A stretch of DNA of 64,000 nucleotides from Kaistia defluvii (lineage in GTDB: Bacteria > Pseudomonadota > Alphaproteobacteria > Rhizobiales > Kaistiaceae). Both the position numbers and the translations under genes were made by a program. Under the pieces are notes generated by a model, which was not told the origin of the DNA, did not search any database, and was given only the letters and a program-made list of their open reading frames with translations. Positions 1 to 64,000 of this stretch are shown piece after piece (positions within the stretch are counted from its first letter, which is position 1; each line of letters starts with the position of its first letter). The stretch lies in the NCBI RefSeq assembly GCF_026343955.1, contig NZ_JAPKNI010000003.1, positions 1-64,000 of the forward strand. The letters run 5' to 3'.

Positions 1-60
1 TTTTGCGGGTCGCTCTTCATCGAAGTTGGAGCAAGCCGTAACAGCAGGCGCAAGCGAACC

Positions 61-100
61 CCCTCGCCCGCTTGCTTGCGGGAGAGGGTTGGGGTGAGGG
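61..100. repeat. Short palindromic intergenic repeat
   Basis: The stretch contains CCCTCGCCCG, a few bases, then CGGGAGAGGG followed by TTGGGGTGAGGG. This is the arrangement of a short dispersed palindromic element common between genes in alphaproteobacteria. A related but shorter copy (CCCTCTCCCG ... CGGGCGAGGG) lies near 11783-11810. It sits downstream of the UPF0303 gene, beyond a small hairpin at 132-146 (CCGCTC, AAA, GAGCGG) that might help end transcription. Nothing else was recognised in 1-180. Confidence 0.5.
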
Positions 101-180
101 CCTCTCGGCTGTCGACCCATCAGGCCGGGTACCGCTCAAAGAGCGGCCGAGAATGGTTCCCCTGCGCCGAAAAAGACAGC

Positions 181-687
181 CTAAGCCGTCCAGACTTCCG
201 GGCGCGCCTCGCCGGTGCCGAGTTCGGCCAGCAGTTCCTCGATCACGGTGACCACCAGCTTGTGGTCCTCCGCCTGCGGCAGGCCGGAGACGGTCGCGGT
301 GCCGACCATGCCGACATTGCGGACCAGGATCGGGAAGGCGCCGCCATGCGGGAAGTATTTCAGCGGATCGACCAGTTGCGCTGTGGCGAAATCGACGCCC
401 TTCACCCGCGCCTTCTGGCCCATGTAGAATGAGGAATGGCCGTAGCGGCGCACGACCGCCGTCTTGCCGGCGACCCAGAACTCGTTGTCGGCCGAGGTGC
501 CTTCCAGCGCGCAATAGAACAGGCGCTGCTCGCCTCGCGAAATCTCGACGACAATGGAGAGATTGTCCTGCCGCGCGCGTTCGATGATCCGCGTGCCGAG
601 CGTGATCGCGGTGTCATTGTCGAAACGGTCGAAGACCAGCCGCTTTTCCTGGTCGAGAAGTTCCTGCAACAGGGCTTCGTCGCTCAT
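181..687 (-). CDS. UPF0303 / heme-degrading-domain-like protein
   Basis: 168-residue cytoplasmic protein of the UPF0303 family (related to the GlcG/HbpS fold; eukaryotic member Ybr137w). The sequence shows the family's layout: an acidic N-terminal helix, then a central alpha/beta domain with GHSSFYMGQK and KYFPHGGAFPI stretches. The start at 687 is chosen because GGAGGGGGAA lies just upstream; a longer reading to 768 has no ribosome site and would run into the preceding gene. It is the last gene after the ABC-importer genes, separated by 25 bases, so it is probably co-transcribed. The family's molecular role is not settled; heme or flavin degradation is only an annotation hint. Confidence 0.85.
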   Translation of the reverse strand: MSDEALLQELLDQEKRLVFDRFDNDTAITLGTRIIERARQDNLSIVVEISRGEQRLFYCALEGTSADNEFWVAGKTAVVRRYGHSSFYMGQKARVKGVDFATAQLVDPLKYFPHGGAFPILVRNVGMVGTATVSGLPQAEDHKLVVTVIEELLAELGTGEARPEVWTA

Positions 688-712
688 TCGTTCCCCCTCC
701 ATGAGATCCCGA

Positions 713-1429
713 TCATCGCGCAGCCGCAGCGCCTGCCGCAAGGGCCGGCCGATCGAAGGTCGCGGCAATCCGCCCCTCCGCCATGCGGGCCGCGCGGTCG
801 CACATATGGCCGATCACGTCCGGGTCGTGGCTGACCAGCACGAAGGTCATGCCGAAGCGCGCCCTGAGCGTGACGAGCAGGTTCAGGATCTCGGCCTGCA
901 CCGACATGTCGAGCGCCGAGGTCGGCTCGTCGAGCAGCAGCAGTTTCGGCCGCAGCAGCAGCGCGCGGGCAATCGCGATGCGCTGGCGCTGGCCGCCTGA
1001 AAGCTGGTGCGGATAGCGCGCCGCGACATCCGGGCCGAAGCCGACCTCGGCCAGCGCCTCGGCGACACGCTGGTCCGGATTGTCGAGGCCGTTGACGACG
1101 AGCGGCTCGCGCAGGGCCCGGCCGATCCTGTGGCGCGGATGCAGCGAGGCGTAGGGATCCTGGAAAACCATCTGCACCTCGCGGCGCAGCGTGCCGGTGA
1201 AGCGGCGGCGCGGGGCGACGCCCTGCCCCAGCAGCGCCATGGAACCATGCCAGTCGCGGTTCAGCCCGGCGATGACGCGCAGCAAGGTGGACTTGCCGCA
1301 GCCCGACGGCCCGAGCAGGCCGAAGGTCTCGCCGTCCTCGATGGCCAGCGTAATGCCGCGCAGGATGTGGCGGCCGACATCCTGGTCCCGGAAGGTAACG
1401 TTGAGATCGCTGATATCGACGAGGCTCAT
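713..1429 (-). CDS. Peptide/nickel-type ABC transporter ATP-binding protein (second ATPase)
   Basis: 238-residue ABC ATPase of the DppF/OppF/NikE group. Walker A is GPSGCGKST, the signature is LSGGQRQRIAIARAL and Walker B runs [12 protein letters not shown], so it should hydrolyse ATP. It is shorter than DppF (usually over 320 residues) and lacks the C-terminal EHPYT-type tail, resembling NikE in size. The start at 1429 overlaps the stop of the upstream ATPase gene by ATGA, showing translational coupling. It pairs with the 1426-2268 product under the two permeases 2261-4203. Confidence 0.92.
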   Translation of the reverse strand: MSLVDISDLNVTFRDQDVGRHILRGITLAIEDGETFGLLGPSGCGKSTLLRVIAGLNRDWHGSMALLGQGVAPRRRFTGTLRREVQMVFQDPYASLHPRHRIGRALREPLVVNGLDNPDQRVAEALAEVGFGPDVAARYPHQLSGGQRQRIAIARALLLRPKLLLLDEPTSALDMSVQAEILNLLVTLRARFGMTFVLVSHDPDVIGHMCDRAARMAEGRIAATFDRPALAAGAAAAR

Positions 1430-2268
1430 GCGCCAGCCCCCAGGCTGACGCGGTCGAGCGTCGGCAGCAGCGTGCCGAAGGTTGCGGGCGAAGGCCGGCA
1501 CGCCCACAGCGTCTTCGTATACGGATGTTCCGAGTTTGCCAGTTCGGACGCCGGCAGGCGATCGACAATGTCGCCGCGATACATGACGAGCGCCCGGTCG
1601 CAGAAGCGCGCCACCTGGTCGAGGTCATGGCTGATCAGGATCAGCCCCATCTCCCGCTCGTCGACGAGCTTCAGCATCAGATCGAGCACCTGGTCGCGCA
1701 GGTCGCGGTCGAGCGCCGAGGTCGGTTCATCGGCGATCAGCAGGCGCGGTTCGGCGATCAGCGTCGCCGCCAGCATCACGCGCTGGCCCATGCCGCCGGA
1801 AAGCTGGTGCGGGTAGGAATGATAGGCGCGCAGCGGATCCGGCAGGCCGACGGCCTCCAGCATGGCGAGCGCCCGCTCGCGGCGTTCGGCCTTCTTGGCG
1901 GCGGTGTGCAGCTTCAGAGGTTCCTCGACCTGACGGCCAATACTCATCACCGGATCGAGCGCGAATTTCGGATCCTGCAGCACGAGCCCGATCCTGGAGC
2001 CGCGCCAATGCTTCCATTGCCGGGGCGAGAGCGCGGTCAGATCCTCGCCATCCAGCATCAGCCGGTCGGCAGTGACGCGGCCGGGCTTGGCCACCAGCCC
2101 GATCAGCGCGCGCGCCGTCATCGATTTGCCGGAGCCGGATTCGCCGACGAGGCCGAGCTTTTCCGCGCCCATGGCAAAGGAGATGCCGTGCACGACTTCG
2201 ACCGGCCCGCGATCGGACGGGAAGCGGACGGAGAGCTCTTCGACGTTGAGCAGGGTCGGATCAGCCAT
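1426..2268 (-). CDS. Peptide/nickel-type ABC transporter ATP-binding protein (first ATPase)
   Basis: 280-residue ABC ATPase of the DppD/OppD/NikD group. Walker A reads GESGSGKSMT (serine then methionine after the lysine), the signature is LSGGMGQRVMLA and Walker B is [12 protein letters not shown]. The tail contains EHPYTKTLW, the family's C-terminal motif, though the tail is truncated compared with DppD (about 325). Overlaps the permease gene upstream by 8 bases and the next ATPase by 4, so the five transport genes form one tight operon. Confidence 0.92.
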   Translation of the reverse strand: MADPTLLNVEELSVRFPSDRGPVEVVHGISFAMGAEKLGLVGESGSGKSMTARALIGLVAKPGRVTADRLMLDGEDLTALSPRQWKHWRGSRIGLVLQDPKFALDPVMSIGRQVEEPLKLHTAAKKAERRERALAMLEAVGLPDPLRAYHSYPHQLSGGMGQRVMLAATLIAEPRLLIADEPTSALDRDLRDQVLDLMLKLVDEREMGLILISHDLDQVARFCDRALVMYRGDIVDRLPASELANSEHPYTKTLWACRPSPATFGTLLPTLDRVSLGAGA

Positions 2269-3127
2269 TGCGCGGGTCCATCAGGTCACGGAGCCCGTCG
2301 CTCAGCAGGTTGAAGGCGAAGCTGGTGAGCAGGATCGCCGCGCCCGGCGTTGCCGCCACCCACCACTGGTCGAAGATCACCTGCGTGCCTTCGGCGACCA
2401 TGGCGCCCCATTCGGGCGTCGGCGGACGGACGCCGAGGCCGAGAAAGCCCAGGCCGGCGGCGATCAGGATGATGCCGCCAAGATCGAGCGCCATGCGCAC
2501 GATGGCGCCAGGCAGTACGAGCGGCAGTACATGGCCGAACAGCAGGCGCGGGCCAGTGATGCCCATCATCTCGGCCGCGGCGAGATAGTCGCTCTTGCGC
2601 AGCGCCACCGTTTCCGAGCGCGTCTGGCGCGCATAGGCGGGCCAAGCGGTCAGCGCCAGGGCCAGCGCGCCGTTGACGAGGCCGGCGCCCAGCACGGCGA
2701 CGAAGGCCAGCGCCAGCACCAGCTTCGGGAAGGCCATGGCGATGTCGGTGATGCGCATCAGGATGCGCTCGACGATGCCGCCATAGAAGCCGGCGACGAT
2801 GCCGATGGCGATGCCGATCGGAGTCGTCAGCAGGATGACGATGGCCAGCAGCATCAGGGTCGGTCGGGTGCCGTAGATCAGGCGGGACAGCAGGTCGCGG
2901 CCGAAGCCGTCCGTGCCGAACCAGTGCGCCGCCGAGGGCGGCATCAGCCGGTTGGCGACGTCCTGCGCGATCGGGTCGTAGGGCGCGAGAAACGGCGCGA
3001 ACAACGCCACAAGCAGGATCAGCACCACCAGTGCGGCGCCGATCGCGGCCGTTGGCGAGCGGCGGGCGAAGCTGGCCAGCGACAGACGATTGGGAGCGAC
3101 GGCGACGGTCAGCGGCAGATTGGTCAT
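2261..3127 (-). CDS. Family-5 ABC transporter permease (DppC-like)
   Basis: 288-residue inner-membrane permease of the DppC/OppC type. After a basic N-terminus a first membrane segment ends with DPIAQD, followed by the family's GTDGFGRDLLSRLIYG motif; a further block of membrane segments follows, with the EAA-loop region around YLAAAEMMGITGPR. Start overlaps the end of the DppB-like gene by 4 bases. Together with the 3124-4203 product it forms the translocation channel. Confidence 0.92.
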   Translation of the reverse strand: MTNLPLTVAVAPNRLSLASFARRSPTAAIGAALVVLILLVALFAPFLAPYDPIAQDVANRLMPPSAAHWFGTDGFGRDLLSRLIYGTRPTLMLLAIVILLTTPIGIAIGIVAGFYGGIVERILMRITDIAMAFPKLVLALAFVAVLGAGLVNGALALALTAWPAYARQTRSETVALRKSDYLAAAEMMGITGPRLLFGHVLPLVLPGAIVRMALDLGGIILIAAGLGFLGLGVRPPTPEWGAMVAEGTQVIFDQWWVAATPGAAILLTSFAFNLLSDGLRDLMDPRNG

Positions 3128-4203
3128 GACAGCCTCGGATCGACGATGCGGGCGAGAATGTCGGTGATCGCGTTGACGATCACGAAGCAGACGCCGATGA
3201 CCAGCGTGCCGCCGAGCACGGCCGGCATGTCCGAGGCGAAGATCGCCGTCGTCATGTAGCGGCCGAGGCCCGGCCAGCCGAACACGGTTTCGGTCAAGAC
3301 CGCGCCTTCCAGCAGCGTCGCATAGGCGAGCGCGATCACCGTCAGCACGGTTCCGGCGACATTGGGCAGCAGATGGGTCAGCATCAGGCGAACCTCGCCG
3401 ACACCCTTGGCGCGCGCCGCGACGGCATATTCCTTGCCGAGTTCGCCGAGCAGGCTCGCCCGCGTCAGCCGCGAGATCGAGGCGAGCGAATGGATGGCGA
3501 GGACCGATGCCGGCAGCACGAGATGCGACAGCGTATCGAGGAACGAACCCTCCTCGCCCCAGAGCGCCGTGTCGATCAGGTAGAAGCCGGTCACCGGCGT
3601 CACCGTATAGGCATAGATGTCGCTCAGGCGGCCGGGTCCGGCAGTCCAGTGCAGGCGGGCATAGAACAGCAGCAGGAACAGGAGGCCGAGCCAGAAGATC
3701 GGCACCGAATAGCCGATCAGGGAGACGATCCGGACGATGCCGTCAATCAGCCCGCGTGGTCTCAGGGCCGCGATGACGCCGAGCGCCACGCCGATCAGTG
3801 CGCCGAAAAGGATGGCGACGGTGGCGAGTTCCAGGGTTGCCGGGAAAACGCGAAGGATATCGGTGAAGACGGGCTGGTTGGTCGACCAGGAGGTGCCGAG
3901 ATTGCCGGTCAGCACATGGCCGACATAGGCGGCGAAGCGCTGCGGCAGCGGATCATCGAGGCCGAGCGTCTGGCGCGCTGCCTGATAGGTCGCCTCGGTC
4001 GCCTTGTCGCCGGCCAGATGCAGCGCCGGATCGGCCGGCGAAAGCTCGGCCAGCGCGAAGGTGACGACCATCAGGCCAAGCAGGGTTATCGCCAGCGTCA
4101 CCAGCCAATTGGCGACAGCCGACACATATGAAAGTCCCCGCCGGCCGCGAGGCCGACGGGGAAGCAGTTCAGGGGCCGCGACGCGGCCGCCAGTATCTGT
4201 CAA
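3124..4203 (-). CDS. Family-5 ABC transporter permease (DppB-like)
   Basis: 359-residue inner-membrane permease of the DppB/OppB type, with a first membrane segment at about 29-51 and the conserved LGLDDPLPQRFAAYV region after it, and an EAA loop near GKEYAVAARAKGVGE. It carries a 25-residue basic, proline/arginine-rich N-terminal extension, so an internal start is possible. The stop-to-start junction with the binding-protein gene is directly adjacent (4203/4204), as expected for one transcript. Confidence 0.9.
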   Translation of the reverse strand: MTDTGGRVAAPELLPRRPRGRRGLSYVSAVANWLVTLAITLLGLMVVTFALAELSPADPALHLAGDKATEATYQAARQTLGLDDPLPQRFAAYVGHVLTGNLGTSWSTNQPVFTDILRVFPATLELATVAILFGALIGVALGVIAALRPRGLIDGIVRIVSLIGYSVPIFWLGLLFLLLFYARLHWTAGPGRLSDIYAYTVTPVTGFYLIDTALWGEEGSFLDTLSHLVLPASVLAIHSLASISRLTRASLLGELGKEYAVAARAKGVGEVRLMLTHLLPNVAGTVLTVIALAYATLLEGAVLTETVFGWPGLGRYMTTAIFASDMPAVLGGTLVIGVCFVIVNAITDILARIVDPRLS

Positions 4204-5802
4204 TTACTTCTCGACCCCTGCGAAATAGACCTGGTCCGCATTGAGGCCCTGGATGAAGCCCTTGACGTTGTCGCGCAGCACGATCTGGTTGTTCGGCTGC
4301 AGGAGGACGACGAAGGGCGACTTCTGCTGAACCTCAAGCTGAATAGCCTTATAGTCCGCCGCGCGCTTCTCCGCATCCTGTTCTTCGACAGCGGCCTGGG
4401 TCTTGTCGGAAAGCTCCGGAATCACCCAGCCATTGCGCCACGCGACCGTCTTGGTGCCGTCATCGCGGTTGAGCGCGAAGGCCGACGCGTTGGAGTGCGG
4501 ATCGAAATAATCCGGGATCCAGAACAGCAGCGCCGCCTCGTGGCCCTGCGAGCGGATCTTGGAATAGAACTGGCTGGCGACGGAGGGCTGGATCTCCAGC
4601 TTGATGCCAGCCTGGGCGAAGGTCGCCTGGATCGCCTGGGCGATGTCGGTGTAGGGCGGCTGGTTGATCACGTCGAGCTTGATGGTCAGGCCGCCATCGA
4701 GACCGGCCGCCTTCAGGATGCCCTTCGCCTTCTCGACGTCGAGCTTGAAGGGCGTATCGTCGAGCGAACCGGCAAAGCCCTTGGGGATGAAGCCCTGGTG
4801 CACGGCCGACTGGCCCTTGAGCAGGTTCTTGGCGATGCCCTCGTAATCAACGAGATAGCGGGCCGCTTCCCAGAGCGCGGGGTTCTTGGTGTTCGGATTG
4901 TCCTTGCTGGCGACGTTGAAGGCCAGATAGTCGATCTCGGCCGAGGGTGCCGACAGCACGTTGATGCCGGGCTTGCCGGACAGCGCCGCGATCTGGTCCG
5001 CGCCAAGGTCGCGGGCAATGTCGGCGTCGCCCTGCTCGATCAGCAGGCGGCGGGCGGCCGGGTCGGCGACGTTCTTGAAGATGACGCCCTTGAGCTTCGG
5101 CGCGCCAGTCGGCGAGGAGGCGTTGGCATCGAGCACGAGCGCCTCATGCGGCTGGTAGGCGCGGATCTTGAACGGGCCGGAGCCAGCCGAAGCCGTGTGC
5201 AGCCAGGCATTGCCGAAATCGCCGTCCTTGGCATGCGCCTCGACTTCCTTCTGGTCGACGATCGAGGCGACCGGCGCGGAAAGGATCGAGAGCGCGAAGG
5301 ACGGGCCGACCTTGGCCGGCCAGGAGACCTTGACGTGGCTGTCGTCGACCTTGGTCAGGAAGGTGTCGACATTGTCGGCCGACCAGCCGAGCTCGTTCAG
5401 GATGAACACCGGCGACTTGCCGAGCTTCACGGCGCGCGACAGCGAGTAGATCACGTCATCGGCCCGCACCGGATTGCCGGATGAGAAGGTCGCGCCGTCG
5501 CGGATCTTGAAGGTGATCGCATTGCCTTCCGGCGCCACGACCCAGCTTTCGGCGAGCACCGGATCCAGCTTTGTCGGCTCGTTCGGGTTGGACTGGATCA
5601 GCCGCTGATACAGGCTCGAGAACGACTGCACCGAGGTCAGCTCGAAACCTTCGGCCGGGTCGAGGCTGACGATGTCGTCGATCGCCTGGGCGACGATCAG
5701 CAGGTCCTTGGGCGTGGCGGCCATGGCCGCCGGCGCCCCGAACAGGCCGGCGAGCGCAATCGCGCCGGCCAGCGCCGTCGCGGAAAGGAAACGCATGGTC
5801 AT
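4204..5802 (-). CDS. Extracellular solute-binding protein, family 5 (peptide/nickel type)
   Basis: 532-residue periplasmic binding protein that delivers the substrate to the permeases encoded just downstream. A signal peptide is evident (residues 1-28, ending APAAMA). The mature part has the SBP_bac_5 layout: IVSLDPAEGFELTS near the start, an ESWVVAPEGNAITFKIRDGATFSSG segment, and a long lobe ending VYFAGVEK. Start 5802 (MTMRFL) follows GGAGAA; a start at 5868 would place 22 unlikely residues before the signal. Substrate cannot be read from sequence: dipeptide, nickel chelate and other oligopeptide-like ligands are all possible. Confidence 0.93.
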   Translation of the reverse strand: MTMRFLSATALAGAIALAGLFGAPAAMAATPKDLLIVAQAIDDIVSLDPAEGFELTSVQSFSSLYQRLIQSNPNEPTKLDPVLAESWVVAPEGNAITFKIRDGATFSSGNPVRADDVIYSLSRAVKLGKSPVFILNELGWSADNVDTFLTKVDDSHVKVSWPAKVGPSFALSILSAPVASIVDQKEVEAHAKDGDFGNAWLHTASAGSGPFKIRAYQPHEALVLDANASSPTGAPKLKGVIFKNVADPAARRLLIEQGDADIARDLGADQIAALSGKPGINVLSAPSAEIDYLAFNVASKDNPNTKNPALWEAARYLVDYEGIAKNLLKGQSAVHQGFIPKGFAGSLDDTPFKLDVEKAKGILKAAGLDGGLTIKLDVINQPPYTDIAQAIQATFAQAGIKLEIQPSVASQFYSKIRSQGHEAALLFWIPDYFDPHSNASAFALNRDDGTKTVAWRNGWVIPELSDKTQAAVEEQDAEKRAADYKAIQLEVQQKSPFVVLLQPNNQIVLRDNVKGFIQGLNADQVYFAGVEK

Positions 5803-5955
5803 GCGGCATTCTCCATCACAATCGGGGAGCCTTCGACCGGCCCTGCCCGCTTGCCGGCATGGAACCATTCCCCGGAAAGCTGCGCAACGGCGGCGATTGC
5901 GCGATTTGATCAGATGGTGAAAAAAACAGTCGACAACCGGCCTCGAGGCGCGTGT
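5803..5955 (-). other. Leader region of the ABC-importer operon
   Basis: Spacer of 153 bases between the deaminase gene and the binding-protein gene, which point the same way. It holds a run of seven T on the minus strand (near 5918-5925) but I saw no clear promoter hexamers or operator. It probably holds the operon's own start site, although read-through from the deaminase gene cannot be excluded. Confidence 0.3.
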
Positions 5956-6468
5956 TCAGTGCTTGTCCCACACGCCTTCGTGCAAGGCGGCCGCTTCCCC
6001 GACCAGCAGCGGCCCGATCACCTGGATCGGCCGCTGGCCGGCATCGAACACGACGCGGCAGGGCAGATCGAGGGTCGGATTCTCGGGATGGTCGCCGGTG
6101 ATCGCCTTCATCTCGTGCTCGCCCAGGCCATAGACGACACGGCCGATGCCGGCCCAGTAGGCCGCGCCGGCGCACATCGCGCAGGGCTCTGCCGAGGTGT
6201 ACATCGAACAGCCACGCAGAAAGCCCGGTTCATAGGCCTTCGACGCCCGCGTCATCAGCACGCGCTCGGCATGCCCGGTCATGTCGTGATCGGGCTGAAA
6301 GGCGTTTTCCTGCTCCATCAGCACGCTGCCATCCGGCCCGACCAGGATCGCGCCAAAGGGATGCGAGCCATTTTCCAGCGATCGCCGCGCCACGGCGAAG
6401 GCAAGACGGAGATAGTGCTCGTGATCCAGCGGCGGCAGGGACGTCGCGTTCAGCGTGGTCGTGGTCAT
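5956..6468 (-). CDS. Nucleoside/guanine deaminase family protein
   Basis: 170-residue zinc-dependent deaminase of the CMP/dCMP deaminase fold. The metal site is complete: H66-A-E68 (catalytic glutamate) and PCAMC with C96 and C99. The layout resembles guanine deaminase (GuaD) and cytosine/tRNA-adenosine deaminases; size is closest to the GuaD-like group. The start at 6468 (MTTTT) is preferred to 6486, which adds a basic stub. Same direction as OsmC and the ABC operon, hinting at uptake and deamination of a nitrogen compound, but that link is an inference from position only. Confidence 0.85.
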   Translation of the reverse strand: MTTTTLNATSLPPLDHEHYLRLAFAVARRSLENGSHPFGAILVGPDGSVLMEQENAFQPDHDMTGHAERVLMTRASKAYEPGFLRGCSMYTSAEPCAMCAGAAYWAGIGRVVYGLGEHEMKAITGDHPENPTLDLPCRVVFDAGQRPIQVIGPLLVGEAAALHEGVWDKH

Positions 6469-6531
6469 GCGCTTGCCTCCCAGCACGAAGTCGCCAAGCT
6501 TTGCAAATTCGGTGCCGGCCGGACAGGGGCC

Positions 6532-6945
6532 TCAGGCGGGTTCTACGGTGGCACCGACGCGCAGGGTGTTGGAGACGGTGCAGATCGAGTCGGCCGCCTC
6601 GACGAGATGCGCCTTCTTTGCCGCGTCAAGCGGGCCTTCGATCGTCACTGTGGTGACAAAACGCGCGACCCGCGACGGCTCGTCATGCGCCTTTTCCGGG
6701 ATCACCCTGGCGCTGACCTGATCGATCTGGTCGAGCCAGCCCTCGTGCCGCGCCGCGCTCTGCACGCTAAGCACGATACAGGCGGAAAGCGAGGCGCTGA
6801 TCAGGTCGAGCGGATTGAAGCCCTCGGCCGAGGGCCGCGTCACGACCGAAAGCTGGCCGCCGGTTTCGCTGGTGACTTCCGGCAGGCCATCGCGGCTGGC
6901 TGTAGCGGTGGCGCCGATGGCGCGGGTTCGGATCGTGGCGTTCAT
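6532..6945 (-). CDS. OsmC family peroxidase-like protein
   Basis: 137-residue OsmC/Ohr-fold protein. The two expected reactive cysteines are present, C56 in ASLSACIVLS and C122 in DSICTVSNTL, so thiol-dependent hydroperoxide reduction is possible. The N-terminal GFNPLDLISASL segment is the family's dimer helix. It lies between the small 59-residue reading frame (47 bases upstream) and the deaminase gene (63 bases downstream), all on the minus strand. Confidence 0.9.
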   Translation of the reverse strand: MNATIRTRAIGATATASRDGLPEVTSETGGQLSVVTRPSAEGFNPLDLISASLSACIVLSVQSAARHEGWLDQIDQVSARVIPEKAHDEPSRVARFVTTVTIEGPLDAAKKAHLVEAADSICTVSNTLRVGATVEPA

Positions 6946-6992
6946 GCTCTACCCTCGGACGGACCGGACCGTTTCCGGCATCGCTTCGCGTG

Positions 6993-7172
6993 CTACAACC
7001 AGGGCCAATAGGCAAGCGCCCAGACGAAATCGGAAGTCGCGTCGTCGTCATCGCCCTTGTCCGATGGGCCGGCCGCGATGGGATGCTCGACGGGACGGGC
7101 CTTCGGCTCAGAAGCCCGGAAGAACGAGAAAAAACGGGGAAGGTCGGAAGGAACGTCGTTGGCAAGCGTCAT
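6993..7172 (-). CDS. Small hypothetical protein (59 residues)
   Basis: A short reading frame starting MTLANDVPSDLPRFFSFF and ending FVWALAYWPWL, with a run of four aspartates in the middle. GGGAGA stands about 7 bases before the ATG. It is aromatic at both ends and acidic in the centre, and its codons fit the local high-GC3 pattern. It lies upstream of the OsmC gene on the same strand. I do not recognise the family; the good ribosome site and distinctive C-terminus argue for a real gene. Confidence 0.5.
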   Translation of the reverse strand: MTLANDVPSDLPRFFSFFRASEPKARPVEHPIAAGPSDKGDDDDATSDFVWALAYWPWL

Positions 7173-7500
7173 CGGGTTTCTCCCAGAATAGGCGCCGCGA
7201 AAGGCGGGCGGCCGGCAGTCTCCGTCGTTCGGCGGCCGGGCGGAACGACCCGGCCGATGCCGAGATTTCCCGAACTCGCGGCCTCTGTCAAGAAACCCGA
7301 CTCATTCGATCGTGTAAGATCGCCGGCCAGATCCGGCAAGCAACTGATCCACATCGTGGATTTCGGATTGTCCAAAGGACTGGGATCGCCCCGGCGGGAG
7401 GGCAGGAGCGAAGGGAAGAAAGCCCCGGCCTCACCAACGAGAACGCCGCGAACCCGGGGGCTCGCGGCGTCAGGAAACAGGCCGGATGCAGTGGCCGAAA
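7173..7500 (-). other. Intergenic region with terminator and probable promoter
   Basis: Between the SIS-domain gene (end 7501) and the small 59-residue frame. It contains the strong hairpin listed at 7443-7470 and, nearer 7173, probably the promoter for the small protein/OsmC/deaminase group. A 68-codon minus-strand frame (7169-7375) crosses it, but it has no ribosome site and overlaps the better-supported small gene. Confidence 0.4.
7443..7470 (-). terminator. Hairpin terminator of the sugar-importer operon
   Basis: Perfect 9-base stem ACGCCGCGA / TCGCGGCGT (7443-7451 with 7462-7470) with a 10-base loop, located 31 bases past the SIS-gene stop. On the minus strand the stem is followed by TTCTCGTT, a short T-rich tail, which suits intrinsic termination of the operon read from 13.2 kb. 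Confidence 0.6.
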
Positions 7501-8286
7501 TCAGCCCTTCATCTTCTCCTGGAAGGTCGACAGGTGCTTCTGCTGCGCTTCCAGCATCTTCTCGCGATAGATGCCGTAGATCACGTCTGTGTCGTGCAGC
7601 GTCACGCCCTCGATCGTCGGCGAAGCGAAGACGGGCAGTTCGACGCCCTTCTTCGACAGAGCGTCGGCGGTGCGGGCGATCAGCTCATGCGTCAGGATCA
7701 TCGCCAGCACGGTCGAGGAACCCGAGACCGGACGGCTCCAGCCCTCGATTGGAACGATCGCGTCCTCGACCGGCGAGTTGGTGTCGATGACGATGTCGGC
7801 GACGTCCTTCAGGCGCTTGCCGGACGAATGCTTGGCCGGCTTGTCGTTCGCCTTCGAGGTGACGGCGACGACGAACAGGCCGCGCGCCTTGGCGTAGAGC
7901 GCCGTCTCGATGCCGGCCGAGTTGGTGCCGGAATGCGAGTAGATGATGATCGAATCGCCCGCGTTGAGCGGCTGGTGATCGAGGAACTTGTCGATGTAGT
8001 TCTCGGTCCGCTCCAGCCAGAGCAGTTCGCGCACGCCGCCGGCGCCGAGCACGTTGTGCCACATGACGCGCGGGTCGGTCAGCGGGTTGAAGCCGACGAA
8101 TGAGCCGTAGCGCGGGAAGGCCTCCTGCGTCGGCAGGACCGAATGGCCCGAGCCAAACAGGTGGATCAGGCCGCCCTTGGCGAGCGATTCCGAGAAACGC
8201 TTGGCGGCCTCGGTCAGGGCCGCGTCATTGGCGCTGCCGGCGGTCTCGATCAGCTTGATCAGCCTGTGCAGGTAGAAATCGGACAT
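7501..8286 (-). CDS. SIS domain sugar-phosphate isomerase-like protein
   Basis: 261-residue single SIS-domain protein (UPF0309-like). The sugar-phosphate site is visible: HLFGSGHS near residues 42-49 and IIYSHSGTNSAG near 118-129. Family members bind amino-sugar or other phosphosugars; most are isomerases or etherases. Last gene of the sugar-importer operon, 54 bases after the GntR gene, so it probably acts on the phosphosugar produced by the ROK kinase. Confidence 0.88.
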   Translation of the reverse strand: MSDFYLHRLIKLIETAGSANDAALTEAAKRFSESLAKGGLIHLFGSGHSVLPTQEAFPRYGSFVGFNPLTDPRVMWHNVLGAGGVRELLWLERTENYIDKFLDHQPLNAGDSIIIYSHSGTNSAGIETALYAKARGLFVVAVTSKANDKPAKHSSGKRLKDVADIVIDTNSPVEDAIVPIEGWSRPVSGSSTVLAMILTHELIARTADALSKKGVELPVFASPTIEGVTLHDTDVIYGIYREKMLEAQQKHLSTFQEKMKG

Positions 8287-8340
8287 GGGTCGTCTCCTTG
8301 GAGGATGGTGTGGGGGAAAGGGAGCTGCGGCCGCCGGCCG

Positions 8341-9084
8341 TCAGATCCGCAAGGTGGAACGGATCTCGTAGCGGTCGCCCCGCATGATCGAGAGGGTGAA
8401 TTCGAAGGGCCCGCGCGGATCGATCGCGAGGCGCTCGACGATGAAGGCCGGGCTGCCGATGGCGATCTCCAGCAGTTCGGCATCCTCCGGCCCGACGGCG
8501 CCGACGCGGTAGATCTCCGTCGCTTCCGACGGCTTGATGCTGTAGCGCCGCTCGATCTGGCCATACAGAGAGCCGCCCGAGAGATCGTCATCGAGCAGGC
8601 CGGGCACGCGGTCGAGCCGCAGATGGGCCGTCTGCACGCCGATCGGCGACCCATTGCCGAGCCGCAGCCGGCGCACCAGCGCGACCGGCTCGCCCTCCTC
8701 GATCTCCAGAGCCGCCGCGACCCGGGCGTTCGCCGGCACGATCTGCTGTTCCAGCATGCGCGAGCCGACGGTGAGCCCAAGAGCCGCCATTTCGTCGGAG
8801 AAGCTGGTGAGGCCGCGCGCGCCGGCCACCACGGTGGCGCTGCGCACGAACGTGCCGCGGCCATGCTCGCGCCTGAGCAGGCCGAGCGCCTCGAGATTGC
8901 GCAGCGCGTGGCGCACCGTGATGCGGCTGACGCCGAGCAGGTCGCAGAGCCGGTCCTCGGCCGGGATCTGCGAACCGGCCGGCCACTCGCCAGCTTCAAT
9001 CCGGGCGCGGATCGCGCGCTCGGCCTGGTGCCAGAGCGGCTCCGGGCGGCGGCGGTCCAGCGATGTCATCGCAGATTCGGTCAT
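8341..9084 (-). CDS. GntR family transcriptional regulator with UTRA domain
   Basis: 247-residue regulator. An N-terminal winged helix (about 10-75; LCDLLGVSRITVRHALRNLE is the recognition region) is followed by a UTRA effector domain (about 90-245), the HutC/NagR type that senses phosphosugars or related small molecules. Start 9084 is chosen because it overlaps the kinase stop by ATGA and follows GGAGAG; an upstream ATG at 9099 lacks a ribosome site. It is the obvious candidate to bind the palindrome at 13282-13305 in front of the operon. Confidence 0.9.
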   Translation of the reverse strand: MTESAMTSLDRRRPEPLWHQAERAIRARIEAGEWPAGSQIPAEDRLCDLLGVSRITVRHALRNLEALGLLRREHGRGTFVRSATVVAGARGLTSFSDEMAALGLTVGSRMLEQQIVPANARVAAALEIEEGEPVALVRRLRLGNGSPIGVQTAHLRLDRVPGLLDDDLSGGSLYGQIERRYSIKPSEATEIYRVGAVGPEDAELLEIAIGSPAFIVERLAIDPRGPFEFTLSIMRGDRYEIRSTLRI

Positions 9085-9983
9085 CGCACTCTCCACCATT
9101 CCGGACCGAGGCCGGCGGCCACGGCAGCACCCACAAGCCCGGCGCGCGCGCCGAAATGGCCCGGCCGGATTTCGATTGGCCGCAGATGCGGCGGCAGGTT
9201 TCGCGTCAGCGCCGCGCGCAGCGGCGGCCCGAGCACGTCGATCGCCTCCGAGACGCCGCCGGCGAGCAGCACCGCCTGCGGGTCGAGCAAGGCCACGGCA
9301 CCGGCAAGCGTCGTGCCCAGCGCAGCACCGACCTGGTGGATCGCGAGGCTCGCGACCCGGTCGCCGGCCCGCGCCGCCTCGATCAGGGCCGCGCCATCGG
9401 CAAGGCCGGCATCGCGGCCAAGCCGGTCGAGCGCTCTGCCCGCCGCCTGCCGCTCGAGCCAGCCGGAACGATCCTCGCCCGGATCGGCGACGTCGGCCGA
9501 CGCCCAGCCGAACGAGCAGGCGGCCCCGTGCGCGCCGCGCACGATGCGCCCTCCGGCGAGCACGGACGAGCCAATGCCCGTGCCGATCGCAAGCAGGATG
9601 GCGTCGTCGAGGCCTGCGGCGGCGCCAAGGCGGGCCTCGGCCAGCAGCGCCATCTGCGCGTCATTGCCGGCGGCGACGGGCACGCCCGCACCGCCCAGGA
9701 GTTCGGCGAGATCGATGCCGTCGAGGAAGGGCAGGTTCGGCACCCAGCGCGACACGGTGCCTTCGACGAGGCCGGGAATGGTGATGCCGATGCCGGCGAG
9801 CGCCGCGGATTGGGGTCGCGCGGCGACCAGCCCGAGCACCTTGTCGCGCAGCGCCGCGGCGCTTTCCGGCGCCGCCCAGCGCTCGGCGGCGTCAAACTCG
9901 GCCGGCGCATCGAGGGGCGCAAAGCCAGCGCGCAGGCTTGTGCCGCCAAGGTCAAGCGCCAGGACGTGGGAGAGCGCGCTCAT
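9081..9983 (-). CDS. ROK family sugar kinase
   Basis: 300-residue kinase with the ROK phosphate motif LALDLGGTSLRAGF at the N-terminus, the catalytic aspartate in VAAGNDAQMALL and the second phosphate loop AIGTGIGSSV. The usual ROK zinc motif (C-x-C-G-x2-G-C-x-E after G-E-x-G-H) is missing: the equivalent segment reads RGAHGAACSFGW followed by DRSGWLERQA. The ATGA overlaps on both sides show it is translated with the permease and the regulator. Probable substrate is the sugar brought in by the adjacent ABC genes. Confidence 0.87.
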   Translation of the reverse strand: MSALSHVLALDLGGTSLRAGFAPLDAPAEFDAAERWAAPESAAALRDKVLGLVAARPQSAALAGIGITIPGLVEGTVSRWVPNLPFLDGIDLAELLGGAGVPVAAGNDAQMALLAEARLGAAAGLDDAILLAIGTGIGSSVLAGGRIVRGAHGAACSFGWASADVADPGEDRSGWLERQAAGRALDRLGRDAGLADGAALIEAARAGDRVASLAIHQVGAALGTTLAGAVALLDPQAVLLAGGVSEAIDVLGPPLRAALTRNLPPHLRPIEIRPGHFGARAGLVGAAVAAGLGPEWWRVR

Positions 9984-10846
9984 TGTCCCGTCATTCCCGA
10001 GGCGGTGATGGTCCGGACGAAGAAGCGCTGCAGAAAGACGAACAGGATCAGCGGCGGCAGCACGGCGAGCGTCGCGCCTGCCATGACGAGGCCCGTATTC
10101 ACCGCCGATCGATTGTAGGAGAGCAGGCGCGAGAGGCTGATGACGATCGGATACTGGCTCGAATTGCCCTGCAGCACGGTCAGCGGCCAGAGATAGCTGT
10201 TCCAGTGATAGACGAAGGCGAACAGCGCCAGCGCGGCCAGCGCCGGGGCGACGGCCGGCGCCACGATGGTGAAGACGATGCGGAATTCCGACGCGCCGTC
10301 GAGCCGGGCCGCCTCGACCAGTTCGTCCGGCACGCCGGCGATGAACTGGCGCATCAGGAAGATGCCGAAGGCGTTGGCGAGGTTCGGCACGATGACGCCG
10401 GCGAGGCTCGCATTGAGGCCGATCGAGCCGACCAGCCGGTAGAGCGGGATCAGCGTCACGATCGGCGGCAGGAACATCGTGGCGATGGTAATCGCGAACA
10501 GCACCTCGCGGTAGCGGAAGCGATATTTGGCGAAGGCGTAGCCCGCCATCAGCGAGGTGACGAGGATGCCCGCGGTGGTGATGCCGGCGATCAGGGCCGA
10601 ATTGGCGAAGGAGCGGCCGACGCTGATCAGCTCCGACACCTTTTGATAGGCGTCGAGGCTGGGCGTGCCGGGAATCCAGACCGGCGGGGTCTGCATCGCC
10701 TCGGCCGGGGTCTTCAGGCTGGAGAGCACCATCCAGACCAGCGGGAAGGCCGAGACGACGGCGATCGCGATCATCAGCAGATAGAGGATGCCGCGCCAGG
10801 CGGGCGATGCGGCGCCGGGCGCCGGCGTGGTGACGGGAAGGCTCAT
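9980..10846 (-). CDS. Carbohydrate ABC transporter permease (MalG-like)
   Basis: 288-residue inner-membrane permease. Six membrane segments are suggested, beginning at about 20-42, and the EAA loop reads ELVEAARLDGASEFRIV. Start 10846 (MSLPVTT) overlaps the partner permease stop by ATGA; a much longer in-frame reading upstream is the shadow of that gene. Works with the 10843-11730 product and the 11935-13227 binding protein. Confidence 0.92.
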   Translation of the reverse strand: MSLPVTTPAPGAASPAWRGILYLLMIAIAVVSAFPLVWMVLSSLKTPAEAMQTPPVWIPGTPSLDAYQKVSELISVGRSFANSALIAGITTAGILVTSLMAGYAFAKYRFRYREVLFAITIATMFLPPIVTLIPLYRLVGSIGLNASLAGVIVPNLANAFGIFLMRQFIAGVPDELVEAARLDGASEFRIVFTIVAPAVAPALAALALFAFVYHWNSYLWPLTVLQGNSSQYPIVISLSRLLSYNRSAVNTGLVMAGATLAVLPPLILFVFLQRFFVRTITASGMTGQ

Positions 10847-11730
10847 CGCCGATCCTCCCTGCGGGCCAGGGCGAAGACGGCGGTCACCGTGACGACCAGC
10901 GCCAGCAACAGCGTCACCGACATGGCCGAGCCGAGCCCGCCCTGGGCCCGTTCGATGCCGACGCGGCGGATATGATAGGTCATGACGTTGGTCGAGCCGA
11001 CCGGGCCGCCCTGGGTGACCAGCGCCACCGGCTCGAACACCTGCACGGCGTTGATCAGCGCGATGACGGCGGAGAACAGCAGCGTGCGCTTCAAGAGCGG
11101 CAGCGTGATGAAGCCGAACAGCGCCGGGCCGCGCGCGCCGTCCATCTTCGCCGCCTCGTAGATCGATTGCGGGATCTGGGTCAGACCGGCGATGATCAGG
11201 ATGGTGAAGTAGCCGACCTGTTGCCAGACATTGAGCAGCACGACGGAAACGAGCGCCGTGTCGGGCGAGGAAAGCCAGGGTAACGGACCGATGCCGACCC
11301 AGCCGAGGATCTGGTTGATGGGGCCTTCCGACGGCGAATAGAGCTTCGAGAACACCAGCGCCACGGCGATCATCGGCACCATGTAGGTGGCGAACAGGAT
11401 GGTGCGCAGGATATTGGCGCCCCTGAGATCCGCCTGGTGGATCAGCATGCCGAACAGCACCGAAAGCGGCAGGATCAGCGCGATCGACATCAACGAATAG
11501 AGCGCCGTGTTGGCGAGCGCGCCCTTGAAGTCGCGCCCCACGGAACCCGTGCCGAAAATCTCGCGAAAATTGTCGAGGCCGATGAAGGTGGCGGTCGAAA
11601 ACGGCGTCTGCGCCGACCATTTGGTGAAGGCGAGCCAGACGGTGAGCGCGATCGGCACCAGGATGAAGATCGCGATCAGCCCCAGGCTCGGCGCCAGCAT
11701 CGCCACCATCGATTTTCGGAAGCCGCTCAT
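10843..11730 (-). CDS. Carbohydrate ABC transporter permease (MalF/UgpA-like)
   Basis: 295-residue inner-membrane permease with an N-terminal membrane segment at about 10-32 and the EAA loop SIYEAAKMDGARGPALFGFITLP split near residue 190. Belongs to the CUT1 sugar-importer family. It follows the binding-protein gene by about 200 bases that hold a palindromic repeat, a common arrangement for lowering permease expression relative to the binding protein. Confidence 0.92.
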   Translation of the reverse strand: MSGFRKSMVAMLAPSLGLIAIFILVPIALTVWLAFTKWSAQTPFSTATFIGLDNFREIFGTGSVGRDFKGALANTALYSLMSIALILPLSVLFGMLIHQADLRGANILRTILFATYMVPMIAVALVFSKLYSPSEGPINQILGWVGIGPLPWLSSPDTALVSVVLLNVWQQVGYFTILIIAGLTQIPQSIYEAAKMDGARGPALFGFITLPLLKRTLLFSAVIALINAVQVFEPVALVTQGGPVGSTNVMTYHIRRVGIERAQGGLGSAMSVTLLLALVVTVTAVFALARREDRR

Positions 11731-11834
11731 CGGTATGCGTGTTCTCTGTTCATGGCCGTCTGGAGGCGTGACTCGACCGGCGCCCTCTCCCGTTTTGCGC
11801 GGGCGAGGGAGTCGGACGGAGACTCTCCTCGATC

Positions 11835-11914
11835 GTCATCCCCGCGAAGGCGGGGATCCATTCAGCTTCCCGAGGCGATCGGCTGAATGGATCCCGGGTC
11901 GAGCCCGGGATGAC
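11835..11914. repeat. 80-base palindromic intergenic repeat
   Basis: Long imperfect palindrome: it opens GTCATCCCCGCG and closes GAGCCCGGGATGAC, and an inner arm GGATCCATTCAGC pairs with GCTGAATGGATCC around the centre. The GTCATCCC...GGGATGAC ends and inner GGATCC are typical of dispersed palindromes seen in many alphaproteobacteria. Here it stands between the sugar-binding-protein gene and the permeases, where the transcript would fold into a stable stem that could protect or attenuate the message. Confidence 0.75.
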
Positions 11915-11934
11915 GGAAGAGGGTCGTCGCGAAC

Positions 11935-13227
11935 TTACTGCGCTGCCTTTTCGAGGATGGCCGCGGCGTCGGCCTGCGCTCCGGCAGCGGCTTCCGCGGC
12001 CGTTTCCTTGCCGAACTGCACCGCCTCGATATGGCCCTGCAGCGATTCCGTAAATTCCTGGCCGCCCAGCACGGTCGGGAACGGACGTGCCTCGGACAGG
12101 GCCGAGACATAGCCGGCCAGGAACGGCGTCTTCAACCGCTCGGAGAAGGCCGCGACATCGGAGGTGCGCGACGGCAGAATGCCCATGGACTGCAGCAGGT
12201 CGCCCATGGCGGAAGCGCCGTTCTCGCCCGAGGTCGGGCCGTTGAACCAGGCAAGGAAGTCCCAGGCCGCCTTCTTTTCCGCATCCGAGGCGCCGTCCGA
12301 GACGACGGTCATCCAGGAATAGGATATCGAGTGCGGCCCGTCGCCCTTGGGACCGACCGGGATCGGCGCGGTGGCGATGTCGGCGAAGCGGTCGCCCATG
12401 CCGGCCTTCAGCGCCGATTCCCACCAGTTCGCCATGATGATCATGCCGGTCTTGCCGGACACGAAATTGTCGAGGAACGGGCCGGTGGTGTTGGCGTCGG
12501 CGGTGCCCATGGTAGCGACCGAGGCGCCGGACTGGATCAGCTTCTCATAGAGCTCGAAGGTCGCCTTGGCATTGTCGCTGTCGAGCTGCGGCTTGCCGTC
12601 GACCACCAGCGCGCCGCCATTCGAGGCAAGGAGGGAGGCGAAGGGATGGACGACGCCCGCCGCCCACGAATTGATCATGCCGAAACCCTGCTGGCCCTTG
12701 TCCTTGTTGGTCAGCTTTTCGGCGGCGGCATAGAACTCGTCCCAGGTCTTCGGCGCTTCTTGAATGCCGGCTTCCTCGAACAACTTCTTGTTGTAGTTGA
12801 GCGCGTAGACGTCGATCTCGTTGGGATAGCCATAGACCGTGCCGCCGACGCTGGCGGCGGTCGCCACGCCCTTCGGCCAGTTGGTCGTGACGTCGGTTGC
12901 ATTGGCTTCCGGCGCGGCGTTGACGAGCTTGTCGCGCGCCAGTTCCGGCAGCCAGAGATCATAGATGCCGGTGATCGTCGGCCCGCCCGACTGGCCGGCC
13001 TGCGAGCGGAGCGTCGTCAGCAGGTCTCCGAACGGCACGGCGCGAACCTCCACCTTCACGCCGGGATGATCCTTGGCGTAGGTGGCGGCGGCGGCTTCCA
13101 GCTTGGCGACCGTCTCCGGCGGCCAATGCGTCAGGAACGATACGGTCACGTCCTCGGCCCAGGCTACGCTGGAGAATGCGGCCAGGGCGGAACCCAGGAA
13201 CAAGCCCATCAAAGGTCTGATCGTCAC
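11935..13227 (-). CDS. Sugar ABC transporter substrate-binding protein
   Basis: 430-residue periplasmic binding protein (SBP_bac_1, CUT1 type) with a signal peptide (1-24, ending SVAWA). Typical features include THWPPETVAKLEAAA near the mature start, GYPNEIDVYALNYNKKLFEEAG and PKTWDEFYAAAEKL. First gene of an operon with two permeases, a ROK kinase, a GntR/UTRA regulator and a SIS protein. No ATPase gene is in the operon, so the importer must borrow a shared MsmX/UgpC-type ATPase. Confidence 0.92.
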   Translation of the reverse strand: MTIRPLMGLFLGSALAAFSSVAWAEDVTVSFLTHWPPETVAKLEAAAATYAKDHPGVKVEVRAVPFGDLLTTLRSQAGQSGGPTITGIYDLWLPELARDKLVNAAPEANATDVTTNWPKGVATAASVGGTVYGYPNEIDVYALNYNKKLFEEAGIQEAPKTWDEFYAAAEKLTNKDKGQQGFGMINSWAAGVVHPFASLLASNGGALVVDGKPQLDSDNAKATFELYEKLIQSGASVATMGTADANTTGPFLDNFVSGKTGMIIMANWWESALKAGMGDRFADIATAPIPVGPKGDGPHSISYSWMTVVSDGASDAEKKAAWDFLAWFNGPTSGENGASAMGDLLQSMGILPSRTSDVAAFSERLKTPFLAGYVSALSEARPFPTVLGGQEFTESLQGHIEAVQFGKETAAEAAAGAQADAAAILEKAAQ

Positions 13228-13281
13228 GGAACCCCTCCGTTCAATGCCGACGGTCCGATGGTGTCTCGGCCGCCTTTCTTC

Positions 13282-13305
13282 ATTATGACGTAAGGACGTT
13301 ATAAT
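13282..13305. promoter_or_regulatory. Palindromic operator, likely for the GntR/UTRA regulator
   Basis: Two 10-base arms, ATTATGACGT and ACGTTATAAT, separated by AAGG, are inverted copies with a single mismatch. The site is 55 bases before the start of the sugar-binding-protein gene and 255 bases before the divergent cystathionine beta-synthase gene. The plus-strand arm contains TATAAT and the minus-strand arm CATAAT, so it can overlap -10 elements in either direction. GntR-type regulators bind such dyads; assignment to the 8341-9084 product is an inference. Confidence 0.65.
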
Positions 13306-13560
13306 GACTTTTCCCGATCGGCAAGCCGACTTTTGCGCCAGTCACCAAAACGCACTGCACAAAGTGGCGACATTCCAGGCGATGGAATGCAAGCCCCCAC
13401 GAGGGCGCGGCGCCAGGGTTCAGCAGCCCTACGCCCGGCGGGGGTGGCAAGGCAGGATTTTGCCGGGAACCGGGCGGCGGGGAAACGAACAGCCTTGTTG
13501 CGGCAGGGGCCCACCCCACATGCTGTTGGCCGCATCGCGACCCTCGCGTGGAGATCTTCG
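13306..13560 (+). other. Upstream region of the transsulfuration genes
   Basis: 255 bases between the palindrome and the cystathionine beta-synthase start. It has GGAG about 9 bases before that ATG. An in-frame extension of the synthase to 13333 is open but basic and proline-rich, unlike the protein family, so I treat the stretch as leader. No other feature was recognised. Confidence 0.35.
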
Positions 13561-14997
13561 ATGACCGAGCAAGCTTCGACCCGGACCGGCAAGGCGATCA
13601 AGGTGGATACCGGGACGCCCCTGCCCCGTCCGGTCCGCTCCAGCCTCGACCTGATCGGCCGCACGCCGATCGTCGAGCTGACGACCTTCGATACCGGCCC
13701 CTGCCGGCTTTTCGTCAAGCTGGAGAGCCAGAATCCCGGCGGCTCGATCAAGGACCGCATCGCGCTGTCGATGATCGCCGCCGCCGAGGCCGACGGCCGG
13801 CTGAAGCCCGGCGGCACCATTGTCGAGGCGACGGCGGGAAACACCGGCCTTGGCCTGGCGCAGGTGGCGCTGCCGAAGGGCTACAAGCTGATCCTGATCG
13901 TTCCCGACAAGATGTCGCGCGAGAAGGTGCAGCATCTGCGCGCCATCGGCGCCGACGTGCGCACGACCCGCTCCGATGTCGGCAAGGGCCACCCGGACTA
14001 TTACCAGGACATGGGCGCCCGCATCGCCGAGGAAACCGGCGGCTTCTTCGTCAACCAGTTCGCCAACCCGGCCAATCCGCGCGCGCATGAGACGACGACG
14101 GGCCCGGAGATCTTTGAGCAGTTGGACGGCGACGTCGACGCGGTGGTGGTCGGCGTCGGCTCGGGCGGCACGCTGACCGGCATCGGCCGCTATTTCCAGC
14201 GCGTCTCGCCCAAGACGAAGATGGTGCTGGCCGACCCCAAGGGTTCGATCCTGGCGCCTCTGGTCAATACCGGCGAGACGATCGAACCGGGAAGCTGGGC
14301 CGTCGAAGGCATTGGCGAGGATTTCGTGCCGCCCAATGCCGACCTCTCGCTGGTCTCGCGCGCCTACACGATCACCGATCGCGAGAGCGTCGCCGCCGCC
14401 CGCGCGCTGCTGGCGCAGGAAGGCATTCTCGCGGGCTCCTCTTCGGGTACGCTGCTGGCCGCGGCGCTGCGCTATTGCCGCGAGCAGAAGGAGCCGCAGC
14501 GCGTCGTCACGCTGGTCTGCGACAGCGGCAACAAATATCTCTCCAAGGTGTTCAACGATGTCTGGGTCGCCGAACAGGGCCTGATCGAGAAGATCCGGCA
14601 TGGCAATCTGCGCGATCTCGTCGCCCGCAGCTTTGCCGAGGGCGGCACGGTGACGGTGTCGCCGGACGACACGCTTTCCACCGCCTATGCGCGGATGCGC
14701 TCGGCCGACGTGTCGCAATTGCCGGTGATCGAGCATGGCGAACTGATCGGCCTGATCGACGAAAGCGACGTGCTGGGCGTTCTTCGCCCCCCGGCCCGCG
14801 ACGGGCGCAGCGATTTCGGCGCCTCGGTGCGCGACGCCATGGTCACGTCGCTCCACACGCTGCAGGCGGACGAGCCGGTCGACGCGCTGCTGCCGGTGTT
14901 CGAGCGCAACGAGGTGGCCATCGTCATGGATGGCGATGAATTCGTCGGCCTCATCACCCGGATGGACCTGATCAATCACGAGAGGTTAGCGTTTTGA
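13561..14997 (+). CDS. Cystathionine beta-synthase with C-terminal CBS pair
   Basis: 478-residue PLP enzyme joining serine and homocysteine to cystathionine, the first step of reverse transsulfuration. The PLP lysine is K64 in NPGGSIKDR; EATAGNTGLGLA and VVVGVGSGGTLTGI are the phosphate-binding loops. After the catalytic domain (about 25-335) two CBS modules follow (about 360-415 and 425-478), a nucleotide- or SAM-sensing unit as in the eukaryotic enzyme. Its stop overlaps the next gene's TTG start. O-acetylserine-dependent activity cannot be excluded. Confidence 0.93.
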   Translation: MTEQASTRTGKAIKVDTGTPLPRPVRSSLDLIGRTPIVELTTFDTGPCRLFVKLESQNPGGSIKDRIALSMIAAAEADGRLKPGGTIVEATAGNTGLGLAQVALPKGYKLILIVPDKMSREKVQHLRAIGADVRTTRSDVGKGHPDYYQDMGARIAEETGGFFVNQFANPANPRAHETTTGPEIFEQLDGDVDAVVVGVGSGGTLTGIGRYFQRVSPKTKMVLADPKGSILAPLVNTGETIEPGSWAVEGIGEDFVPPNADLSLVSRAYTITDRESVAAARALLAQEGILAGSSSGTLLAAALRYCREQKEPQRVVTLVCDSGNKYLSKVFNDVWVAEQGLIEKIRHGNLRDLVARSFAEGGTVTVSPDDTLSTAYARMRSADVSQLPVIEHGELIGLIDESDVLGVLRPPARDGRSDFGASVRDAMVTSLHTLQADEPVDALLPVFERNEVAIVMDGDEFVGLITRMDLINHERLAF

Positions 14998-16163
14998 ACC
15001 AGCCCCTGAAGCCGAACCGCCTCGCTTTCGAGACGCGCACCATCCATGGCGGCCAGAGTCACGACCCGCTGACCGGCGCGGTGATGGTGCCGATCTACGC
15101 CACCTCGACCTTCGCGCAGGAAAGCCCCGGCGTGCACAAGGGCTTCGAATATGGCCGCTCGCAAAACCCGACCCGCTTCGCCTTCGAGCGCGCCATCGCC
15201 GACCTCGAAAGCGGCACCGCCGGCTTCGCCTTCGCCTCGGGCCTGGCCGCGATCGCCACGACGCTGGAACTGCTGTCGGTCGGCGACCACATCGTCGCGA
15301 CCGACGATCTCTATGGCGGCACGTTCCGCCTGCTCGACAAGGTGCGCAAGCGCACGGCCGGCCTCGAGGTGAGCTTCGTCGATTTCACCGACCTCGCCGC
15401 GGTCGAGGCGGCGATCCGGCCGGAGACGAAGCTGCTCTGGATCGAGACGCCGACCAATCCGCTGCTGCGCATCATCGATCTCGAAGCCGTGGCGGCGCTC
15501 GCCAGGCGGCGCGGCCTGATCACGGTCGCCGACAACACCTTCGCAAGCCCCTACATCCAGCGCCCGCTGGAGCTTGGCATCGACATCGTCGTGCACTCGA
15601 CGACCAAATATCTGAATGGCCATTCCGACATGATCGGCGGCACGGTGGTGGTCGGCGGGCGGCAGGAGATCGTCGACCAGATCCGCTTCCTGCAGAACGC
15701 GGTCGGCGCGATTTCCGGCCCGTTCGATAGCTTCTTGGCGCTGCGCGGGCTGAAGACGCTGGCGCTCCGGATGCAGCGGCATTCGGAGAACGGCCTTGCC
15801 ATCGCCCGCTGGCTGGAGGGGCGGCCGGAAGTTCGCCGCGTCCTCTATCCCGGCCTCGAAAGCCATCCGCAGCACGCGGTCGCCAAACGGCAGATGCATG
15901 CCTTTGGCGGCATGATCAGCGTCGAGTTCGACCGCGATCTCGCGGGAACCAAGCGCTTCCTCGAACGCGTGCGGCTGTTTACCCTCGCCGAGAGCCTGGG
16001 CGGCGTCGAAAGCCTGATCGAGCATCCGGCCACGATGACCCATGCCTCGATCCCGCTGGCGCAGCGCGAGGCGCTCGGCATTTCGGACGGTCTGGTGCGG
16101 TTCTCGGCCGGCATCGAGGCGGCGGAGGATTTGATCGCCGATATCGAGCAGGCGCTGCTTTAG
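14994..16163 (+). CDS. Cystathionine gamma-lyase / gamma-synthase family enzyme
   Basis: 389-residue PLP enzyme of the Cys/Met metabolism family. The PLP lysine is K205 in HSTTKYLNGHSD, with FEYGRSQNPTR and ETPTNPLLRI as further family motifs. Paired with cystathionine beta-synthase it most likely acts as a gamma-lyase releasing cysteine. It starts with TTG, in TTGA with the upstream stop (TGA 14995-14997), and GAGAGG about 9 bases ahead supports this start, which would couple its translation to the synthase. Confidence 0.92.
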   Translation: MNQPLKPNRLAFETRTIHGGQSHDPLTGAVMVPIYATSTFAQESPGVHKGFEYGRSQNPTRFAFERAIADLESGTAGFAFASGLAAIATTLELLSVGDHIVATDDLYGGTFRLLDKVRKRTAGLEVSFVDFTDLAAVEAAIRPETKLLWIETPTNPLLRIIDLEAVAALARRRGLITVADNTFASPYIQRPLELGIDIVVHSTTKYLNGHSDMIGGTVVVGGRQEIVDQIRFLQNAVGAISGPFDSFLALRGLKTLALRMQRHSENGLAIARWLEGRPEVRRVLYPGLESHPQHAVAKRQMHAFGGMISVEFDRDLAGTKRFLERVRLFTLAESLGGVESLIEHPATMTHASIPLAQREALGISDGLVRFSAGIEAAEDLIADIEQALL

Positions 16164-16204
16164 GTGAACCTGTTCGCTCTGTGACCTGGATCACTGTGCG
16201 CAAC

Positions 16205-16219
16205 ATGACGTTACGTTAT
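16205..16219. promoter_or_regulatory. Candidate operator of the BrnA-like gene
   Basis: ATGACGTTACGTTAT is a near-perfect inverted repeat (ATGACGT, T, ACGTTAT) 40 bases before the antitoxin-like gene. Antitoxins of this group usually repress their own promoter through such short dyads. The half-sites are the same as the inner arms of the 13282-13305 palindrome but the spacer is one base instead of four, so the two need not share a regulator. Confidence 0.35.
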
Positions 16220-16258
16220 CTTTGGTGTAGAAGAAGAAACTTCGACACCAGGATGATC

Positions 16259-16588
16259 ATGTCCAGTTCGACGAAATCCTCAGACTTCGAGTCCGTTCCG
16301 CCCCCTGATGGAGCCGGAACGGACATGTCTCCCCCCCCGGACGGCGAGGCCATTCCCGCCCGGCGCCGCAAGGCGGCGGCAGAGGCCGAGATCGTCACCC
16401 TCGTGACATTGCCGCTCAGCAATCGCGTGATCGAGTATTTTCAGGCCGATGGCGACGACTGGCAGGGCCGCATCAACGAGGCGCTCAACCTGATCGTCAA
16501 CCGCCACCAGGCGCGCGAAGCCAAGAAGCGGGCCCGCCTGCGCGCCCGGAATTCGATTCGCCGCAGGCCGCCCGGCGCCCGTGCCTGA
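16259..16588 (+). CDS. BrnA-like antitoxin-fold protein (orphan)
   Basis: 109-residue protein with a disordered Ser/Pro-rich N-terminal half and a C-terminal segment, PLSNRVIEYF then DDWQGRINEALNLIV, that matches the ribbon-helix-helix core of BrnA-type antitoxins. The tail is very basic (KKRARLRAR and RRRPPGARA). An AGGA is 6 bases before the chosen ATG; ATG 16253 and a longer start at 16181 are less likely. No BrnT-like toxin is encoded next to it, so it may be a solitary DNA-binding regulator. Confidence 0.6.
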   Translation: MSSSTKSSDFESVPPPDGAGTDMSPPPDGEAIPARRRKAAAEAEIVTLVTLPLSNRVIEYFQADGDDWQGRINEALNLIVNRHQAREAKKRARLRARNSIRRRPPGARA

Positions 16589-16703
16589 CCGGTTCACGTG
16601 AAACAATGCAGAACGGAGGATGGCTGCTAAAAGGCGCCGCCGCGGGCGTTTTCACAGGGCGCGCCTTCGCGGCACGCACCGAAATTCCCCGCTCCAGGCA
16701 GCT

Positions 16704-17075
16704 CTAATTGCCGCCGCCATAATAGAGCACCCGCGTCAGCAGCGTGTAGTTCGCTTCCGACGCCATGATGCCGACAAAGACCATCACCAGCAGCGGGGGC
16801 AGCAGGATGGCGTAGATCAGCGTCAGCCGCTCCCATGCCATGTGCATGAAGATCGCGAGGATCAGGCCGGCCTTCAGCAGCATGAACAGGACGATCAGCG
16901 TCCAGCGCAGCCAGCCCTGCAGGCCGATATAATCCACCAGATACGAACAGGCGCTGAGCACGAACAGCCAGCCCCAGACGGCGAGATAGAGCTTCACCGG
17001 GTGATGCTGCGTGTCGGCAGGTAAAGGCGGGGCGGCGGGAGCGCCGACCTTGGCATGCGCGGTCGTCTCGACCAT
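16704..17075 (-). CDS. Cytochrome c oxidase subunit IV
   Basis: 123-residue inner-membrane protein with three predicted helices (about 28-48, 56-77, 84-105) and the family features LKAGLILAIFMHMAWE. It belongs to the prokaryotic subunit IV family (COX4_pro), which supports assembly of heme-copper oxidases. Last gene of the oxidase operon, 9 bases after the subunit III gene. Confidence 0.85.
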   Translation of the reverse strand: MVETTAHAKVGAPAAPPLPADTQHHPVKLYLAVWGWLFVLSACSYLVDYIGLQGWLRWTLIVLFMLLKAGLILAIFMHMAWERLTLIYAILLPPLLVMVFVGIMASEANYTLLTRVLYYGGGN

Positions 17076-17084
17076 GCGAACCTC

Positions 17085-17816
17085 CTACCAAAGGTAGAAA
17101 AACGCGAAGATGAAGACCCAGACCAGATCGACGAAGTGCCAGTACAGGCCCATGATCTCGATCGCCTCGTAGCGGCCCCTGCGGCTGGTGAAGAAGCCGC
17201 GCCGGCCGGTCTCGTAATCGCCCCGCAGCACCTTGCGCGCCAGCACCAGCAGGAAGATCACGCCGATCGTGACATGGGTGCCGTGAAAGCCGGTGATCAT
17301 GAAGAAGGACGAGCCGAACTGCGGCGCGCCCCATGGATTGGTCCAGGGCCGGACCCCTTCACGGATCAGCTTCGTCCACTCGAAAGCCTGCATGCCGACG
17401 AAGCACGCGCCGAACAGCGCCGTCGCCAGCATCAGCCGCCCCGCCTTGCGGCGGTCGCGCAGGTAGCCGTAATGCACGGCCAGCGCCATGGTGCCGCTGC
17501 TCGAGATCAGCACGAAGGTCATGATGGCGATCAGGATCAGCGGCACCTCGGTGCCGCCGATCTCGAGCGCGAACACCTCGCTCGGATTGGGCCAGGGCAC
17601 GGTGGTCGACATCCGCGCCGTCATGTAGGCGACGAGGAAACAGCCGAAGACGAAGGTGTCGGAAAGCAGGAACACCCACATCATGGCCTTCCCCCAGGAG
17701 ACGCCCTTGAAGGAGGTCTGGTCGGAAGCCCAGTCGGCGGCGAAACGGCGCCAGCCACTCCCTGGCCTCGCCTGGGCAGGCGGAGCGGCGGCGGGATCGA
17801 GCGACGATTCGGTCAT
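17085..17816 (-). CDS. Cytochrome c oxidase subunit III
   Basis: 243-residue heme-copper oxidase subunit III. About five membrane helices are visible and the family motifs GTHVTIGVIFLLV and HFVDLVWVFIFAFFYLW close the protein. The N-terminus is extended and Pro/Ala-rich. Subunit III stabilises the proton-input side of subunit I. It is the second of two subunit-III-like genes here; 9 bases separate it from the first. Confidence 0.92.
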   Translation of the reverse strand: MTESSLDPAAAPPAQARPGSGWRRFAADWASDQTSFKGVSWGKAMMWVFLLSDTFVFGCFLVAYMTARMSTTVPWPNPSEVFALEIGGTEVPLILIAIMTFVLISSSGTMALAVHYGYLRDRRKAGRLMLATALFGACFVGMQAFEWTKLIREGVRPWTNPWGAPQFGSSFFMITGFHGTHVTIGVIFLLVLARKVLRGDYETGRRGFFTSRRGRYEAIEIMGLYWHFVDLVWVFIFAFFYLW

Positions 17817-17825
17817 GCGCGCCTC

Positions 17826-18530
17826 CTAGGTCAGCAACTGGCGGCAGATGGCGACGAAATCGCCGACCCAGTTGGCGAGCAGCCCGAGCAGCACCAGCCA
17901 GATCAGCAGCAGCGCGTGCCAGTAGGTGGCGCAGAGATCGACGCCGAGCCGCAATCGCGCGATGCCCGCGCCGCGCTCCATCCGCCACGCGACGCGCCCC
18001 AGCACCGCCAGCCCGCCCGCGACATGCAGCCCGTGCAGCCCGGTGAGAAGATAGAAGAAGGCGGTTGCCGGATTGCCGGCGAGGAAATAGCCCTCGGCAC
18101 GCAATTGCCGCCAGGCGAGCCACTGGCCCGCGAGAAACAGCAGCGCCGTGAGCGCTCCCGCCCGCACGCCGGCACGCACCCCTTCGATGTCGTCGCGCCG
18201 GGCCGCCAGCCGCGCCGTCTCCAGCGCGATGCTGCTCAGCGCCAGCACGCCGGTATTGACCCAGACGATGCCGGGCATGCGCACGGCCTCCCAGTCCCCG
18301 AGGCCGGCGCGCATGAGATAGGCGCTGGCGCTGAGCGCGAAAAGCGAACCGACCACCGCCAGGAACACGGCGAGGCCGACCCTGGCGCCTCGCGCCGGGG
18401 AACGATCGGGCGGCGCGGCCGGGCCGGCGACGCCGACCTCGAGCCAGGGCTTCGTCAGGATGCCCTGGCGCCAGAGCCAGCCGAAGGCGATGGCCAGAAT
18501 CCCGACGAGGAACAGCAGGATGACGCTCAT
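17826..18530 (-). CDS. Second cytochrome c oxidase subunit III-like protein
   Basis: 234-residue membrane protein of the heme-copper oxidase subunit III superfamily but from a different branch from its neighbour: it has FYLLTGLHGLHVAGGLAVLG and CATYWHALLLIWLVLLGLL, and seven likely helices. Two subunit-III genes side by side are known from the alternative oxidase operon coxMNOP of Bradyrhizobium. The start overlaps the end of subunit I by ATGA. Confidence 0.85.
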   Translation of the reverse strand: MSVILLFLVGILAIAFGWLWRQGILTKPWLEVGVAGPAAPPDRSPARGARVGLAVFLAVVGSLFALSASAYLMRAGLGDWEAVRMPGIVWVNTGVLALSSIALETARLAARRDDIEGVRAGVRAGALTALLFLAGQWLAWRQLRAEGYFLAGNPATAFFYLLTGLHGLHVAGGLAVLGRVAWRMERGAGIARLRLGVDLCATYWHALLLIWLVLLGLLANWVGDFVAICRQLLT

Positions 18531-20338
18531 CGCACGCCCTCCGCGACTGTCTCGCCGGATGAGGCGAGGTCCGGCCCCGGGTCGTTCTGCGGCAGGAAAT
18601 CCTGGGGGGCGCCCGGCACGGAATAATCATAGGCCCAGCGATAGACGACCGGCCGCTCGGCGCCCCAATTGCCATGCGCCGGCGGCGTCTCCGGCGTCTG
18701 CCATTCCAGCGTCGTCGCCCGCCACGGATTGCCGCCCGCCTCGCGGCCATGCCGCAGGCTCCAGGCGAGGTTGAACAGGAACAGCATCTGCGTCGCGCCG
18801 ACCACCAGCGCGGTGATGGTGATGAAGACGTTCAGCGTCGCCGCCGAAGCCGGCACGAAGGCCGTCTCGCCCATCTCGAAATAGCGGCGCGGCACACCGA
18901 GCAGGCCGAGATAATGCATCGGGAAGAAGATCAGATAGGCGCCGAGGAAGGTCATCCAGAAATGGATCTTGCCGAGCGTGGTATCGAGCATCCGGCCGGT
19001 GATCTTCGGATACCAGTGATAGATCGCGCCGAAGATGACGAGGATCGGCGCGACGCCCATCACCATGTGGAAATGCGCCACCACGAACATCGTGTCGGAC
19101 AGCGGTACGTCGACCACGACATTGCCGAGGAACAGGCCGGTCAGCCCGCCATTGATGAAGGTGACGATGAAGCCGAGCGCGAACAGCATCGGCACGGTGA
19201 AGTGGATGTCACCGCGCCAGAGCGTCAGCACCCAGTTATACACCTTGAGCGCGGTCGGGATGGCGATGATCAGCGTCGTCGTGGCGAAGAAGAAGCCGAA
19301 GCCCGGATTCATGCCGCTCACATACATGTGGTGCGCCCACACCACGAAGGAGAGCGCGCCGATGCCGACGATCGCCCAGACCATCATCCGGTAGCCGAAG
19401 ATGTTCTTGCGGGCATGGGTGCTGATGAGGTCGGAGACGATGCCGAAGGCTGGCAGCGCGACGATGTAGACCTCGGGATGGCCGAAGAACCAGAACAGGT
19501 GCTGGAACAGAATCGGGCTGCCGCCGCCATAGGGCGCCTGTTCGCCCGTGACGACGATCGCCGGCATGAAGAAGCTGGTGCCGAGCAGCCGGTCGAACAG
19601 CATCATCACGGCCCCGACGAACAGCGCCGGGAAGGCCAGGAGCGCCATCACCGTGGCGGTGAAGATGCCCCAGATGGTGAGCGGCATGCGCATCAGCGTC
19701 AGGCCGCGCGTGCGCCCCTGCAGCACGGTCACGACATAATTGAGCCCGCCCATGGTGAAGCCGATGATGAACAGCATCAGCGAGGCGAGCATCACGACGA
19801 TGCCCCACGATTGGCCGGGCGTGTTGGCGAGGATCGCCTGCGGCGGATAGAGCGTCCAGCCCGCGCCGGTCGGCCCGCCCGGCACGAAGAAGCCGGCCAC
19901 CAGCAGCAGCACGGCGGCGAGATAGATCCAGTAGCTCAGCATGTTGAGATAGGGAAACATCATGTCCCGCGCGCCGAGCATCAGCGGGATCAGGTAGTTG
20001 CCGAAGCCGCCGAGGAACAGCGCGGTCAGCAGGTACACCACCATGATCATGCCGTGCATGGTGATGAACTGGTAATAGTGGTCGGCGTCGATGAAGGGCA
20101 GCAGCCCCGGAAAGGCCAGTTGCATCCGCATCAGCCAGGACAGCACCAGCGCCACGAGGCCGATCGCCATCGCCGTCAGCCCGTACTGGATGGCGATGAC
20201 CTTGGCGTCCTGCGAGAAGACGTATTTCGTCACCCAGCTCCTGGGGTGGTAGAGGTCCGGCTCGCCGACCTCGAAGGCCGGCGCCGCGCCGGAAGCCGTT
20301 CCGCCCGATATGGGTCCGCCATGCGTGACATCGACCAT
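18527..20338 (-). CDS. Cytochrome c oxidase subunit I
   Basis: 603-residue catalytic subunit holding the low-spin heme, high-spin heme and CuB, reducing oxygen to water and pumping protons. Twelve helices are expected and the key motifs are present: MHGMIMVVYLLT with the low-spin heme histidine, GARDMMFPYLN at the D-channel mouth, WFFGHPEVYI with the cross-linked His-Tyr, WAHHMYVSGMNP with two CuB histidines, and VAHFHMVMG. These fit a family-A (aa3-type) oxidase. It is 101 bases after subunit II. Confidence 0.95.
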   Translation of the reverse strand: MVDVTHGGPISGGTASGAAPAFEVGEPDLYHPRSWVTKYVFSQDAKVIAIQYGLTAMAIGLVALVLSWLMRMQLAFPGLLPFIDADHYYQFITMHGMIMVVYLLTALFLGGFGNYLIPLMLGARDMMFPYLNMLSYWIYLAAVLLLVAGFFVPGGPTGAGWTLYPPQAILANTPGQSWGIVVMLASLMLFIIGFTMGGLNYVVTVLQGRTRGLTLMRMPLTIWGIFTATVMALLAFPALFVGAVMMLFDRLLGTSFFMPAIVVTGEQAPYGGGSPILFQHLFWFFGHPEVYIVALPAFGIVSDLISTHARKNIFGYRMMVWAIVGIGALSFVVWAHHMYVSGMNPGFGFFFATTTLIIAIPTALKVYNWVLTLWRGDIHFTVPMLFALGFIVTFINGGLTGLFLGNVVVDVPLSDTMFVVAHFHMVMGVAPILVIFGAIYHWYPKITGRMLDTTLGKIHFWMTFLGAYLIFFPMHYLGLLGVPRRYFEMGETAFVPASAATLNVFITITALVVGATQMLFLFNLAWSLRHGREAGGNPWRATTLEWQTPETPPAHGNWGAERPVVYRWAYDYSVPGAPQDFLPQNDPGPDLASSGETVAEGVR

Positions 20339-20439
20339 GAGCCGCCACCCGCTGCGTTGCGGGGCGGCGCGATGCGCCGTCCCGGCCTAGCTTGCCTCGT
20401 CCCTGCCTGCGCCGACCGTCCGGCCGCCGGAATTGTCCT

Positions 20440-21255
20440 CTAGTTCAGGGCGCCGGTTTGCGCCGGCGCCTGCATCTGCTCGAAGGTCTGCTGCTGCGCG
20501 AGCCAGGCCTGGTAGTCGGCCTCCGCCTCGACCACCACCGTGCCGCGCATATAGGGATGGCCGACGCCGCAGAGTTCGGCGCACAGCACCTCGAAACTGC
20601 CGGTGCGCGTCGGCGTCAGCCAGTAATAGGTGACCGAGCCCGGGATCATGTCCATCTTGGCGCGGAACTCCGGCACGAAGAAATCATGTACGACGTCGAG
20701 CGAGCGCAGCAGCAGCGCCACCGGCTTGCCGACCGGCAGATGCAGTTCGCCGCCCTGCACGATGACGTCGTCGCGACCGTTCGGGTCGTTCGGATCGATG
20801 CCGAGCGGATTGGTGTCGTTGACCTCGCGCGTGTCGGCCGCGCCGAGCCTGCCGTCCTTGCCGGGCAGCCGGTAAGCCCATTGCCATTGCTGGCCCACCA
20901 CCTCGACCGAGGTGGCGCCGGCCGGCACGCGGATGAAATGCGCCCACACGACCAGCCCCGGCGCCAGCATCGCGGCGACGCCGACCGCGGTGCCGATCGC
21001 CAGCCAGCTTTCCAGCCGGCGGTTCTCCGGCTCGTAGGCGGCGCGGCGGCCGGGCTTGTGCCGGAAGCGCAGCAGGCAATAGGCCATGAACAGCACGACG
21101 GCGGCAAAGACCGCGCCGGTGATCCAGAAGGTGATGTTGATGGTGTCGTCGATATAGCCCCAGTTCGAGGCGATGGGCGTGAACCACCACGGGCTCAGGA
21201 AGTGAAACAGCACCGAGCCGACGACCACCAGACCCAGGACTATCGCGATCGGCAT
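20440..21255 (-). CDS. Cytochrome c oxidase subunit II (CuA)
   Basis: 271-residue subunit II. Two N-terminal membrane helices (about 41-63 and 83-105) precede a periplasmic cupredoxin domain with a full CuA site: H190, C225, E227, C229, H233 and M236 in the CAELCGVGHPYM segment. So it takes electrons from cytochrome c rather than quinol. It has no fused cytochrome c domain; a separate small cytochrome c gene sits 52 bases upstream. A large insert (GRLGAADTREVNDTN region) follows the WQWAYRLP motif. Confidence 0.93.
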   Translation of the reverse strand: MPIAIVLGLVVVGSVLFHFLSPWWFTPIASNWGYIDDTINITFWITGAVFAAVVLFMAYCLLRFRHKPGRRAAYEPENRRLESWLAIGTAVGVAAMLAPGLVVWAHFIRVPAGATSVEVVGQQWQWAYRLPGKDGRLGAADTREVNDTNPLGIDPNDPNGRDDVIVQGGELHLPVGKPVALLLRSLDVVHDFFVPEFRAKMDMIPGSVTYYWLTPTRTGSFEVLCAELCGVGHPYMRGTVVVEAEADYQAWLAQQQTFEQMQAPAQTGALN

Positions 21256-21307
21256 GCCTTTTCATCCATGTCACGACGACGGGCGCGCGCGCCCCTGTCC
21301 TCCGCGC

Positions 21308-21709
21308 CTACATCTTTTTGCCGTCCGGTCCGAACTGCTTGAGATAGGCCACGATGTTATCGATATCCTTCGGGTTCTTGAGCCCCGGGAAGGTCATCTT
21401 GGTGCCGGGGATCTTGCCCTTCGGGTTCTGGATGTATTCACGGAAGATCGTCTCGTCCCAGACGATGCCCGAATTCTTGTTGGCGGCTGAATAGGTGTAG
21501 CCCGGCACCGAGCCGGTCTTGCGCCCGAACAGGCCGTTCAACTCCGGGCCGACGGCGTTCTTGGCGCCCTCGCCGATCTGGTGGCAGGATTTGCACTTCA
21601 GGAAGACTTTTTCACCCTGGGCCGCGTCGCCATCCGCCAGCGCCGCCACCGGCAGCAGGACGAGGAGCGCTCCGGCACCGAGCCAGGCCGCACAGTCCCG
21701 AAAGATCAT
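21308..21709 (-). CDS. Class I cytochrome c (c2-like)
   Basis: 133-residue periplasmic cytochrome c. Signal peptide 1-26 (ending VAALA), heme motif C39-K-S-C42-H43, and the sixth ligand M105 in GTKMTFPG. The ordering VGPELNGLFGRKTGS and GYTYSAANKNSGI is that of mitochondrial-type c2 cytochromes. Located directly upstream of subunit II in the same direction, it is the likely electron donor to this oxidase. Start 21709 gives a proper signal peptide; the 21775 start would add a cysteine-rich stub. Confidence 0.93.
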   Translation of the reverse strand: MIFRDCAAWLGAGALLVLLPVAALADGDAAQGEKVFLKCKSCHQIGEGAKNAVGPELNGLFGRKTGSVPGYTYSAANKNSGIVWDETIFREYIQNPKGKIPGTKMTFPGLKNPKDIDNIVAYLKQFGPDGKKM

Positions 21710-21985
21710 TGACGCCTCCCGACAATCGACGGAAACGCAACAACATCGCATCGCGCGGCAACGTCTGGGCCTCAATGGGGGAACCAGGGGCTCGCCGCAT
21801 GTCCAAGCTTAGCACATTTACGCAACGTCATCTCGCAATAGAATCACGATGATAAAGTGCGACATACAACAGCGCGCGAGCCTGCATGGCCAAACCGCGC
21901 TTGCCTTGGCCGCGCGAACAGGCTTGTCTTCGGGCAACCGCCTTCCACCCACAAGACAACGCCAACCCAACCGGTCGAGACGCGA
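21710..21985 (+). other. Divergent control region, oxidase operon / NIPSNAP gene
   Basis: 276 bases between the cytochrome c gene (minus) and the NIPSNAP gene (plus). On the plus strand TTTACG (21817-21822) and TAGAAT (21839-21844) are 16 bases apart and could form a promoter for the NIPSNAP gene. I saw no FNR-like or other recognisable regulator site for the oxidase side. Confidence 0.3.
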
Positions 21986-22312
21986 ATGATCTATGAACTG
22001 CGAGTCTATTCCTGCCTGCCCGGCCGCATGGCCGCCCTTCAGAACCGTTTCCAGAACCACACGCTGCGGATCTGGGAAAAGCATGGCATCCGGCAGGCCG
22101 GATTCTGGACCACGCTGATCGGTCCGGCCAACAACGACCTGACCTACATGATCGCCTGGGACAGCCTGGCCGACCGCGAGGCCCGCTGGAACGCGTTCAT
22201 GGCCGACCCGGAATGGATCGCCGCCCGCGCCGACAGCGAGAAGGACGGGCTGATCGTCGCCAATGTCGAAAGCTCGTTCCTGCAGCCGACCGCCTTCTCC
22301 TCGGTCCGCTGA
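21986..22312 (+). CDS. NIPSNAP family protein
   Basis: 108-residue ferredoxin-like alpha/beta barrel protein of the NIPSNAP family: MIYELRVYSCLPGRM at the start, then a TLRIWEKHGI helix and WDSLADREARWNAFMADPEW. Function is not established for bacterial members; several are found beside catabolic enzymes. It stands alone, convergent with the copper protein gene. Confidence 0.85.
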   Translation: MIYELRVYSCLPGRMAALQNRFQNHTLRIWEKHGIRQAGFWTTLIGPANNDLTYMIAWDSLADREARWNAFMADPEWIAARADSEKDGLIVANVESSFLQPTAFSSVR

Positions 22313-22319
22313 GGCCGAA

Positions 22320-22339
22320 CCGCCCCTCTTCAGGGGCGG
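22320..22339. terminator. Bidirectional hairpin between convergent genes
   Basis: Perfect 8-base stem CCGCCCCT / AGGGGCGG with a CTTC loop, between the NIPSNAP stop and overlapping the stop of the CopC-CopD gene. No T tract follows, so the strength as an intrinsic terminator is uncertain, but position and symmetry fit convergent genes. Confidence 0.5.
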
Positions 22340-23934
22340 ATCTCGATGACGTCCTCGAGCTTCACCAGATCGAAGTCGGAGACGAGGATATCGATCCGCG
22401 CATGCCAGCGGCCGGCGACCGGCAGGGTCAGGTCGTCGATGCGCCAGGTCCCGTCGCCGGGCTTCTTTGCCTGGCGGCGGATCGCCTCGATGCCGGCATC
22501 CGGATTGGACAGGACCAGCGTCACCCCCTGGGCGTCGAGCGGGCCGAAATCGCCGGTAAGGAGGGAGATGGTGGCGCTGGTGACGCCGGCGCGGCCCGGC
22601 GCGATCTCCAGATCCGCCATCGCCTGAGCGGCGTGGATATGGATCGCGACCGGCGCTGAGGCCGCCTCCGCCAGCGCGCGCGGCGGCGGCGTGAAGCGCC
22701 AGAGCGCCGCGACGGCGAAGATCATGACGACCAACAGCAGTTCAGCGGCGATCGACCGGCGCAGATGCATGCTCGCCCGCGCGTCCCCTTTGCCGGCGGG
22801 CGCCGTCAGGCGCAGGCGATTGAACAGGGCCAGTCCGAACAGCGGCGCCAGCAGAGCGAGCTTGGCGAGAAGAACCAGCCCATAATTGGTGGTCCAGAGC
22901 GCCTCCGGCACCCGCACCTGCACCAGCGCCAGCAGCAGCCCGGCGCCGATCAGCGGCAGGACGAACCAGGGCGCCAGCTTGGAGAACCGGCGGAGCGCGG
23001 TCGCGGCTTCGGGCGCCGGCGAGGCCAGCGCCCGGCCGAGCGGAAACAGAGCGCCGGCCCAGAACGCGATGCCCACGCCATGCAGGAACACCGCCGGCCG
23101 CGTCAGCCAGCCCGGATGGGCGGCGCTGGCATGCCCGCTGGAGGCCAGCGCGACGCCGGTGAGTGCGAGCGCGGCGAACGACAGGATCTTCGCCAATACA
23201 CCACCTGTGAAAAGGGCGGCGAAGGCTGCGATCAGCGCCGCCAGCGCCAGGCAGGCGAGCGTGCCGAGGCTGGTGCCGAATCCGGTCTTCCAGACGACCG
23301 GCTGCAGGAGGCTGCCGATCGGAAGGCCGAGCGCATCCAGTCCCTGGAAGCCGATGGAAAGCGGCACCGCGACGAGGCCCGCCAGGATCCATCCGGCGCA
23401 GAACCGGCGCGATCGCACCCCACCGCCGGCAAGGCTGACGAAGAAGGCTCCGCCGACGCCGAGAAACAGCCCGGCATAGGTGACAAGCTTGCCAAGCCAG
23501 ATCGCGCCGCGAACCGGCGCGTCGATGGCCTCAACGGCGACCTTCGCTCCTCCCGCGCTCGGCGCGCCGATCGAGAATACGGCGGAGCCGCCGATCGGGT
23601 GGCCGTCCTCCGAGACGACGCGCCAACTCAGCACATAGGTACCGTTGCCAAGCCCGGCCGGCGCCGGGATCTCGACGGTCGCGTTCCGCAGCGTGAAGCG
23701 CTCGAGCGCGACGGTCGAGCCATCGGGACGAACAAGCCTGAGGGAAAGCGGCGAGGTCGGCTCGCTGAAGGTAAGCGAGAAAGCCGGCGGCGCCGTCGCC
23801 ACGACAGAGCCATCGACCGGGCTGGCGCGGATGAGCGAGGCGTGCGCCAGGGCTTCCCCGGCCGCCAGCAGGCCTGCGACAAGCACCAGCGCCGCCAGCA
23901 AAACGCGTGTCCATCCGGTCGCGACGGTGACCAT
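22330..23934 (-). CDS. CopC-CopD fusion copper resistance/uptake protein (YcnJ-like)
   Basis: 534-residue fusion. A signal segment (1-32) precedes a CopC domain starting HASLIRASPVDGSVV (the N-terminal histidine after the cut is the usual copper ligand), then a CopD membrane domain (about 150-420, eight helices) and a C-terminal extension with IHIHAAQAMADLEIAPG. Such YcnJ-type proteins import or handle copper. Downstream of the YcnI-like gene on the same strand; the start at 23934 (MVTVATGW) gives a normal signal. Confidence 0.9.
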   Translation of the reverse strand: MVTVATGWTRVLLAALVLVAGLLAAGEALAHASLIRASPVDGSVVATAPPAFSLTFSEPTSPLSLRLVRPDGSTVALERFTLRNATVEIPAPAGLGNGTYVLSWRVVSEDGHPIGGSAVFSIGAPSAGGAKVAVEAIDAPVRGAIWLGKLVTYAGLFLGVGGAFFVSLAGGGVRSRRFCAGWILAGLVAVPLSIGFQGLDALGLPIGSLLQPVVWKTGFGTSLGTLACLALAALIAAFAALFTGGVLAKILSFAALALTGVALASSGHASAAHPGWLTRPAVFLHGVGIAFWAGALFPLGRALASPAPEAATALRRFSKLAPWFVLPLIGAGLLLALVQVRVPEALWTTNYGLVLLAKLALLAPLFGLALFNRLRLTAPAGKGDARASMHLRRSIAAELLLVVMIFAVAALWRFTPPPRALAEAASAPVAIHIHAAQAMADLEIAPGRAGVTSATISLLTGDFGPLDAQGVTLVLSNPDAGIEAIRRQAKKPGDGTWRIDDLTLPVAGRWHARIDILVSDFDLVKLEDVIEIRP

Positions 23935-24041
23935 CGTCCCGCTCCTGTCTGACGATCCCATGCGACGGATCCGGCACGCCCGCATGGACGCGCCGGATCC
24001 GCGTAGGAAATCGCGATTCTTCTATCTTGCGGAAACGCGCT

Positions 24042-24587
24042 TTATTTCTTCGGCGACAGCATCACGCCGGGCGCCGGCTGCTCGTAGTCGTCGGCGCTCT
24101 TGCCGGCGGCGGGGATCTCGATCCAGCGCTCGACGGCGCCGTCCGGGCATTCCTGAACGACCGGGAAGTAAAGCGTCGTATCGGCCTTCAGATCGCCGGT
24201 CAGATAGGCGCGCAGGACGAATTCGTCATATTCGTCGTCCGGCAGGCTGCCGCCACTCCAGACGATCTCCTTCACGCCCTCGGTCGTCGGCGTGCCGTAA
24301 TAGTCATAGGCCTTGTCATAGGCGCCCTTGACCTTCTCGATCGTCCAGCCCGCCTTGGGCTGCGGCTTGACGGCGATGACGCCGTCGGGGATCCGGACGC
24401 GAACCTTGACGGTCGGCTTGCCTTCGCAGCCATGGCCGACGCGGAACACGGCCTTGTAGGTCGAGGCGACCGGCGCCTGCTGGGTTTCCAGGGTGATATG
24501 CGCCGAAGCGGCGGAAGCGCCGAGCGCGACCAGCGCGGCCGCGGAGATCAGGGTCGAAAGGCGCGTCGAAAAACGTTGAACAAACAT
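24042..24587 (-). CDS. YcnI-like DUF1775 copper protein
   Basis: 181-residue exported protein. Signal peptide 1-29 (ending SAASA) leaves mature N-terminus HITLE; in YcnI an N-terminal histidine binds Cu(II) together with a tryptophan, and WSGGSLPDDEYDEF supplies the usual later part of the domain. DUF1775 proteins are periplasmic copper chaperones or sensors. Part of a three-gene copper group (DUF2946, this gene, CopC-CopD). The start at 24587 is preferred to 24614. Confidence 0.88.
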   Translation of the reverse strand: MFVQRFSTRLSTLISAAALVALGASAASAHITLETQQAPVASTYKAVFRVGHGCEGKPTVKVRVRIPDGVIAVKPQPKAGWTIEKVKGAYDKAYDYYGTPTTEGVKEIVWSGGSLPDDEYDEFVLRAYLTGDLKADTTLYFPVVQECPDGAVERWIEIPAAGKSADDYEQPAPGVMLSPKK

Positions 24588-24665
24588 GGATTCGCTCCAA
24601 AAGGGCAGCACCACCCGCGAGGGTGGAAAGGATCGGATGAGCCGGCTCCAGGAGCCGGAAGCAGA

Positions 24666-25058
24666 TCAGACCTGCCCGGGAGGCGCCCTGGGATTGTGCG
24701 GCTTGCGTTCGACATGCGCGACCAGCCGGGGCGATGCCGGCGCGGGTTTGCTCACGAAGAGCAGCCGGTTGGTCAGCGCCGCGCTTTCGTCCGGCGCGGG
24801 CGGCACGGCGCCGCCGACCATGCTGCAGCCGAAGGTGCAGCAATCAAAAGCGTGGGCCGGGGGCGCGTCATCGGTCGGGGAGCCGGCGGCGACCGTGCGA
24901 CCCTCGGTGGTGCAGAGCACATGCCCGAGCGCGCCGGAATCGAGCGTCGCCGCCCTCGCGCCCAGAGAAAGCCCGCTGAACAGCACCTGGATGACGAGCA
25001 TGAAGGCGACGAACAACGTCACCTCAGCCGACAATCCCTGGCGCAAGCGGTGCTTCAA
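24666..25058 (-). CDS. DUF2946-like small exported protein
   Basis: 130-residue protein with a signal anchor (about 13-36), then HVLCTTEG, a variable loop and HAFDCCTFGCSMVGG: cysteine and histidine placement similar to DUF2946 proteins, which occur next to copper and TonB genes. A TTG start at 25058 is chosen because AGGGGGAA lies about 8 bases ahead and the resulting N-terminus MKHRLRQGLSAEV looks like a normal signal; the ATG at 25142 adds a basic cysteine-rich stub. First gene of the copper group. Confidence 0.7.
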   Translation of the reverse strand: MKHRLRQGLSAEVTLFVAFMLVIQVLFSGLSLGARAATLDSGALGHVLCTTEGRTVAAGSPTDDAPPAHAFDCCTFGCSMVGGAVPPAPDESAALTNRLLFVSKPAPASPRLVAHVERKPHNPRAPPGQV

Positions 25059-25348
25059 TGCGGTTTCCCCCTGCCGGCAGCGATAGCATGAGAACCGGCG
25101 CCGGGAACATTCCGTTCTGCCCGCGACGTCGCGACAAAACATCCCGTGCCTCCCCGAGGCCGGTATCGCGGGCGCCGCGTGGATCCGCCCTTGCCGCTCC
25201 GTGTCCGTTCAGCGCGGAAGAGACGACAATCGCGATGGAGACGAGAGGCGAACGGCGCTATCCTTCCCGGTGGGGAAGGCTCCGCATAAATCAGTTTCGC
25301 GCAGCCTTTGCGGCCGGCCGGGTCCGCCGCGAAAGGGAGATGGGCGCC
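25059..25348 (+). other. Divergent region upstream of the copper group and porin
   Basis: 290 bases separating the minus-strand DUF2946-like gene from the plus-strand porin. Long in-frame extensions exist in both directions but are basic and unlike either family. I saw no clear promoter or CueR/CopY-type dyad. Confidence 0.3.
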
Positions 25349-26527
25349 ATGCGATTTCGACGCCGGGCGATGCTGGCGACCACCCTCTTGCTGCTCTCGC
25401 CGACCTGGACCTTCCCGGCCGCCGCCGACGAGACCGAGCCCCCCGCTGCGCCAACCGCCACCGGGCCGAAGGCGACGTGGATTCCGCCGCTCCGCACGGG
25501 CGACGACGACGCCTACCTCCGGTTCTATGGCCAGATCGACAAGGGTCTGCTGGTCTTCGACGATGGCGGGTCGACGCTCGGATACGGACCGGTCGACAAC
25601 GGCAATTCCTCCACCCGCGCCGGCCTGCTGCTCCATGGCAAGGTGAATGACGACTGGGCGGTTGGCGGCAATCTCGAATGGGAATGGACGCCCTACGCGA
25701 CGGTCTACGCCAACCAGCGCAACCGCGGCGATTTCGACTGGGATTCCAACCAGTTGCGCCATGCCGAGGTCTATCTGGAATCGCAGACATACGGGAAGCT
25801 GTGGCTCGGCCAGGGCAGCATGGCGTCGGACGGCTCGGCCGAGGCCGATCTCTCCGGCACCAAGGTCGCCGGCTATGCGATGGTCTCCGACATGGCCGGC
25901 GGACCGTTCTTCCGTTTTTCCGATGGCACCCTCTCCTCGATCCAGGTCAAGGATGCGTTCACCGACTATGACGGGCTGAGCCGAAAGCTGCGCGTCCGCT
26001 ATGACACGCCGCAATTCTACGGCTTCAGCCTGGCCTCCTCGGTCGGGACACAGGTCGTGCCCACCACGACCGATGTCACGGTCTGGGATATTGCCGCGCG
26101 CTATCAGCAGACGCTTAGGGACTTCGAGGTCTCCGGCGCGCTGGCCTATTCCCAACCCGCCGACAACCAGTCCCTGATCGATGGCTCGATCTCGATCCTG
26201 CACCAGCCATCGGGCCTGAGCCTGACGGTCGCGGCGGCCTATTCGGACAAGGAAGCGATCGACGGCCGCTATGGCTACGTCAAGCTCGGCTACCAGACCC
26301 GCATCTTGGAGGTCGGCAAGACCGCCTTCTCGGCCGATGCCTATTTCGGGGAGGATATCGATGCCGCCGACAGCACCAGCCGGTCGTTCGGCGTGCAGGT
26401 GGTGCAGAATCTGGACTACCTCCAGACCGAACTCTATCTCGGCGGCCGGTCCTATTCCTATGACGAGCCAGGCCATGACCTCGACAGAAGCTATGCCGTT
26501 CTTGCGGGCGCCCGGCTGAAATTCTGA
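25349..26527 (+). CDS. Porin-like outer-membrane beta-barrel protein
   Basis: 392-residue protein with a signal peptide (1-28, ending FPAAA), a short Pro-rich linker, and alternating beta strands that start LRFYGQIDKGLLVFDDG and end with ARLKF, the terminal phenylalanine being the usual outer-membrane signature. The strand pattern (RAGLLLHGKVNDDWAVGGNLEWEW, split by loops) resembles trimeric alphaproteobacterial porins. Start at 25349 follows GGGAG. It stands alone between the copper genes and the next operon; the solute is unknown. Confidence 0.85.
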   Translation: MRFRRRAMLATTLLLLSPTWTFPAAADETEPPAAPTATGPKATWIPPLRTGDDDAYLRFYGQIDKGLLVFDDGGSTLGYGPVDNGNSSTRAGLLLHGKVNDDWAVGGNLEWEWTPYATVYANQRNRGDFDWDSNQLRHAEVYLESQTYGKLWLGQGSMASDGSAEADLSGTKVAGYAMVSDMAGGPFFRFSDGTLSSIQVKDAFTDYDGLSRKLRVRYDTPQFYGFSLASSVGTQVVPTTTDVTVWDIAARYQQTLRDFEVSGALAYSQPADNQSLIDGSISILHQPSGLSLTVAAAYSDKEAIDGRYGYVKLGYQTRILEVGKTAFSADAYFGEDIDAADSTSRSFGVQVVQNLDYLQTELYLGGRSYSYDEPGHDLDRSYAVLAGARLKF

Positions 26528-26838
26528 ACCGGCGCGACGGGCCGGTCGCGGCGCACGGAAGGACGATGCGGGGCGTCGCTCAGGCCGGATCCAGATGCAC
26601 CGTCGACCCGTCGGCTTCCTTGCATCGACGCTTTCCAAGAGCTGGAAAACAAGTAACATCGCCCGCATGGACGTAATGCGATCCGGAGGCGGAGCCACCC
26701 TTTGGAATAGCGTACCTTAACGGCCGGGACGGAATGGGCGAAGACAGGCCCCGCCTCGCGCACGACTGCCGGCGCGGTGGCGGAATGACCGGAATCAGCA
26801 GCGTCACCCAGGAACGCAATCTTGGGAGAGAGAAATCG
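26528..26838 (+). other. Intergenic region before the YiaV-like operon
   Basis: 311 bases without a gene. A perfect 6-base inverted repeat TTTCCA / TGGAAA with a 5-base gap lies at 26632-26648 and may be a regulator site. GGGAGAGAG stands before the start of the next gene. A proposed extension of that gene to 26734 is unlikely. Confidence 0.35.
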
Positions 26839-27363
26839 ATGGACGACAAGATTCATCCCACGGCGATCGAACACCTGCCATTCTTCATCACCGGGCCGGG
26901 CCAGACGGACATCCTCTTCAACGTGATGGTCGTCTTCATGCTGGTGGCGATCCTGGCCGTCGGCAATCTGTATTTTCAGCTGCATGCCTTCCCGGAGCGC
27001 ATGGCGCACCGGACGAACGTGGTGCAGATGGAAGTCGTCGCCGTGCTGGCGCTGATTTCGCTGTTCACGCACAACCACCTGTTCTGGATCGCCGGCCTGC
27101 TGCTGGCGCTGATCCGCTTCCCGGATTTCTCCAGCCCGCTGGGTTCCATCGCGGACTCGCTGCAGCGGCTGGCGGGCCGTCGCGATGCCAGGGTCACGGC
27201 CGTGGCTGTCGCCCTCCCCGGCTCGACGCCGGGTGTCGCCACGGTGGCGGGCCTCTCCCCGGACCCGACCCTCTCGCCCGAGGATGAGCCCACCGATCCC
27301 TCGGATCCGGACCCGGGAACCGATCTCCCGCGCGGAATTCACCCGTCGAAAGAGGGAAACTGA
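26839..27363 (+). CDS. Small inner-membrane protein, partner of the HlyD-like protein
   Basis: 174-residue membrane protein with two or three helices (about 25-46, 66-95) and a Pro/Asp-rich soluble tail (SPDPTLSPEDEPTDPSDPD). The HTHNHLF-like segment SLFTHNHLFWIAGLLLALI is distinctive. It is followed after 3 bases by a membrane-fusion protein, the same arrangement as YiaW-YiaV in enterobacteria, although I cannot confirm it is the YiaW (DUF3302) family. Function unknown. Confidence 0.7.
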   Translation: MDDKIHPTAIEHLPFFITGPGQTDILFNVMVVFMLVAILAVGNLYFQLHAFPERMAHRTNVVQMEVVAVLALISLFTHNHLFWIAGLLLALIRFPDFSSPLGSIADSLQRLAGRRDARVTAVAVALPGSTPGVATVAGLSPDPTLSPEDEPTDPSDPDPGTDLPRGIHPSKEGN

Positions 27364-27366
27364 GCG

Positions 27367-28599
27367 ATGCTCGAGTTGCTGCTCTGCTCGATGCTCACCA
27401 TCTTTCCCGATTATCTCATTCGCCGGTACGGCCAGGGGAAGCGGATCGGCCGCGAGATCACCCTCTATTCGGTCTGGTACGAGCTGCGCTGGGGCATCAC
27501 CGCCTGCCTCATCCTGACGGTTTCGCTGATTACGCTGATCTTCTACTTCCACCCCTCGACCAAGAATGTCGCCGCCGTCTTCCGGACCATCTCGATCCTG
27601 CCGGAGACGGGCGGCCGCGTCGCCAAGGTGTTCGTCGGCGTGAATGAGAAGGTCGAGGCGGGCGCCCCGCTGTTCCAGCTCGACGATTCCCAACAGCAGG
27701 CGGCGCACGATGCCGCGCAGCGTCGCATCGCCGAGATCGATGCCGAGATGAAGGTGGCCGAAACCGAACTTGCCTCCGCCGATGGCGCCATCCGGCAGGC
27801 GGAGGGCGCCTATCAGCAGGCCCTGAACGAGCTGGAGACCAAGCAGGAGCTACTCCGGCGCAACGCGAATGTCGTCGCCACGCGCGAGATCGAGCGATTG
27901 CAGGTCGCCGCCGACGGCCGCCAGGGCGCGGTCGATGCGGCGATCGGCAACAAGCGCACGCTGCAGGTGCGCCTCACCTCGCTGCTTCCAGCCCAGCGCG
28001 CGAGCGCCGAGGCCGCCCTCGCCCAGGCCCAGGTCGAACTCGACAAGATGCTGGTGCGGGCGGGCGTCGCCGGCACGCTCCAGCAGTTCACGCTCCGGCC
28101 CGGCGACGTCGTCAACCCGATGCTGCGGCCCGCCGGCATCATGGTTCCGGCCGATGCGGGGCGCGTCGCGCTGGTCGCCGGCTTCGGGCAAATCGAGACC
28201 CAGGTGATGAAGGTCGGCATGATCGCCGAAGCCACCTGCATCGGCAAACCCTTCACCATCATTCCCATGGTCGTCACCCAGGTGCAGGATGTCGTGGCGG
28301 CCGGCCAGTTTCGCCCGACCGACCTCTTGGTCGACGTCCAGAAGCTGGGTCAGCCCGGTTCGATCACCGTCTATCTGGAGCCGCTCTACCCCGGCCAGCT
28401 GGAAGGCGTCCCGCCGGGCGGCAGCTGCATCGCCAATGCCTATACCAACAACCATGATGCCCTGGCGGACAAGAACATCAGCGGGCCGCGCTGGCTGTTC
28501 CTGCATGTCGTCGATGCCGTCGCGGTGGTTCATGCCGCGATCCTGCGCATGCAGGCCATCCTGCTTCCCGTTCAGACGCTGGTCTTCAGCGGGCACTGA
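27367..28599 (+). CDS. HlyD/YiaV-type membrane-fusion protein
   Basis: 410-residue periplasmic adaptor. One membrane segment (about 43-63) is followed by a biotinyl-lipoyl half-motif (LPETGGRVAKVFVGVNEKVE), a coiled-coil hairpin (about 112-225, rich in Ala/Glu/Gln) and a second lipoyl/barrel part. Adaptors of this group connect an inner-membrane protein to an outer-membrane channel or act with small partners, as in YiaV. It is unusual in having a second hydrophobic stretch near the C-terminus (WLFLHVVDAVAVVHAAIL). Confidence 0.85.
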   Translation: MLELLLCSMLTIFPDYLIRRYGQGKRIGREITLYSVWYELRWGITACLILTVSLITLIFYFHPSTKNVAAVFRTISILPETGGRVAKVFVGVNEKVEAGAPLFQLDDSQQQAAHDAAQRRIAEIDAEMKVAETELASADGAIRQAEGAYQQALNELETKQELLRRNANVVATREIERLQVAADGRQGAVDAAIGNKRTLQVRLTSLLPAQRASAEAALAQAQVELDKMLVRAGVAGTLQQFTLRPGDVVNPMLRPAGIMVPADAGRVALVAGFGQIETQVMKVGMIAEATCIGKPFTIIPMVVTQVQDVVAAGQFRPTDLLVDVQKLGQPGSITVYLEPLYPGQLEGVPPGGSCIANAYTNNHDALADKNISGPRWLFLHVVDAVAVVHAAILRMQAILLPVQTLVFSGH

Positions 28600-28696
28600 T
28601 GGACGCCGCGGCGCCTGCCGACCAACAGGCGCCGCTTCCCGAGGCGGCCGGTGGGGCGCCCCGCATGGCGTGAAGCAGGGTCAGGGGTAGAACGCG

Positions 28697-29752
28697 ATGA
28701 CCCGGCAGCACCAGGACATCACGCGGATCACGCTGGCGGTTCTGTTCATTGGCGGCATTCTGGTCACCTGCATCTGGGTGATGCTGCCCTTCCTGCCGGC
28801 CATCATCTGGGCCACCACCCTGGTGATCGCCACCTGGCCCCTGATGCTGTGGGTCCAGCGCCATACCGGCAACCGGCGCGGCCTGGCCGCGCTGATCATG
28901 ACGGTCCTGTTGCTGCTGATCCTGATCGTGCCGTTCTGGCTGGCGCTCAGCGCCGTCGTCGCCAACACGGACGAGATTCGCGAGCTGATCCGAACCCTCT
29001 TGTCCCTGCGCCTGCCACCACCGCCGGCCTGGCTGGCCGAGATTCCGCTTCTCGGCGCGCGCGCGAGCGAGGCCTGGACCACCCTGTCGTCCGACCGGCT
29101 GGAGGCGCTGACGCCGAGACTCGCGCCCTATGCCGGCGCGATAACCCAGTGGATCGCCTCGACGGCGGGAAGTCTGGGCTCGATGTTCGTCCACTTCCTG
29201 CTCACCACGCTCATCGCCGCCTTGATGTATCTGAGCGGAGAAAAGGCGGCCACGCAGATCATCCGCTTCGGTCGGCGCCTGGCGGGCGACCGCGGCGAAA
29301 TGGCAGTGCGTCTCGGCGCGCAGGCGATCCGGAGCGTGGCACTGGGCGTCGTCGTGACCGCGATCGCCCAGAGCGCCATCGCCTGCATCGGACTTCTGGT
29401 GGTGGGCGTGCCCTTCGCCGCCATCCTGACGGCGATGATCTTCCTGCTATGCCTGATCCAGCTCGGCCCCGGGCTCGTGATGGTGCCCGCCGTGGCGTGG
29501 ATGTACTATTCCGGCGATGCCCTCTGGGCGACGGTGCTGCTGGTCTTCACCGTGATCGCCGGAACCATCGATCAACTGGTGCGTCCGATCCTGATCCGGC
29601 GCGGCGCCGATCTGCCGGTCCTGCTGATCCTCGCCGGCGTGATCGGCGGGCTGATCGCATTCGGCATGCTCGGCATCTTCATCGGGCCGACGGTCCTGGG
29701 CGTCGGCTACACGCTGCTCAACGCCTGGATCAGCGAGAGCGAGCCTGGCTGA
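28697..29752 (+). CDS. AI-2E family transporter (YdiK-like)
   Basis: 351-residue membrane protein with about eight helices, of the family that includes TqsA and YdiK. The signature C-terminal block is present: IQLGPGLVMVPAVAW, DQLVRPILIRRGADLP and GIFIGPTVLGVGYTLL. Some members export autoinducer-2, others are Na+/H+ exchangers or have no known solute. It lies 98 bases after the HlyD-like gene and directly convergent with the Lsr locus, so a role in AI-2 traffic is tempting but rests on position only. Confidence 0.85.
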   Translation: MTRQHQDITRITLAVLFIGGILVTCIWVMLPFLPAIIWATTLVIATWPLMLWVQRHTGNRRGLAALIMTVLLLLILIVPFWLALSAVVANTDEIRELIRTLLSLRLPPPPAWLAEIPLLGARASEAWTTLSSDRLEALTPRLAPYAGAITQWIASTAGSLGSMFVHFLLTTLIAALMYLSGEKAATQIIRFGRRLAGDRGEMAVRLGAQAIRSVALGVVVTAIAQSAIACIGLLVVGVPFAAILTAMIFLLCLIQLGPGLVMVPAVAWMYYSGDALWATVLLVFTVIAGTIDQLVRPILIRRGADLPVLLILAGVIGGLIAFGMLGIFIGPTVLGVGYTLLNAWISESEPG

Positions 29753-29766
29753 CGGTACAGCCAGGC
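29743..29766. terminator. Hairpin between convergent AI-2E and lsrG genes
   Basis: Perfect 9-base stem GCCTGGCTG / CAGCCAGGC with a 6-base loop, starting inside the last codons of the AI-2E gene and ending 22 bases before the lsrG stop. No T tract follows on either strand, so termination strength is uncertain. Confidence 0.45.
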
Positions 29767-29787
29767 AGAGGCTTGCAGCGCCCGAGC

Positions 29788-30093
29788 CTAGTCCGCGAGA
29801 AAGTCCGCCATTTCGGCGTTGTAGAAGACCTTGGTGCGCGGGCCGGTCTGGATCGGCTCGAGAAGGCTGACGCATTTCTGGTAGTGCGGCGTGCGGCGGT
29901 GTTCCTCGAGGGCGGCCTCCGACCTGAAGACCTCGTAGATCAGGAACTTGTTGCCATCGTCAGGGTCGCGCAGCACGTCGAAGCGCAGATTGCCCGGCTC
30001 CTGGCGCGTGCCTTCATAATTGATGCGGAAGGCCTCGATGAAATCATCGGCATGGCCCGGCTTGACCATGATGGTCACCATCTGGATGAGCAT
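29788..30093 (-). CDS. lsrG: Autoinducer-2 degrading protein LsrG (ABM domain)
   Basis: 101-residue antibiotic-biosynthesis-monooxygenase-fold protein. It resembles enteric LsrG closely: EGNLRFDVL-type core (PGNLRFDVLRDPDDGNKF), YEVFRSEAALEEHRRTPHY and LEPIQTGPR. LsrG isomerises phosphorylated AI-2 so that it is removed as a signal. AAGGAG is 6 bases before the start. It follows lsrK by 59 bases on the same strand; the start at 30987 of a longer frame is a shadow of lsrK. Confidence 0.92.
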   Translation of the reverse strand: MLIQMVTIMVKPGHADDFIEAFRINYEGTRQEPGNLRFDVLRDPDDGNKFLIYEVFRSEAALEEHRRTPHYQKCVSLLEPIQTGPRTKVFYNAEMADFLAD

Positions 30094-30152
30094 AATCACT
30101 CCTTTGCAAAGAGATTGGCGCAGCGCCCGAAGCGCCGCGAAACGTTGGAAGC

Positions 30153-31718
30153 TCAGAGGCCGGGGGCCTTCCACATCGAGGTGGTGACGCCCTCGTCGAC
30201 GAGCTGGAGCTGCAGCGCATAGGCGCGCGCCCACCGCTCGCCGGCCTCGTCGTAGATCGCCTTGTGGCCGAGATCCGGCTCGAAATGCCGGTCCCAGCGC
30301 ACCCAGGATTCGGCGGTCGAAACGAAATCCCGCTGCAGGCCGGCGCCGATCGCGGCGGCGGCGGCGCAACCGAGCGCGGTCGCCTCCTTGACCACCGGCG
30401 TCACCACCGGCAGGCCGGTCGCGCTCGACAGGATCTGCGCCCAATGGGCCGACTTGGCCGCACCGGCCGCGAAGACGATCTGCTTGGGCGTGACGCCGGA
30501 GAGCTTGAAGATCGCGGCGAGGTTTCGCGCCGCGACGATCGCGGCGTTTTCCTGCAGGGCGCGGAAGATCGCCGCCTTGCCGGACTTTTCCGGATCGATC
30601 GAGAGGTTCAGCAGCGACGGCGCGGCGTGGTACCACTTGCCGTAATGCATCACGTCGGAGAACACCGGGATGATGCCATAGGCGCCGGGCGGGATATGCG
30701 CCGACTGCGCCTCCAGCAGCGAATAGGCATCGCCACCCGTCGCGGCCGCCTCCGCCACCTCCGCCGCGCCAAAACTGTCGCGGAACCAGCGCATCACGAT
30801 GCCGACGAAGAAGCTGATCGCCTCGGCCTGGTTGAGGCCGGCGACGACATGCGGATTGATGCGCAGATCCATGGACGGGTCGGTCAGCGTCTGGTCGACA
30901 TTGACGATCTGCTGCCAGAAGGTGCCGCCGAGCACCGCGCAATCGCCCTTGTTGACGACGCCGAGCCCGGCCGTGCCGATCTGGCAATCCCCGCCACCGG
31001 CGACGACCTTCGTGCCGGCCTGCAGGCCCGTCGCCTCGGCCGCCGCGGCCGTGACATGGCCGATCACCGTGCCGGACTCGACCGTCTCCGGGAAGATGTC
31101 GTCACGCATGCCGGCCCAGCGCATCGCCTCCGGCATCCACTTGCGCGCGCCCAGGTCCAGCAGGCCGGTGGTGCCGGCGTTGGAAGGCTCGCTGACGAGC
31201 ACGCCGGAAAGCCGGGCGAGGACCCAGTCGGACAGCATGCTGATCCGATGCATGCGGTCATAGACGTCCGGCAGGTTGCGCTTCAGCCAGAGCAGGCGCG
31301 GCAGCGCGCCGAGCGCGAAGGTCTGGCCGGAATGCTGATAAAGCCGGGCCTCGAGTTCGGGAAAGGCCTGCTTCAGTTCGCGCACTTCGCTGTTGGAGCG
31401 GCTGTCGACATTGGCGCAGGCCCAGATCTCCCGGCCGTCGGAATCATAGACCACCAGCGCCTCGCGCATGCTGGTGGCGCTGACGGCGGCGATGTCGCCG
31501 GCCGAGATGCCGGCGCTGGCGATCGCCTGGCGGATGGCACGGGCGAGATGGGCCCAGTTGCCCTCGACATCGAAATCCATCGAGCCTTCGAAGCGCGGAT
31601 CGGGCTTGTGCCACCATTCATGCTGGGCGGCGGCCACCTGGTTGCCGGCCGCGTCGAAGACGACCGCGCGGCCGCTTCCCGTCCCGGCGTCGACCGCCAG
31701 AAGATATGTTCCCGCCAT
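30153..31718 (-). CDS. lsrK: Autoinducer-2 kinase LsrK
   Basis: 521-residue FGGY-type kinase that phosphorylates imported AI-2 (DPD), producing the LsrR ligand. The N-terminal phosphate motif is LAVDAGTGSGRAVVFD; SMREALVVY, ACANVDSRS, DPSNAGTTGLLDL-like (EPSNAGTTGLLDL), GGTFWQQIVN, WYHAAPSLLNLSIDP and the closing TTSMWKAPGL match the enteric enzyme almost residue for residue. Second gene of the minus-strand lsrRKG transcript, 10 bases after lsrR. Confidence 0.95.
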   Translation of the reverse strand: MAGTYLLAVDAGTGSGRAVVFDAAGNQVAAAQHEWWHKPDPRFEGSMDFDVEGNWAHLARAIRQAIASAGISAGDIAAVSATSMREALVVYDSDGREIWACANVDSRSNSEVRELKQAFPELEARLYQHSGQTFALGALPRLLWLKRNLPDVYDRMHRISMLSDWVLARLSGVLVSEPSNAGTTGLLDLGARKWMPEAMRWAGMRDDIFPETVESGTVIGHVTAAAAEATGLQAGTKVVAGGGDCQIGTAGLGVVNKGDCAVLGGTFWQQIVNVDQTLTDPSMDLRINPHVVAGLNQAEAISFFVGIVMRWFRDSFGAAEVAEAAATGGDAYSLLEAQSAHIPPGAYGIIPVFSDVMHYGKWYHAAPSLLNLSIDPEKSGKAAIFRALQENAAIVAARNLAAIFKLSGVTPKQIVFAAGAAKSAHWAQILSSATGLPVVTPVVKEATALGCAAAAAIGAGLQRDFVSTAESWVRWDRHFEPDLGHKAIYDEAGERWARAYALQLQLVDEGVTTSMWKAPGL

Positions 31719-31728
31719 AGCCCTCTCC

Positions 31729-32676
31729 CTAATCCTTCAGGTCCATCAGACCCAGCGCCGTCGTTTCATCCGTGATCAGGATGCCGACGAACTTCCCCTT
31801 GAGTGCGGCGTGGATGGCCGGCACCTTTTCCAGCCCGCCGGCGGCCGCCACGACCTTCTCGGCGCGCGACAACGCGGCGAGCTTCACGCCGATGACGCGG
31901 TCGTGCAGCTGCAGGTCGAGCACTTCGCCCTTGTCGTTGAAGAACTGGCAGAGGATGTCGCCGACCGCGCCCTTGCGGCGCAGCGGCTCGACCTCGTCCG
32001 GCGTCACATAGCCCGAGCGCACCACCGTCGAGGTGCCGGACAGTTCGCCGATGCCGACCAGCTGGTAGGAAGCGTTCAGCGCCATGTCGAGCAGATTGGC
32101 GACCGCCGGCTCCGAGGACAGGTTCTTCGCGACGTCCGGGTCGCGCACCACCAGCGGGGCGGGCACGAGATGCACGCTGCTGCCCCAGTTCGCGGTGCGC
32201 ATGCCATCGACATAGGTGCCGACGCCGCCGGTCAGGCTGACCAGCCCGATATTGCGCTCATTGGCGAGATGGCCGAGGCGCTGGATGGCGTTGCTGACGG
32301 TGGCGCCCCAGCCGACCGCGAGCAGGTCGTCGGGCTGCAGCCGCTGCATCAGGAACTGCGCCGCCGCCTGCCCCAGCCGGTCGCTGGCGCTCTGCTCGGG
32401 AAGTTCCGGCACGACATAGGCCTCGAGCAGGCCATAGCGGGCCTTGATCTCGCGCTCCAGCGACAGGCAGCCCTGGTAGCGCGAATTGATCCGGACCTGG
32501 ATGATGCCGGACCGTCGGCCGCTTTCCAGCAGGCGCGACACCTTGATCCGCGACATGGCGAGCTTTTCGCCGATCTCGTTCTGCGTCAGGCCGTCATTGT
32601 AATAGTACCAGGCAATGCGCGTGAGGATCTCCTCGTCGGCGTCGCCATAGCTCCACTCGTTGCTTTCCAAGGCCAT
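31729..32676 (-). CDS. lsrR: LsrR, AI-2-phosphate-responsive repressor (SorC/DeoR type)
   Basis: 315-residue regulator: an N-terminal helix-turn-helix (about 15-60; WYYYNDGLTQNEIGEKLAMS then RIKVSRLLESG) and a sugar-phosphate-sensing domain (about 65-315) with LTGGVGTYVDGM, RKGAVGDILCQFF and LITDETTALGL as in enteric LsrR. Unliganded LsrR represses lsr promoters, and phospho-AI-2 releases it. The start 32676 is preferred (GGAGGGG 10 bases ahead) to 32709. Divergent from lsrACDB. Confidence 0.93.
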   Translation of the reverse strand: MALESNEWSYGDADEEILTRIAWYYYNDGLTQNEIGEKLAMSRIKVSRLLESGRRSGIIQVRINSRYQGCLSLEREIKARYGLLEAYVVPELPEQSASDRLGQAAAQFLMQRLQPDDLLAVGWGATVSNAIQRLGHLANERNIGLVSLTGGVGTYVDGMRTANWGSSVHLVPAPLVVRDPDVAKNLSSEPAVANLLDMALNASYQLVGIGELSGTSTVVRSGYVTPDEVEPLRRKGAVGDILCQFFNDKGEVLDLQLHDRVIGVKLAALSRAEKVVAAAGGLEKVPAIHAALKGKFVGILITDETTALGLMDLKD

Positions 32677-32917
32677 GCGCCGAGCACCCCTCCTGCGTTC
32701 TGTGATCATATCGATATCGTAAAAACATTTGATCCGTCAACAGGACAGGCTGCGCTTGTTCCGACGATCCGACGCAACCGTGGTAACTCCACTGAAATAG
32801 CCGTATTGCAGCGCAATATCGACCACCGCGATCGCGAACGCCGAATCTGACCATATTGACGCCCTCCAAATCTTGTGATCACTTGAGCGATAAGAGAGAC
32901 ATCTGAACAGGTGCGGA
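32677..32917. promoter_or_regulatory. Divergent lsrR / lsrA control region
   Basis: 241 bases. The octamer TGTGATCA occurs twice, at 32701-32708 next to lsrR and at 32874-32881 next to lsrA; the second copy extends to the perfect palindrome GTGATCAC (32875-32882). A TTGACG -35 candidate lies on each strand: minus 32740-32735 and plus 32856-32861, so the lsrA-side palindrome would overlap the -10 region. These are good LsrR operator candidates, but the enteric LsrR site is different enough that this remains a prediction. Confidence 0.5.
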
Positions 32918-34414
32918 ATGACTGAGGACACAGCGGCCGGGAGGGCTGCACAGCTCACCGGCATATGGAAATCCTACGGTCCCGTCCCGGTCCTGAAGGG
33001 GGTTTCGCTCGCCTTGCAGAAGGGCGAGGTCCATGCGCTGCTGGGCGGCAACGGCGCCGGCAAGTCCACGCTGATGAAGATCATGTCCGGCCTGGTCCCG
33101 GCCAATGCCGGCTCGATCGAGATCCATGGCGAGCCCCTGACGCATGCGTCCCCCGCCCTCGCCCAGCAGCTCGGCCTGTACCTGGTGCCGCAGGAAGCGC
33201 ATATCCTCGGCAACCAGTCGGTGCTCGAGAACATCTGCCTCGGCCTGCGTCCCTCGCCGCGCTCCCTGCGCAAACGGGTCGAGCAGCTGATCGCCGAACT
33301 CGCCGTCACGCTCGACCTCGACGCGCAGGCGGCGACGCTGGAAATCGCCGAGCGGCAGATCGTCGAGATCCTGCGCGGCCTGATCCGCGATGCCCGCGTG
33401 CTGATCCTCGACGAGCCGACCTCCGCGCTGACGCCGTTCGAGGTGCACGCCCTTTTCCAGCGCGTCCGCAAGCTTCAGGCCCAGGGCGTCGGCATCTTCT
33501 TCATCTCGCACAAGCTGCGCGAGATCCGCGAGATCTGCGGCACGATCAGCGTGCTGCGCGACGGCGCGGTGGTGCTGAGCGGACCGCTCGACACCTATAG
33601 CGACGCCGAGATCATCGATGCGATGAGCCGGGTCGCCACCGGCGACGCCCCACTCGCTTCCACCCGATCCGGCAGCGATCACGGTCCCGTTCGCCTCGCG
33701 GTGCGCAAGCTGAGCGGCGAAGGATTTCGCGATATCAGCCTCGAGGTCCGCGCCGGCGAAGTGCTGGGCCTTGCCGGCGTGGTCGGGGCCGGCCGCACGG
33801 AATTCTCCGAGACGCTGTTCGGCCTCCGCCGCCAGAGCGCCGGCTCCGTCACGCTGGACGGCGTCGAGCTCATCCGCCGCTCGCCGCGCGGCTGCATCGA
33901 TGCCGGACTGGTCTATCTGCCGGAAGACCGGCAGCAGAACGGCCTGTTCCTGGAGGCGCCGCTCTACTGGAACGCCTCGTCCTACCTGATCCACCGCCTG
34001 CCCTTCCTGCTCCGGCCCGGCCGCGAGCGCAGCCTGTTCAACGGTTTTCGCCAGAGCATGGGCATCAAGTGCACCGGGCCCGGCCAATCGGCCAAGGCGC
34101 TCTCGGGCGGCAACCAGCAAAAGGTGCTGATGGCGAAATGCCTGTCGGCCAAGCCGAAGGTGCTCGTCCTCGACGAGCCGACCCGCGGCGTCGACGTGGC
34201 GGCGCGCAACGACATCTACGCCCTGATCCGCCAGCTCGCGGCCGAGGGCGTCGCCGTCATCCTGATCTCGTCCGATTTCGACGAGATCGAACTCCTGGCC
34301 GACCGGGTGGTCGTCATGGCCTTCGGCCGGCTCGGCGGCGAATTGACCGAAAACATCAGCGTCGACGCGATTGCCCGCCTGGCATTCGGCGCAGGGGAAC
34401 AGGCCCATGCTTAA
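32918..34414 (+). CDS. lsrA: AI-2 ABC importer ATP-binding protein LsrA
   Basis: 498-residue double ABC ATPase of the ribose-importer (CUT2) class. First half: Walker A GGNGAGKST (about 43-51), LEIAERQIVEILR signature variant and LILDEPTSALTP. Second half: VVGAGRTEFSE in place of a full Walker A, then ALSGGNQQKVLMAKCL and LVLDEPTRGVDV. As in other CUT2 ATPases only one site is canonical. First gene of lsrACDB; overlaps lsrC by 8 bases. Confidence 0.92.
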   Translation: MTEDTAAGRAAQLTGIWKSYGPVPVLKGVSLALQKGEVHALLGGNGAGKSTLMKIMSGLVPANAGSIEIHGEPLTHASPALAQQLGLYLVPQEAHILGNQSVLENICLGLRPSPRSLRKRVEQLIAELAVTLDLDAQAATLEIAERQIVEILRGLIRDARVLILDEPTSALTPFEVHALFQRVRKLQAQGVGIFFISHKLREIREICGTISVLRDGAVVLSGPLDTYSDAEIIDAMSRVATGDAPLASTRSGSDHGPVRLAVRKLSGEGFRDISLEVRAGEVLGLAGVVGAGRTEFSETLFGLRRQSAGSVTLDGVELIRRSPRGCIDAGLVYLPEDRQQNGLFLEAPLYWNASSYLIHRLPFLLRPGRERSLFNGFRQSMGIKCTGPGQSAKALSGGNQQKVLMAKCLSAKPKVLVLDEPTRGVDVAARNDIYALIRQLAAEGVAVILISSDFDEIELLADRVVVMAFGRLGGELTENISVDAIARLAFGAGEQAHA

Positions 34415-35450
34415 TCTCGTCGCCCGCAACCGCGTCCTCATGCTGCTGGCGGTGATGGCGGCGGCTTGCCTCGCCCTCGGCTTCGCCGCGCCCGGCTATC
34501 TCTCGGCCGCCACCGCCTCGGTAATCCTGTCGAACAGCCTGGTGCTGCTGCTGATCTCGCTCGGCACCATGCTGGTGATCCTGACCCGCAACATCGACGT
34601 GTCCAGCGGCTCGATCCTGGGCCTCAGCGCCGCGACCCTCGGCCTGTCGCTCAATGCCGGCGCCAGCCTGCCGCTGGCGATCGCGCTCTGCATCCTGACC
34701 GGCGTCGTCGCGGGCGCCGTCAACGGCCTGCTGGTCGCCTATCTCCGCATCCCCTCGATCGTCGCGACGCTCGGTACGCTCGGCCTCTATCGCGGCATCA
34801 TGCTGATCCAGACCGGCGGCCGCTGGATCGAGGACCTGCCGCAGGGCCTGAAGGCGCTGGCAGGGGGCATCGGTTTCGGCGTCTCGATCCTGACCGTCGC
34901 CGTACTTGCCCTCTTCGCGCTCGCCTGGATCTTCCTGCGCCGCACCCGCTTCGGCCGCTATTTCTATGCCGTGGGCGACAACCGCGACGCCGCCCACCAT
35001 CTCGGCGTGCCGGTCCGGCGCGTGCAGTTCACCGCCTTCGTCGCGTCAGGCGCCTGCGCCGCGATCGCGGGACTGATCTTCGCGGCGCAGATCGGCTTCA
35101 TCCCCAACCAGGCCGGCAATGGCGTCGAACTGAAGGCGATCGCCGTCAACGTGCTCGGCGGCGTCAGCCTGCTCGGCGGCAGCGGCTCGGTCGCCGGCGT
35201 CTTCACCGCCGCGATCTTCCTGACCTCGATCGACAGCGCGCTCGTGTTCCTGAAGATCCCGGCCTTCTGGAACGACTTCATCGCCGGCGCGATCCTGCTG
35301 ACCGTGCTGCTGCTCGACGGGCGCATCCGCCTGCTGATCGACCGGCGCATCCGCGCCCGCCGCTACGCCGTGCATGACCGCGTGCCGCAGGCTGCCGAGA
35401 CGCCCGGCAACCATGCCGACAAGACCCTGCTGGCGGAGGCAAGCCGATGA
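34407..35450 (+). CDS. lsrC: AI-2 ABC importer permease LsrC
   Basis: 347-residue inner-membrane permease of the CUT2 family with eight to ten helices. Motifs [16 protein letters not shown] and [15 protein letters not shown] are typical of LsrC/RbsC proteins. Start 34407 overlaps the lsrA end; its stop overlaps lsrD by ATGA. Between lsrA and lsrD in the order lsrA-C-D-B as in enteric operons. Confidence 0.9.
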
Positions 35451-36448
35451 AAAACGTACTCTTCCGCTGGGAAACGGCGCTGTTCCTGATGCTCGTCGCC
35501 GAGCTGGCCATTTTCGGCGTCGTCAATCCGCGCTTCCTCAATGTCGGCAACCTGATCTACGGCACCTCGGATTTCGTCCAGATCGGCATCGTCGCGCTGC
35601 CTCTGACGCTGGTCATCATCGCCGGCGGCATCGACGTTTCCTTCGCTTCGACCATCGGCCTCTGCGCCATCGTCTTCGGCGTCTCGAACTTCTTCGGCAT
35701 ACCGCTGCCGCTGGCGATCGGCATGGCGCTGGTCGCCGGCGGACTGGCCGGGCTTCTCAACGCCACCGTCATCCACCTGTCGAAGATCCAGCCGCTCGTG
35801 GTCACACTGGGCAGCCTTTATCTGTTCCAGGGCGCCGCCACGGTGCTGTCGGGCGTCGTCGGCGCCGGCGGCTATGAGGGCATCGGCAACTTCCCGGCCA
35901 GCTTCACCGCCTTCGGCTATGCCGAGATCCTCGGCCTGCCGGCGCCGCTCGCGGTCTTCCTCGCGCTCGCCGCCGTGCTGATCGTGCTGCTGCATTTCAC
36001 CCGCTTCGGCCGCGCCGTGTTCCTGATCGGCCAGTCGGCGGAGGCCGCGCGTTATTCCGGCCTGTCGGTCGGGACGACCCAGACCATCACCTACGTCATC
36101 ACCGGCGTCTGCGCGGCGATCGCGGGGCTCGTCATGTCGGCCTATTTCGGCTCGGCCCGCGTCGATCTCGGCGCCGCGACGCTGCTGCCGGCCGTCACTG
36201 CGGCCGTGCTCGGCGGCGCCTCGATCTATGGCGGCCAGGGCTCGATCCTCGGCACGCTGCTCGCGACATTCGTCATCGGCTACCTGCAGCAGGGCCTGCA
36301 GGCGAGCGGTGTCCCAAGCCAGATTTCCAGCGCGCTTTCGGGAGGTTTGCTGGTTGCGGCGGTCGCATTGCGCCACGGAAGCGCGCTGCTGGCCGATTTT
36401 ATCGCTGTCGCCCGACAGAAACGAAACGATCGGGCGTCGGCCTTTTGA
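35447..36448 (+). CDS. lsrD: AI-2 ABC importer permease LsrD
   Basis: 333-residue partner permease of the CUT2 family. The [18 protein letters not shown] segment and [15 protein letters not shown] loop match the family, and it pairs with LsrC to form the AI-2 channel. Its start lies in the ATGA overlap with lsrC; the next gene lsrB begins 13 bases after its stop. Confidence 0.9.
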
Positions 36449-36461
36449 GGAGGAAACGAAA

Positions 36462-37493
36462 ATGACGATGAAATTCCTGAAGTCCGGACTGATGGCGGCA
36501 ACGCTGCTCGCAGGCACCCTGCTCGCCTCGGGCGCGGCGCAGGCTGAATCCCAGATCGCCTTCATTCCGAAGCTGGTCGGCGTCGGCTTCTTCACCAGCG
36601 GCGGCGCCGGCGCGGTCAAGGCCGGCGAGGAAGTCGGCGCCAAGGTCACCTATGACGGCCCGACCGAGCCCAGCGTCTCGGCGCAGGTGCAGTTCATCAA
36701 CAACTACGTAAACCAGGGCTACAACGCGATCATCGTGTCGTCGGTCTCGCCGGATGGGCTTTGCCCGGCGCTGAAGCGCGCCATGGAGCGCGACGTGCTG
36801 GTCATGACGTGGGACAGCGACGTCAATCCGGACTGCCGCAGCTACTACATCAACCAGGGCACCCCGGATCAGCTCGGCGGCCTGCTGGTCGACATGGCGG
36901 CGGAAGGCGTGACCAAGGAGAAGGCCAAGGTGGCTTTCTTCTATTCCAGCCCGACCGTGACCGACCAGAACGCCTGGGCCGAAGCCGCCAAGGCGAAGAT
37001 CGCCAAGGAGCATCCGGGCTGGGAGATCGTCACCACCCAGTACGGCTACAATGATGCGCAGAAGTCGCTGCAGACGGCCGAGAGCATCCTGCAGACCTAT
37101 CCCGACCTCGACATCATCATCGCACCGGATGCCAACGCCCTGCCGGCCGCCGCCCAGGCCGCCGAGAACCTGAAGCGCGCCGAGGGCGTGAACATCGTCG
37201 GCTTCTCGACGCCCAACGTCATGCGGCCCTATGTCGAGCGCGGCACGATCAAGCGCTTCGGCCTCTGGGACGTGACCCAGCAGGGCAAGATCGCGGTCCA
37301 TGTCGCCGAGCACGTGCTGAAGAACGGCAAGATGAAGGTCGGCGACAAGCTCGAAATCCCGGGCGTGGGCACCGTCGAAGTCTCGCCGAACAGCGTCCAG
37401 GGCTATGACTACGAAGCCGAAGGCAACGGCATCATCCTGCTGCCGGAGCGGACCGTGTTCACCAAGGAAAACATCGGCAAGTTCGACTTCTAA
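36462..37493 (+). CDS. lsrB: AI-2 binding protein LsrB
   Basis: 343-residue periplasmic binding protein with a signal peptide (1-28, ending GAAQA). It is very close to enteric Lsr[16 protein letters not shown] (K37 is the AI-2 contact lysine), [20 protein letters not shown] (contact aspartate and neighbours), [33 protein letters not shown] and the closing NIGKFDF. These ligand residues separate LsrB from ribose-binding proteins, so AI-2 uptake is a safe call. GAGGAGGAAA before the start is a strong ribosome site. Confidence 0.95.
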
Positions 37494-37507
37494 TTCGCAA
37501 AACCCAT

Positions 37508-37535
37508 GCGGGCGGCTCCATCCGGGGCCGCCCGC
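37508..37535 (+). terminator. Hairpin between lsrB and the aldolase gene
   Basis: Perfect 9-base stem GCGGGCGGC / GCCGCCCGC with a 10-base loop, 15 bases past the lsrB stop. It is followed by TCCATTTCTCC rather than a full T run, so it may partly terminate and lower aldolase expression while stabilising the upstream lsrB message. Confidence 0.5.
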
Positions 37536-37566
37536 TCCATTTCTCCAGAACAACGGATCCAGACCC

Positions 37567-38814
37567 ATGCAAAGCCGCTGGAACGGCGACGAGGCCAATC
37601 GTTTCATCCAGGCAGCGCTTGACGCCGGCCAGAGCGAGGCCCTCGGCCTTCGCATCTATACCTCGCGCATCATCGGCCAGGATCCCGATCTCGTCCTGCA
37701 TGGCGGCGGCAACACCTCGGCCAAGGTGACGGACGCCGACGGCAACGAGATCATGCACATCAAGGGCAGCGGCTGGGATCTCGACACGATCGAGGCGCCG
37801 GGCCTGCCGGCGGTGCGGATGGAGCCGCTGATCGCCGCGCGCGACGGCGGCAAGCTCTCCGATCCCGAAATGGTGGCGCTGCTGCGCGCGGCCCTGCTCG
37901 ACCCGACCTCGCCCAATCCGTCCGTCGAGGCTCTGCTGCACGCCTTCCTGCCCTTCCGCTTCGTCGACCACACCCATGCAACGGCGGCCCTGGCGCTCGC
38001 CAACCAGCCCGACATGCGCGAGACCGTGCAGCGCGTCTATGGCGACCGCCTCGCCTGGGTTCCCTATGTCATGCCGGGCTTCGATCTCTCGATCGAGGGC
38101 GACAAGGTCTATCGCGACCACCCCGGCTGCGAGGGCCTCTGGCTGGAGAACCATGGCCTGTTCAGCTTCGCCGACACGGCCGAAGCCTCCTACGCGCTGA
38201 TGATCGAGTTCGCGACGATGGCCGAGCAGGAACTCGCGCGCGCCGGCGTCGTGCTGGAAGGCCCGCAACAGAGTGACCGCGAGGCCGACCCGGCGCTGGC
38301 GGAACGGCTCACCGCCGCCCTCACCCGTCCCGGCTCGCCCTTCGCCAAGGGGCTTTCGCTCGACTACCGCTCGACGCCGGCGATCCGCCGTCACGTCTCC
38401 AAGCCGGAGGTCGCGGACATCGCCCTGCGCGGCACGGTCACGCCCGACCACGTCATCCGCATCAAGCCGTTCCCGCTGATCCTCGAGGCCGGCGCATCCG
38501 AGGCCGATATCGACCAGGCGCTGGCCGGCTATATCGAGCGCTACACCGCCTATTTCGAACGCAACGCCGCCAAGGCGTCCGAACCCAAGACGATGCTCGA
38601 CGCCTATCCGCGCGTCGTGCTGGTCCGTGGCGAGGGCATGTTCGGCCTCGGCACCAATGCCAAATCGGCGAAGATCGCCGGCGACCTCATCGAACAGTCG
38701 ACGCGCGTCATGAATGCCGCCGAGGCCTATGGCCGCTTCACGCCGATCTCGGAGCCGGACCTGTTCGACATGGAATACTGGTCGCTGGAGCAGGCCAAGC
38801 TGAAATCGGCCTGA
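37567..38814 (+). CDS. Class II aldolase, RhaD-type aldolase domain alone
   Basis: 415-residue zinc-dependent aldolase of the AraD/FucA fold, corresponding to the N-terminal aldolase half of the bifunctional rhamnulose-1-phosphate aldolase/alcohol dehydrogenase (YuxG type). Visible: LVLHGGGNTSAKV near 43, HTHATAALALAN (metal histidines) near 138, WLENHGLFSF (third histidine) and KTMLDAYPRVVLVRGEGMFG in the C-terminal half. The usual dehydrogenase half is missing. It occupies the place of lsrF downstream of lsrB, suggesting cleavage of the phospho-AI-2 product, which is an inference. Confidence 0.85.
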   Translation: MQSRWNGDEANRFIQAALDAGQSEALGLRIYTSRIIGQDPDLVLHGGGNTSAKVTDADGNEIMHIKGSGWDLDTIEAPGLPAVRMEPLIAARDGGKLSDPEMVALLRAALLDPTSPNPSVEALLHAFLPFRFVDHTHATAALALANQPDMRETVQRVYGDRLAWVPYVMPGFDLSIEGDKVYRDHPGCEGLWLENHGLFSFADTAEASYALMIEFATMAEQELARAGVVLEGPQQSDREADPALAERLTAALTRPGSPFAKGLSLDYRSTPAIRRHVSKPEVADIALRGTVTPDHVIRIKPFPLILEAGASEADIDQALAGYIERYTAYFERNAAKASEPKTMLDAYPRVVLVRGEGMFGLGTNAKSAKIAGDLIEQSTRVMNAAEAYGRFTPISEPDLFDMEYWSLEQAKLKSA

Positions 38815-38846
38815 TGGGCGCGGGCGGGGGCCGCCCCCCCGCCCGT

Positions 38847-38874
38847 CCCTTGGAGGCTGCCTCGCCTCCAAGGG
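38847..38874 (+). terminator. Strong hairpin after the aldolase gene
   Basis: Perfect 11-base stem CCCTTGGAGGC / GCCTCCAAGGG with a 6-base loop, 33 bases past the aldolase stop; a G/C-rich run just before (GGGCGGGGG ... CCCCCCGCCC) can form a second stem. There is no T tail. It marks the probable end of the lsr operon and separates it from the SDR gene. Confidence 0.6.
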
Positions 38875-38972
38875 CGCGCGACATCGGCAATTCGCGTGGA
38901 TCCGAAAACCAGTTGTCGACTTGGTCCGTAAGAAGCGAAGGGGGCTGCCGCCGACCTCGCGAGGAAACGACC

Positions 38973-39764
38973 ATGCCGATCACGACGACGCCCGACCATC
39001 CGACCGCGACCCAGGATCCCTCCGGCCGCGTCGCCTGGATCACCGGCGCCGGCTCCGGCATCGGTCGGGCCCTGGCGCTTCGCCTCGCGCAGGAAGGCTG
39101 GATCGTCGCCATCAGCGCCCGGACATTTCAGGACCTCGAGGCGCTGGCCGAGGAAATGCCGGACCGGCTGCACCCTTTCCCGCTCGACGTGACCGACGCG
39201 GCGGCCAGCAGGAATACAGTGGCGCGGATCGAGGAACGCCTGGGGCCGATCGATCTCGCCGTGCTGAATGCCGGCACCTATCGCCGCGACGCCGTCGACT
39301 CGTTCGATGTCGCGGCATTTCGCAGGACCGTCGACGTCAACCTGATGGGCACGGTCCATTGCCTGGCGCCCGTGATGCAGGGGATGCTGGCGCGGCAGGC
39401 GGGGCACATCGCCGTGGTTTCCTCGGTTGTCGGCTATGTCGGCCTGCCGGGCGCGATGGCCTATGGCGCCACCAAGGCGGCTCTCATCAACATGTGCGAA
39501 GCGCTCTATCCGCAATTGTCCGACCGCCAGGTCGGCCTCAGCGTCATCAATCCCGGCTTTGTCGACACGCCGCTTACGCAGCAGAACGACTTTCCCATGC
39601 CGTTCCTGATCTCCGTCGACGCGGCGGTCGATCACATCATGGCCGGGCTGAAGTCCCGGCGCTTCGAGATCGCCTTCCCGTGGAAGATGGTGCTGTCGCT
39701 GAAGCTGCTCGCCCGGCTCCCGTCGCGGCTGTTCTTCGCGATCACCCGCAGGATGGTCCGCTGA
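38973..39764 (+). CDS. Short-chain dehydrogenase/reductase (SDR)
   Basis: 263-residue SDR. Cofactor motif TGAGSGIGRA near 27-36, NAG near residue 94, catalytic S-Y-K as SVVGYVGLPGAMAYGATKAA and downstream NPGFVDTPLT. GAGGAAACGACC ahead of the ATG supports this start; a longer start at 38814 would run through the hairpins. Such SDRs occur in the RpoE-ChrR cluster of Rhodobacter and relatives, so I group it with the next genes rather than with the aldolase, although it lacks a visible sigma-E promoter. Confidence 0.88.
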   Translation: MPITTTPDHPTATQDPSGRVAWITGAGSGIGRALALRLAQEGWIVAISARTFQDLEALAEEMPDRLHPFPLDVTDAAASRNTVARIEERLGPIDLAVLNAGTYRRDAVDSFDVAAFRRTVDVNLMGTVHCLAPVMQGMLARQAGHIAVVSSVVGYVGLPGAMAYGATKAALINMCEALYPQLSDRQVGLSVINPGFVDTPLTQQNDFPMPFLISVDAAVDHIMAGLKSRRFEIAFPWKMVLSLKLLARLPSRLFFAITRRMVR

Positions 39765-39787
39765 AGCGCCCCGCTATTGCGGGCGCT
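39765..39787. terminator. Hairpin between convergent SDR and methyltransferase genes
   Basis: AGCGCCCCGC, loop TATT, GCGGGCGCT: a 9-base stem with one bulged C. It begins right after the SDR stop and covers the stop of the convergent CFA-like gene. No T tract follows. Confidence 0.4.
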
Positions 39788-40994
39788 CCAGCAGGAACTG
39801 GCCGACATCGATCTTGCCGCGCCGGAAACCGACGGCGCAATATTGCAAATAATAGCGCCACATCCGCTTGAATGGCGCGTCGAAGCCCTGCGCCTCGATG
39901 CGGTGCCAGGCCGCCGAAAAGGCCTGGTCCCAGATCAGCAGGGTCTTCTCGTAGTCGCGGCCGAAGAATTCGGATTCCACAAGGTCGAGCCTCGCGGCCG
40001 AGACCCCGGCTGCGAAAGCTGTCCGGGACGGCAGCATGCCGCCCGGAAAGATATAGGTCTGGATAAAGTCGGCGTTGCGCCGATAGTGCTCGAAGCTGTC
40101 TTCCGCAATCGTGATGACCTGCAGCATGGCGCGGCCGCCTGGCTTGAGCCGCGTCCGCAGCGCGTCGAAATAGACCGGCCAGTTTTCCTCGCCCACCGCC
40201 TCGAACATCTCGATCGAGACGATCTTGTCGAAATGGCCGGCGCAATCGCGATAGTCCTCGAGCCGGATCTCGACCCGATCGGCAAGCCCCGCCGCCACGA
40301 TGCGTTCGCGGGCGAATTTCGCCTGCTCCTGCGACAGAGTCAGGCAGGTGATGCGGCATCCGGTTTCGCGCGCGGCGAATTCGGCGAAGCCGCCCCAGCC
40401 GCAGCCGATTTCCAGGACGTGGTCGCCTTCGCCAAGCGCGAGTTCGCGAACGACGCGGGCATATTTTGCGCGCTGCGCATCGGCCAGCGATTGCTCGGGG
40501 CTGGTGAAGATCGCCGAGGAATAGGTCATCGTCTCGTCGAGCCACTGGCGATAGAAATCATTGCCGAGGTCGTAGTGGAAGGCGATGTTGCGCCGGCTGC
40601 CGGCGCGGGTATTGGCGCGAAGCCGGTGACGGAGATAGGCGAGGATCCGGCCAAGTCCCGGCGCATGCAGCACCGATTGCAGCGCCTGCTCGTTGACGAG
40701 GCCAAGCTCCAGCAGCGCGCCGAGATCGGCCGTGTCCCAATCGCCATCGATATAGCCGCGCGCCAGTCCCAGATCGCCGCCGCTGGCGATCCGCCACAGC
40801 AGCCTGCCCCGGCGAACCCGGAGACTGGCCGACGGCCCCGGCAGGACGCCGCGGACCATATGGCTGGCGCCATCGGGAAACTGGATCGTCAGTTCGCCCG
40901 CGACGATCCGGTCGGCCCAGCCCCGAAGAACGCGCGACCAGAGCGGCGTGAGGAAGCCCCCGGCCAGGATTACCTTGTCTTCAACGTGGCTCAT
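39774..40994 (-). CDS. Cyclopropane-fatty-acid synthase-like methyltransferase
   Basis: 406-residue SAM-dependent methyltransferase of the CFA/mycolic group. An N-terminal domain (about 1-110) precedes the Rossmann fold with VLEIGCGWGGFAEFA. Compared with E. coli CFA synthase, the bicarbonate-site residues are altered: the cysteine of YSC is serine (TYSSAIF) and the later catalytic-site LLHTIG reads LQVITIA. That points to a different methylated product, for example the related enzymes of furan fatty-acid or other branched lipid synthesis. Last gene of the FAD-DUF1365-methyltransferase operon. Confidence 0.9.
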   Translation of the reverse strand: MSHVEDKVILAGGFLTPLWSRVLRGWADRIVAGELTIQFPDGASHMVRGVLPGPSASLRVRRGRLLWRIASGGDLGLARGYIDGDWDTADLGALLELGLVNEQALQSVLHAPGLGRILAYLRHRLRANTRAGSRRNIAFHYDLGNDFYRQWLDETMTYSSAIFTSPEQSLADAQRAKYARVVRELALGEGDHVLEIGCGWGGFAEFAARETGCRITCLTLSQEQAKFARERIVAAGLADRVEIRLEDYRDCAGHFDKIVSIEMFEAVGEENWPVYFDALRTRLKPGGRAMLQVITIAEDSFEHYRRNADFIQTYIFPGGMLPSRTAFAAGVSAARLDLVESEFFGRDYEKTLLIWDQAFSAAWHRIEAQGFDAPFKRMWRYYLQYCAVGFRRGKIDVGQFLLERPQ

Positions 40995-41790
40995 GGGCTG
41001 TCGCATCCTCGAAGCGGGTCGTAACGATGGTGCTGGCAACGGGCCGGTCAGCGGCCTGGTGACGGTGAAGGGGGACGCCCTTCCACCAGAGGCGAAGCGC
41101 CTCCCAGTGGATCCCGGCCGTCACCTTGAGGGTCATCAGCGGGTAGCGCAGCAGCGCACCGAGCAGGGACCGGTCGGTCATCGGCTGGCGCGTTCCGGCA
41201 AAGGAGGCGACGAGCAGGGGGCCATCGGCGTCCGACTCGTCGATCCGCACCAGGATGGCCTCGCCCGGCGGCTCGATATGAAAGCGATAGAAGCAGGCCA
41301 TCGGCAGGAAGGGCGAGACATAGAGCTCCTTCGGGCAGCCATGCCGGATCGGACCGGCCTCGTCGCCCGAAACGGCGATGACATAGGTGTGGCGCTCGCC
41401 GAAGGTGTTGCAGACCTCGTAGAGAATGGCGCGCAAGCGGCCATCCGGCGCATGGCAGAAATAGACGGTCAGCGGATTGAAGACATAGCCGAGGATGCGC
41501 GGATAGCAGAGCACGCGAAGGCTCATGCCATCCTCGAAGCATCCGGCCTCGACCAGCCGCGCCTCGACCCAGGCGCGCAGCCCCCCGGTTTCGCCGTTGC
41601 CGTGATCCTTGTCCCAGAAGCTGAGCACCGCGCGACGATTATAGCCAAACAGCCGCGACGTCGCGCTGAACGACGGCAGTTCGTCGAGATCGAGCAGCAG
41701 CGAAAAGACGCGGTAGTGCAGCTTGTGCCGGCGCGGCCGGAAGCGGGCATGCATCACGTCGCCAAGGTAGAGGGCGGATTGGCCATTCAT
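40981..41790 (-). CDS. DUF1365 family protein
   Basis: 269-residue protein: ALYLGDVMHARFRPRRHKL at the start, YRVFSLLLDLDELP, FNPLTVYFCHAPDGRL and YVSPFLPMACFYRFHI are the family's motifs. DUF1365 genes nearly always sit between an FAD amine oxidase-like gene and a CFA-like gene, as here, and the trio responds to RpoE-ChrR in Rhodobacter. Its biochemical function is unknown. Overlaps the FAD gene by 4 bases and the methyltransferase start by 14. Confidence 0.9.
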   Translation of the reverse strand: MNGQSALYLGDVMHARFRPRRHKLHYRVFSLLLDLDELPSFSATSRLFGYNRRAVLSFWDKDHGNGETGGLRAWVEARLVEAGCFEDGMSLRVLCYPRILGYVFNPLTVYFCHAPDGRLRAILYEVCNTFGERHTYVIAVSGDEAGPIRHGCPKELYVSPFLPMACFYRFHIEPPGEAILVRIDESDADGPLLVASFAGTRQPMTDRSLLGALLRYPLMTLKVTAGIHWEALRLWWKGVPLHRHQAADRPVASTIVTTRFEDATAHEPR

Positions 41791-43145
41791 TCGGCCGCCT
41801 CGCGTTGCGGCGCCAGCACGATCCGGCCGGACTCGTCTCCGACCGTCCAGGGCCGGCGGAGACCGGAAAGATCCTCGGCCGCGGCCAGCCCCGCCTGGAG
41901 GCCGTCCTCGTGAAACCCATAACCGAAATAGGCGCCGCAGAACCAGGTGTTGCGCCGCCCCTGCAGCCGCCAGAGCTGCTGCTGCGCGTCGAGCGCCGGC
42001 TGATCGAACAGCGGGTGGGTATAGTGGAAGCTCTCGATGACCTTGGCCGGATCGATCGCGCGCGTCGGGTTGAGCGTCACGAACAGGGGATGACGGCTGT
42101 CCAGATTTTGAAGGCGGTTCATCCAGTAGGTGACGCAGAGCGGCTGCGCCCCGTCCTGCTGTCGCTCGCCGATATAGTTCCAGCTCGACCAGACGCGCTT
42201 GCGCTTCGGCATCAGCGTCTCGTCCGAATGCAGCACGGCCAGATTGTCGGTATAGCGGAAGGCGCCGAGCACGGAGCGTTCCTGCGCATCGGCATCGCCG
42301 AGCAGGCGCAGGGCCTGGTCGGCATGGGTCGCGACCACGACATCGCTGAAGCTGTCGGTATGGCCGGAGGCATCGGTGACCAGGACGCGGTCCGTCTCCC
42401 GCGTGATCCGGCTGACCGGCGTCTTGAGGCGGATCCCATCGGTGAAAGCCGCGCTCAGCCGCTCGACATAGGCGCGGCTGCCGCCCTGAACGGTGCGCCA
42501 GAGCGGCCGGTCGATGAGGTTCAGCAGGCCATGGCTGGCGAAGAAGCGGACGAAGGCCAGCAGCGGATAGTCGCGCATCTCGCGCGCCGTCATCGACCAG
42601 ATCGCGGCCCCCATCGGCAGGAGATGGTCCTCGATGAAAGCCGGCGAATAGTCGTTCCCATCGAGATAGTCGCCCAGCGTCAGCCCGTCGAGGTCGGTGC
42701 GCGGCAGGAGGCGCGGCGCCTCGCGATAGAAGCGCAGGATATCGCGCATCATCCGCCAGAAGCGGGGCCGCACCACATTACCGCGCTGGCCCATCAGCCC
42801 GTTGAGGCCTGAGCCGGAATATTCCAGCCTGCCGCCGTCGAGCGACGCCGCGAACGACATTTCGGACGCTGCCGTCTCGACGCCGATCTCCCTGAACAGC
42901 GCGACGAGGTTCGGATAGTTGCGCTCATTGTAGACGATGAAGCCGGTATCGACGGGAATGGGACCGTTCGCCGTGGGGACCACCACCGTGTTGGAATGGC
43001 CGCCAAGCCTGGTGTCGCTCTCGTAGAGGGTGACGCGCATGGTCCGGCTGAGCAGCCAGGCGGCCGACAGGCCGGAAATTCCCGAACCGACGACGGCGAC
43101 GCGACGCGCGAAATCCGGATGCTGGCCCTTGGCTTCAATTCGCAC
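41787..43145 (-). CDS. FAD-dependent amine oxidase-like protein
   Basis: 452-residue flavoprotein of the NAD(P)/FAD-binding amine oxidase-like family (COG2907). The dinucleotide motif is VAVVGSGISGLSAAWLL (about 16-32) followed by YESDTRLGGHSNTV; the C-terminal flavin-closing segment is WFCGAYFGYGFHEDG. Substrate is unknown; family members are linked to lipid modification with CFA-like enzymes. First gene of its operon and preceded by the sigma-E-type promoter at 43181-43210. Confidence 0.9.
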   Translation of the reverse strand: MRIEAKGQHPDFARRVAVVGSGISGLSAAWLLSRTMRVTLYESDTRLGGHSNTVVVPTANGPIPVDTGFIVYNERNYPNLVALFREIGVETAASEMSFAASLDGGRLEYSGSGLNGLMGQRGNVVRPRFWRMMRDILRFYREAPRLLPRTDLDGLTLGDYLDGNDYSPAFIEDHLLPMGAAIWSMTAREMRDYPLLAFVRFFASHGLLNLIDRPLWRTVQGGSRAYVERLSAAFTDGIRLKTPVSRITRETDRVLVTDASGHTDSFSDVVVATHADQALRLLGDADAQERSVLGAFRYTDNLAVLHSDETLMPKRKRVWSSWNYIGERQQDGAQPLCVTYWMNRLQNLDSRHPLFVTLNPTRAIDPAKVIESFHYTHPLFDQPALDAQQQLWRLQGRRNTWFCGAYFGYGFHEDGLQAGLAAAEDLSGLRRPWTVGDESGRIVLAPQREAAE

Positions 43146-43180
43146 GTTCTACCTTCCTGCGCCGATCTGGTTCCTGCTTG

Positions 43181-43210
43181 TTGATACGGGGCGAAAGACG
43201 TTCTGGATCC
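43181..43210 (-). promoter_or_regulatory. Sigma-E (ECF11-type) promoter of the FAD/DUF1365/CFA operon
   Basis: Read on the minus strand: -35 GGATCC (43210-43205), an 18-base spacer, -10 TATCAA (43186-43181). The spacer ends CGCCCCG just as in the promoter at 47389-47418. The start codon of the FAD gene is 36 bases downstream. In R. sphaeroides RpoE promoters carry TGATCC-type -35 elements and an A/T-rich -10. Confidence 0.7.
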
Positions 43211-43236
43211 ATCGGCGGCAAAAAATCGCCCGCCGG

Positions 43237-43266
43237 TGATCCGCTCGCCGCAGCGGCGCGTAGAAG
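43237..43266 (+). promoter_or_regulatory. Sigma-E (ECF11-type) promoter of rpoE-chrR
   Basis: -35 TGATCC (43237-43242), 18-base spacer, -10 TAGAAG (43261-43266), 103 bases before the sigma-factor start. Same geometry as the two other promoters of this cluster, implying autoregulation by the encoded sigma factor. Confidence 0.65.
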
Positions 43267-43369
43267 CTGCATGAACGCGCTCATTTCCATTGCCGCTGCG
43301 CCATGGCAGAAACGATCCAGGACGGTGGTGCCCCGGCACCGCGTCGGATCGCTGGATCGCAGGTTGGGA

Positions 43370-43957
43370 ATGGTTGAAATGCGCCGTCCGACAGAGAGCG
43401 ACGCGACGCCGAGCATGGCGGCTCTGCTGGTCGCGGTCGGCGCGCGCCGCGATGTCGAGGCCTTCGAGGCGCTGTTCCGGCACTTCGCGCCGCGCGTGAA
43501 GGCCTATATGGCCCGCCTCGCCGGCGACAGTCACCTGGCCGAGGAACTGATGCAGGAAACCATGGTAGCGGTCTGGAACAAGGCGGATCGCTTCGATCCG
43601 GCCAAGGGCGCCGCTTCGACCTGGATCTTCACCATCGCGCGCAATCTGCGCATCGACGCATTCCGGCGTGACAATCGCCCGGATTTCGACCCGAACGATC
43701 CCGCCTTCGTGCAGGACGATGTCGCGCCCGCCGACGAGATGTTCGAGTCACAGGAAGTTTCGGCCCAGCTGCACCTGGCGATGGCCTCGCTGCCGGAGGA
43801 GCAGGTGGCGCTGCTCAAGCTCGCCTTCTTCGAGGACCGGTCGCACAGCGCCATCGCGACCAGCCTCAACATGCCGCTCGGCACGGTCAAATCGCGCCTG
43901 CGCCTTGCCTTTGCCAAGCTGCGCGCCGCGCTCGACCGGAATGGAGACGCGTCGTGA
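43370..43957 (+). CDS. rpoE: ECF RNA polymerase sigma factor, RpoE/ECF11 type
   Basis: 195-residue ECF sigma factor. Region 2 spans FRHFAPRVKAYMARLAGD through ELMQETMVAVWNKADRFDP with STWIFTIARNLRIDAFRR, and region 4 runs from LPEEQVALLKLAFFEDRSH to GTVKSRLRLAFAKLRAALD. It pairs with a ChrR anti-sigma factor encoded in ATGA overlap, as for R. sphaeroides RpoE which directs the singlet-oxygen response. Start 43370 (MVEMRRP) is preferred; 43379 or an upstream 43271 (MNALIS) are possible. Confidence 0.9.
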   Translation: MVEMRRPTESDATPSMAALLVAVGARRDVEAFEALFRHFAPRVKAYMARLAGDSHLAEELMQETMVAVWNKADRFDPAKGAASTWIFTIARNLRIDAFRRDNRPDFDPNDPAFVQDDVAPADEMFESQEVSAQLHLAMASLPEEQVALLKLAFFEDRSHSAIATSLNMPLGTVKSRLRLAFAKLRAALDRNGDAS

Positions 43958-44610
43958 CCATCCGCCATCATCTGAGCGACGACCTCCTCGTCAGCTACGC
44001 CGCCGGCAGCCTCGCCGAAGGCTGGAGCCTGGCCGTCGCGACCCATCTGGCGCTCTGCCCCGAATGCCGGAAGCGCCTGGCCCTGGCCGAGGACATAGGC
44101 GGCGAATTGCTGGATGCGACGGAAACGTCTGAAGACGTCACGTCGTCCTGGGAAGCAGTCCGCCGTCGCCTGGCCGAGCCGGTGGTGAGCGAAGCCCCGC
44201 GCGCCACACCCGGCGGACGGCGCGAAGGCGGGTTGCCGGAGCCGCTGCGCTCCTATCTCGGCGGCGATATCGACACGTTGCGCTGGCGCTCGCTCGGACG
44301 CGGCGCCTACCAGATCCGCATCCCGACCGCCGACAGCGAGACCCAGGTCCGACTGCTGCGAATCCCGGCCGGCAAGCCGGTGCCGGAACATGGCCATGGT
44401 GGCCGCGAATTGACCCTCGTGCTGACGGGCAGCTTCGCCGACGGCGACGACCTGTTCGCGCGGGGCGACATCGAGGATGCCGATGCCAGCCTGACGCACC
44501 AGCCCATCGCGACACCCGGAGAGGACTGCATCTGCCTCGCCGTCACCGACGCGCCGCTGCGCTTCCGCAGTTGGATCGTCCGCGCCATCCAGCCCATCCT
44601 GGGCATCTGA
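43954..44610 (+). CDS. chrR: ChrR family zinc anti-sigma factor
   Basis: 218-residue anti-sigma factor. The N-terminal zinc domain has H6, H31, C35, C38 (HLALCPEC), identical in spacing to R. sphaeroides ChrR, and the C-terminal cupin holds H145, H147, E151 (EHGHGGRE) and H181, its second metal site. ChrR sequesters RpoE until singlet oxygen triggers its release. Start overlaps the sigma gene by ATGA. Calls for this pair are strong. Confidence 0.93.
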   Translation: MTIRHHLSDDLLVSYAAGSLAEGWSLAVATHLALCPECRKRLALAEDIGGELLDATETSEDVTSSWEAVRRRLAEPVVSEAPRATPGGRREGGLPEPLRSYLGGDIDTLRWRSLGRGAYQIRIPTADSETQVRLLRIPAGKPVPEHGHGGRELTLVLTGSFADGDDLFARGDIEDADASLTHQPIATPGEDCICLAVTDAPLRFRSWIVRAIQPILGI

Positions 44611-44631
44611 TCCAACCTGAGAGCCTCCCCC

Positions 44632-45048
44632 ATGCTGAACTTCGCCATTGCCTATGCCGGCACCGCGCTGGTGTTTTTCGGGCTGGATTTCGTCTGGCTC
44701 TCCAGCATGGCCTCCGGCTTCTACAAAAGCCGGATCGGCGAGCTTCTGCTGGCGCAGCCCAATCTCGGCGTCGCCGGATTGTTCTATCTCGTCTATGTCG
44801 CCGGCCTCGTGCATTTCGCGGTCATGCCGGCCCTGCAGGCCGGAAGCTGGGGCACGGCGCTGCTCAACGGCGCGCTGCTCGGGCTGGTGGCCTATGGCAC
44901 CTATGACATGACCAATCTCTCGACCCTGAAGAACTGGTCGGTCTCGGTCAGCATCGTCGACATGACCTGGGGCGTGACGCTGAGCGCCGTCGCCGCCACA
45001 TGCGGCTATCTGGTCACCACCTGGATGGCGACGCGCAGCGGCGGCTGA
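44632..45048 (+). CDS. DUF2177 family membrane protein
   Basis: 138-residue inner-membrane protein with four helices, starting FAIAYAGTALVFFGLDFVWL and containing TYDMTNLSTLKNWSVSVS and DMTWGVTLSAVAA, hallmarks of DUF2177. It follows chrR by 21 bases and is probably co-transcribed. Members accompany RpoE-ChrR in many proteobacteria; function unknown. Confidence 0.88.
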   Translation: MLNFAIAYAGTALVFFGLDFVWLSSMASGFYKSRIGELLLAQPNLGVAGLFYLVYVAGLVHFAVMPALQAGSWGTALLNGALLGLVAYGTYDMTNLSTLKNWSVSVSIVDMTWGVTLSAVAATCGYLVTTWMATRSGG

Positions 45049-46410
45049 TCAGACAAGTGGCCCCACCGGCGCGCTCGCCTCGATGCGGGCGCGCAATTCT
45101 GACTGCGCCGTCTCGCCGAGCGGGAAGTTCCACATGATGGCGATCGCCGCCAGCTTTGGCAGGATCGGCAGCCAGGCATAGAGCGTCGTCAGCGTGTCGA
45201 GCGCGAAGGCGGGCACCACGGCGTCACTTCCGGGCACGAAGCCGGACCAGGCCAGGATCGGGAACACCAGGCCGACGCCGAGCGCCAGCGACAGCTTGGT
45301 CGCCAGCCCCCAGGCCGCGAAATAGACGCCGGTGCGCTGCTCGCCCGAAAGGGCCGTATCGCAATCGATGACATCGGCCTGGATCGCCGGCGGCAGCGCC
45401 AGATCGAAGCCGAGCAGCACGCCGGTCAGCGCGCAGATTACGGCGAAGGCGACGACGTCGCCGGTGCCCAGGAATCCCGAAAAGAAGAACACGACGCAGG
45501 CAAGCAGCATGGCGCCGCACCAGCTGCGGTGCTTGCCGAACCGCGCCGCCACCCAGACCGCGATCGGCACGCCGAGGATGCCACAGAGAAAATAGCCGAA
45601 CAGCAAGGGGCCGCGCAGCCCCTCGGCGCCGAGGCGCTCGGACACGAAATAGAGGAACAGCGTGGCGGGGATCGCATTGGCGAAGCCGTTGAGCAGGAAG
45701 GCGGCGACCAGCCGGACGAAAGGCCGGTTGCGGACGAGATAGCGCAAGCTGGCGAGGAGCGGGAGACGCGATCGCGATCGGTTGGCGGGCTCGGGAACCA
45801 CGCCAACCGCCACGAATCCGAAGGCCGGAAGCGCGATGAGGGTCAGCACCGCGACGGCGGCCATGCCATGGAAGCCGTCGATCGCCTCCATGCCGACCGC
45901 GAAGGGCAGCACGATGGCGATCAGGGTACCCACCAGCGCCGCGCCTTCGCGAAACGCCGAAACGACGGAGCGGCCGCGATAATCGGTCGAGAGTTCCGCG
46001 CCCCAGGCGGTATAGGGCAAGAGCGTCGCGGTATAGCCGATCGAAAGCAGGATGCCCCAGAAGGCGAGGTAGCCGGTCCCGGCCGTGCTCGGCGGCCAGA
46101 ACACCATGAATCCCGACAGCGCGGTCAGGGGCAGCGACAGCATGAAGACCACGCGCCGCCGCCCGAAGGTCGGCGACACCCTGTCCGACAGCCAGCCGAT
46201 CACGGGATCGCTCGCGGCGTCAAACAGGCGGATGAGCAGCAGCACCGTGCCGATCGCCGCCAGCGACAGGCCGAGATGGTCGGCATAGAAGGTCGGCACG
46301 ATGACATAGAGCGGCAGCGCGATCGCCGCGAGCGGCACGGCCGGCAAGGCATAGGCGAAAAGCACTCCGCGGCGGGGCGCTCCTGCCTGCGCTTGCGGAG
46401 CCGGCGCCAC
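45049..46410 (-). CDS. MFS transporter of the GPH (glycoside-pentoside-hexuronide) type
   Basis: 453-residue membrane carrier with twelve likely helices. GPH-type signatures are present: RLFDAASDPVIGWLSDR near the start, LPYTAWGAELSTDYRGR in the middle. It uses a GTG start at 46410 that overlaps the preceding gene's stop by one base. In Rhodobacter a similar carrier belongs to the RpoE-ChrR regulon next to a DUF3833 gene; the substrate is unknown and need not be a sugar. Confidence 0.85.
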   Translation of the reverse strand: MAPAPQAQAGAPRRGVLFAYALPAVPLAAIALPLYVIVPTFYADHLGLSLAAIGTVLLLIRLFDAASDPVIGWLSDRVSPTFGRRRVVFMLSLPLTALSGFMVFWPPSTAGTGYLAFWGILLSIGYTATLLPYTAWGAELSTDYRGRSVVSAFREGAALVGTLIAIVLPFAVGMEAIDGFHGMAAVAVLTLIALPAFGFVAVGVVPEPANRSRSRLPLLASLRYLVRNRPFVRLVAAFLLNGFANAIPATLFLYFVSERLGAEGLRGPLLFGYFLCGILGVPIAVWVAARFGKHRSWCGAMLLACVVFFFSGFLGTGDVVAFAVICALTGVLLGFDLALPPAIQADVIDCDTALSGEQRTGVYFAAWGLATKLSLALGVGLVFPILAWSGFVPGSDAVVPAFALDTLTTLYAWLPILPKLAAIAIMWNFPLGETAQSELRARIEASAPVGPLV

Positions 46411-46808
46411 TACCGCCCGATCCGCGCGGTTCCCGACGCGCCATCGTCGCGCAGCCAGGTGATCTTGCCGCCGCCGAGCGACGTGATCTTGAAGCAGAAC
46501 TGCCGGCCGTCATACCAGCTCGGCCATTTCTGGCAGAGCGAATTGCCCGAGATCCACCAGCGCCCTTCCTCGCGCGGCGCCAGCATCCGCGCCGCCGAAA
46601 TTCCCGAGACATCGCCGACGACGACGCCATTCTCGCGATAGTGAAGCGGCAGCGCGATGCCGAAGGGCGTGCTGAGGCGAACCTTTTCGCCACCGATCAG
46701 CTGCCGGATTTCCGGCCCGCTGAGTTCGGCCGCCGCGGCCGGCATGGCCGCCGCGCATCCGGCAAGGACGATGGCAAGCAACAGCTTTCGGCGAGAGCGA
46801 ACCGACAT
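46410..46808 (-). CDS. Small exported protein of unknown function (DUF995-like)
   Basis: 132-residue secreted protein. A signal peptide (1-26, ending AAAA) is followed by LSGPEIRQLIGGEKV, a GISAARM segment, GRWWISGNSLCQKWPSW and GRQFCFKIT, so two cysteines could pair in the periplasm. The pattern resembles small alphaproteobacterial secreted proteins with one W-x-I-x-G-N-x-L-C motif, but I cannot assign a definite family. Middle gene of the DUF3833-MFS operon. Confidence 0.75.
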   Translation of the reverse strand: MSVRSRRKLLLAIVLAGCAAAMPAAAAELSGPEIRQLIGGEKVRLSTPFGIALPLHYRENGVVVGDVSGISAARMLAPREEGRWWISGNSLCQKWPSWYDGRQFCFKITSLGGGKITWLRDDGASGTARIGR

Positions 46809-46855
46809 GATGAGACATCTCCCCTTTGCGTTGGCATTGATCGGGTGGCGTTGCG

Positions 46856-47359
46856 TCAGCGTCGGAATTCGACGTGGGTCTTGGCGACGGGCAGGCCGAA
46901 CTTGGTGATCGTGGCGTTGTTGATCAGCCGGCCATCGTCCTGCAGCACCATGGTGTCGTGGAAGCGGACGCGATTGCGCTTTCGCGCCGCGTCGAGATCG
47001 ACCAGATAGGTGAAGCGCGCCGTGTTTCCGGTGACGGTCACCAGCGTGTCGCCGACGACGTCCTCGCGCGTGCCGCGATACTGGTTCGGTGCGATCTTGC
47101 GGAAGCGCCAGGTCTTGCGGTCGCGCTCGCCGTCCGAATAGACGAAGTCCTCGACCAGCGTCAGCGTCCGCCCGTTCCATTGGCCGCGCAGAGCGACGGT
47201 GAAGTCGCGCTTCACGCCGTTGATCGCCTTGAAACTGCCGACCGCCGACGTCTTGCCGGAGAAATAGCGCTCCAGGGAAAGGTCGCGGGCCGTCGCGGGC
47301 AGGATGCCCAGGAGCGTCGCGATTGCCATGGCCGCCAGCCCTGCCGTTCTGCCGTTCAT
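46856..47359 (-). CDS. DUF3833 family exported protein
   Basis: 167-residue protein with a signal peptide (1-24) and a lipocalin-like beta-barrel: FSGKTSAVGSFKAINGVKRD, LVEDFVYSDGERDRKTWRF and NQYRGTREDVVGDT are the family's features. DUF3833 proteins are among RpoE-ChrR target genes in R. sphaeroides. First gene of the minus-strand operon, 30 bases after the -10 of the sigma-E promoter at 47389-47418. Confidence 0.88.
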   Translation of the reverse strand: MNGRTAGLAAMAIATLLGILPATARDLSLERYFSGKTSAVGSFKAINGVKRDFTVALRGQWNGRTLTLVEDFVYSDGERDRKTWRFRKIAPNQYRGTREDVVGDTLVTVTGNTARFTYLVDLDAARKRNRVRFHDTMVLQDDGRLINNATITKFGLPVAKTHVEFRR

Positions 47360-47388
47360 TCCACCCTCCTCCGATGCCGTCCGTGCTG

Positions 47389-47418
47389 CTTATACGGGGC
47401 GGAGCGATGGCTGGATCA
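47389..47418 (-). promoter_or_regulatory. Sigma-E (ECF11-type) promoter of the DUF3833-MFS operon
   Basis: Minus strand: -35 TGATCC (47418-47413), 18-base spacer, -10 TATAAG (47394-47389), 30 bases upstream of the DUF3833 start. The best match to the R. sphaeroides RpoE consensus in this window. The seven bases CGCCCCG just before the -10 also occur at the same place in the 43181-43210 promoter. Confidence 0.75.
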
Positions 47419-47571
47419 GCGCATGGCGCGCTTCCCTTTCCCGGAGCGCCGGCGGCAGTCCGTGCTAACATAGATGCAGGCCCTCGAATGGATGCAGCCC
47501 AGATTGGATGCAGCTTTGTCGGCCGCCGCGGGTTATCCGACAGTCCGGTTGTCGGCAGGGAGGTCCATCCG

Positions 47572-48054
47572 TTGAGCGTTGCATTCACCAAGGAGGAAAG
47601 CGCCGAGACGGCGTCCGAAACGATCCTGCCCGCTCGGCCCATCTCCGATCGTATCAACCTGGTCACCGAGACCGGGCTCGCAAGGCTGCAGGAAGACCTG
47701 GCGCGCGCCCGACAGGCGCTCGACGCCGCCAAACGGCTGGAGGACGTGAACGAGAGGCGGCGGCAGTCGGCGGTCCCGCTCCGGGACATACGCTACCTTG
47801 CCGAACGCGTTCGCACGGCCCAGTTGATGCCGGCGCCGACATCCAGCGAGGCCGTCGCCTTCGGCCACACCGTCACGTTCGAGCGGGACGATGGCCGCAC
47901 CCAGACCTTTCGCATCGTCGGGGAGGACGAGGCGGACCCGTCGCAAGCCACCCTCTCGCATGGCTCGCCGGTGGCGATCGCCCTGATGGGCAAGGCCGTC
48001 GGCGACGTCGTCCGCTTCGGCCCGGGCGAACTCGAAATCCTCGCCATCGCCTAG
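47572..48054 (+). CDS. GreA/GreB-type transcription elongation factor
   Basis: 160-residue protein with an N-terminal coiled coil (about 26-70: NLVTETGLARLQEDLARAR region) and a C-terminal FKBP-like GreA domain (VAFGHTVTFERDDG then GSPVAIALMGKAVGDVVRF). GreA-type proteins stimulate RNA cleavage by paused RNA polymerase; this short-tailed subfamily (FTKEES near the N-terminus) is widespread in alphaproteobacteria alongside canonical GreA. TTG 47572 is chosen because AGGGAGG stands 8 bases before it; the longer ATG frame from 47323 overlaps the sigma-E promoter. Confidence 0.8.
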   Translation: MSVAFTKEESAETASETILPARPISDRINLVTETGLARLQEDLARARQALDAAKRLEDVNERRRQSAVPLRDIRYLAERVRTAQLMPAPTSSEAVAFGHTVTFERDDGRTQTFRIVGEDEADPSQATLSHGSPVAIALMGKAVGDVVRFGPGELEILAIA

Positions 48055-48537
48055 CTTGCGAACGCCATTGCCGGGTCGTTCCGCCGGGTACCGCCAGGCT
48101 CACACCGGGCAGAGCGCGGTCCGGACCCGGCTCGTCGGCATCCCTGAGCATTGATCTGCATGGCCGGCCCTTTCCGGGCGGATGGGAACCGCACAGAAGT
48201 GGCTCCCACGCGGTGAGAGCCGACGGCGGACGGCCGACCCACGGCGATCTGGCGCCGATGGAAACACAAAATATCAATTTGCGAGCTTACCGGGCGGTCT
48301 TGACTTCATGGCCAGCTGCTGCAGATTGGTTTCAGTCCGGATTACGCTAGGGAATTTTATAGTCAACCGGCCAATCCCATTGAAGCTTAAAGCAAATTTT
48401 TAAATATAAGGCTAGGTAATTACTATCACCGAAACGCCGGATAGGCAGCCACCGCCCTATCTAGCTGGCCCTGAGCGACGCATTCAGTTTCGTGTTCCCG
48501 ACGGGCAGATTCCGATGCACATCACCGGGAGGATAGA
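48055..48537 (+). other. Gene-free stretch before the sulfatase operon
   Basis: 483 bases. The second half (48335-48430) is markedly AT-rich compared with the rest of the window, with AAATTTTTAAATATAAGG as the core; a loose promoter (TTGAAG 48380-48385, TATAAG 48405-48410, spacer 19) may drive the sulfatase operon. Several small G/C hairpins lie in the first half but none is a convincing terminator. GGGAGGATAGA sits before the sulfatase ATG. Confidence 0.35.
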
Positions 48538-50196
48538 ATGACCATTTCGCAAGATGAGCCTGGACCCACGGCTGACGCTGTAAGCCGTCGAACCCTTCTG
48601 AAGGGAACGACCGCGCTGATCGCCACCTCGGCACTCGCAACAACCGCCCTCTCCGCCGCAGCTCCCTCCTTGGCGCGGGCGCAGGATGCCACCGCTCCAT
48701 CGGGGAAGCTTCCGAACATTCTCGTCATCTTCGGCGACGATATCGGCATTCCGCAGATCAGCGCCTACACGATGGGCCTGATGGGCTACCGCACGCCCAA
48801 CATCGACCGGATCGCCAATGAAGGCGCGATTTTCACCGATTCCTACGGCCAGCAGAGCTGCACCGCCGGCCGCGCCTCGTTCATCCTCGGCCAGGAGCCC
48901 TTCCGCACCGGCCTGCTGACGATCGGCATGCCGGGCGACCCGCATGGCATTCAGGACTGGATGCCGACGATCGCCGACGTGCTGAAGACCAAGGGATACG
49001 CGACCGGCCAGTTCGGCAAGAACCATCTCGGCGACCAGGACCAGCACCTGCCGACCAATCACGGCTTCGACGAGTTCTTCGGCAACCTCTACCACCTCAA
49101 CGCCGAGGAGGAGCCCGAGGGCTACTTCTATCCGAAGGATCCGGAATTCCGGAAGAAATACGGGCCGCGCGGCGTCATCCATTCGTTTGCCGACGGCAAG
49201 ATCGAGGATACCGGCCCGCTCAATATCAAGCGCATGGAGACGGTAGACGAGGAATTCCTGACCGCGGCCAAGGACTTCATCGACCGCCAGCACAAGGCCG
49301 ACAAGCCGTTCTTCGTCTGGTTCAACGCGACCCGCATGCACGTCTTCACCCATCTCAAGCCGGACTCGCTCGGCAAGACGGGCAAGGGCATCCACGCCGA
49401 CGGCATGGCCGAGCACGATGCCATGGTTGGCGAGTTGCTGAAGCAACTGGACGATCTCGGCATCGCCGAGGACACCATCGTCCTCTACACCACCGACAAC
49501 GGCGCCGAGATCGCGCTGTGGCCCGATGGCGCCATGACGATGTTCCACGGCGAAAAGGGCACCACCTGGGAGGGCGGTTTCCGCATTCCGATGATGGTGC
49601 GCTGGCCGGGCGTGGTGAAGCCGGGCGCGCAGATCAACGACCCCGTGGCGCTGATGGACTGGATGCCGACCTTCGCCACGGCCGCCGGCATCCCGGACAT
49701 CAAGGAGCAGATGAAGAAGGGGTTCCAGGCCGGTTCGAAGACGTTCAAGGTCCATCTCGACGGTTATGACCTGACCGAGCTGCTGAAGGGCGACGCCAAG
49801 GAACCGCCGCGCGACACGATGTTCTACTTCGACCAGGGCGGCAATCTGAACGCGCTGCGCTGGAACGACTGGAAGCTCTCCTTTGCGATCAACAGCGAAG
49901 GCAACATCGCGACCGCGACCCGCGAGGTGCCGGCCTGGGCGAACATCACCAATCTGCGCATGGATCCCTATGAGAGGGGCCTGCGCGAGGGCGGCGGCGC
50001 CATGGACTTCCTGGCGCGCAACATCTGGCTGCTGGTGCCGGTGCAGGGGAAGATCAAGGAATTCTTCTCCGACTTCACCGAGTTCCCCTACCAGGAGGGC
50101 AGTTCGCTGAACGCGAGCGGCATCAATTACAGCCTGCTCCGGCAGGAGGCCGCGCTCAACCGGCTGAAGCAACTGGAAACGCTGGCACCACGCTGA
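48538..50196 (+). CDS. Tat-exported arylsulfatase
   Basis: 552-residue sulfatase. A twin-arginine signal (SRRTLLKG, about 16-23, then a hydrophobic region ending SLARAQD near 50) marks export in folded form. The catalytic site has C108-T-A-G-R112, the cysteine-type C-x-A-x-R motif that is oxidised to formylglycine; metal-binding D67-D68 (IFGDDIG) and TDNGAEIALWPDG carry the other active-site residues. It hydrolyses sulfate esters in the periplasm. The next gene encodes its maturation enzyme. Longer than core sulfatases by a C-terminal domain with FFSDFTEFPYQEGS. Confidence 0.93.
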   Translation: MTISQDEPGPTADAVSRRTLLKGTTALIATSALATTALSAAAPSLARAQDATAPSGKLPNILVIFGDDIGIPQISAYTMGLMGYRTPNIDRIANEGAIFTDSYGQQSCTAGRASFILGQEPFRTGLLTIGMPGDPHGIQDWMPTIADVLKTKGYATGQFGKNHLGDQDQHLPTNHGFDEFFGNLYHLNAEEEPEGYFYPKDPEFRKKYGPRGVIHSFADGKIEDTGPLNIKRMETVDEEFLTAAKDFIDRQHKADKPFFVWFNATRMHVFTHLKPDSLGKTGKGIHADGMAEHDAMVGELLKQLDDLGIAEDTIVLYTTDNGAEIALWPDGAMTMFHGEKGTTWEGGFRIPMMVRWPGVVKPGAQINDPVALMDWMPTFATAAGIPDIKEQMKKGFQAGSKTFKVHLDGYDLTELLKGDAKEPPRDTMFYFDQGGNLNALRWNDWKLSFAINSEGNIATATREVPAWANITNLRMDPYERGLREGGGAMDFLARNIWLLVPVQGKIKEFFSDFTEFPYQEGSSLNASGINYSLLRQEAALNRLKQLETLAPR

Positions 50197-50296
50197 CGCC
50201 GGTATCCACGCCTCCCTTGCCGTGGCGCCCCATCGCGCCACGGCAATCGCCTCCAGGGCCGGGAAACGGCCGCAATGACACCGCGAGGATGCTGAC

Positions 50297-51298
50297 ATGT
50301 CCGCCGAGGCCCGAACCAAGCCGCGACCGCCTGCCGCCGCCGACATGGTCGCTATTCCCGGCGGCACGTTCCGCATGGGGTCCGACGACCACTATGCCGA
50401 GGAGAAGCCGACCCACCGCGTCACGGTCGACAGCTTCTTCATCGACCCGACGCCGGTGACCAACGCGCAGTTCCGCGCCTTCGTCGAGGCGACCGGCCAT
50501 GTCACCTTCGCGGAGGTTCCGCCGGACCCGAAGGACTATCCCGGCGCCCTGCCCCACATGCTGAAGGCCGGCTCGCTGGTGTTCACGCCGCCCAGCCACC
50601 CGGTCGACACGCGCGACTGGTCGCAATGGTGGGCATTCCGCTTCCGCGCCAATTGGCGCAGGCCCTATGGCCCCGGCAGTTCGATCAAGGGCCTCGACGA
50701 CCACCCGGTCGTGCATGTCGCCTATGCCGACGCGGAAGCCTATGCCCGCTGGGTCGGCAAGGAACTGCCGACCGAGGCGGAATGGGAATACGCGGCGCGC
50801 GGCGGGCTGGAGGGGGCGGAATATGCCTGGGGCGACGAGTTCAATCCGGATGGCCGCGAGATGGCCAACACCTGGCAAGGCCAGTTCCCCTCCGAGAACC
50901 TGATGACAGACGGCTACCTGCGCACCTCGCCCGTCGGGGCGTTCCCGCCCAATGGCTACGGCCTCTACGACATGATCGGCAATGTCTGGGAATGGACGAG
51001 CGACTGGTGGTCGACGCGCCATCCCGCCGATGCGCCCAAGGCCTGCTGCGTGCCCGAGAATCCGCGCGGCGGGCCGGTCGACGCCAGCTACGATCCGCGC
51101 ATGCCGGCGATCCGCATTCCCCGCAAGGTGCTGAAGGGCGGCTCGCATCTCTGCGCGCCGAACTACTGCCGCCGCTATCGCCCGGCCGCCCGCCATGCCG
51201 AGCCGATCGACACCTCGACAAGCCATGTCGGCTTCCGCTGCGTCCGGCGCATGGAAGCGGATGCCCCGGAGCCGCGCCGGAACGGAGATGCGCCATGA
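50297..51298 (+). CDS. Formylglycine-generating enzyme (SUMF1 type)
   Basis: 333-residue enzyme that converts the sulfatase active-site cysteine to formylglycine using copper and oxygen. The fold starts MVAIPGGTFRMGSDD, continues WVGKELPTEAEWEYAARGG and NGYGLYDMIGNVWEW, and the catalytic cysteines are C286 and C291 in GGSHLCAPNYCRRYR. Without a signal peptide it works in the cytoplasm, matching Tat export of a mature sulfatase. 100 bases after the sulfatase gene; overlaps the next start by ATGA. Confidence 0.93.
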   Translation: MSAEARTKPRPPAAADMVAIPGGTFRMGSDDHYAEEKPTHRVTVDSFFIDPTPVTNAQFRAFVEATGHVTFAEVPPDPKDYPGALPHMLKAGSLVFTPPSHPVDTRDWSQWWAFRFRANWRRPYGPGSSIKGLDDHPVVHVAYADAEAYARWVGKELPTEAEWEYAARGGLEGAEYAWGDEFNPDGREMANTWQGQFPSENLMTDGYLRTSPVGAFPPNGYGLYDMIGNVWEWTSDWWSTRHPADAPKACCVPENPRGGPVDASYDPRMPAIRIPRKVLKGGSHLCAPNYCRRYRPAARHAEPIDTSTSHVGFRCVRRMEADAPEPRRNGDAP

Positions 51299-52311
51299 TC
51301 CCGGCCTTTGCAGCGCTCACCCGGCGGGCCCTGCTTCGCCTCGGCGTCGCCGCCGCCCTGGCCTGCGCCGCCCTTCCGGCGGCAACCGCACAGGCCGACC
51401 CGCTTCCCTCCTGGAACGACGGCAAGACGAAAGCCGCCATCGTCGATTTCGTGACCCGCACGACGACGCCGGGGCCCGATTTCGTCATCGTCGATGACCG
51501 GATCGCCACCTTCGACAATGACGGCACGCTCTGGTCCGAGCAGCCGGTCTATTTCCAGCTCGCCTTCGTGCTGGGCCGCGTCAAGGCGATGGCCAAGGAT
51601 CATCCCGAATGGAAGGAGACCCAGCCCTTCCAGGCCGTTCTGGAGGGCGACCTCAAGACCCTGCTGGCCGGCGGCGAAAAAGGCATCATGGAACTGCTCG
51701 CCGCGACATCCTCGGGCATGTCGGTCCAGGATTTCGCCGCTTCGGTCCTGGAATGGACGAAGACGGCGCGTCATCCGCGCTTCGACAGGCCCTATACCGA
51801 GCTGGCCTTCCAGCCCATGCTGGAACTGCTCGCCTATCTGCGCGCCAATGACTACCAGACCTTCATCGTTTCCGGCGGCGGCGTCGAGTTCATGCGGCCC
51901 TGGACCGAGGGCGTCTACGGCATCCCGCCCAACCAGGTCGTCGGCTCCTCCGGCAAGACCGAGTTCAGGCTCGATGGCGACACCCCCACCATCCAGAAGC
52001 TGCCGGCGATCGAATTCGTCGATGACGGCCCCGGCAAGCCCGTGGGCATCAACCGGTTCATCGGCAAGCGTCCGGTCTTCGCCGCCGGCAATTCCGATGG
52101 CGACCTCGAGATGCTGCAGTGGACGACGCTCAACAGCGGGCCACGCTTCGGCATGATCGTCCATCACACCGACGCCGAGCGCGAATGGGCCTACGACCGG
52201 GACTCGCATGTCGGCAAGCTCGACAAGGCCCTCGACGAAGCGCCGAAACGCGGCTGGACCGTCGTCGACATGAAGGACGACTGGAAGGTCATCTATCCCT
52301 TCGAAAAGTGA
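51295..52311 (+). CDS. Exported HAD-family phosphatase
   Basis: 338-residue HAD hydrolase with a signal peptide (1-34, ending TAQA). Motif I is ATFDNDGTLW (D-x-D-G-T), motif II the serine in FIVSGGGVEF, motif III the lysine near INRFIGKRP and motif IV GNSDGDLEML. The layout is that of phosphoserine-phosphatase-like HADs that work outside the cytoplasm. Starts inside the FGE stop (ATGA). It is 6 bases before the MoxR gene, so the sulfatase set and the Bat module share a transcript. Confidence 0.88.
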   Translation: MIPAFAALTRRALLRLGVAAALACAALPAATAQADPLPSWNDGKTKAAIVDFVTRTTTPGPDFVIVDDRIATFDNDGTLWSEQPVYFQLAFVLGRVKAMAKDHPEWKETQPFQAVLEGDLKTLLAGGEKGIMELLAATSSGMSVQDFAASVLEWTKTARHPRFDRPYTELAFQPMLELLAYLRANDYQTFIVSGGGVEFMRPWTEGVYGIPPNQVVGSSGKTEFRLDGDTPTIQKLPAIEFVDDGPGKPVGINRFIGKRPVFAAGNSDGDLEMLQWTTLNSGPRFGMIVHHTDAEREWAYDRDSHVGKLDKALDEAPKRGWTVVDMKDDWKVIYPFEK

Positions 52312-52317
52312 GGCGGC

Positions 52318-53289
52318 ATGCCGGCACGCGACTCCATCCTCGAAATCGAAAAGCGCGTCAACGCGGCCGTGATCGGCCAGGAAAGAGTGGTGGAGCGGCT
52401 CGTCATAGCGCTGCTTGCCAACGGCAACGTGCTGGTCGAGGGCCTGCCCGGCCTCGCCAAGACGCGCGCCATCAAAAGCCTGTCAAAAGCGCTGGAATCC
52501 GAATTCAGCCGAATCCAGTTCACGCCCGACCTGCTGCCCTCCGACGTGACCGGCGGCGAGATCTACCGCACCGACGCCGCCGGCGCCGGCTCGTTCGAAT
52601 TCCGCAAGGGGCCGATCTTCGGCAATCTCGTGCTCGCCGACGAGATCAATCGCGCGCCCGCGAAAGTGCAGTCGGCGCTGCTCGAGGCGATGGAGGAACG
52701 GCAGGTCACCGTCGCCGGCAAGCGCTACGCGCTGCCGGATCTGTTCATGGTGCTGGCAACGCAGAACCCGATCGAACAGGAAGGCACGTATCCGCTGCCC
52801 GAGGCGCAGATGGACCGCTTTCTGATGCATGTGCGGATCGACTATCCCAACGACGACGACGAGGTGAAGGTGCTGCGGCTGGTGCGGGCCGAGACCGCCG
52901 GGGCGGCCGCCGACGATCCCGCGAGGATCCCACAGCAGGTGATCTTCGACGCCCGCAAGGAGATCGACAGCGTCACGTCGGTCGATGCCGTCGAGAGTTA
53001 CATCGTCGCCCTGATCTCCGCGACCCGGCGCCCGGCCGAATTCGGCGACAGGCTGAAGGACTGGATCAGCATCGGCGCCAGCCCGCGCGGCTCGCTGGCG
53101 CTCGACAAGGCGTCGCGCGTCTTCGCCTGGCTGCAGGGCCGCGACTATGTCACGCCGGAGGACGTGCAGGCGGTCGCGCATGACTGCCTGCGCCATCGCC
53201 TGTCGCTCTCCTATGAGGCGAGCGCCGATGGCATGCATGCCGACGACGTGATCGACGAGATCGTCAAACAGGTCGCCGTGGCCGTGTGA
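52318..53289 (+). CDS. MoxR family AAA+ ATPase
   Basis: 323-residue AAA+ ATPase. Walker A is GLPGLAKT (42-49), Walker B NLVLADEINRAP, and the sensor region is LATQNPIEQEGTYPLPEAQMDRF, all typical of MoxR. These chaperone-like ATPases act with von Willebrand A proteins in assembling or activating enzymes. Leads a module with DUF58, DUF4381, two BatA/B proteins, a TPR protein and BatD, each start overlapping or nearly touching the previous stop. Confidence 0.93.
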   Translation: MPARDSILEIEKRVNAAVIGQERVVERLVIALLANGNVLVEGLPGLAKTRAIKSLSKALESEFSRIQFTPDLLPSDVTGGEIYRTDAAGAGSFEFRKGPIFGNLVLADEINRAPAKVQSALLEAMEERQVTVAGKRYALPDLFMVLATQNPIEQEGTYPLPEAQMDRFLMHVRIDYPNDDDEVKVLRLVRAETAGAAADDPARIPQQVIFDARKEIDSVTSVDAVESYIVALISATRRPAEFGDRLKDWISIGASPRGSLALDKASRVFAWLQGRDYVTPEDVQAVAHDCLRHRLSLSYEASADGMHADDVIDEIVKQVAVAV

Positions 53290-53303
53290 ACCGGGAGGCG
53301 ACG

Positions 53304-54272
53304 ATGGCGACCACATCCGCATCGGCCCGCGCCTATGTCACCCTCGACGAACTGCTGCGCCTGCGCCATCACGCCAAGGGCTTCAGCTTCCTGCCGCGCC
53401 AGCCGGTGCATTCCCTGCTGACCGGCCGCCATGCCTCGCGCCTGCGCGGTCGCGGCCTCGATTTCGAGGAACTGCGCCACTATTACGAGGGCGACGACAC
53501 CCGCGCGATCGACTGGGCCGCCACCGCCCGGCTCGGCACGCCGCATGTCCGCGTCTTCACCGAGGAGCGCGACCGCAGCGTCCTGCTCCTCGTCGACCAG
53601 CGCCTGTCGATGTTCTTCGGCAGCCGGCTGATGATGAAGTCGGTGGCTTCAGCCGAGGTCGCGGCGCTTTCCGCCTGGCGGGTCACCTCCCTCGGGGACC
53701 GCGTCGGCGCCCTGGTCTTTTCGGAAGATGGCATCGCCGAGATCCAGCCGGAGGCGCGCAACAAGGGCGTGCTGCCGATCCTGCACGCGGTCGCCCGACA
53801 GAACGCGGCGCTTCGCGCCTCGGACAGCCGGGCCGCCGACCCGGCCCTCTTCAACGAAGTGTTGCGGCGCGCCGCGCGGCTCGCCCATCACGATTGCCTC
53901 GTCTGCATCATTTCCGATGCCTTTGGCGCCGACGCCGAGACGGTCAAGCTGGTGACCCGGATCACCGCGCATAACGACGTACTGATCATCTTCATCTCCG
54001 ACCCGATCGAGGCCGACCTGCCGTCGCTGGGTCGGGTCATCGTCGGCGAGGGCGACAACCAGATCGAGCTGGACAGCGCCTCAACGTCGCTGCGTGGCCG
54101 CTTCGCCCAAAGCTTCAGCGAACGGCGCGACAGCCTGGAGAGCTTCTCGCGCAAGCGAACGATTCCGGTCTTGCCGATCCAGACCGGGCGGGACGTCTCG
54201 ACGCAATTGCGCGACCTGCTCGGCCAGCGGCTGGCCCATGCGCGCACCGGCGCGGCTCGGACGACGCCATGA
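53304..54272 (+). CDS. DUF58 family protein
   Basis: 322-residue cytoplasmic protein. Residues 49-71 carry the DUF58 signature (GRGLDFEELRHYYEGD and TRAIDW), and a vWA-like domain follows (EERDRSVLLLVDQRLSMFFGS). It pairs with MoxR in most bacteria. Start 53304 is chosen over the GTG at 53286 because GGGAGG lies 5 bases ahead of it. Confidence 0.9.
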   Translation: MATTSASARAYVTLDELLRLRHHAKGFSFLPRQPVHSLLTGRHASRLRGRGLDFEELRHYYEGDDTRAIDWAATARLGTPHVRVFTEERDRSVLLLVDQRLSMFFGSRLMMKSVASAEVAALSAWRVTSLGDRVGALVFSEDGIAEIQPEARNKGVLPILHAVARQNAALRASDSRAADPALFNEVLRRAARLAHHDCLVCIISDAFGADAETVKLVTRITAHNDVLIIFISDPIEADLPSLGRVIVGEGDNQIELDSASTSLRGRFAQSFSERRDSLESFSRKRTIPVLPIQTGRDVSTQLRDLLGQRLAHARTGAARTTP

Positions 54273-54742
54273 GCAGCGACCCGTCCGATCTCTCCAATCT
54301 TCGCGACATCGTGCTGCCGCCGCCCGTCTCCTACTGGCCGCCGGCACCCGGCTGGTGGGTTCTCGCCGCGGCGGGGGCCGCTCTCCTGGCGCTGCTTGTC
54401 GCCCGCCAGGTCCTCCGCCATCGCCGCGACGCCTATCGGCGCGCGGCGTTGCGGGAACTCGCCGCCCTGCCCGCGCCGCTCGACGCCCGCGGCGCGCAGG
54501 CGCTGTCGGGGATCCTCAAGCGCACGGCGCTGGTCGCCTTCCCCCGCGCGGAAACCGCCGGGCTGACCGGTGCCGCCTGGCTGCGCTTTCTCGATACGAC
54601 CGGGCGGATGCAGGCCTTTGAAAGCGGCCCGGCCGCCACGCTGCCCCAGATCGCGCTCGGAGCTTCGATGCCGGCCGACGACGGCGCCATCCGCCATGCG
54701 GCGCGCGACTGGATCCACCGTCATCGCGCGGAGGGCGGGTAG
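54269..54742 (+). CDS. DUF4381 family membrane protein
   Basis: 157-residue protein with one membrane helix (about 29-46) following LPPPVSYWPPAPGWW, then a cytoplasmic segment with DAYRRAALRELAAL. DUF4381 proteins occur only in MoxR/Bat operons, between the DUF58 and BatA genes as here. Starts in ATGA overlap with DUF58. Confidence 0.85.
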   Translation: MSSDPSDLSNLRDIVLPPPVSYWPPAPGWWVLAAAGAALLALLVARQVLRHRRDAYRRAALRELAALPAPLDARGAQALSGILKRTALVAFPRAETAGLTGAAWLRFLDTTGRMQAFESGPAATLPQIALGASMPADDGAIRHAARDWIHRHRAEGG

Positions 54743-54745
54743 ATC

Positions 54746-55759
54746 ATGCCGAGCTTCGCCTATCCCTGGCTTGCCCTGCTGCTGCCGTTGCCGATCCTGG
54801 CCTATTCCCTGCTGCCGCGACACCGCGAGCAGAGACCGGCGCTGCGCGTGCCCTTCTTCGCCCGACTGGTCACGCTGACCGGCGCCAGACCGGACGGCGG
54901 CGCCGTCATCAGCCATCGCGGCCTCGTTCGCAGCTTGCTGCTGGGGCTCTGCTGGCTGCTCGCCATCGCCGCGCTGATGCGGCCGCAATGGATCGAGCCG
55001 CCGCTGCATTTCGACAAACCGGCGCGCGATCTGCTGCTGCTGGTGGATCTCTCCGGCTCGATGGACACCCAGGATTTCACCGACGCCTCCGGCGCGACAG
55101 TCAACCGGCTGTCGGCCGTCAAACAGGTCCTGACCGACTTCCTGAAGCGACGCGAGGGCGACCGCGTCGGCGTCATCGTCTTCGGCGACGCGCCCTTCAC
55201 GCTGGCGCCATTCACCACCGACCTCGGCCTGTCCGAACGACTGGTTGGCGAGATGCAGGTCGGCATGGCCGGCCCCCGCACCGCCTTCGGTGACGCCATC
55301 GGCCTCGGCATCAACATGTTCGCCAAGTCGACGGTCCCGGCCAGGACGATGATCGCGCTCACCGACGGCAACGACACGGCGAGCCAGGTTCCCCCGGATC
55401 AGGCGGCGCGCATCGCCAAGGACAATGGCATCGTCATCCACACCATCGCGGTCGGCGACCCGGCCGCCGCCGGCGAGGACAAGCTCGACGAGGCGGCGCT
55501 GAAGGACGTCGCGAGTACCACCGGCGGCGGCTATTACCGCGCCCTCGACCGCCAGCAGCTGGCGACCATCTATGACGAACTCGACCGGATCGAGACGCGC
55601 AAGGTCGACACCGTCACCTTCCGGCCGAAGACGGAGCTCTACTGGATCCCGCTCGGCGCACTGGTCATCCTCTCCATGCTCGGCGAGGGTCTGTTGCTCG
55701 TCCGCTGGCCGCATCGCCGCGCGGCGATGACGGCGAACCCGAGGGCGGAAAACGCATGA
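54746..55759 (+). CDS. BatA-type von Willebrand A membrane protein
   Basis: 337-residue protein with membrane helices at the N-terminus (about 5-22, 62-78) and C-terminus (about 305-325) around a vWA domain. A complete MIDAS metal site is visible: D101-L-S103-G-S105 plus the threonine of GPRTAFGDAIG and the aspartate of LTDGND. So it can bind a metal-dependent partner. Follows DUF4381 by 3 bases. Confidence 0.9.
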   Translation: MPSFAYPWLALLLPLPILAYSLLPRHREQRPALRVPFFARLVTLTGARPDGGAVISHRGLVRSLLLGLCWLLAIAALMRPQWIEPPLHFDKPARDLLLLVDLSGSMDTQDFTDASGATVNRLSAVKQVLTDFLKRREGDRVGVIVFGDAPFTLAPFTTDLGLSERLVGEMQVGMAGPRTAFGDAIGLGINMFAKSTVPARTMIALTDGNDTASQVPPDQAARIAKDNGIVIHTIAVGDPAAAGEDKLDEAALKDVASTTGGGYYRALDRQQLATIYDELDRIETRKVDTVTFRPKTELYWIPLGALVILSMLGEGLLLVRWPHRRAAMTANPRAENA

Positions 55760-56673
55760 GCACGTTTTTCGCCGCCCTCCACTTCATCCGCCCCTGGTGG
55801 CTGCTGCTGCTCCTGCCGGCGCTGGCGCTCTGGTGGGCGGAGCGCCGCTCGGCCGACAGCACCCATCGCTGGCAGAAGGTGATCGATCCGGAGTTGCTGA
55901 AGCATCTCGTCACCGGCGGCGAGGCGCGCCGCCGCATCCGTCCGGGCGATGTCGCGCTGCTGGGCTGGATCCTCGGCACCGTCGCGCTGGCGGGCCCGAC
56001 CTGGCGCGAGGTTCCCTCGCCGTTTGCCGCCGCCGCCCGGCCGGCGATGATCATCCTCAAGGTGACGCCCTCCATGCTGACGACCGACCTGGCGCCGACA
56101 AGGCTCGACCGCGCGCGCCAGAAGCTGGACGATCTGCTCAAGAGCCGCGCCGGAGCGCCGACCGGCCTCGTCGCCTATGCCGGCTCCGCCCATCTGGTGC
56201 TGCCGCCGACCGTGGACGGCGATGTCGTGCTGACGATGGCAGGGGCGCTTTCGCCCGGGATCATGCCGCGCGAAGGCGATGCGCTGGCGGACGCGGTGAC
56301 GCTTGCCGCCTCGGTGCTTGCCGATGCCGGACTTGGCGGCTCGATCCTGATCCTCGCCGATACCGTCGCGCCCGATCAAATCGCCGCGCTGGCGAAGCCG
56401 GCCATACCGGTGACCATCCTCGGCCTGACGCCGCCGGAACTTCCGGCCGACAGCGGCCTCGCGGATGCGGCCAGGGGGCTCGGCGCGACTCTGATCCCCA
56501 CTCGCGTCGACGACACCGACATCGAAGCGATCACGCGCCGCCTCGCCGCCGGCGCCGCGCCGACACTCGGCCAGGGCGAGGGCCAGCGATGGGAGGAAGC
56601 CGGCTACTGGCTGATGCCGTTGATCACGCTCATCGTCCTGCTCTGGTTTCGGCGCGGCTGGGTGCTGGCATGA
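55756..56673 (+). CDS. BatB-type von Willebrand A membrane protein with degenerate MIDAS
   Basis: 305-residue membrane protein with helices near 15-27, 65-82 and 285-300. Its vWA domain keeps the family framing (APTRLDRARQKLDDLL after the MIDAS strand) but the metal motif D-x-S-x-S reads K102-V-T-P-S106, so metal binding in this domain is probably lost. Overlaps BatA by ATGA. Confidence 0.85.
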   Translation: MSTFFAALHFIRPWWLLLLLPALALWWAERRSADSTHRWQKVIDPELLKHLVTGGEARRRIRPGDVALLGWILGTVALAGPTWREVPSPFAAAARPAMIILKVTPSMLTTDLAPTRLDRARQKLDDLLKSRAGAPTGLVAYAGSAHLVLPPTVDGDVVLTMAGALSPGIMPREGDALADAVTLAASVLADAGLGGSILILADTVAPDQIAALAKPAIPVTILGLTPPELPADSGLADAARGLGATLIPTRVDDTDIEAITRRLAAGAAPTLGQGEGQRWEEAGYWLMPLITLIVLLWFRRGWVLA

Positions 56674-57326
56674 CGACCGCGGCGCGCCCACCGCATTTCG
56701 GCAAGCTCGCGCTTTCATGCCTGGCGATCGCGGCGGTGGCGCTCGTTGTCGGCGGGCTCAGGATCGGCTGGGACGGCCTCTGGGCCTCGCCCGACCAGCG
56801 CGGCCGCTATCTCTACGAAAAGGGCCGGTATGCCGACGCCGCGGCGAGCTTCCGAGATCCCGTCTGGCGCGGCGCGGCCCTGATGCGGGCCGGTGACTTC
56901 AAGACGGCGGCGCAGGCCTTTGGCGGCCGCGACACCGCCGAGAGCGCCTATGACCAGGGCAACGCGCTGGTCATGCTCGGCCAGTATGACGCGGCGGTCG
57001 CCCGCTATGACCGTGCGCTGGAACTGAAGCCCGGCTGGGACGACGCCACCGCCAACCGCAGGCTGGCGCAGCTTCGCGCCGACAAGACGAAGGCGCCCGG
57101 CGGCGATCTCGGCGACCAGGAGGAAGGCGCCGATGAGATCGTCTACGACAAGGACGCGAAAAACCCGGACGGGCAGGATACCGAGGTCGACGACAAGCCG
57201 ATGAGCGACGAGCAGGTGCGCGCGCTCTGGCTGAAGCGGGTGCAGACCCGGCCGGCCGATTTCCTCCGCGCCCGCTTCGCCTATCAGCTGCAGGTTCCCC
57301 CGCCGCCGACAGAGGCGAGGCCATGA
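56670..57326 (+). CDS. TPR-repeat protein (BatC-like)
   Basis: 218-residue protein with a membrane segment (about 14-31) and a TPR solenoid in the periplasm: YLYEKGRYADAAASF, AYDQGNALVMLGQYDAAVARYDRALELKPGW (two partial repeats shown split), then an acidic linker. TPR proteins of this position interact with BatA/BatB. It starts in ATGA overlap with the BatB gene. Confidence 0.85.
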   Translation: MTTAARPPHFGKLALSCLAIAAVALVVGGLRIGWDGLWASPDQRGRYLYEKGRYADAAASFRDPVWRGAALMRAGDFKTAAQAFGGRDTAESAYDQGNALVMLGQYDAAVARYDRALELKPGWDDATANRRLAQLRADKTKAPGGDLGDQEEGADEIVYDKDAKNPDGQDTEVDDKPMSDEQVRALWLKRVQTRPADFLRARFAYQLQVPPPPTEARP

Positions 57327-58654
57327 AGCGCGTTGCCCTTGCCTTGACGCTTCTGCTGCTCGTCGCGACCGCCCGGGCGCAGGAGGCGATGCCAGCCAAC
57401 CCGCCGTCTCCCGCCGGGCCGATCGTCCGCACCACCCTCGATCCAGCGCAGGGCGCCGTCGTCGGCCAGCACCTCTCGCTCTATGTCGACGTGCTGTTTC
57501 CCGGGGACATGCCGCATCCGCCGCGCGTCGTCATTCCCGACATGCCCGGCGCGCAGGTGATGCGTTTCGAGACGCAGGCAACGACGATTCGCGACACCGT
57601 CGACGGCACCGCCCATGTCGGCCAGCGCTTCGAGTTCGCCGTGTTCCCACGCCGCAGCGGCCCGCTCGCCATCCCGCCGGCCGCCGTCACCCTGCTTGAC
57701 CGCGCCGGCGACGTGGCAGGCCGAGCGGCCGGCCAGCCCCTACAGGTGACGATCGTCGCGCCCGAAGGAATCGATGCCAACGCCATCGTGGTCGCGACCG
57801 AGAAGCTGACGCTGGAGCAGAGCTGGAAACCCGACCCGAACGGCGCCTTCCACCCCGGCGACGCGCTGGTCCGCACCATCACGCGAACGGCGACCGATGT
57901 TCCGGCGATGGCGATGCGCGACCTCGCCTTCTCCGCGCCGGACGGCGTTCGCGTCTATCTCGATGCGCCGACGAGCCAGGACCAGAGCAACCGCGGCACG
58001 ATCACCGGCAAGCGCATCGACCGGGCCACCTATGTCTTCGAGAAGGCGGGAACCTTCGACCTCCCGGCCGTGGATCAACCCTGGTGGAACCTCGCCGACA
58101 AGCAGGCGGAGAACGCCACCGGCAAGGCGGCAACCGTGACAATCAAGGCTGCCCCCGCACCGGCCGATGGCGCTCCAACCTCTTCCCCCGGCCGGGACGC
58201 CGTCTGGGCGACGATCGCCGCGGCCATCATCCTGTCGATCCTGCTGCTGGCAATTTTCTGGCGAAGGACGCGCGCCCATGTCGAGAACCGCCGCTCCGCA
58301 CGCGCCCTCTCCGAGCCGGTCGCGTTCGACGCGCTGGCTCGCGCCTGCGGCAATGGCGACGCCGCGACCATTTACAGGGCGTTAACAGGCTGGCGCTCGC
58401 GCGTGCCATCCAACTGGCCGAAGCCGCCAGACGCGCGCCGGCTCGAGGCGGCGCTGTTTTCGACCGATGCCGGCAGACAGCCGACATGGTCGCGAGCCAT
58501 GGCGCATGAACTCCTGGCCCGGTTGCGCAGCTTCCGGCACGGCTGCAGGAACCAGTCGAGCCGCTCCCCGCGATCCTCGCTGCCGCCCCTCAATCCGCCG
58601 CATGCGACCGGCGCGCACGCCGCTCGGCACGGAATCGCCGATCACAAGACGTGA
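57323..58654 (+). CDS. BatD-type oxygen-tolerance protein
   Basis: 443-residue protein with a signal peptide (1-19) followed by several immunoglobulin-like beta domains (about 30-285: PLAIPPAAVTLLDR, DALVRTITRTATDVPAMAM) and a membrane helix near 298-315 with a cytoplasmic tail. BatD proteins complete the aerotolerance (Bat) module. Last gene of the operon; starts in ATGA overlap with the TPR gene. Confidence 0.85.
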   Translation: MKRVALALTLLLLVATARAQEAMPANPPSPAGPIVRTTLDPAQGAVVGQHLSLYVDVLFPGDMPHPPRVVIPDMPGAQVMRFETQATTIRDTVDGTAHVGQRFEFAVFPRRSGPLAIPPAAVTLLDRAGDVAGRAAGQPLQVTIVAPEGIDANAIVVATEKLTLEQSWKPDPNGAFHPGDALVRTITRTATDVPAMAMRDLAFSAPDGVRVYLDAPTSQDQSNRGTITGKRIDRATYVFEKAGTFDLPAVDQPWWNLADKQAENATGKAATVTIKAAPAPADGAPTSSPGRDAVWATIAAAIILSILLLAIFWRRTRAHVENRRSARALSEPVAFDALARACGNGDAATIYRALTGWRSRVPSNWPKPPDARRLEAALFSTDAGRQPTWSRAMAHELLARLRSFRHGCRNQSSRSPRSSLPPLNPPHATGAHAARHGIADHKT

Positions 58655-59092
58655 CCCGGAGCGCCCGCCTCTAGCACTCCGGCGAATTTACATTGAGCCG
58701 AGAGCTTGCCGAAAAGCGTCTGCGGGCGTCAGGCTCGACCGCGCTTCGCTTGCCGTTGGCATCGACCGGCAGCCTTGTGGCAACTGCGCGCCTCGGTATC
58801 GCAGATGACACCGTCCGCCAGCGCAACGCCGGCTTGTGTCACGAAGCGGTCGCTCCCAAGACCTCGTGGCCGTTGCCATCCGTCGGATGGAAGCCCTTGC
58901 CCGGTCCCCGCCCCCGCGTCTGCCCGTACCCCTTGCGAGCCCCAGAGATCAACCTTGAGAACCTGCCCCGCGTTTAAGCAGATTGGTTTCTTACTGAGCA
59001 ACCTGCAAGAAATCATTCCTTCATAGAAAACCAGTGTTGCGTTCATATCCGTTTGATGAAAAGTTGCTTACAGAGCAACCTCTGGAGGACGG
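58655..59092 (+). other. Intergenic region before the XRE-cupin gene
   Basis: 438 bases without a convincing gene (a 94-codon frame at 58693-58977 is basic and proline-rich with no ribosome site). The last 110 bases are AT-richer and hold two copies of a 19-base palindrome, annotated separately. Confidence 0.4.
58985..59080. promoter_or_regulatory. Paired 19-base operators before the XRE-cupin gene
   Basis: Copy 1 (58985-59003) GGTTTCTTACTGAGCAACC and copy 2 (59062-59080) AGTTGCTTACAGAGCAACC are the same 19-base sequence with three differences, 77 bases apart. Each is a dyad; copy 2 contains a perfect GTTGCT / AGCAAC pair around TACAG. Copy 2 ends 3 bases before the GGAGGA ribosome site. The spacing is about seven helical turns, which suits looped binding. 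The XRE-cupin product is the likely ligand. Confidence 0.7.
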
Positions 59093-59707
59093 ATGGAACG
59101 GTCTTCCACCATCTGTGACGACACGACAGATCCTGCAGCCGAGGATGTGCCTGCGTCCCCGAACGGTTTCAACGTCGGTGCGCGCCTGCGCGCATTTCGG
59201 CAGCAGAAGAACATTTCGATCGATGTCGTGGCGGCGAAGGCCGGCGTCAGCAAGTCTTTCCTCAGCCGCTTCGAGCGCGATCTCGTGCAAGCCTCCATCG
59301 CATCGCTCCTGCGCATCTGCGACGCGATCGGCGTGAAACCCGGTGCGATCTTCGATCCGCCCGCGACGAGCTACGTCAAGGCCGGACAGGGCGCGCCGAT
59401 CAATCTCGGCGGTGTCGGCATGCGCGAGCGTATCGTCGGTGGCGTCGGCAACGAACACATGATGACGCTCCATTCCGTGATCGACCCGGGCGGTGGGTCT
59501 GGCCCCGAGGCCTATGCGATACGCGCCGATCTCGACGTCGTCCACATCATCTCCGGCGAACTCGACATCTCCGTCGGCGGCGAGGACTACCACATGTCCT
59601 CCGGCGACACGCTGAGTTTCGACCCGAAGATTCCGCATACCTGGCGAAACCCGTCATCGAGCGAGCCCTGCGTCACGCTCTGGATGATCGTGCCGCCCCC
59701 GGCCTGA
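59093..59707 (+). CDS. XRE-cupin transcriptional regulator
   Basis: 204-residue regulator: a helix-turn-helix (about 27-82; ISIDVVAAKAGVSKSFLSRF) joined to a cupin domain (about 110-202; YAIRADLDVVHIISGELD then IPHTW). This two-domain type usually responds to the substrate of a neighbouring transport or catabolic operon. GGAGGACGG before the start. It precedes the polar amino-acid importer and the ureohydrolase, 33 bases from the ATPase gene, so it likely controls them and itself. Confidence 0.9.
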   Translation: MERSSTICDDTTDPAAEDVPASPNGFNVGARLRAFRQQKNISIDVVAAKAGVSKSFLSRFERDLVQASIASLLRICDAIGVKPGAIFDPPATSYVKAGQGAPINLGGVGMRERIVGGVGNEHMMTLHSVIDPGGGSGPEAYAIRADLDVVHIISGELDISVGGEDYHMSSGDTLSFDPKIPHTWRNPSSSEPCVTLWMIVPPPA

Positions 59708-59740
59708 CCGGCCTTCCGAAGCTTTTCCCTGAGGCCGCCC

Positions 59741-60514
59741 ATGCAGAAGCTCCACGTCACCGACATTCACAAGCGCTTTGGCGACACCGAAGTCCTGAAG
59801 GGCATCGGCCTCGACGCCGCGGCGGGCGACGTCATCTCCATCATCGGCTCTTCCGGGTCGGGCAAGAGTACGTTCCTGCGCTGCATCAACATGCTGGAGC
59901 GTCCGAACAGGGGCACGATCCGCGTCAGCGGCGAGGTCCTGGACCTCGTGGCCGACCGCCGCGACGGGACCCTGCGCGCGAAAAGCGCCAGCCAGTTGCA
60001 GCGCATTCGCTCGCGCCTCGCCATGGTGTTCCAGAACTTCTGCCTCTGGTCGCATATGAGCGTCCTCGACAACGTGACCGAGGCCCCCGTCAGCGTGCTT
60101 GGCGTATCCCGCAAGGAAGCGGTGGAGCGCGCCAAGGCCAATCTCGCCAAGGTCGGCATGAAGCCGGAAACCTACGAGCGCTATCCCTCGCAGCTTTCCG
60201 GCGGCCAGCAGCAGCGCGTCGCAATCGCCCGCGCGCTGACCATGGATCCCGACGTGATGCTTTTCGACGAGCCGACCTCGGCGCTCGATCCCGAGCTCGT
60301 CGGCGAGGTGCTGCGCGTCATGCAGACACTCGCCGAGGAAGGCAGGACCATGATCGTCGTCACGCACGAGATGGGTTTTGCGCGCCATCTCTCCTCGAAG
60401 GTCATGTTCCTGCACGAGGGGCGCGTCGAGGAAGAAGGCTCGCCCGAGGCCGTGTTCGGCAATCCGGAGAGCCCGCGCCTGCGACAGTTTCTGGCAGGTC
60501 GCCTTCAGTCCTGA
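59741..60514 (+). CDS. Polar amino-acid ABC transporter ATP-binding protein (HisP-like)
   Basis: 257-residue ABC ATPase. Walker [10 protein letters not shown], signature [15 protein letters not shown], Walker [19 protein letters not shown] and the D-loop/H-loop VVTHEMGFA are complete. HisP/ArtP/GlnQ group. Its [13 protein letters not shown] tail is also usual. First transport gene of the set for a family-3 binding protein and two HisQ/HisM-like permeases. Confidence 0.93.
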
Positions 60515-60610
60515 CTCATCGCCGCGCCAATCGCGGCTCACGAGATTTCGGCGCCAGGGCCCGGCGCCGGATGCAATGCCAAATAACCCTTTCAGAGAAC
60601 GAGACTTCCC

Positions 60611-61375
60611 ATGACGAAACTTTCTACCCTCTTTCTCGGCGGCTTCATCGCTCTGGCGTCGCTCTCGCCGGCGATCGCCGAGCAGGTGACGATCGCGACC
60701 GACGCTACCTTCCCGCCCTTCGAGTCCGTCGACGCGAACGGCAAGCTCGTCGGCTACGACATCGATCTGATGAGCGCCGTCTGCAAGGCGGCTGAACTCG
60801 ACTGCAACATCATTGCCGCCGCCTGGGACGGCATGATCCCCGGGCTTACCGCCGGCAAGTATGACGCGCTGATCTCGCAACTGACCGTCACCGACGCGCG
60901 CCGCAAGATCATGGCCTTCAGCGACATCTATTCGCATCCGACTTTCCGCTTCGTCGCCAAGAAGGGCGCCGATCTCGACATCAGCCCGGACGGGCTCGCC
61001 GGCAAGATCATCGCCGTCCAGACCGGCACGCCGATGGACGCCTTCGTCACCAAGACCTTCCCGAAGGCGACGATCAAGCGCTATGACGGCGGCAGCGCTC
61101 CCTATCTGGAGCTCACCGCCGGACGCGCCGATCTCCACATGAGCTACGAGGCGCAGATCACGCACGCCTTCCTCAATGGCGACAACGCCGAGACATTCGA
61201 GCTCGTCGGCCCGCAATATACCGGCAAGGACGCGCCGGAATTCGGTGAGGGCGTCGCGATCGCGATCAACCGTCGTAACGCCGACCTCCTCGCGAAAATC
61301 AATGCCGGCCTCGCCAAGATCCGCGAGAACGGCGAGCTCGCGGCGATCGACGCCAAGTATTTCGGCAAGAACTAG
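60611..61375 (+). CDS. Polar amino-acid ABC transporter substrate-binding protein
   Basis: 254-residue family-3 periplasmic binding protein with a signal peptide (1-22, ending AIAEQ region). Typical blocks are TDATFPPFESVDANGKLVGY, IDLMSAV, TVTDARRKIMAFSDIY and VQTGTPMDAF. The arginine in TDARRK usually binds the ligand's carboxylate, so an alpha-amino acid (perhaps a guanidino compound such as arginine) is plausible. 96 bases after the ATPase gene with two small G/C hairpins between. Confidence 0.92.
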   Translation: MTKLSTLFLGGFIALASLSPAIAEQVTIATDATFPPFESVDANGKLVGYDIDLMSAVCKAAELDCNIIAAAWDGMIPGLTAGKYDALISQLTVTDARRKIMAFSDIYSHPTFRFVAKKGADLDISPDGLAGKIIAVQTGTPMDAFVTKTFPKATIKRYDGGSAPYLELTAGRADLHMSYEAQITHAFLNGDNAETFELVGPQYTGKDAPEFGEGVAIAINRRNADLLAKINAGLAKIRENGELAAIDAKYFGKN

Positions 61376-61384
61376 AGCGGATCG

Positions 61385-62074
61385 ATGCTCGGCGGCTATG
61401 TCATATCCGTGCTGGCGGCGGGGTGGATCACCCTGTCGCTGGCCTTCGTATCCCTGATACTGGCCGTCGTGATCGGGATCGCGGCAGCGCTCGCGAGGCT
61501 TTCCCGCTCGCGGGCGCTGCGCATCACCGCCACGCTCTATACCTCCGTGGTCCGAGGCATCCCGGACCTCGTCATGATGCTTCTCGTCTTCTATTCCCTG
61601 CCCGCGCTGCTCAGCCAGGCAGCGCAGGACTGGGGCTACGACGTCTATATCGAGTTCAGCCCGTTCGGGGCGGGGGCCGCGACGCTGGGGCTCATCTTCG
61701 GCGCCTATATGGCCGAGACCTTTCGCGGCGCCCTGATGAACATTCCCAGAGGCCAGCTCGAGGCTGCCGAGGCTTATGGGCTCGGACGGTTCCGCATCTT
61801 CTGGCGCATCCTCCTGCCGCAGATGATGCGCCTCGCCCTGCCCGGCTTCACCAACAACTGGCTGGTGCTCGCCAAGGCGACCGCGCTCGTTTCGCTGCTC
61901 GGCCTCCAGGATGTCATGTTCCGGGCCAAGGGCGCGGCGGAGGCGACGGCCAAGCCCTTCACCTTCTACGCTCTCGCCGGCGGGTTCTATCTCGCGGTCA
62001 CCGCCATTTCGCTCTTCCTCCTTTCCCGCGCCGCCAGGCGCTACGAGCTTGGCGTGAAGGAACTTGCCCGATGA
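61385..62074 (+). CDS. Amino-acid ABC transporter permease (HisQ-like)
   Basis: 229-residue inner-membrane permease with five helices. The family markers TSVVRGIPDLVMMLLVFYS and EAAEAYGLGRFRIFWRILLP (EAA loop) are visible. Nine bases after the binding-protein gene and overlapping the next permease by ATGA. Confidence 0.92.
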   Translation: MLGGYVISVLAAGWITLSLAFVSLILAVVIGIAAALARLSRSRALRITATLYTSVVRGIPDLVMMLLVFYSLPALLSQAAQDWGYDVYIEFSPFGAGAATLGLIFGAYMAETFRGALMNIPRGQLEAAEAYGLGRFRIFWRILLPQMMRLALPGFTNNWLVLAKATALVSLLGLQDVMFRAKGAAEATAKPFTFYALAGGFYLAVTAISLFLLSRAARRYELGVKELAR

Positions 62075-62760
62075 GCTGGGATATCATCGTCGAGAATCTC
62101 GGCTTCTATGCCCAGGGCGCGAAGCTGACGGTGCTCCTCACCGTCGCCTCGCTCGCCATCTCTTTCGTTCTGGCGATGCCGCTGGCGCTCGGGCGCAATT
62201 CGCACAACGCGTTCCTGCGCAATGCGATCGCCCTCTATACGCTGGTGTTTCGCGGCACGCCGCTCCTCGTCCAGCTGTTCCTGATCTATTACGGGCTCGC
62301 GCAGTTCGATCTCGTGCGCGAAAGCCTCCTCTGGCCCTGGCTGTCGAGTGCGCTCGTCTGCGTCATCCTGACCTTCGTGCTGAACACGACGGCCTACACG
62401 ACGGAGATCTTCGCGGGCAGCCTTCGACATCTGCCGGTGGGGGAGATCGAGGCGGCGCGCGCCTATGGCATGTCGCCCTTCACGCGCGCGCGGCGCATCC
62501 TTCTGCCGGCCATGCTGACGCGCTCGCTGACGCTCTATGGCAACGAGACCGTGATGATGCTCCACGCGACGTCGCTCGCCAGCACCGTGACGCTGCTGGA
62601 AGTTACCGGCGTCGCCCGCAACATCGCGCTGAACTACTACATCATGTTCGAGCCCTATGTGACGGCGGCCGCCATCTATCTCGTGCTGACGCTCGTGCTC
62701 GTCCTGCTTTTCCAGTTCGCCCAGCACCGTTGGGCCGGCTACCTCCAGGCGCGGCTCTGA
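62071..62760 (+). CDS. Amino-acid ABC transporter permease (HisM-like)
   Basis: 229-residue permease, partner of the previous gene. LVFRGTPLLVQLFLIYYG and GEIEAARAYGMSPFTRARRI (EAA loop) are clear. Starts in ATGA overlap with its partner; the ureohydrolase gene begins 31 bases downstream. Confidence 0.92.
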   Translation: MSWDIIVENLGFYAQGAKLTVLLTVASLAISFVLAMPLALGRNSHNAFLRNAIALYTLVFRGTPLLVQLFLIYYGLAQFDLVRESLLWPWLSSALVCVILTFVLNTTAYTTEIFAGSLRHLPVGEIEAARAYGMSPFTRARRILLPAMLTRSLTLYGNETVMMLHATSLASTVTLLEVTGVARNIALNYYIMFEPYVTAAAIYLVLTLVLVLLFQFAQHRWAGYLQARL

Positions 62761-62791
62761 CCGCGCCTTTTCCAGCAAGGATCATCCTTCC

Positions 62792-63751
62792 ATGAACCAG
62801 AAGCCCGATCTCGGCGCCCTGTTCGGCGCGGGCGAAACCTCGACCTTCCTCGGCCTCGATGCCTGCGACGACCTCGCCACTCTGGACGCGCCGATCGCGA
62901 TCCTCGGCGTTCCCTGCGCGACGCCCTACCGCGCCGTCGGTGCCTATTGCCGCAACGCGCCGGACGCGCTGCGCCGCGCGACGGCATCGCTTACGGCCAA
63001 TCTCGAACGCCACGACTTTGACATTGGCGGCCAGGTCTTCCCCGAGCGGCGCCTTCGCGCGGTGGATTGCGGCGACCTTCCCTTCGACGAAGCAGACGGA
63101 GCCGCCAATCGGGACGCGATCCGCGGCGCGGTGCGCGCGATCCTGGAGCGCAACGCTGTTCCGGTGCTGCTCGGTGGCGACGATTCCATCCCGATCCCGA
63201 TGCTTCAGGCGATCGGCGACATGGCCGGGGACCGCAAGTTCACCATTCTCCAGATCGACGCTCATATCGACTGGCGTGAAACGCATATGGACGAGCGCAT
63301 GGGTCTCTCCTCCACCATGCGCCGCGCCTCCGAGATGGCGCATGTCGAGCGCATCGTGCAGGTCGGCGCGCGGGGCATCGGCTCGGCCGCGACGAGCGAC
63401 TATGAGGATGCCGTGAAATGGGGCGTGTCCTTCGTTCCAGCGCGCGAACTCCACCGGTCGGGCGTCCAGAAGGCGCTGGACCTCATTCCCGAGGGAAGCG
63501 ACATCATCGTCTGCGTCGATGCCGACGCGATGGACCCATCCCTGGTTCCGGGCGTCATTGGCCGCTCGCCCGGCGGCCTCTCCTATGACGAAATCACAGA
63601 CCTCATCCGGGGCGCGGCGGCGCGCGGTCGGATCGCGGCGGTCGACTTCGTGGAGTTCATGCCGGAGCGCGACGTCGACGGCATCGGCGCCCTGACCTTC
63701 GCGCGCGTCATCACGACGGCGCTCGGCCTGATCGCCCGCCAGAAGGCCTGA
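62792..63751 (+). CDS. Agmatinase/arginase-family ureohydrolase
   Basis: 319-residue enzyme hydrolysing a guanidino compound to urea. Manganese-site motifs are QIDAHIDWR (usual D-A-H-x-D) and CVDADAMDPSLVPGV (usual D-x-D-x-x-D-P). The first motif, normally G-G-D-H-S, reads GGDDS, replacing a manganese-binding histidine with aspartate. Agmatinases and guanidinobutyrases of this clade vary here, so the substrate is open. Last gene of the ABC-importer group, which supports uptake and degradation of the same compound. Confidence 0.88.
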   Translation: MNQKPDLGALFGAGETSTFLGLDACDDLATLDAPIAILGVPCATPYRAVGAYCRNAPDALRRATASLTANLERHDFDIGGQVFPERRLRAVDCGDLPFDEADGAANRDAIRGAVRAILERNAVPVLLGGDDSIPIPMLQAIGDMAGDRKFTILQIDAHIDWRETHMDERMGLSSTMRRASEMAHVERIVQVGARGIGSAATSDYEDAVKWGVSFVPARELHRSGVQKALDLIPEGSDIIVCVDADAMDPSLVPGVIGRSPGGLSYDEITDLIRGAAARGRIAAVDFVEFMPERDVDGIGALTFARVITTALGLIARQKA

Positions 63752-63777
63752 TCGCCCCTCATCGTCATTGCGCTTGC

Positions 63778-63809
63778 ACGGCCTCCCGCGTATCCGCGCG
63801 GGAGGCCGT
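63778..63809. terminator. Strong hairpin terminator between convergent genes
   Basis: Perfect 13-base stem ACGGCCTCCCGCG / CGCGGGAGGCCGT with loop TATCCG, followed on the plus strand by TTTCGCG. It lies between the ureohydrolase stop and the Lrp/AsnC stop and should end both transcripts. Confidence 0.8.
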
Positions 63810-63816
63810 TTCGCGT

Positions 63817-64000
63817 TCAGACCGAGCTGAGGAGAATGCTCGTCTCACTGTTGAGAATGCCGTCGATCTGGCGGACCTCACGCAAGACGCGGTCGAAATC
63901 GTGCAGCGAGGAAGCGCGGATCTCGGCGATCAGATCCCAGCTTCCATTCGTTGTGTGCAGCGAATGAAGCTCCGGCATGCCGCGCAGGCGCTTGATGATC
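63817..64000 (-). CDS. Lrp/AsnC family regulator, C-terminal part (cut by window end)
   Basis: The last 60 codons of a minus-strand gene: MPELHSLHTTNGSWDLIAEI (split) then SLHDFDRVLREVRQIDGILN and SETSILLSSV. This is the RAM (ACT-like) effector domain of Lrp/AsnC regulators, which bind amino acids. The DNA-binding half lies beyond 64000. Placement next to an amino-acid importer and ureohydrolase is consistent with a role in amino-acid metabolism. Confidence 0.88.
   Translation of the reverse strand, partial: IIKRLRGMPELHSLHTTNGSWDLIAEIRASSLHDFDRVLREVRQIDGILNSETSILLSSV

Follow-up and report, generated by a model that had tools for sequence, protein, structure and literature searches.

The Lsr system of enteric bacteria (lsrACDBFG-lsrRK in E. 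coli) completes AI-2 breakdown with LsrF, a CoA-dependent TIM-barrel enzyme with a Schiff-base lysine that was once proposed to give acetate and DHAP (available text of PMC2728841). In R. sphaeroides and S. meliloti the corresponding region is printed as lsrBDCARKG with F absent (PMC2561040), and the S. meliloti operon has stood in print without lsrF since 2008; the word 'aldolase' does not occur in the accessible main text of that paper. Nor is an aldolase of an alphaproteobacterial lsrACDB locus named in the available parts of PMC3420918, PMC2728841, PMC7828210, PMC3870299, PMC6079011, PMC12540250, PMC2561040, PMC12855168 or PMC12268683, and we found no paper combining 'autoinducer-2 kinase' with 'class II aldolase'. 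For bacteria with LsrB but without LsrF, several Clostridium being named, the accessible text of PMC7828210 states that the fate of AI-2 is undetermined.

Several class II aldolases act on comparable sugar phosphates. RhaE/RhaEW (YuxG) is a rhamnulose-1-phosphate aldolase/lactaldehyde dehydrogenase; it has a catalytic Asp where RhaD has a Glu (Glu117), according to the available text of PMC3870299. DrdA, a Mn enzyme, converts 5-deoxyribulose-1-phosphate to DHAP and acetaldehyde (PMC6079011, in part), and the Aldolase_II-domain enzyme 3-OtnC acts on a 3-oxo 4-phosphate acid with release of DHAP (PMC12540250, in part).

The lsr locus of Kaistia defluvii comprises eight genes, all present, at positions 29788-38814 of the window (the whole stretch of DNA analysed, 64,000 nucleotides), its outer ends being the stop codons of lsrG and ald. 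Genes lsrG, lsrK and lsrR lie on the reverse strand, and lsrA, lsrC, lsrD, lsrB and ald on the forward strand. The importer, kinase, regulator and binding protein are orthologues of the enteric ones, and the isomerase probably is too, but lsrF is missing, a stand-alone class II aldolase gene (ald) follows lsrB instead, and lsrG stands after lsrK on the other strand. The S. meliloti pSymB locus has the same order, with an Ald (71% identical) after lsrB and lsrG after lsrK. A sequence-only reading of this DNA had listed LsrR, K, G, A, C, D and B, and each of these is the best NCBIfam match of its protein. The product of lsrG (29788-30093, start codon at 30093), a probable P-DPD isomerase of 101 residues, is 48% identical to E. 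coli LsrG and matches NF007791 best, at 108.7 bits (below the cut-off of 135). The AI-2 kinase gene lsrK (30153-31718, 521 residues) passes the cut-off of NF008187 (838.8 bits against 528); its product is 54% identical to E. coli LsrK and has the C-terminus TTSMWKAPGL, as had been noticed earlier. The start codon of the regulator gene lsrR (31729-32709) is uncertain, and the protein matches PF04198 and scores 320 bits with NF011947, below the cut-off of 486. Among the transporter genes, lsrA (ATPase, 32918-34414) passes NF011967 (699.1 bits, cut-off 586), while the permeases encoded by lsrC (34407-35450) and lsrD (35447-36448) have NF011961 (383 bits, below 388) and NF011612 (382.7 bits, below 500) as their best matches. 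LsrB, the AI-2 binding protein (36462-37493), passes NF011937 (630.7 bits, cut-off 384), with a rhamnose-binding protein as the next-best model after its own family, and is 77% identical to E. coli LsrB. Its residues K37, D118, D168, Q169, P222 and A224, which we take to be the AI-2 contact residues, are all the same as in E. coli by alignment, and for these residues the earlier claim that the contacts are kept stands.

We also considered the genes flanking the locus. An AI-2E transporter gene (28697-29752) was rejected as part of the system, having one weak, distant match among 28 alphaproteobacterial scan loci. A downstream SDR gene (38970) was rejected as a lost dehydrogenase half, the only match among the same 28 loci being at 29% (L026).

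The divergent control region between lsrR and lsrA (32710-32917) holds a palindromic TGATCA box at 32876-32881, and a second at 32703-32708 overlaps the annotated lsrR start. TGATCA occurs in the corresponding stretch of 26 of 28 loci, the window counted; as a guess, both boxes could be LsrR sites. Between lsrB and ald, on the forward strand, lies a stem-loop (37508-37535) with a 12-bp stem and no clear T run, at -30.9 kcal/mol (z -4.0 against shuffles). Folding energies of 27 such gaps, computed without shuffles, range from -21.5 to -39.8 kcal/mol, and the structure may be an attenuator or an mRNA-stability hairpin.

The ald gene (37567-38814, forward strand, 415 residues) occupies the place of lsrF, 73 bp from lsrB in the window and 64-122 bp across 25 scanned Ald loci. 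Its start is most likely 37567, which is common to relatives, rather than that of a longer open reading frame at 37405. Ald matches PF00596 at 83.7 bits; the alignment gives H135, H137 and H196 as presumed metal ligands, E121 as the catalytic residue (invariant in aligned relatives) and GGGNTS (46-51) as the phosphate loop. The AlphaFold model (pLDDT 90, pTM 0.88) matches class II aldolases, among them 6btd, by title the B. thuringiensis DrdA. Three histidines, catalytic acid, phosphate loop and fold together place Ald in the PF00596 class II aldolases, with the metal presumed. NCBIfam and Pfam profile searches detected no homology to LsrF (NF006081).

The sequence-only reading had called this protein the aldolase half of RhaD/YuxG. 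The type was correctly recognised, but among bifunctional families the nearest is NF006192, a 685-residue aldolase/dehydrogenase (462.6 bits over model positions 1-428, below the cut-off of 639), and not the rhamnose model TIGR02632 (259 bits). The aldolase part of RhaE/RhaEW is homologous to Ald and shares the three His ligands and the phosphate loop (PMC3870299, available text). Ald differs in ending after the aldolase part, without the short-chain dehydrogenase fusion, and in having Glu121 where RhaE, and also the RhaEW of the same genome, has Asp. This own rhamnose-type enzyme (NF006189, 1224 bits) is encoded at C1 next to ABC genes of its own, whereas Ald sits in lsr, and the two are 31-34% identical. 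With a RhaEW already in the genome, and Glu in place of Asp, we rejected Ald as a rhamnose enzyme. DrdA is about half as long as Ald and 16% identical to it in the fold alignment.

To follow the pairing of Ald and LsrF across genomes, we used a scan keyed on conserved peptides, which returned the best 80 of 280 relatives; for both reasons the survey is not exhaustive. Among 49 distinct alphaproteobacterial LsrK loci, 39 carry Ald, three LsrF and six neither, and one is incomplete; none of the 48 readable loci carries both. The survey that had been suggested earlier thus bears out the link between Ald and the absence of LsrF from the locus. Gammaproteobacterial loci (n = 52) include 40 with LsrF and none with Ald, the remaining 12 having lsrK adjoining lsrG with neither LsrF nor LsrB in view. 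All Ald loci for which the flank was read also have LsrG. Four loci with an ABC transporter other than LsrACDB keep LsrK, LsrR, LsrG and Ald, and there LsrG and Ald adjoin on one strand. An LsrK tree was built from 28 of the 35 type-A loci together with 10 gammaproteobacterial loci that have LsrF, namely that of E. coli and nine of the 40 from the scan; on it the Ald/LsrF label needs two changes. Of 297 Rhizobiaceae genomes, 13 encode a stand-alone Ald with 57% identity or more, in every case no more than 7 kb from lsrK (5.8-6.7 kb in 13/13; Fisher p = 5e-19, kinship ignored). The same sample holds five lsrK genomes without Ald and two stand-alone Ald genes at 53% identity away from lsrK. Nine genomes whose lsrK locus showed no Ald were searched in full, and none has a stand-alone Ald elsewhere. 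A search for LsrK at E <= 1e-100 in 385 genomes from the class matched that of K. defluvii only.

Some loci do not fit a simple exchange. Four in the Ald clade (L024, L037, L203 and L218) have neither Ald nor LsrF: L037 retains a 52-residue Ald remnant, L203 has an integrase-core gene at the ald place, near the contig start, and L218 a CRISPR array there. Searched whole, the genomes of L037, L203 and L218 contained neither a stand-alone Ald nor a true LsrF; the bifunctional aldolase-dehydrogenases that all three encode reach 47-48% identity. In the four loci the last step would thus be dispensable or done otherwise. The aldolase subfamily is not confined to AI-2: in genomes G553 and G499 an Ald-type gene (53%) stands directly after the gene of an FGGY kinase with 38% identity to LsrK, and LsrG is missing there, although the two kinases, at 506 and 512 bits, fall just short of the AI-2 kinase cut-off of 528. 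The earlier statement that the aldolase replaces LsrF holds in part: mutual exclusion (0/48 with both), the 13/13 positions beside lsrK and the two tree changes speak for it, but against a strict replacement stand the four loci with neither enzyme and 4 of the 39 Ald-bearing genomes, which have a true LsrF in a separate locus.

On this comparative evidence we lean towards Ald, not an LsrF thiolase, as the enzyme of the last step of AI-2 degradation after LsrG, acting by different chemistry. By orthology with the enteric system, LsrACDB would import AI-2, LsrK would phosphorylate DPD and LsrG would shift the carbonyl to give P-HPD (3-hydroxy-2,4-pentanedione 5-phosphate). Seen from its phosphate end, P-HPD is a 2-ketose-1-phosphate, CH2OP-CO-CHOH-CO-CH3, that is, 5-deoxyribulose-1-phosphate with the C4 alcohol oxidised, and of the type used by the FucA/RhaD/RhaE aldolases. 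The Ald metal would hold the DHAP half and the C3-C4 bond (C2-C3 of DPD) would be cut, releasing DHAP first and acetate second, since the carbon that leaves carries a (hydrated) ketone instead of an alcohol. That no aldehyde would be formed would also explain the absent dehydrogenase half. More tentatively, then, Ald might cleave the beta-diketone phosphate P-HPD hydrolytically to acetate and DHAP; we know of no described hydrolytic beta-diketone cleavage by the class II aldolase fold. Like the proposed Ald, DrdA is a class II aldolase that acts on a five-carbon methyl ketose-1-phosphate and yields DHAP, its other product being acetaldehyde (PMC6079011, in part). Ald and LsrF would share the step and the DHAP product, so that the feedback of DHAP on LsrR that has been reported could persist.

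Other readings of the same loci have to be weighed against this. LsrK and the transporter might handle a second substrate, a deoxyketose, with Ald cleaving that ketose-1-phosphate and AI-2 stopping at the LsrG product. The kinase and stand-alone Ald pairs without LsrG in G553 and G499, the rhamnose-binding protein as next-best model of LsrB and the loci with neither enzyme would all suit this, and S. meliloti is said, in the 2008 work of Pereira, to have shown no growth gain from AI-2. We nevertheless think it unlikely: Ald accompanies LsrG in two locus types and is never found in one locus with LsrF, and the K. defluvii genome has its separate rhamnose aldolase-dehydrogenase. Ald might instead cut an intermediate formed by reduction: P-HPD would be turned into a 5-deoxypentulose-1-phosphate by a dehydrogenase from elsewhere in the genome, and the products would be DHAP and acetaldehyde. 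This would be an ordinary retro-aldol that needs no new chemistry, exactly as DrdA performs it on 5-deoxyribulose-1-phosphate (PMC6079011, in part), but no reductase conserved among the 28 alphaproteobacterial scan loci was seen in the locus, and Ald lacks the dehydrogenase half that its bifunctional relatives have, which leaves it rather unlikely.

The sequence-only reading had also suggested that Ald might act before LsrG, on P-DPD or its isomers, with release of a two-carbon phosphate. The keto groups of P-DPD lie away from its phosphate end, so that it is not a 2-ketose-1-phosphate, and every Ald locus with a readable flank keeps LsrG; although 2-phosphoglycolic acid is named as a product in work on P-AI-2 (PMC2728841, available text), we give this course a very slim chance. 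Slimmer still is the chance that AI-2 is finished by a true LsrF, or an enzyme like it, encoded elsewhere in the genome, with Ald unconnected to the pathway. The earlier reading had noted that the locus lacks lsrF and had named an lsrF gene elsewhere, under the same regulation, as grounds against replacement; we found no LsrF match in the locus and no true lsrF in the whole genome. The best match, a paralogue at C17, was rejected as a hidden LsrF, being 32% identical, scoring higher with the ADH-synthase model (128.7 bits) than with the LsrF model (99.9 bits, both below cut-off), lacking Asp at position 251 and lying among genes of another sugar locus. A true LsrF elsewhere does occur in the four Ald genomes mentioned above and in G563 and G623, but 35 of the 39 Ald genomes have none.

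If Ald does act on P-HPD as proposed, two distinct LsrK lineages would end AI-2 signalling independently of CoA, and one of the two has also exchanged its AI-2 importer for another ABC transporter; the class II aldolase fold would gain a new activity, that of a C-C hydrolase. A search of 28 alphaproteobacterial lsr genomes, that of K. defluvii counted, found LuxS in none, so that these species would use up a signal without making it themselves by LuxS. Some Rhizobium-related soil and marine bacteria carry AI-2 import and breakdown genes with an unrelated metal-dependent aldolase at the place of LsrF. For the alphaproteobacteria this provides one candidate enzyme of 415 residues, with the LsrG product as its predicted substrate and DHAP and acetate as its predicted products.

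Family models named every gene of the lsr locus in the window, with LsrG, LsrR, LsrC and LsrD scoring below the curated cut-offs: lsrG, lsrK and lsrR occupy 29788-32709 on the minus strand, and lsrA, lsrC, lsrD, lsrB and the stand-alone class II aldolase gene (Ald) 32918-38814 on the plus strand. The locus is from a 4.9-Mb genome in 21 contigs, and the closest named relatives of its LsrK in our scan of LsrK loci are those of Kaistia terrae (95% identity) and K. adipata (94%). An AI-2E family transporter gene (PF01594; 28697-29752) immediately adjoins lsrG; beside lsr in the 28 alphaproteobacterial scan loci, this gene was absent except for a weak, distant match in locus L027.

No match to lsrF was found inside the lsr locus, confirming its absence as claimed in the sequence-only reading, and a genome-wide search also revealed no true lsrF. 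PF01791 gave four matches across the genome, and the E. coli LsrF query a single one, on contig C17 (334710-335534; 32% identity). The C17 protein scored 128.7 bits with an ADH-synthase model versus 99.9 with the LsrF model, all below cut-off. Of Lys203 and Asp251, named as catalytic candidates of LsrF in the available text of PMC2728841, it keeps the lysine and has Val in place of Asp251. Its neighbours are ABC, LsrR-like and FGGY-kinase genes of a separate locus, similar to the 'putative Lsr system in Rhizobiales' whose 'LsrF synonym' is a fructose-bisphosphate aldolase (PMC3420918, available text). Given the low identity, the sub-threshold scores, the Val and a locus of other-sugar type, we rejected this paralogue as LsrF.

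To survey LsrK loci, we took the best 80 of 280 relatives' loci as a named scan, 28 of them alphaproteobacterial by record title. Ald was present in 25 of these 28 (including L021, cut by a contig end), LsrF in one (L081, Cohaesibacter) and neither in two (L024 and L037, the latter retaining a 52-residue Ald remnant); LsrG matched in all 28. The 52 gammaproteobacterial scan loci gave LsrF in 40, Ald in none and LsrG in all; in the 12 without LsrF, lsrK adjoins lsrG and no LsrB was in view. Samples of 297 Rhizobiaceae genomes (LsrK in 18, five already in the scan) and 295 Roseobacteraceae-family genomes (LsrK in eight, one already in the scan), together with the scan and the window's own genome, gave 49 distinct alphaproteobacterial loci.

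Type A loci, with an LsrACDB-type transporter and Ald, account for 35 of the 49; seven (in genomes G468, G475, G569, G629, G680, G683 and G686) were placed by lsrK and Ald positions alone, and G629 is also covered by a plasmid record with identical coordinates. Four type B loci (L197 3198-12560; L200 310-9797; L219 2008-11194; L221 9394-17524) combine LsrK, LsrR, LsrG and Ald with a different ABC transporter. Their LsrK exceeds the AI-2 kinase cut-off in the two of four tested, and LsrG adjoins Ald, with a 360-base gap in L221; L197 also encodes an LVIVD-repeat protein. LsrACDB with LsrF and without Ald defines type C (L081, L220, L222), and one contig (L196, type E) was too short to class. 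Type D, with neither enzyme, comprises six loci (L024, L037, L203, L218, L198, L199): after lsrB stands an integrase-core-domain gene in L203 and, at the place of Ald in L218, a CRISPR array (about 400-3360; 41 copies of a repeat unit of about 29 bases in 61-base steps), while LsrF is present elsewhere in the genomes of L198 and L199. The proposal that a linked class II aldolase replaces LsrF is partly supported: 39 of the 49 loci carry Ald and none carries both enzymes, but the four loci of the Ald clade with neither (L024, L037, L203, L218) speak against a strict replacement.

True LsrF (at least 56% identity to E. coli LsrF) occurred in four of the 39 type A and B genomes (G388, G389, G396, G410), always in a different locus from Ald. 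The exclusion is strengthened by the nine type C, D and E genomes searched whole (all except that of L024), which held no stand-alone Ald; in eight, the bifunctional relatives reach no more than 48% identity, and G411 lacks even these. Within the Rhizobiaceae sample, 13 of 297 genomes carry a stand-alone Ald with 57% identity or more, and in every one of them lsrK lies 5.8-6.7 kb from it on the same contig; five other genomes have LsrK but no such Ald (Fisher p = 5e-19, kinship ignored). LsrF (67-73%) occurred in 14 of the 297, only three of which also had LsrK. Among the matches listed, those of at most 50% identity to Ald were mostly open frames of about 680-940 codons, the length expected of bifunctional aldolase-dehydrogenases. 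In genomes G499 and G553, a stand-alone Ald (53%) directly follows an FGGY kinase that shares 38% identity with LsrK. Against the AI-2 kinase model, whose cut-off is 528 bits, these kinases fell slightly short at 506 and 512; no LsrG match accompanied these pairs.

LsrF was also seen in other settings. In L130 (9236-12143), L131, L132 and L207, a true LsrF (69% to E. coli) directly precedes a bifunctional aldolase/dehydrogenase (best model in L130, NF006196), with LsrG and a close LsrK not in view, which suggests a role for LsrF outside the AI-2 pathway. In Celeribacter (L133, 6045-10181), an ABC locus separate from that genome's Ald-type lsr locus has LsrF (71%) after the gene for a kinase resembling LsrK (27%). 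The lsrK match of S. meliloti 1021 (L100, 2615-4173) is in two pieces, that of strain 2011 in one.

In the Ald tree, type A Alds form one side of a branch (95/98), type B Alds (two of four included) their own branch (100/100), and stand-alone forms jointly separate from bifunctional ones (93/91); both kinase-paired Alds are long-branched. The LsrK tree (54 rows) covered 28 of the 35 type A loci and ten gammaproteobacterial LsrF loci (E. coli and nine of the scan's 40). Type B clusters with LsrF-bearing and LsrF-elsewhere loci (98/96), and the LsrF-bearing Cohaesibacter is basal to type A (99/97). The Ald/LsrF label requires two changes, undirected since the gamma- versus alphaproteobacterial split is weak (82/22) and the outgroup distant; within the type A clade, the label 'neither' requires three.

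The aligned Ald rows all keep Glu121 together with the phosphate loop and the presumed metal ligands (H135, H137 and H196); in a wider alignment, all of these except Glu121 are conserved. RhaE has Asp where RhaD has Glu117 (PMC3870299, available text); the rhamnose-type bifunctional enzyme (RhaEW) of the window's own genome also has Asp, whereas Ald has Glu. An AlphaFold2 model of Ald (pLDDT 90, pTM 0.88) gave the class II aldolase domain 3m4r as top PDB match, and later FucA, L-ribulose-5-phosphate 4-epimerase, pyruvic oxime dioxygenase, YgbL and RhaD; since these span several reactions, the fold alone cannot fix that of Ald. The C-terminal half (residues ~240-415) had no Pfam match of its own and may, from a very weak likeness of residues 348-399 to fuculose-phosphate aldolase (E 1.5), be a degenerate second aldolase domain.

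A stem-loop lies between lsrB and ald (z -4.0 against shuffles in the window, -2.0 to -3.1 in five other loci); raw fold energies of 27 such gaps were -21.5 to -39.8 kcal/mol. In 26 of 28 loci, TGATCA palindromes lie between lsrR and lsrA; at a guess, they are candidate LsrR binding sites. LuxS was absent from all 28 alphaproteobacterial genomes searched, the window's own included; three of three enteric controls were positive.

The S. meliloti lsr region was printed in 2008 with a gene list lacking lsrF in the available text (PMC2561040), and plasmid records annotate the Ald gene as 'class II aldolase'. Our literature search, whose coverage excluded key AI-2 papers, returned no paper tying this gene to AI-2. 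As far as we have seen, the systematic Ald/LsrF exclusion, the type B (type-2) loci, the two LsrK-tree changes and the chemical reading are new.

That reading starts from the observed gene content, linkage, exclusion and conserved active-site residues. LsrK phosphorylates DPD and LsrG forms an isomer. Judged from its structure, the LsrG product would be a 2-ketose-1-phosphate and therefore suited to a FucA/RhaD-type enzyme. Ald would cut beside the hydrated ketone to give acetate, making a dehydrogenase unnecessary, which could explain its lone aldolase half; the closest precedents are the 5-deoxyribulose-1-phosphate aldolase DrdA and the DHAP-releasing Aldolase_II enzyme 3-OtnC. LsrF yields DHAP and acetyl-CoA (PMC7828210, available text). 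On balance, we slightly favour Ald as the terminal enzyme of AI-2 breakdown in these bacteria, most likely yielding DHAP and acetate.
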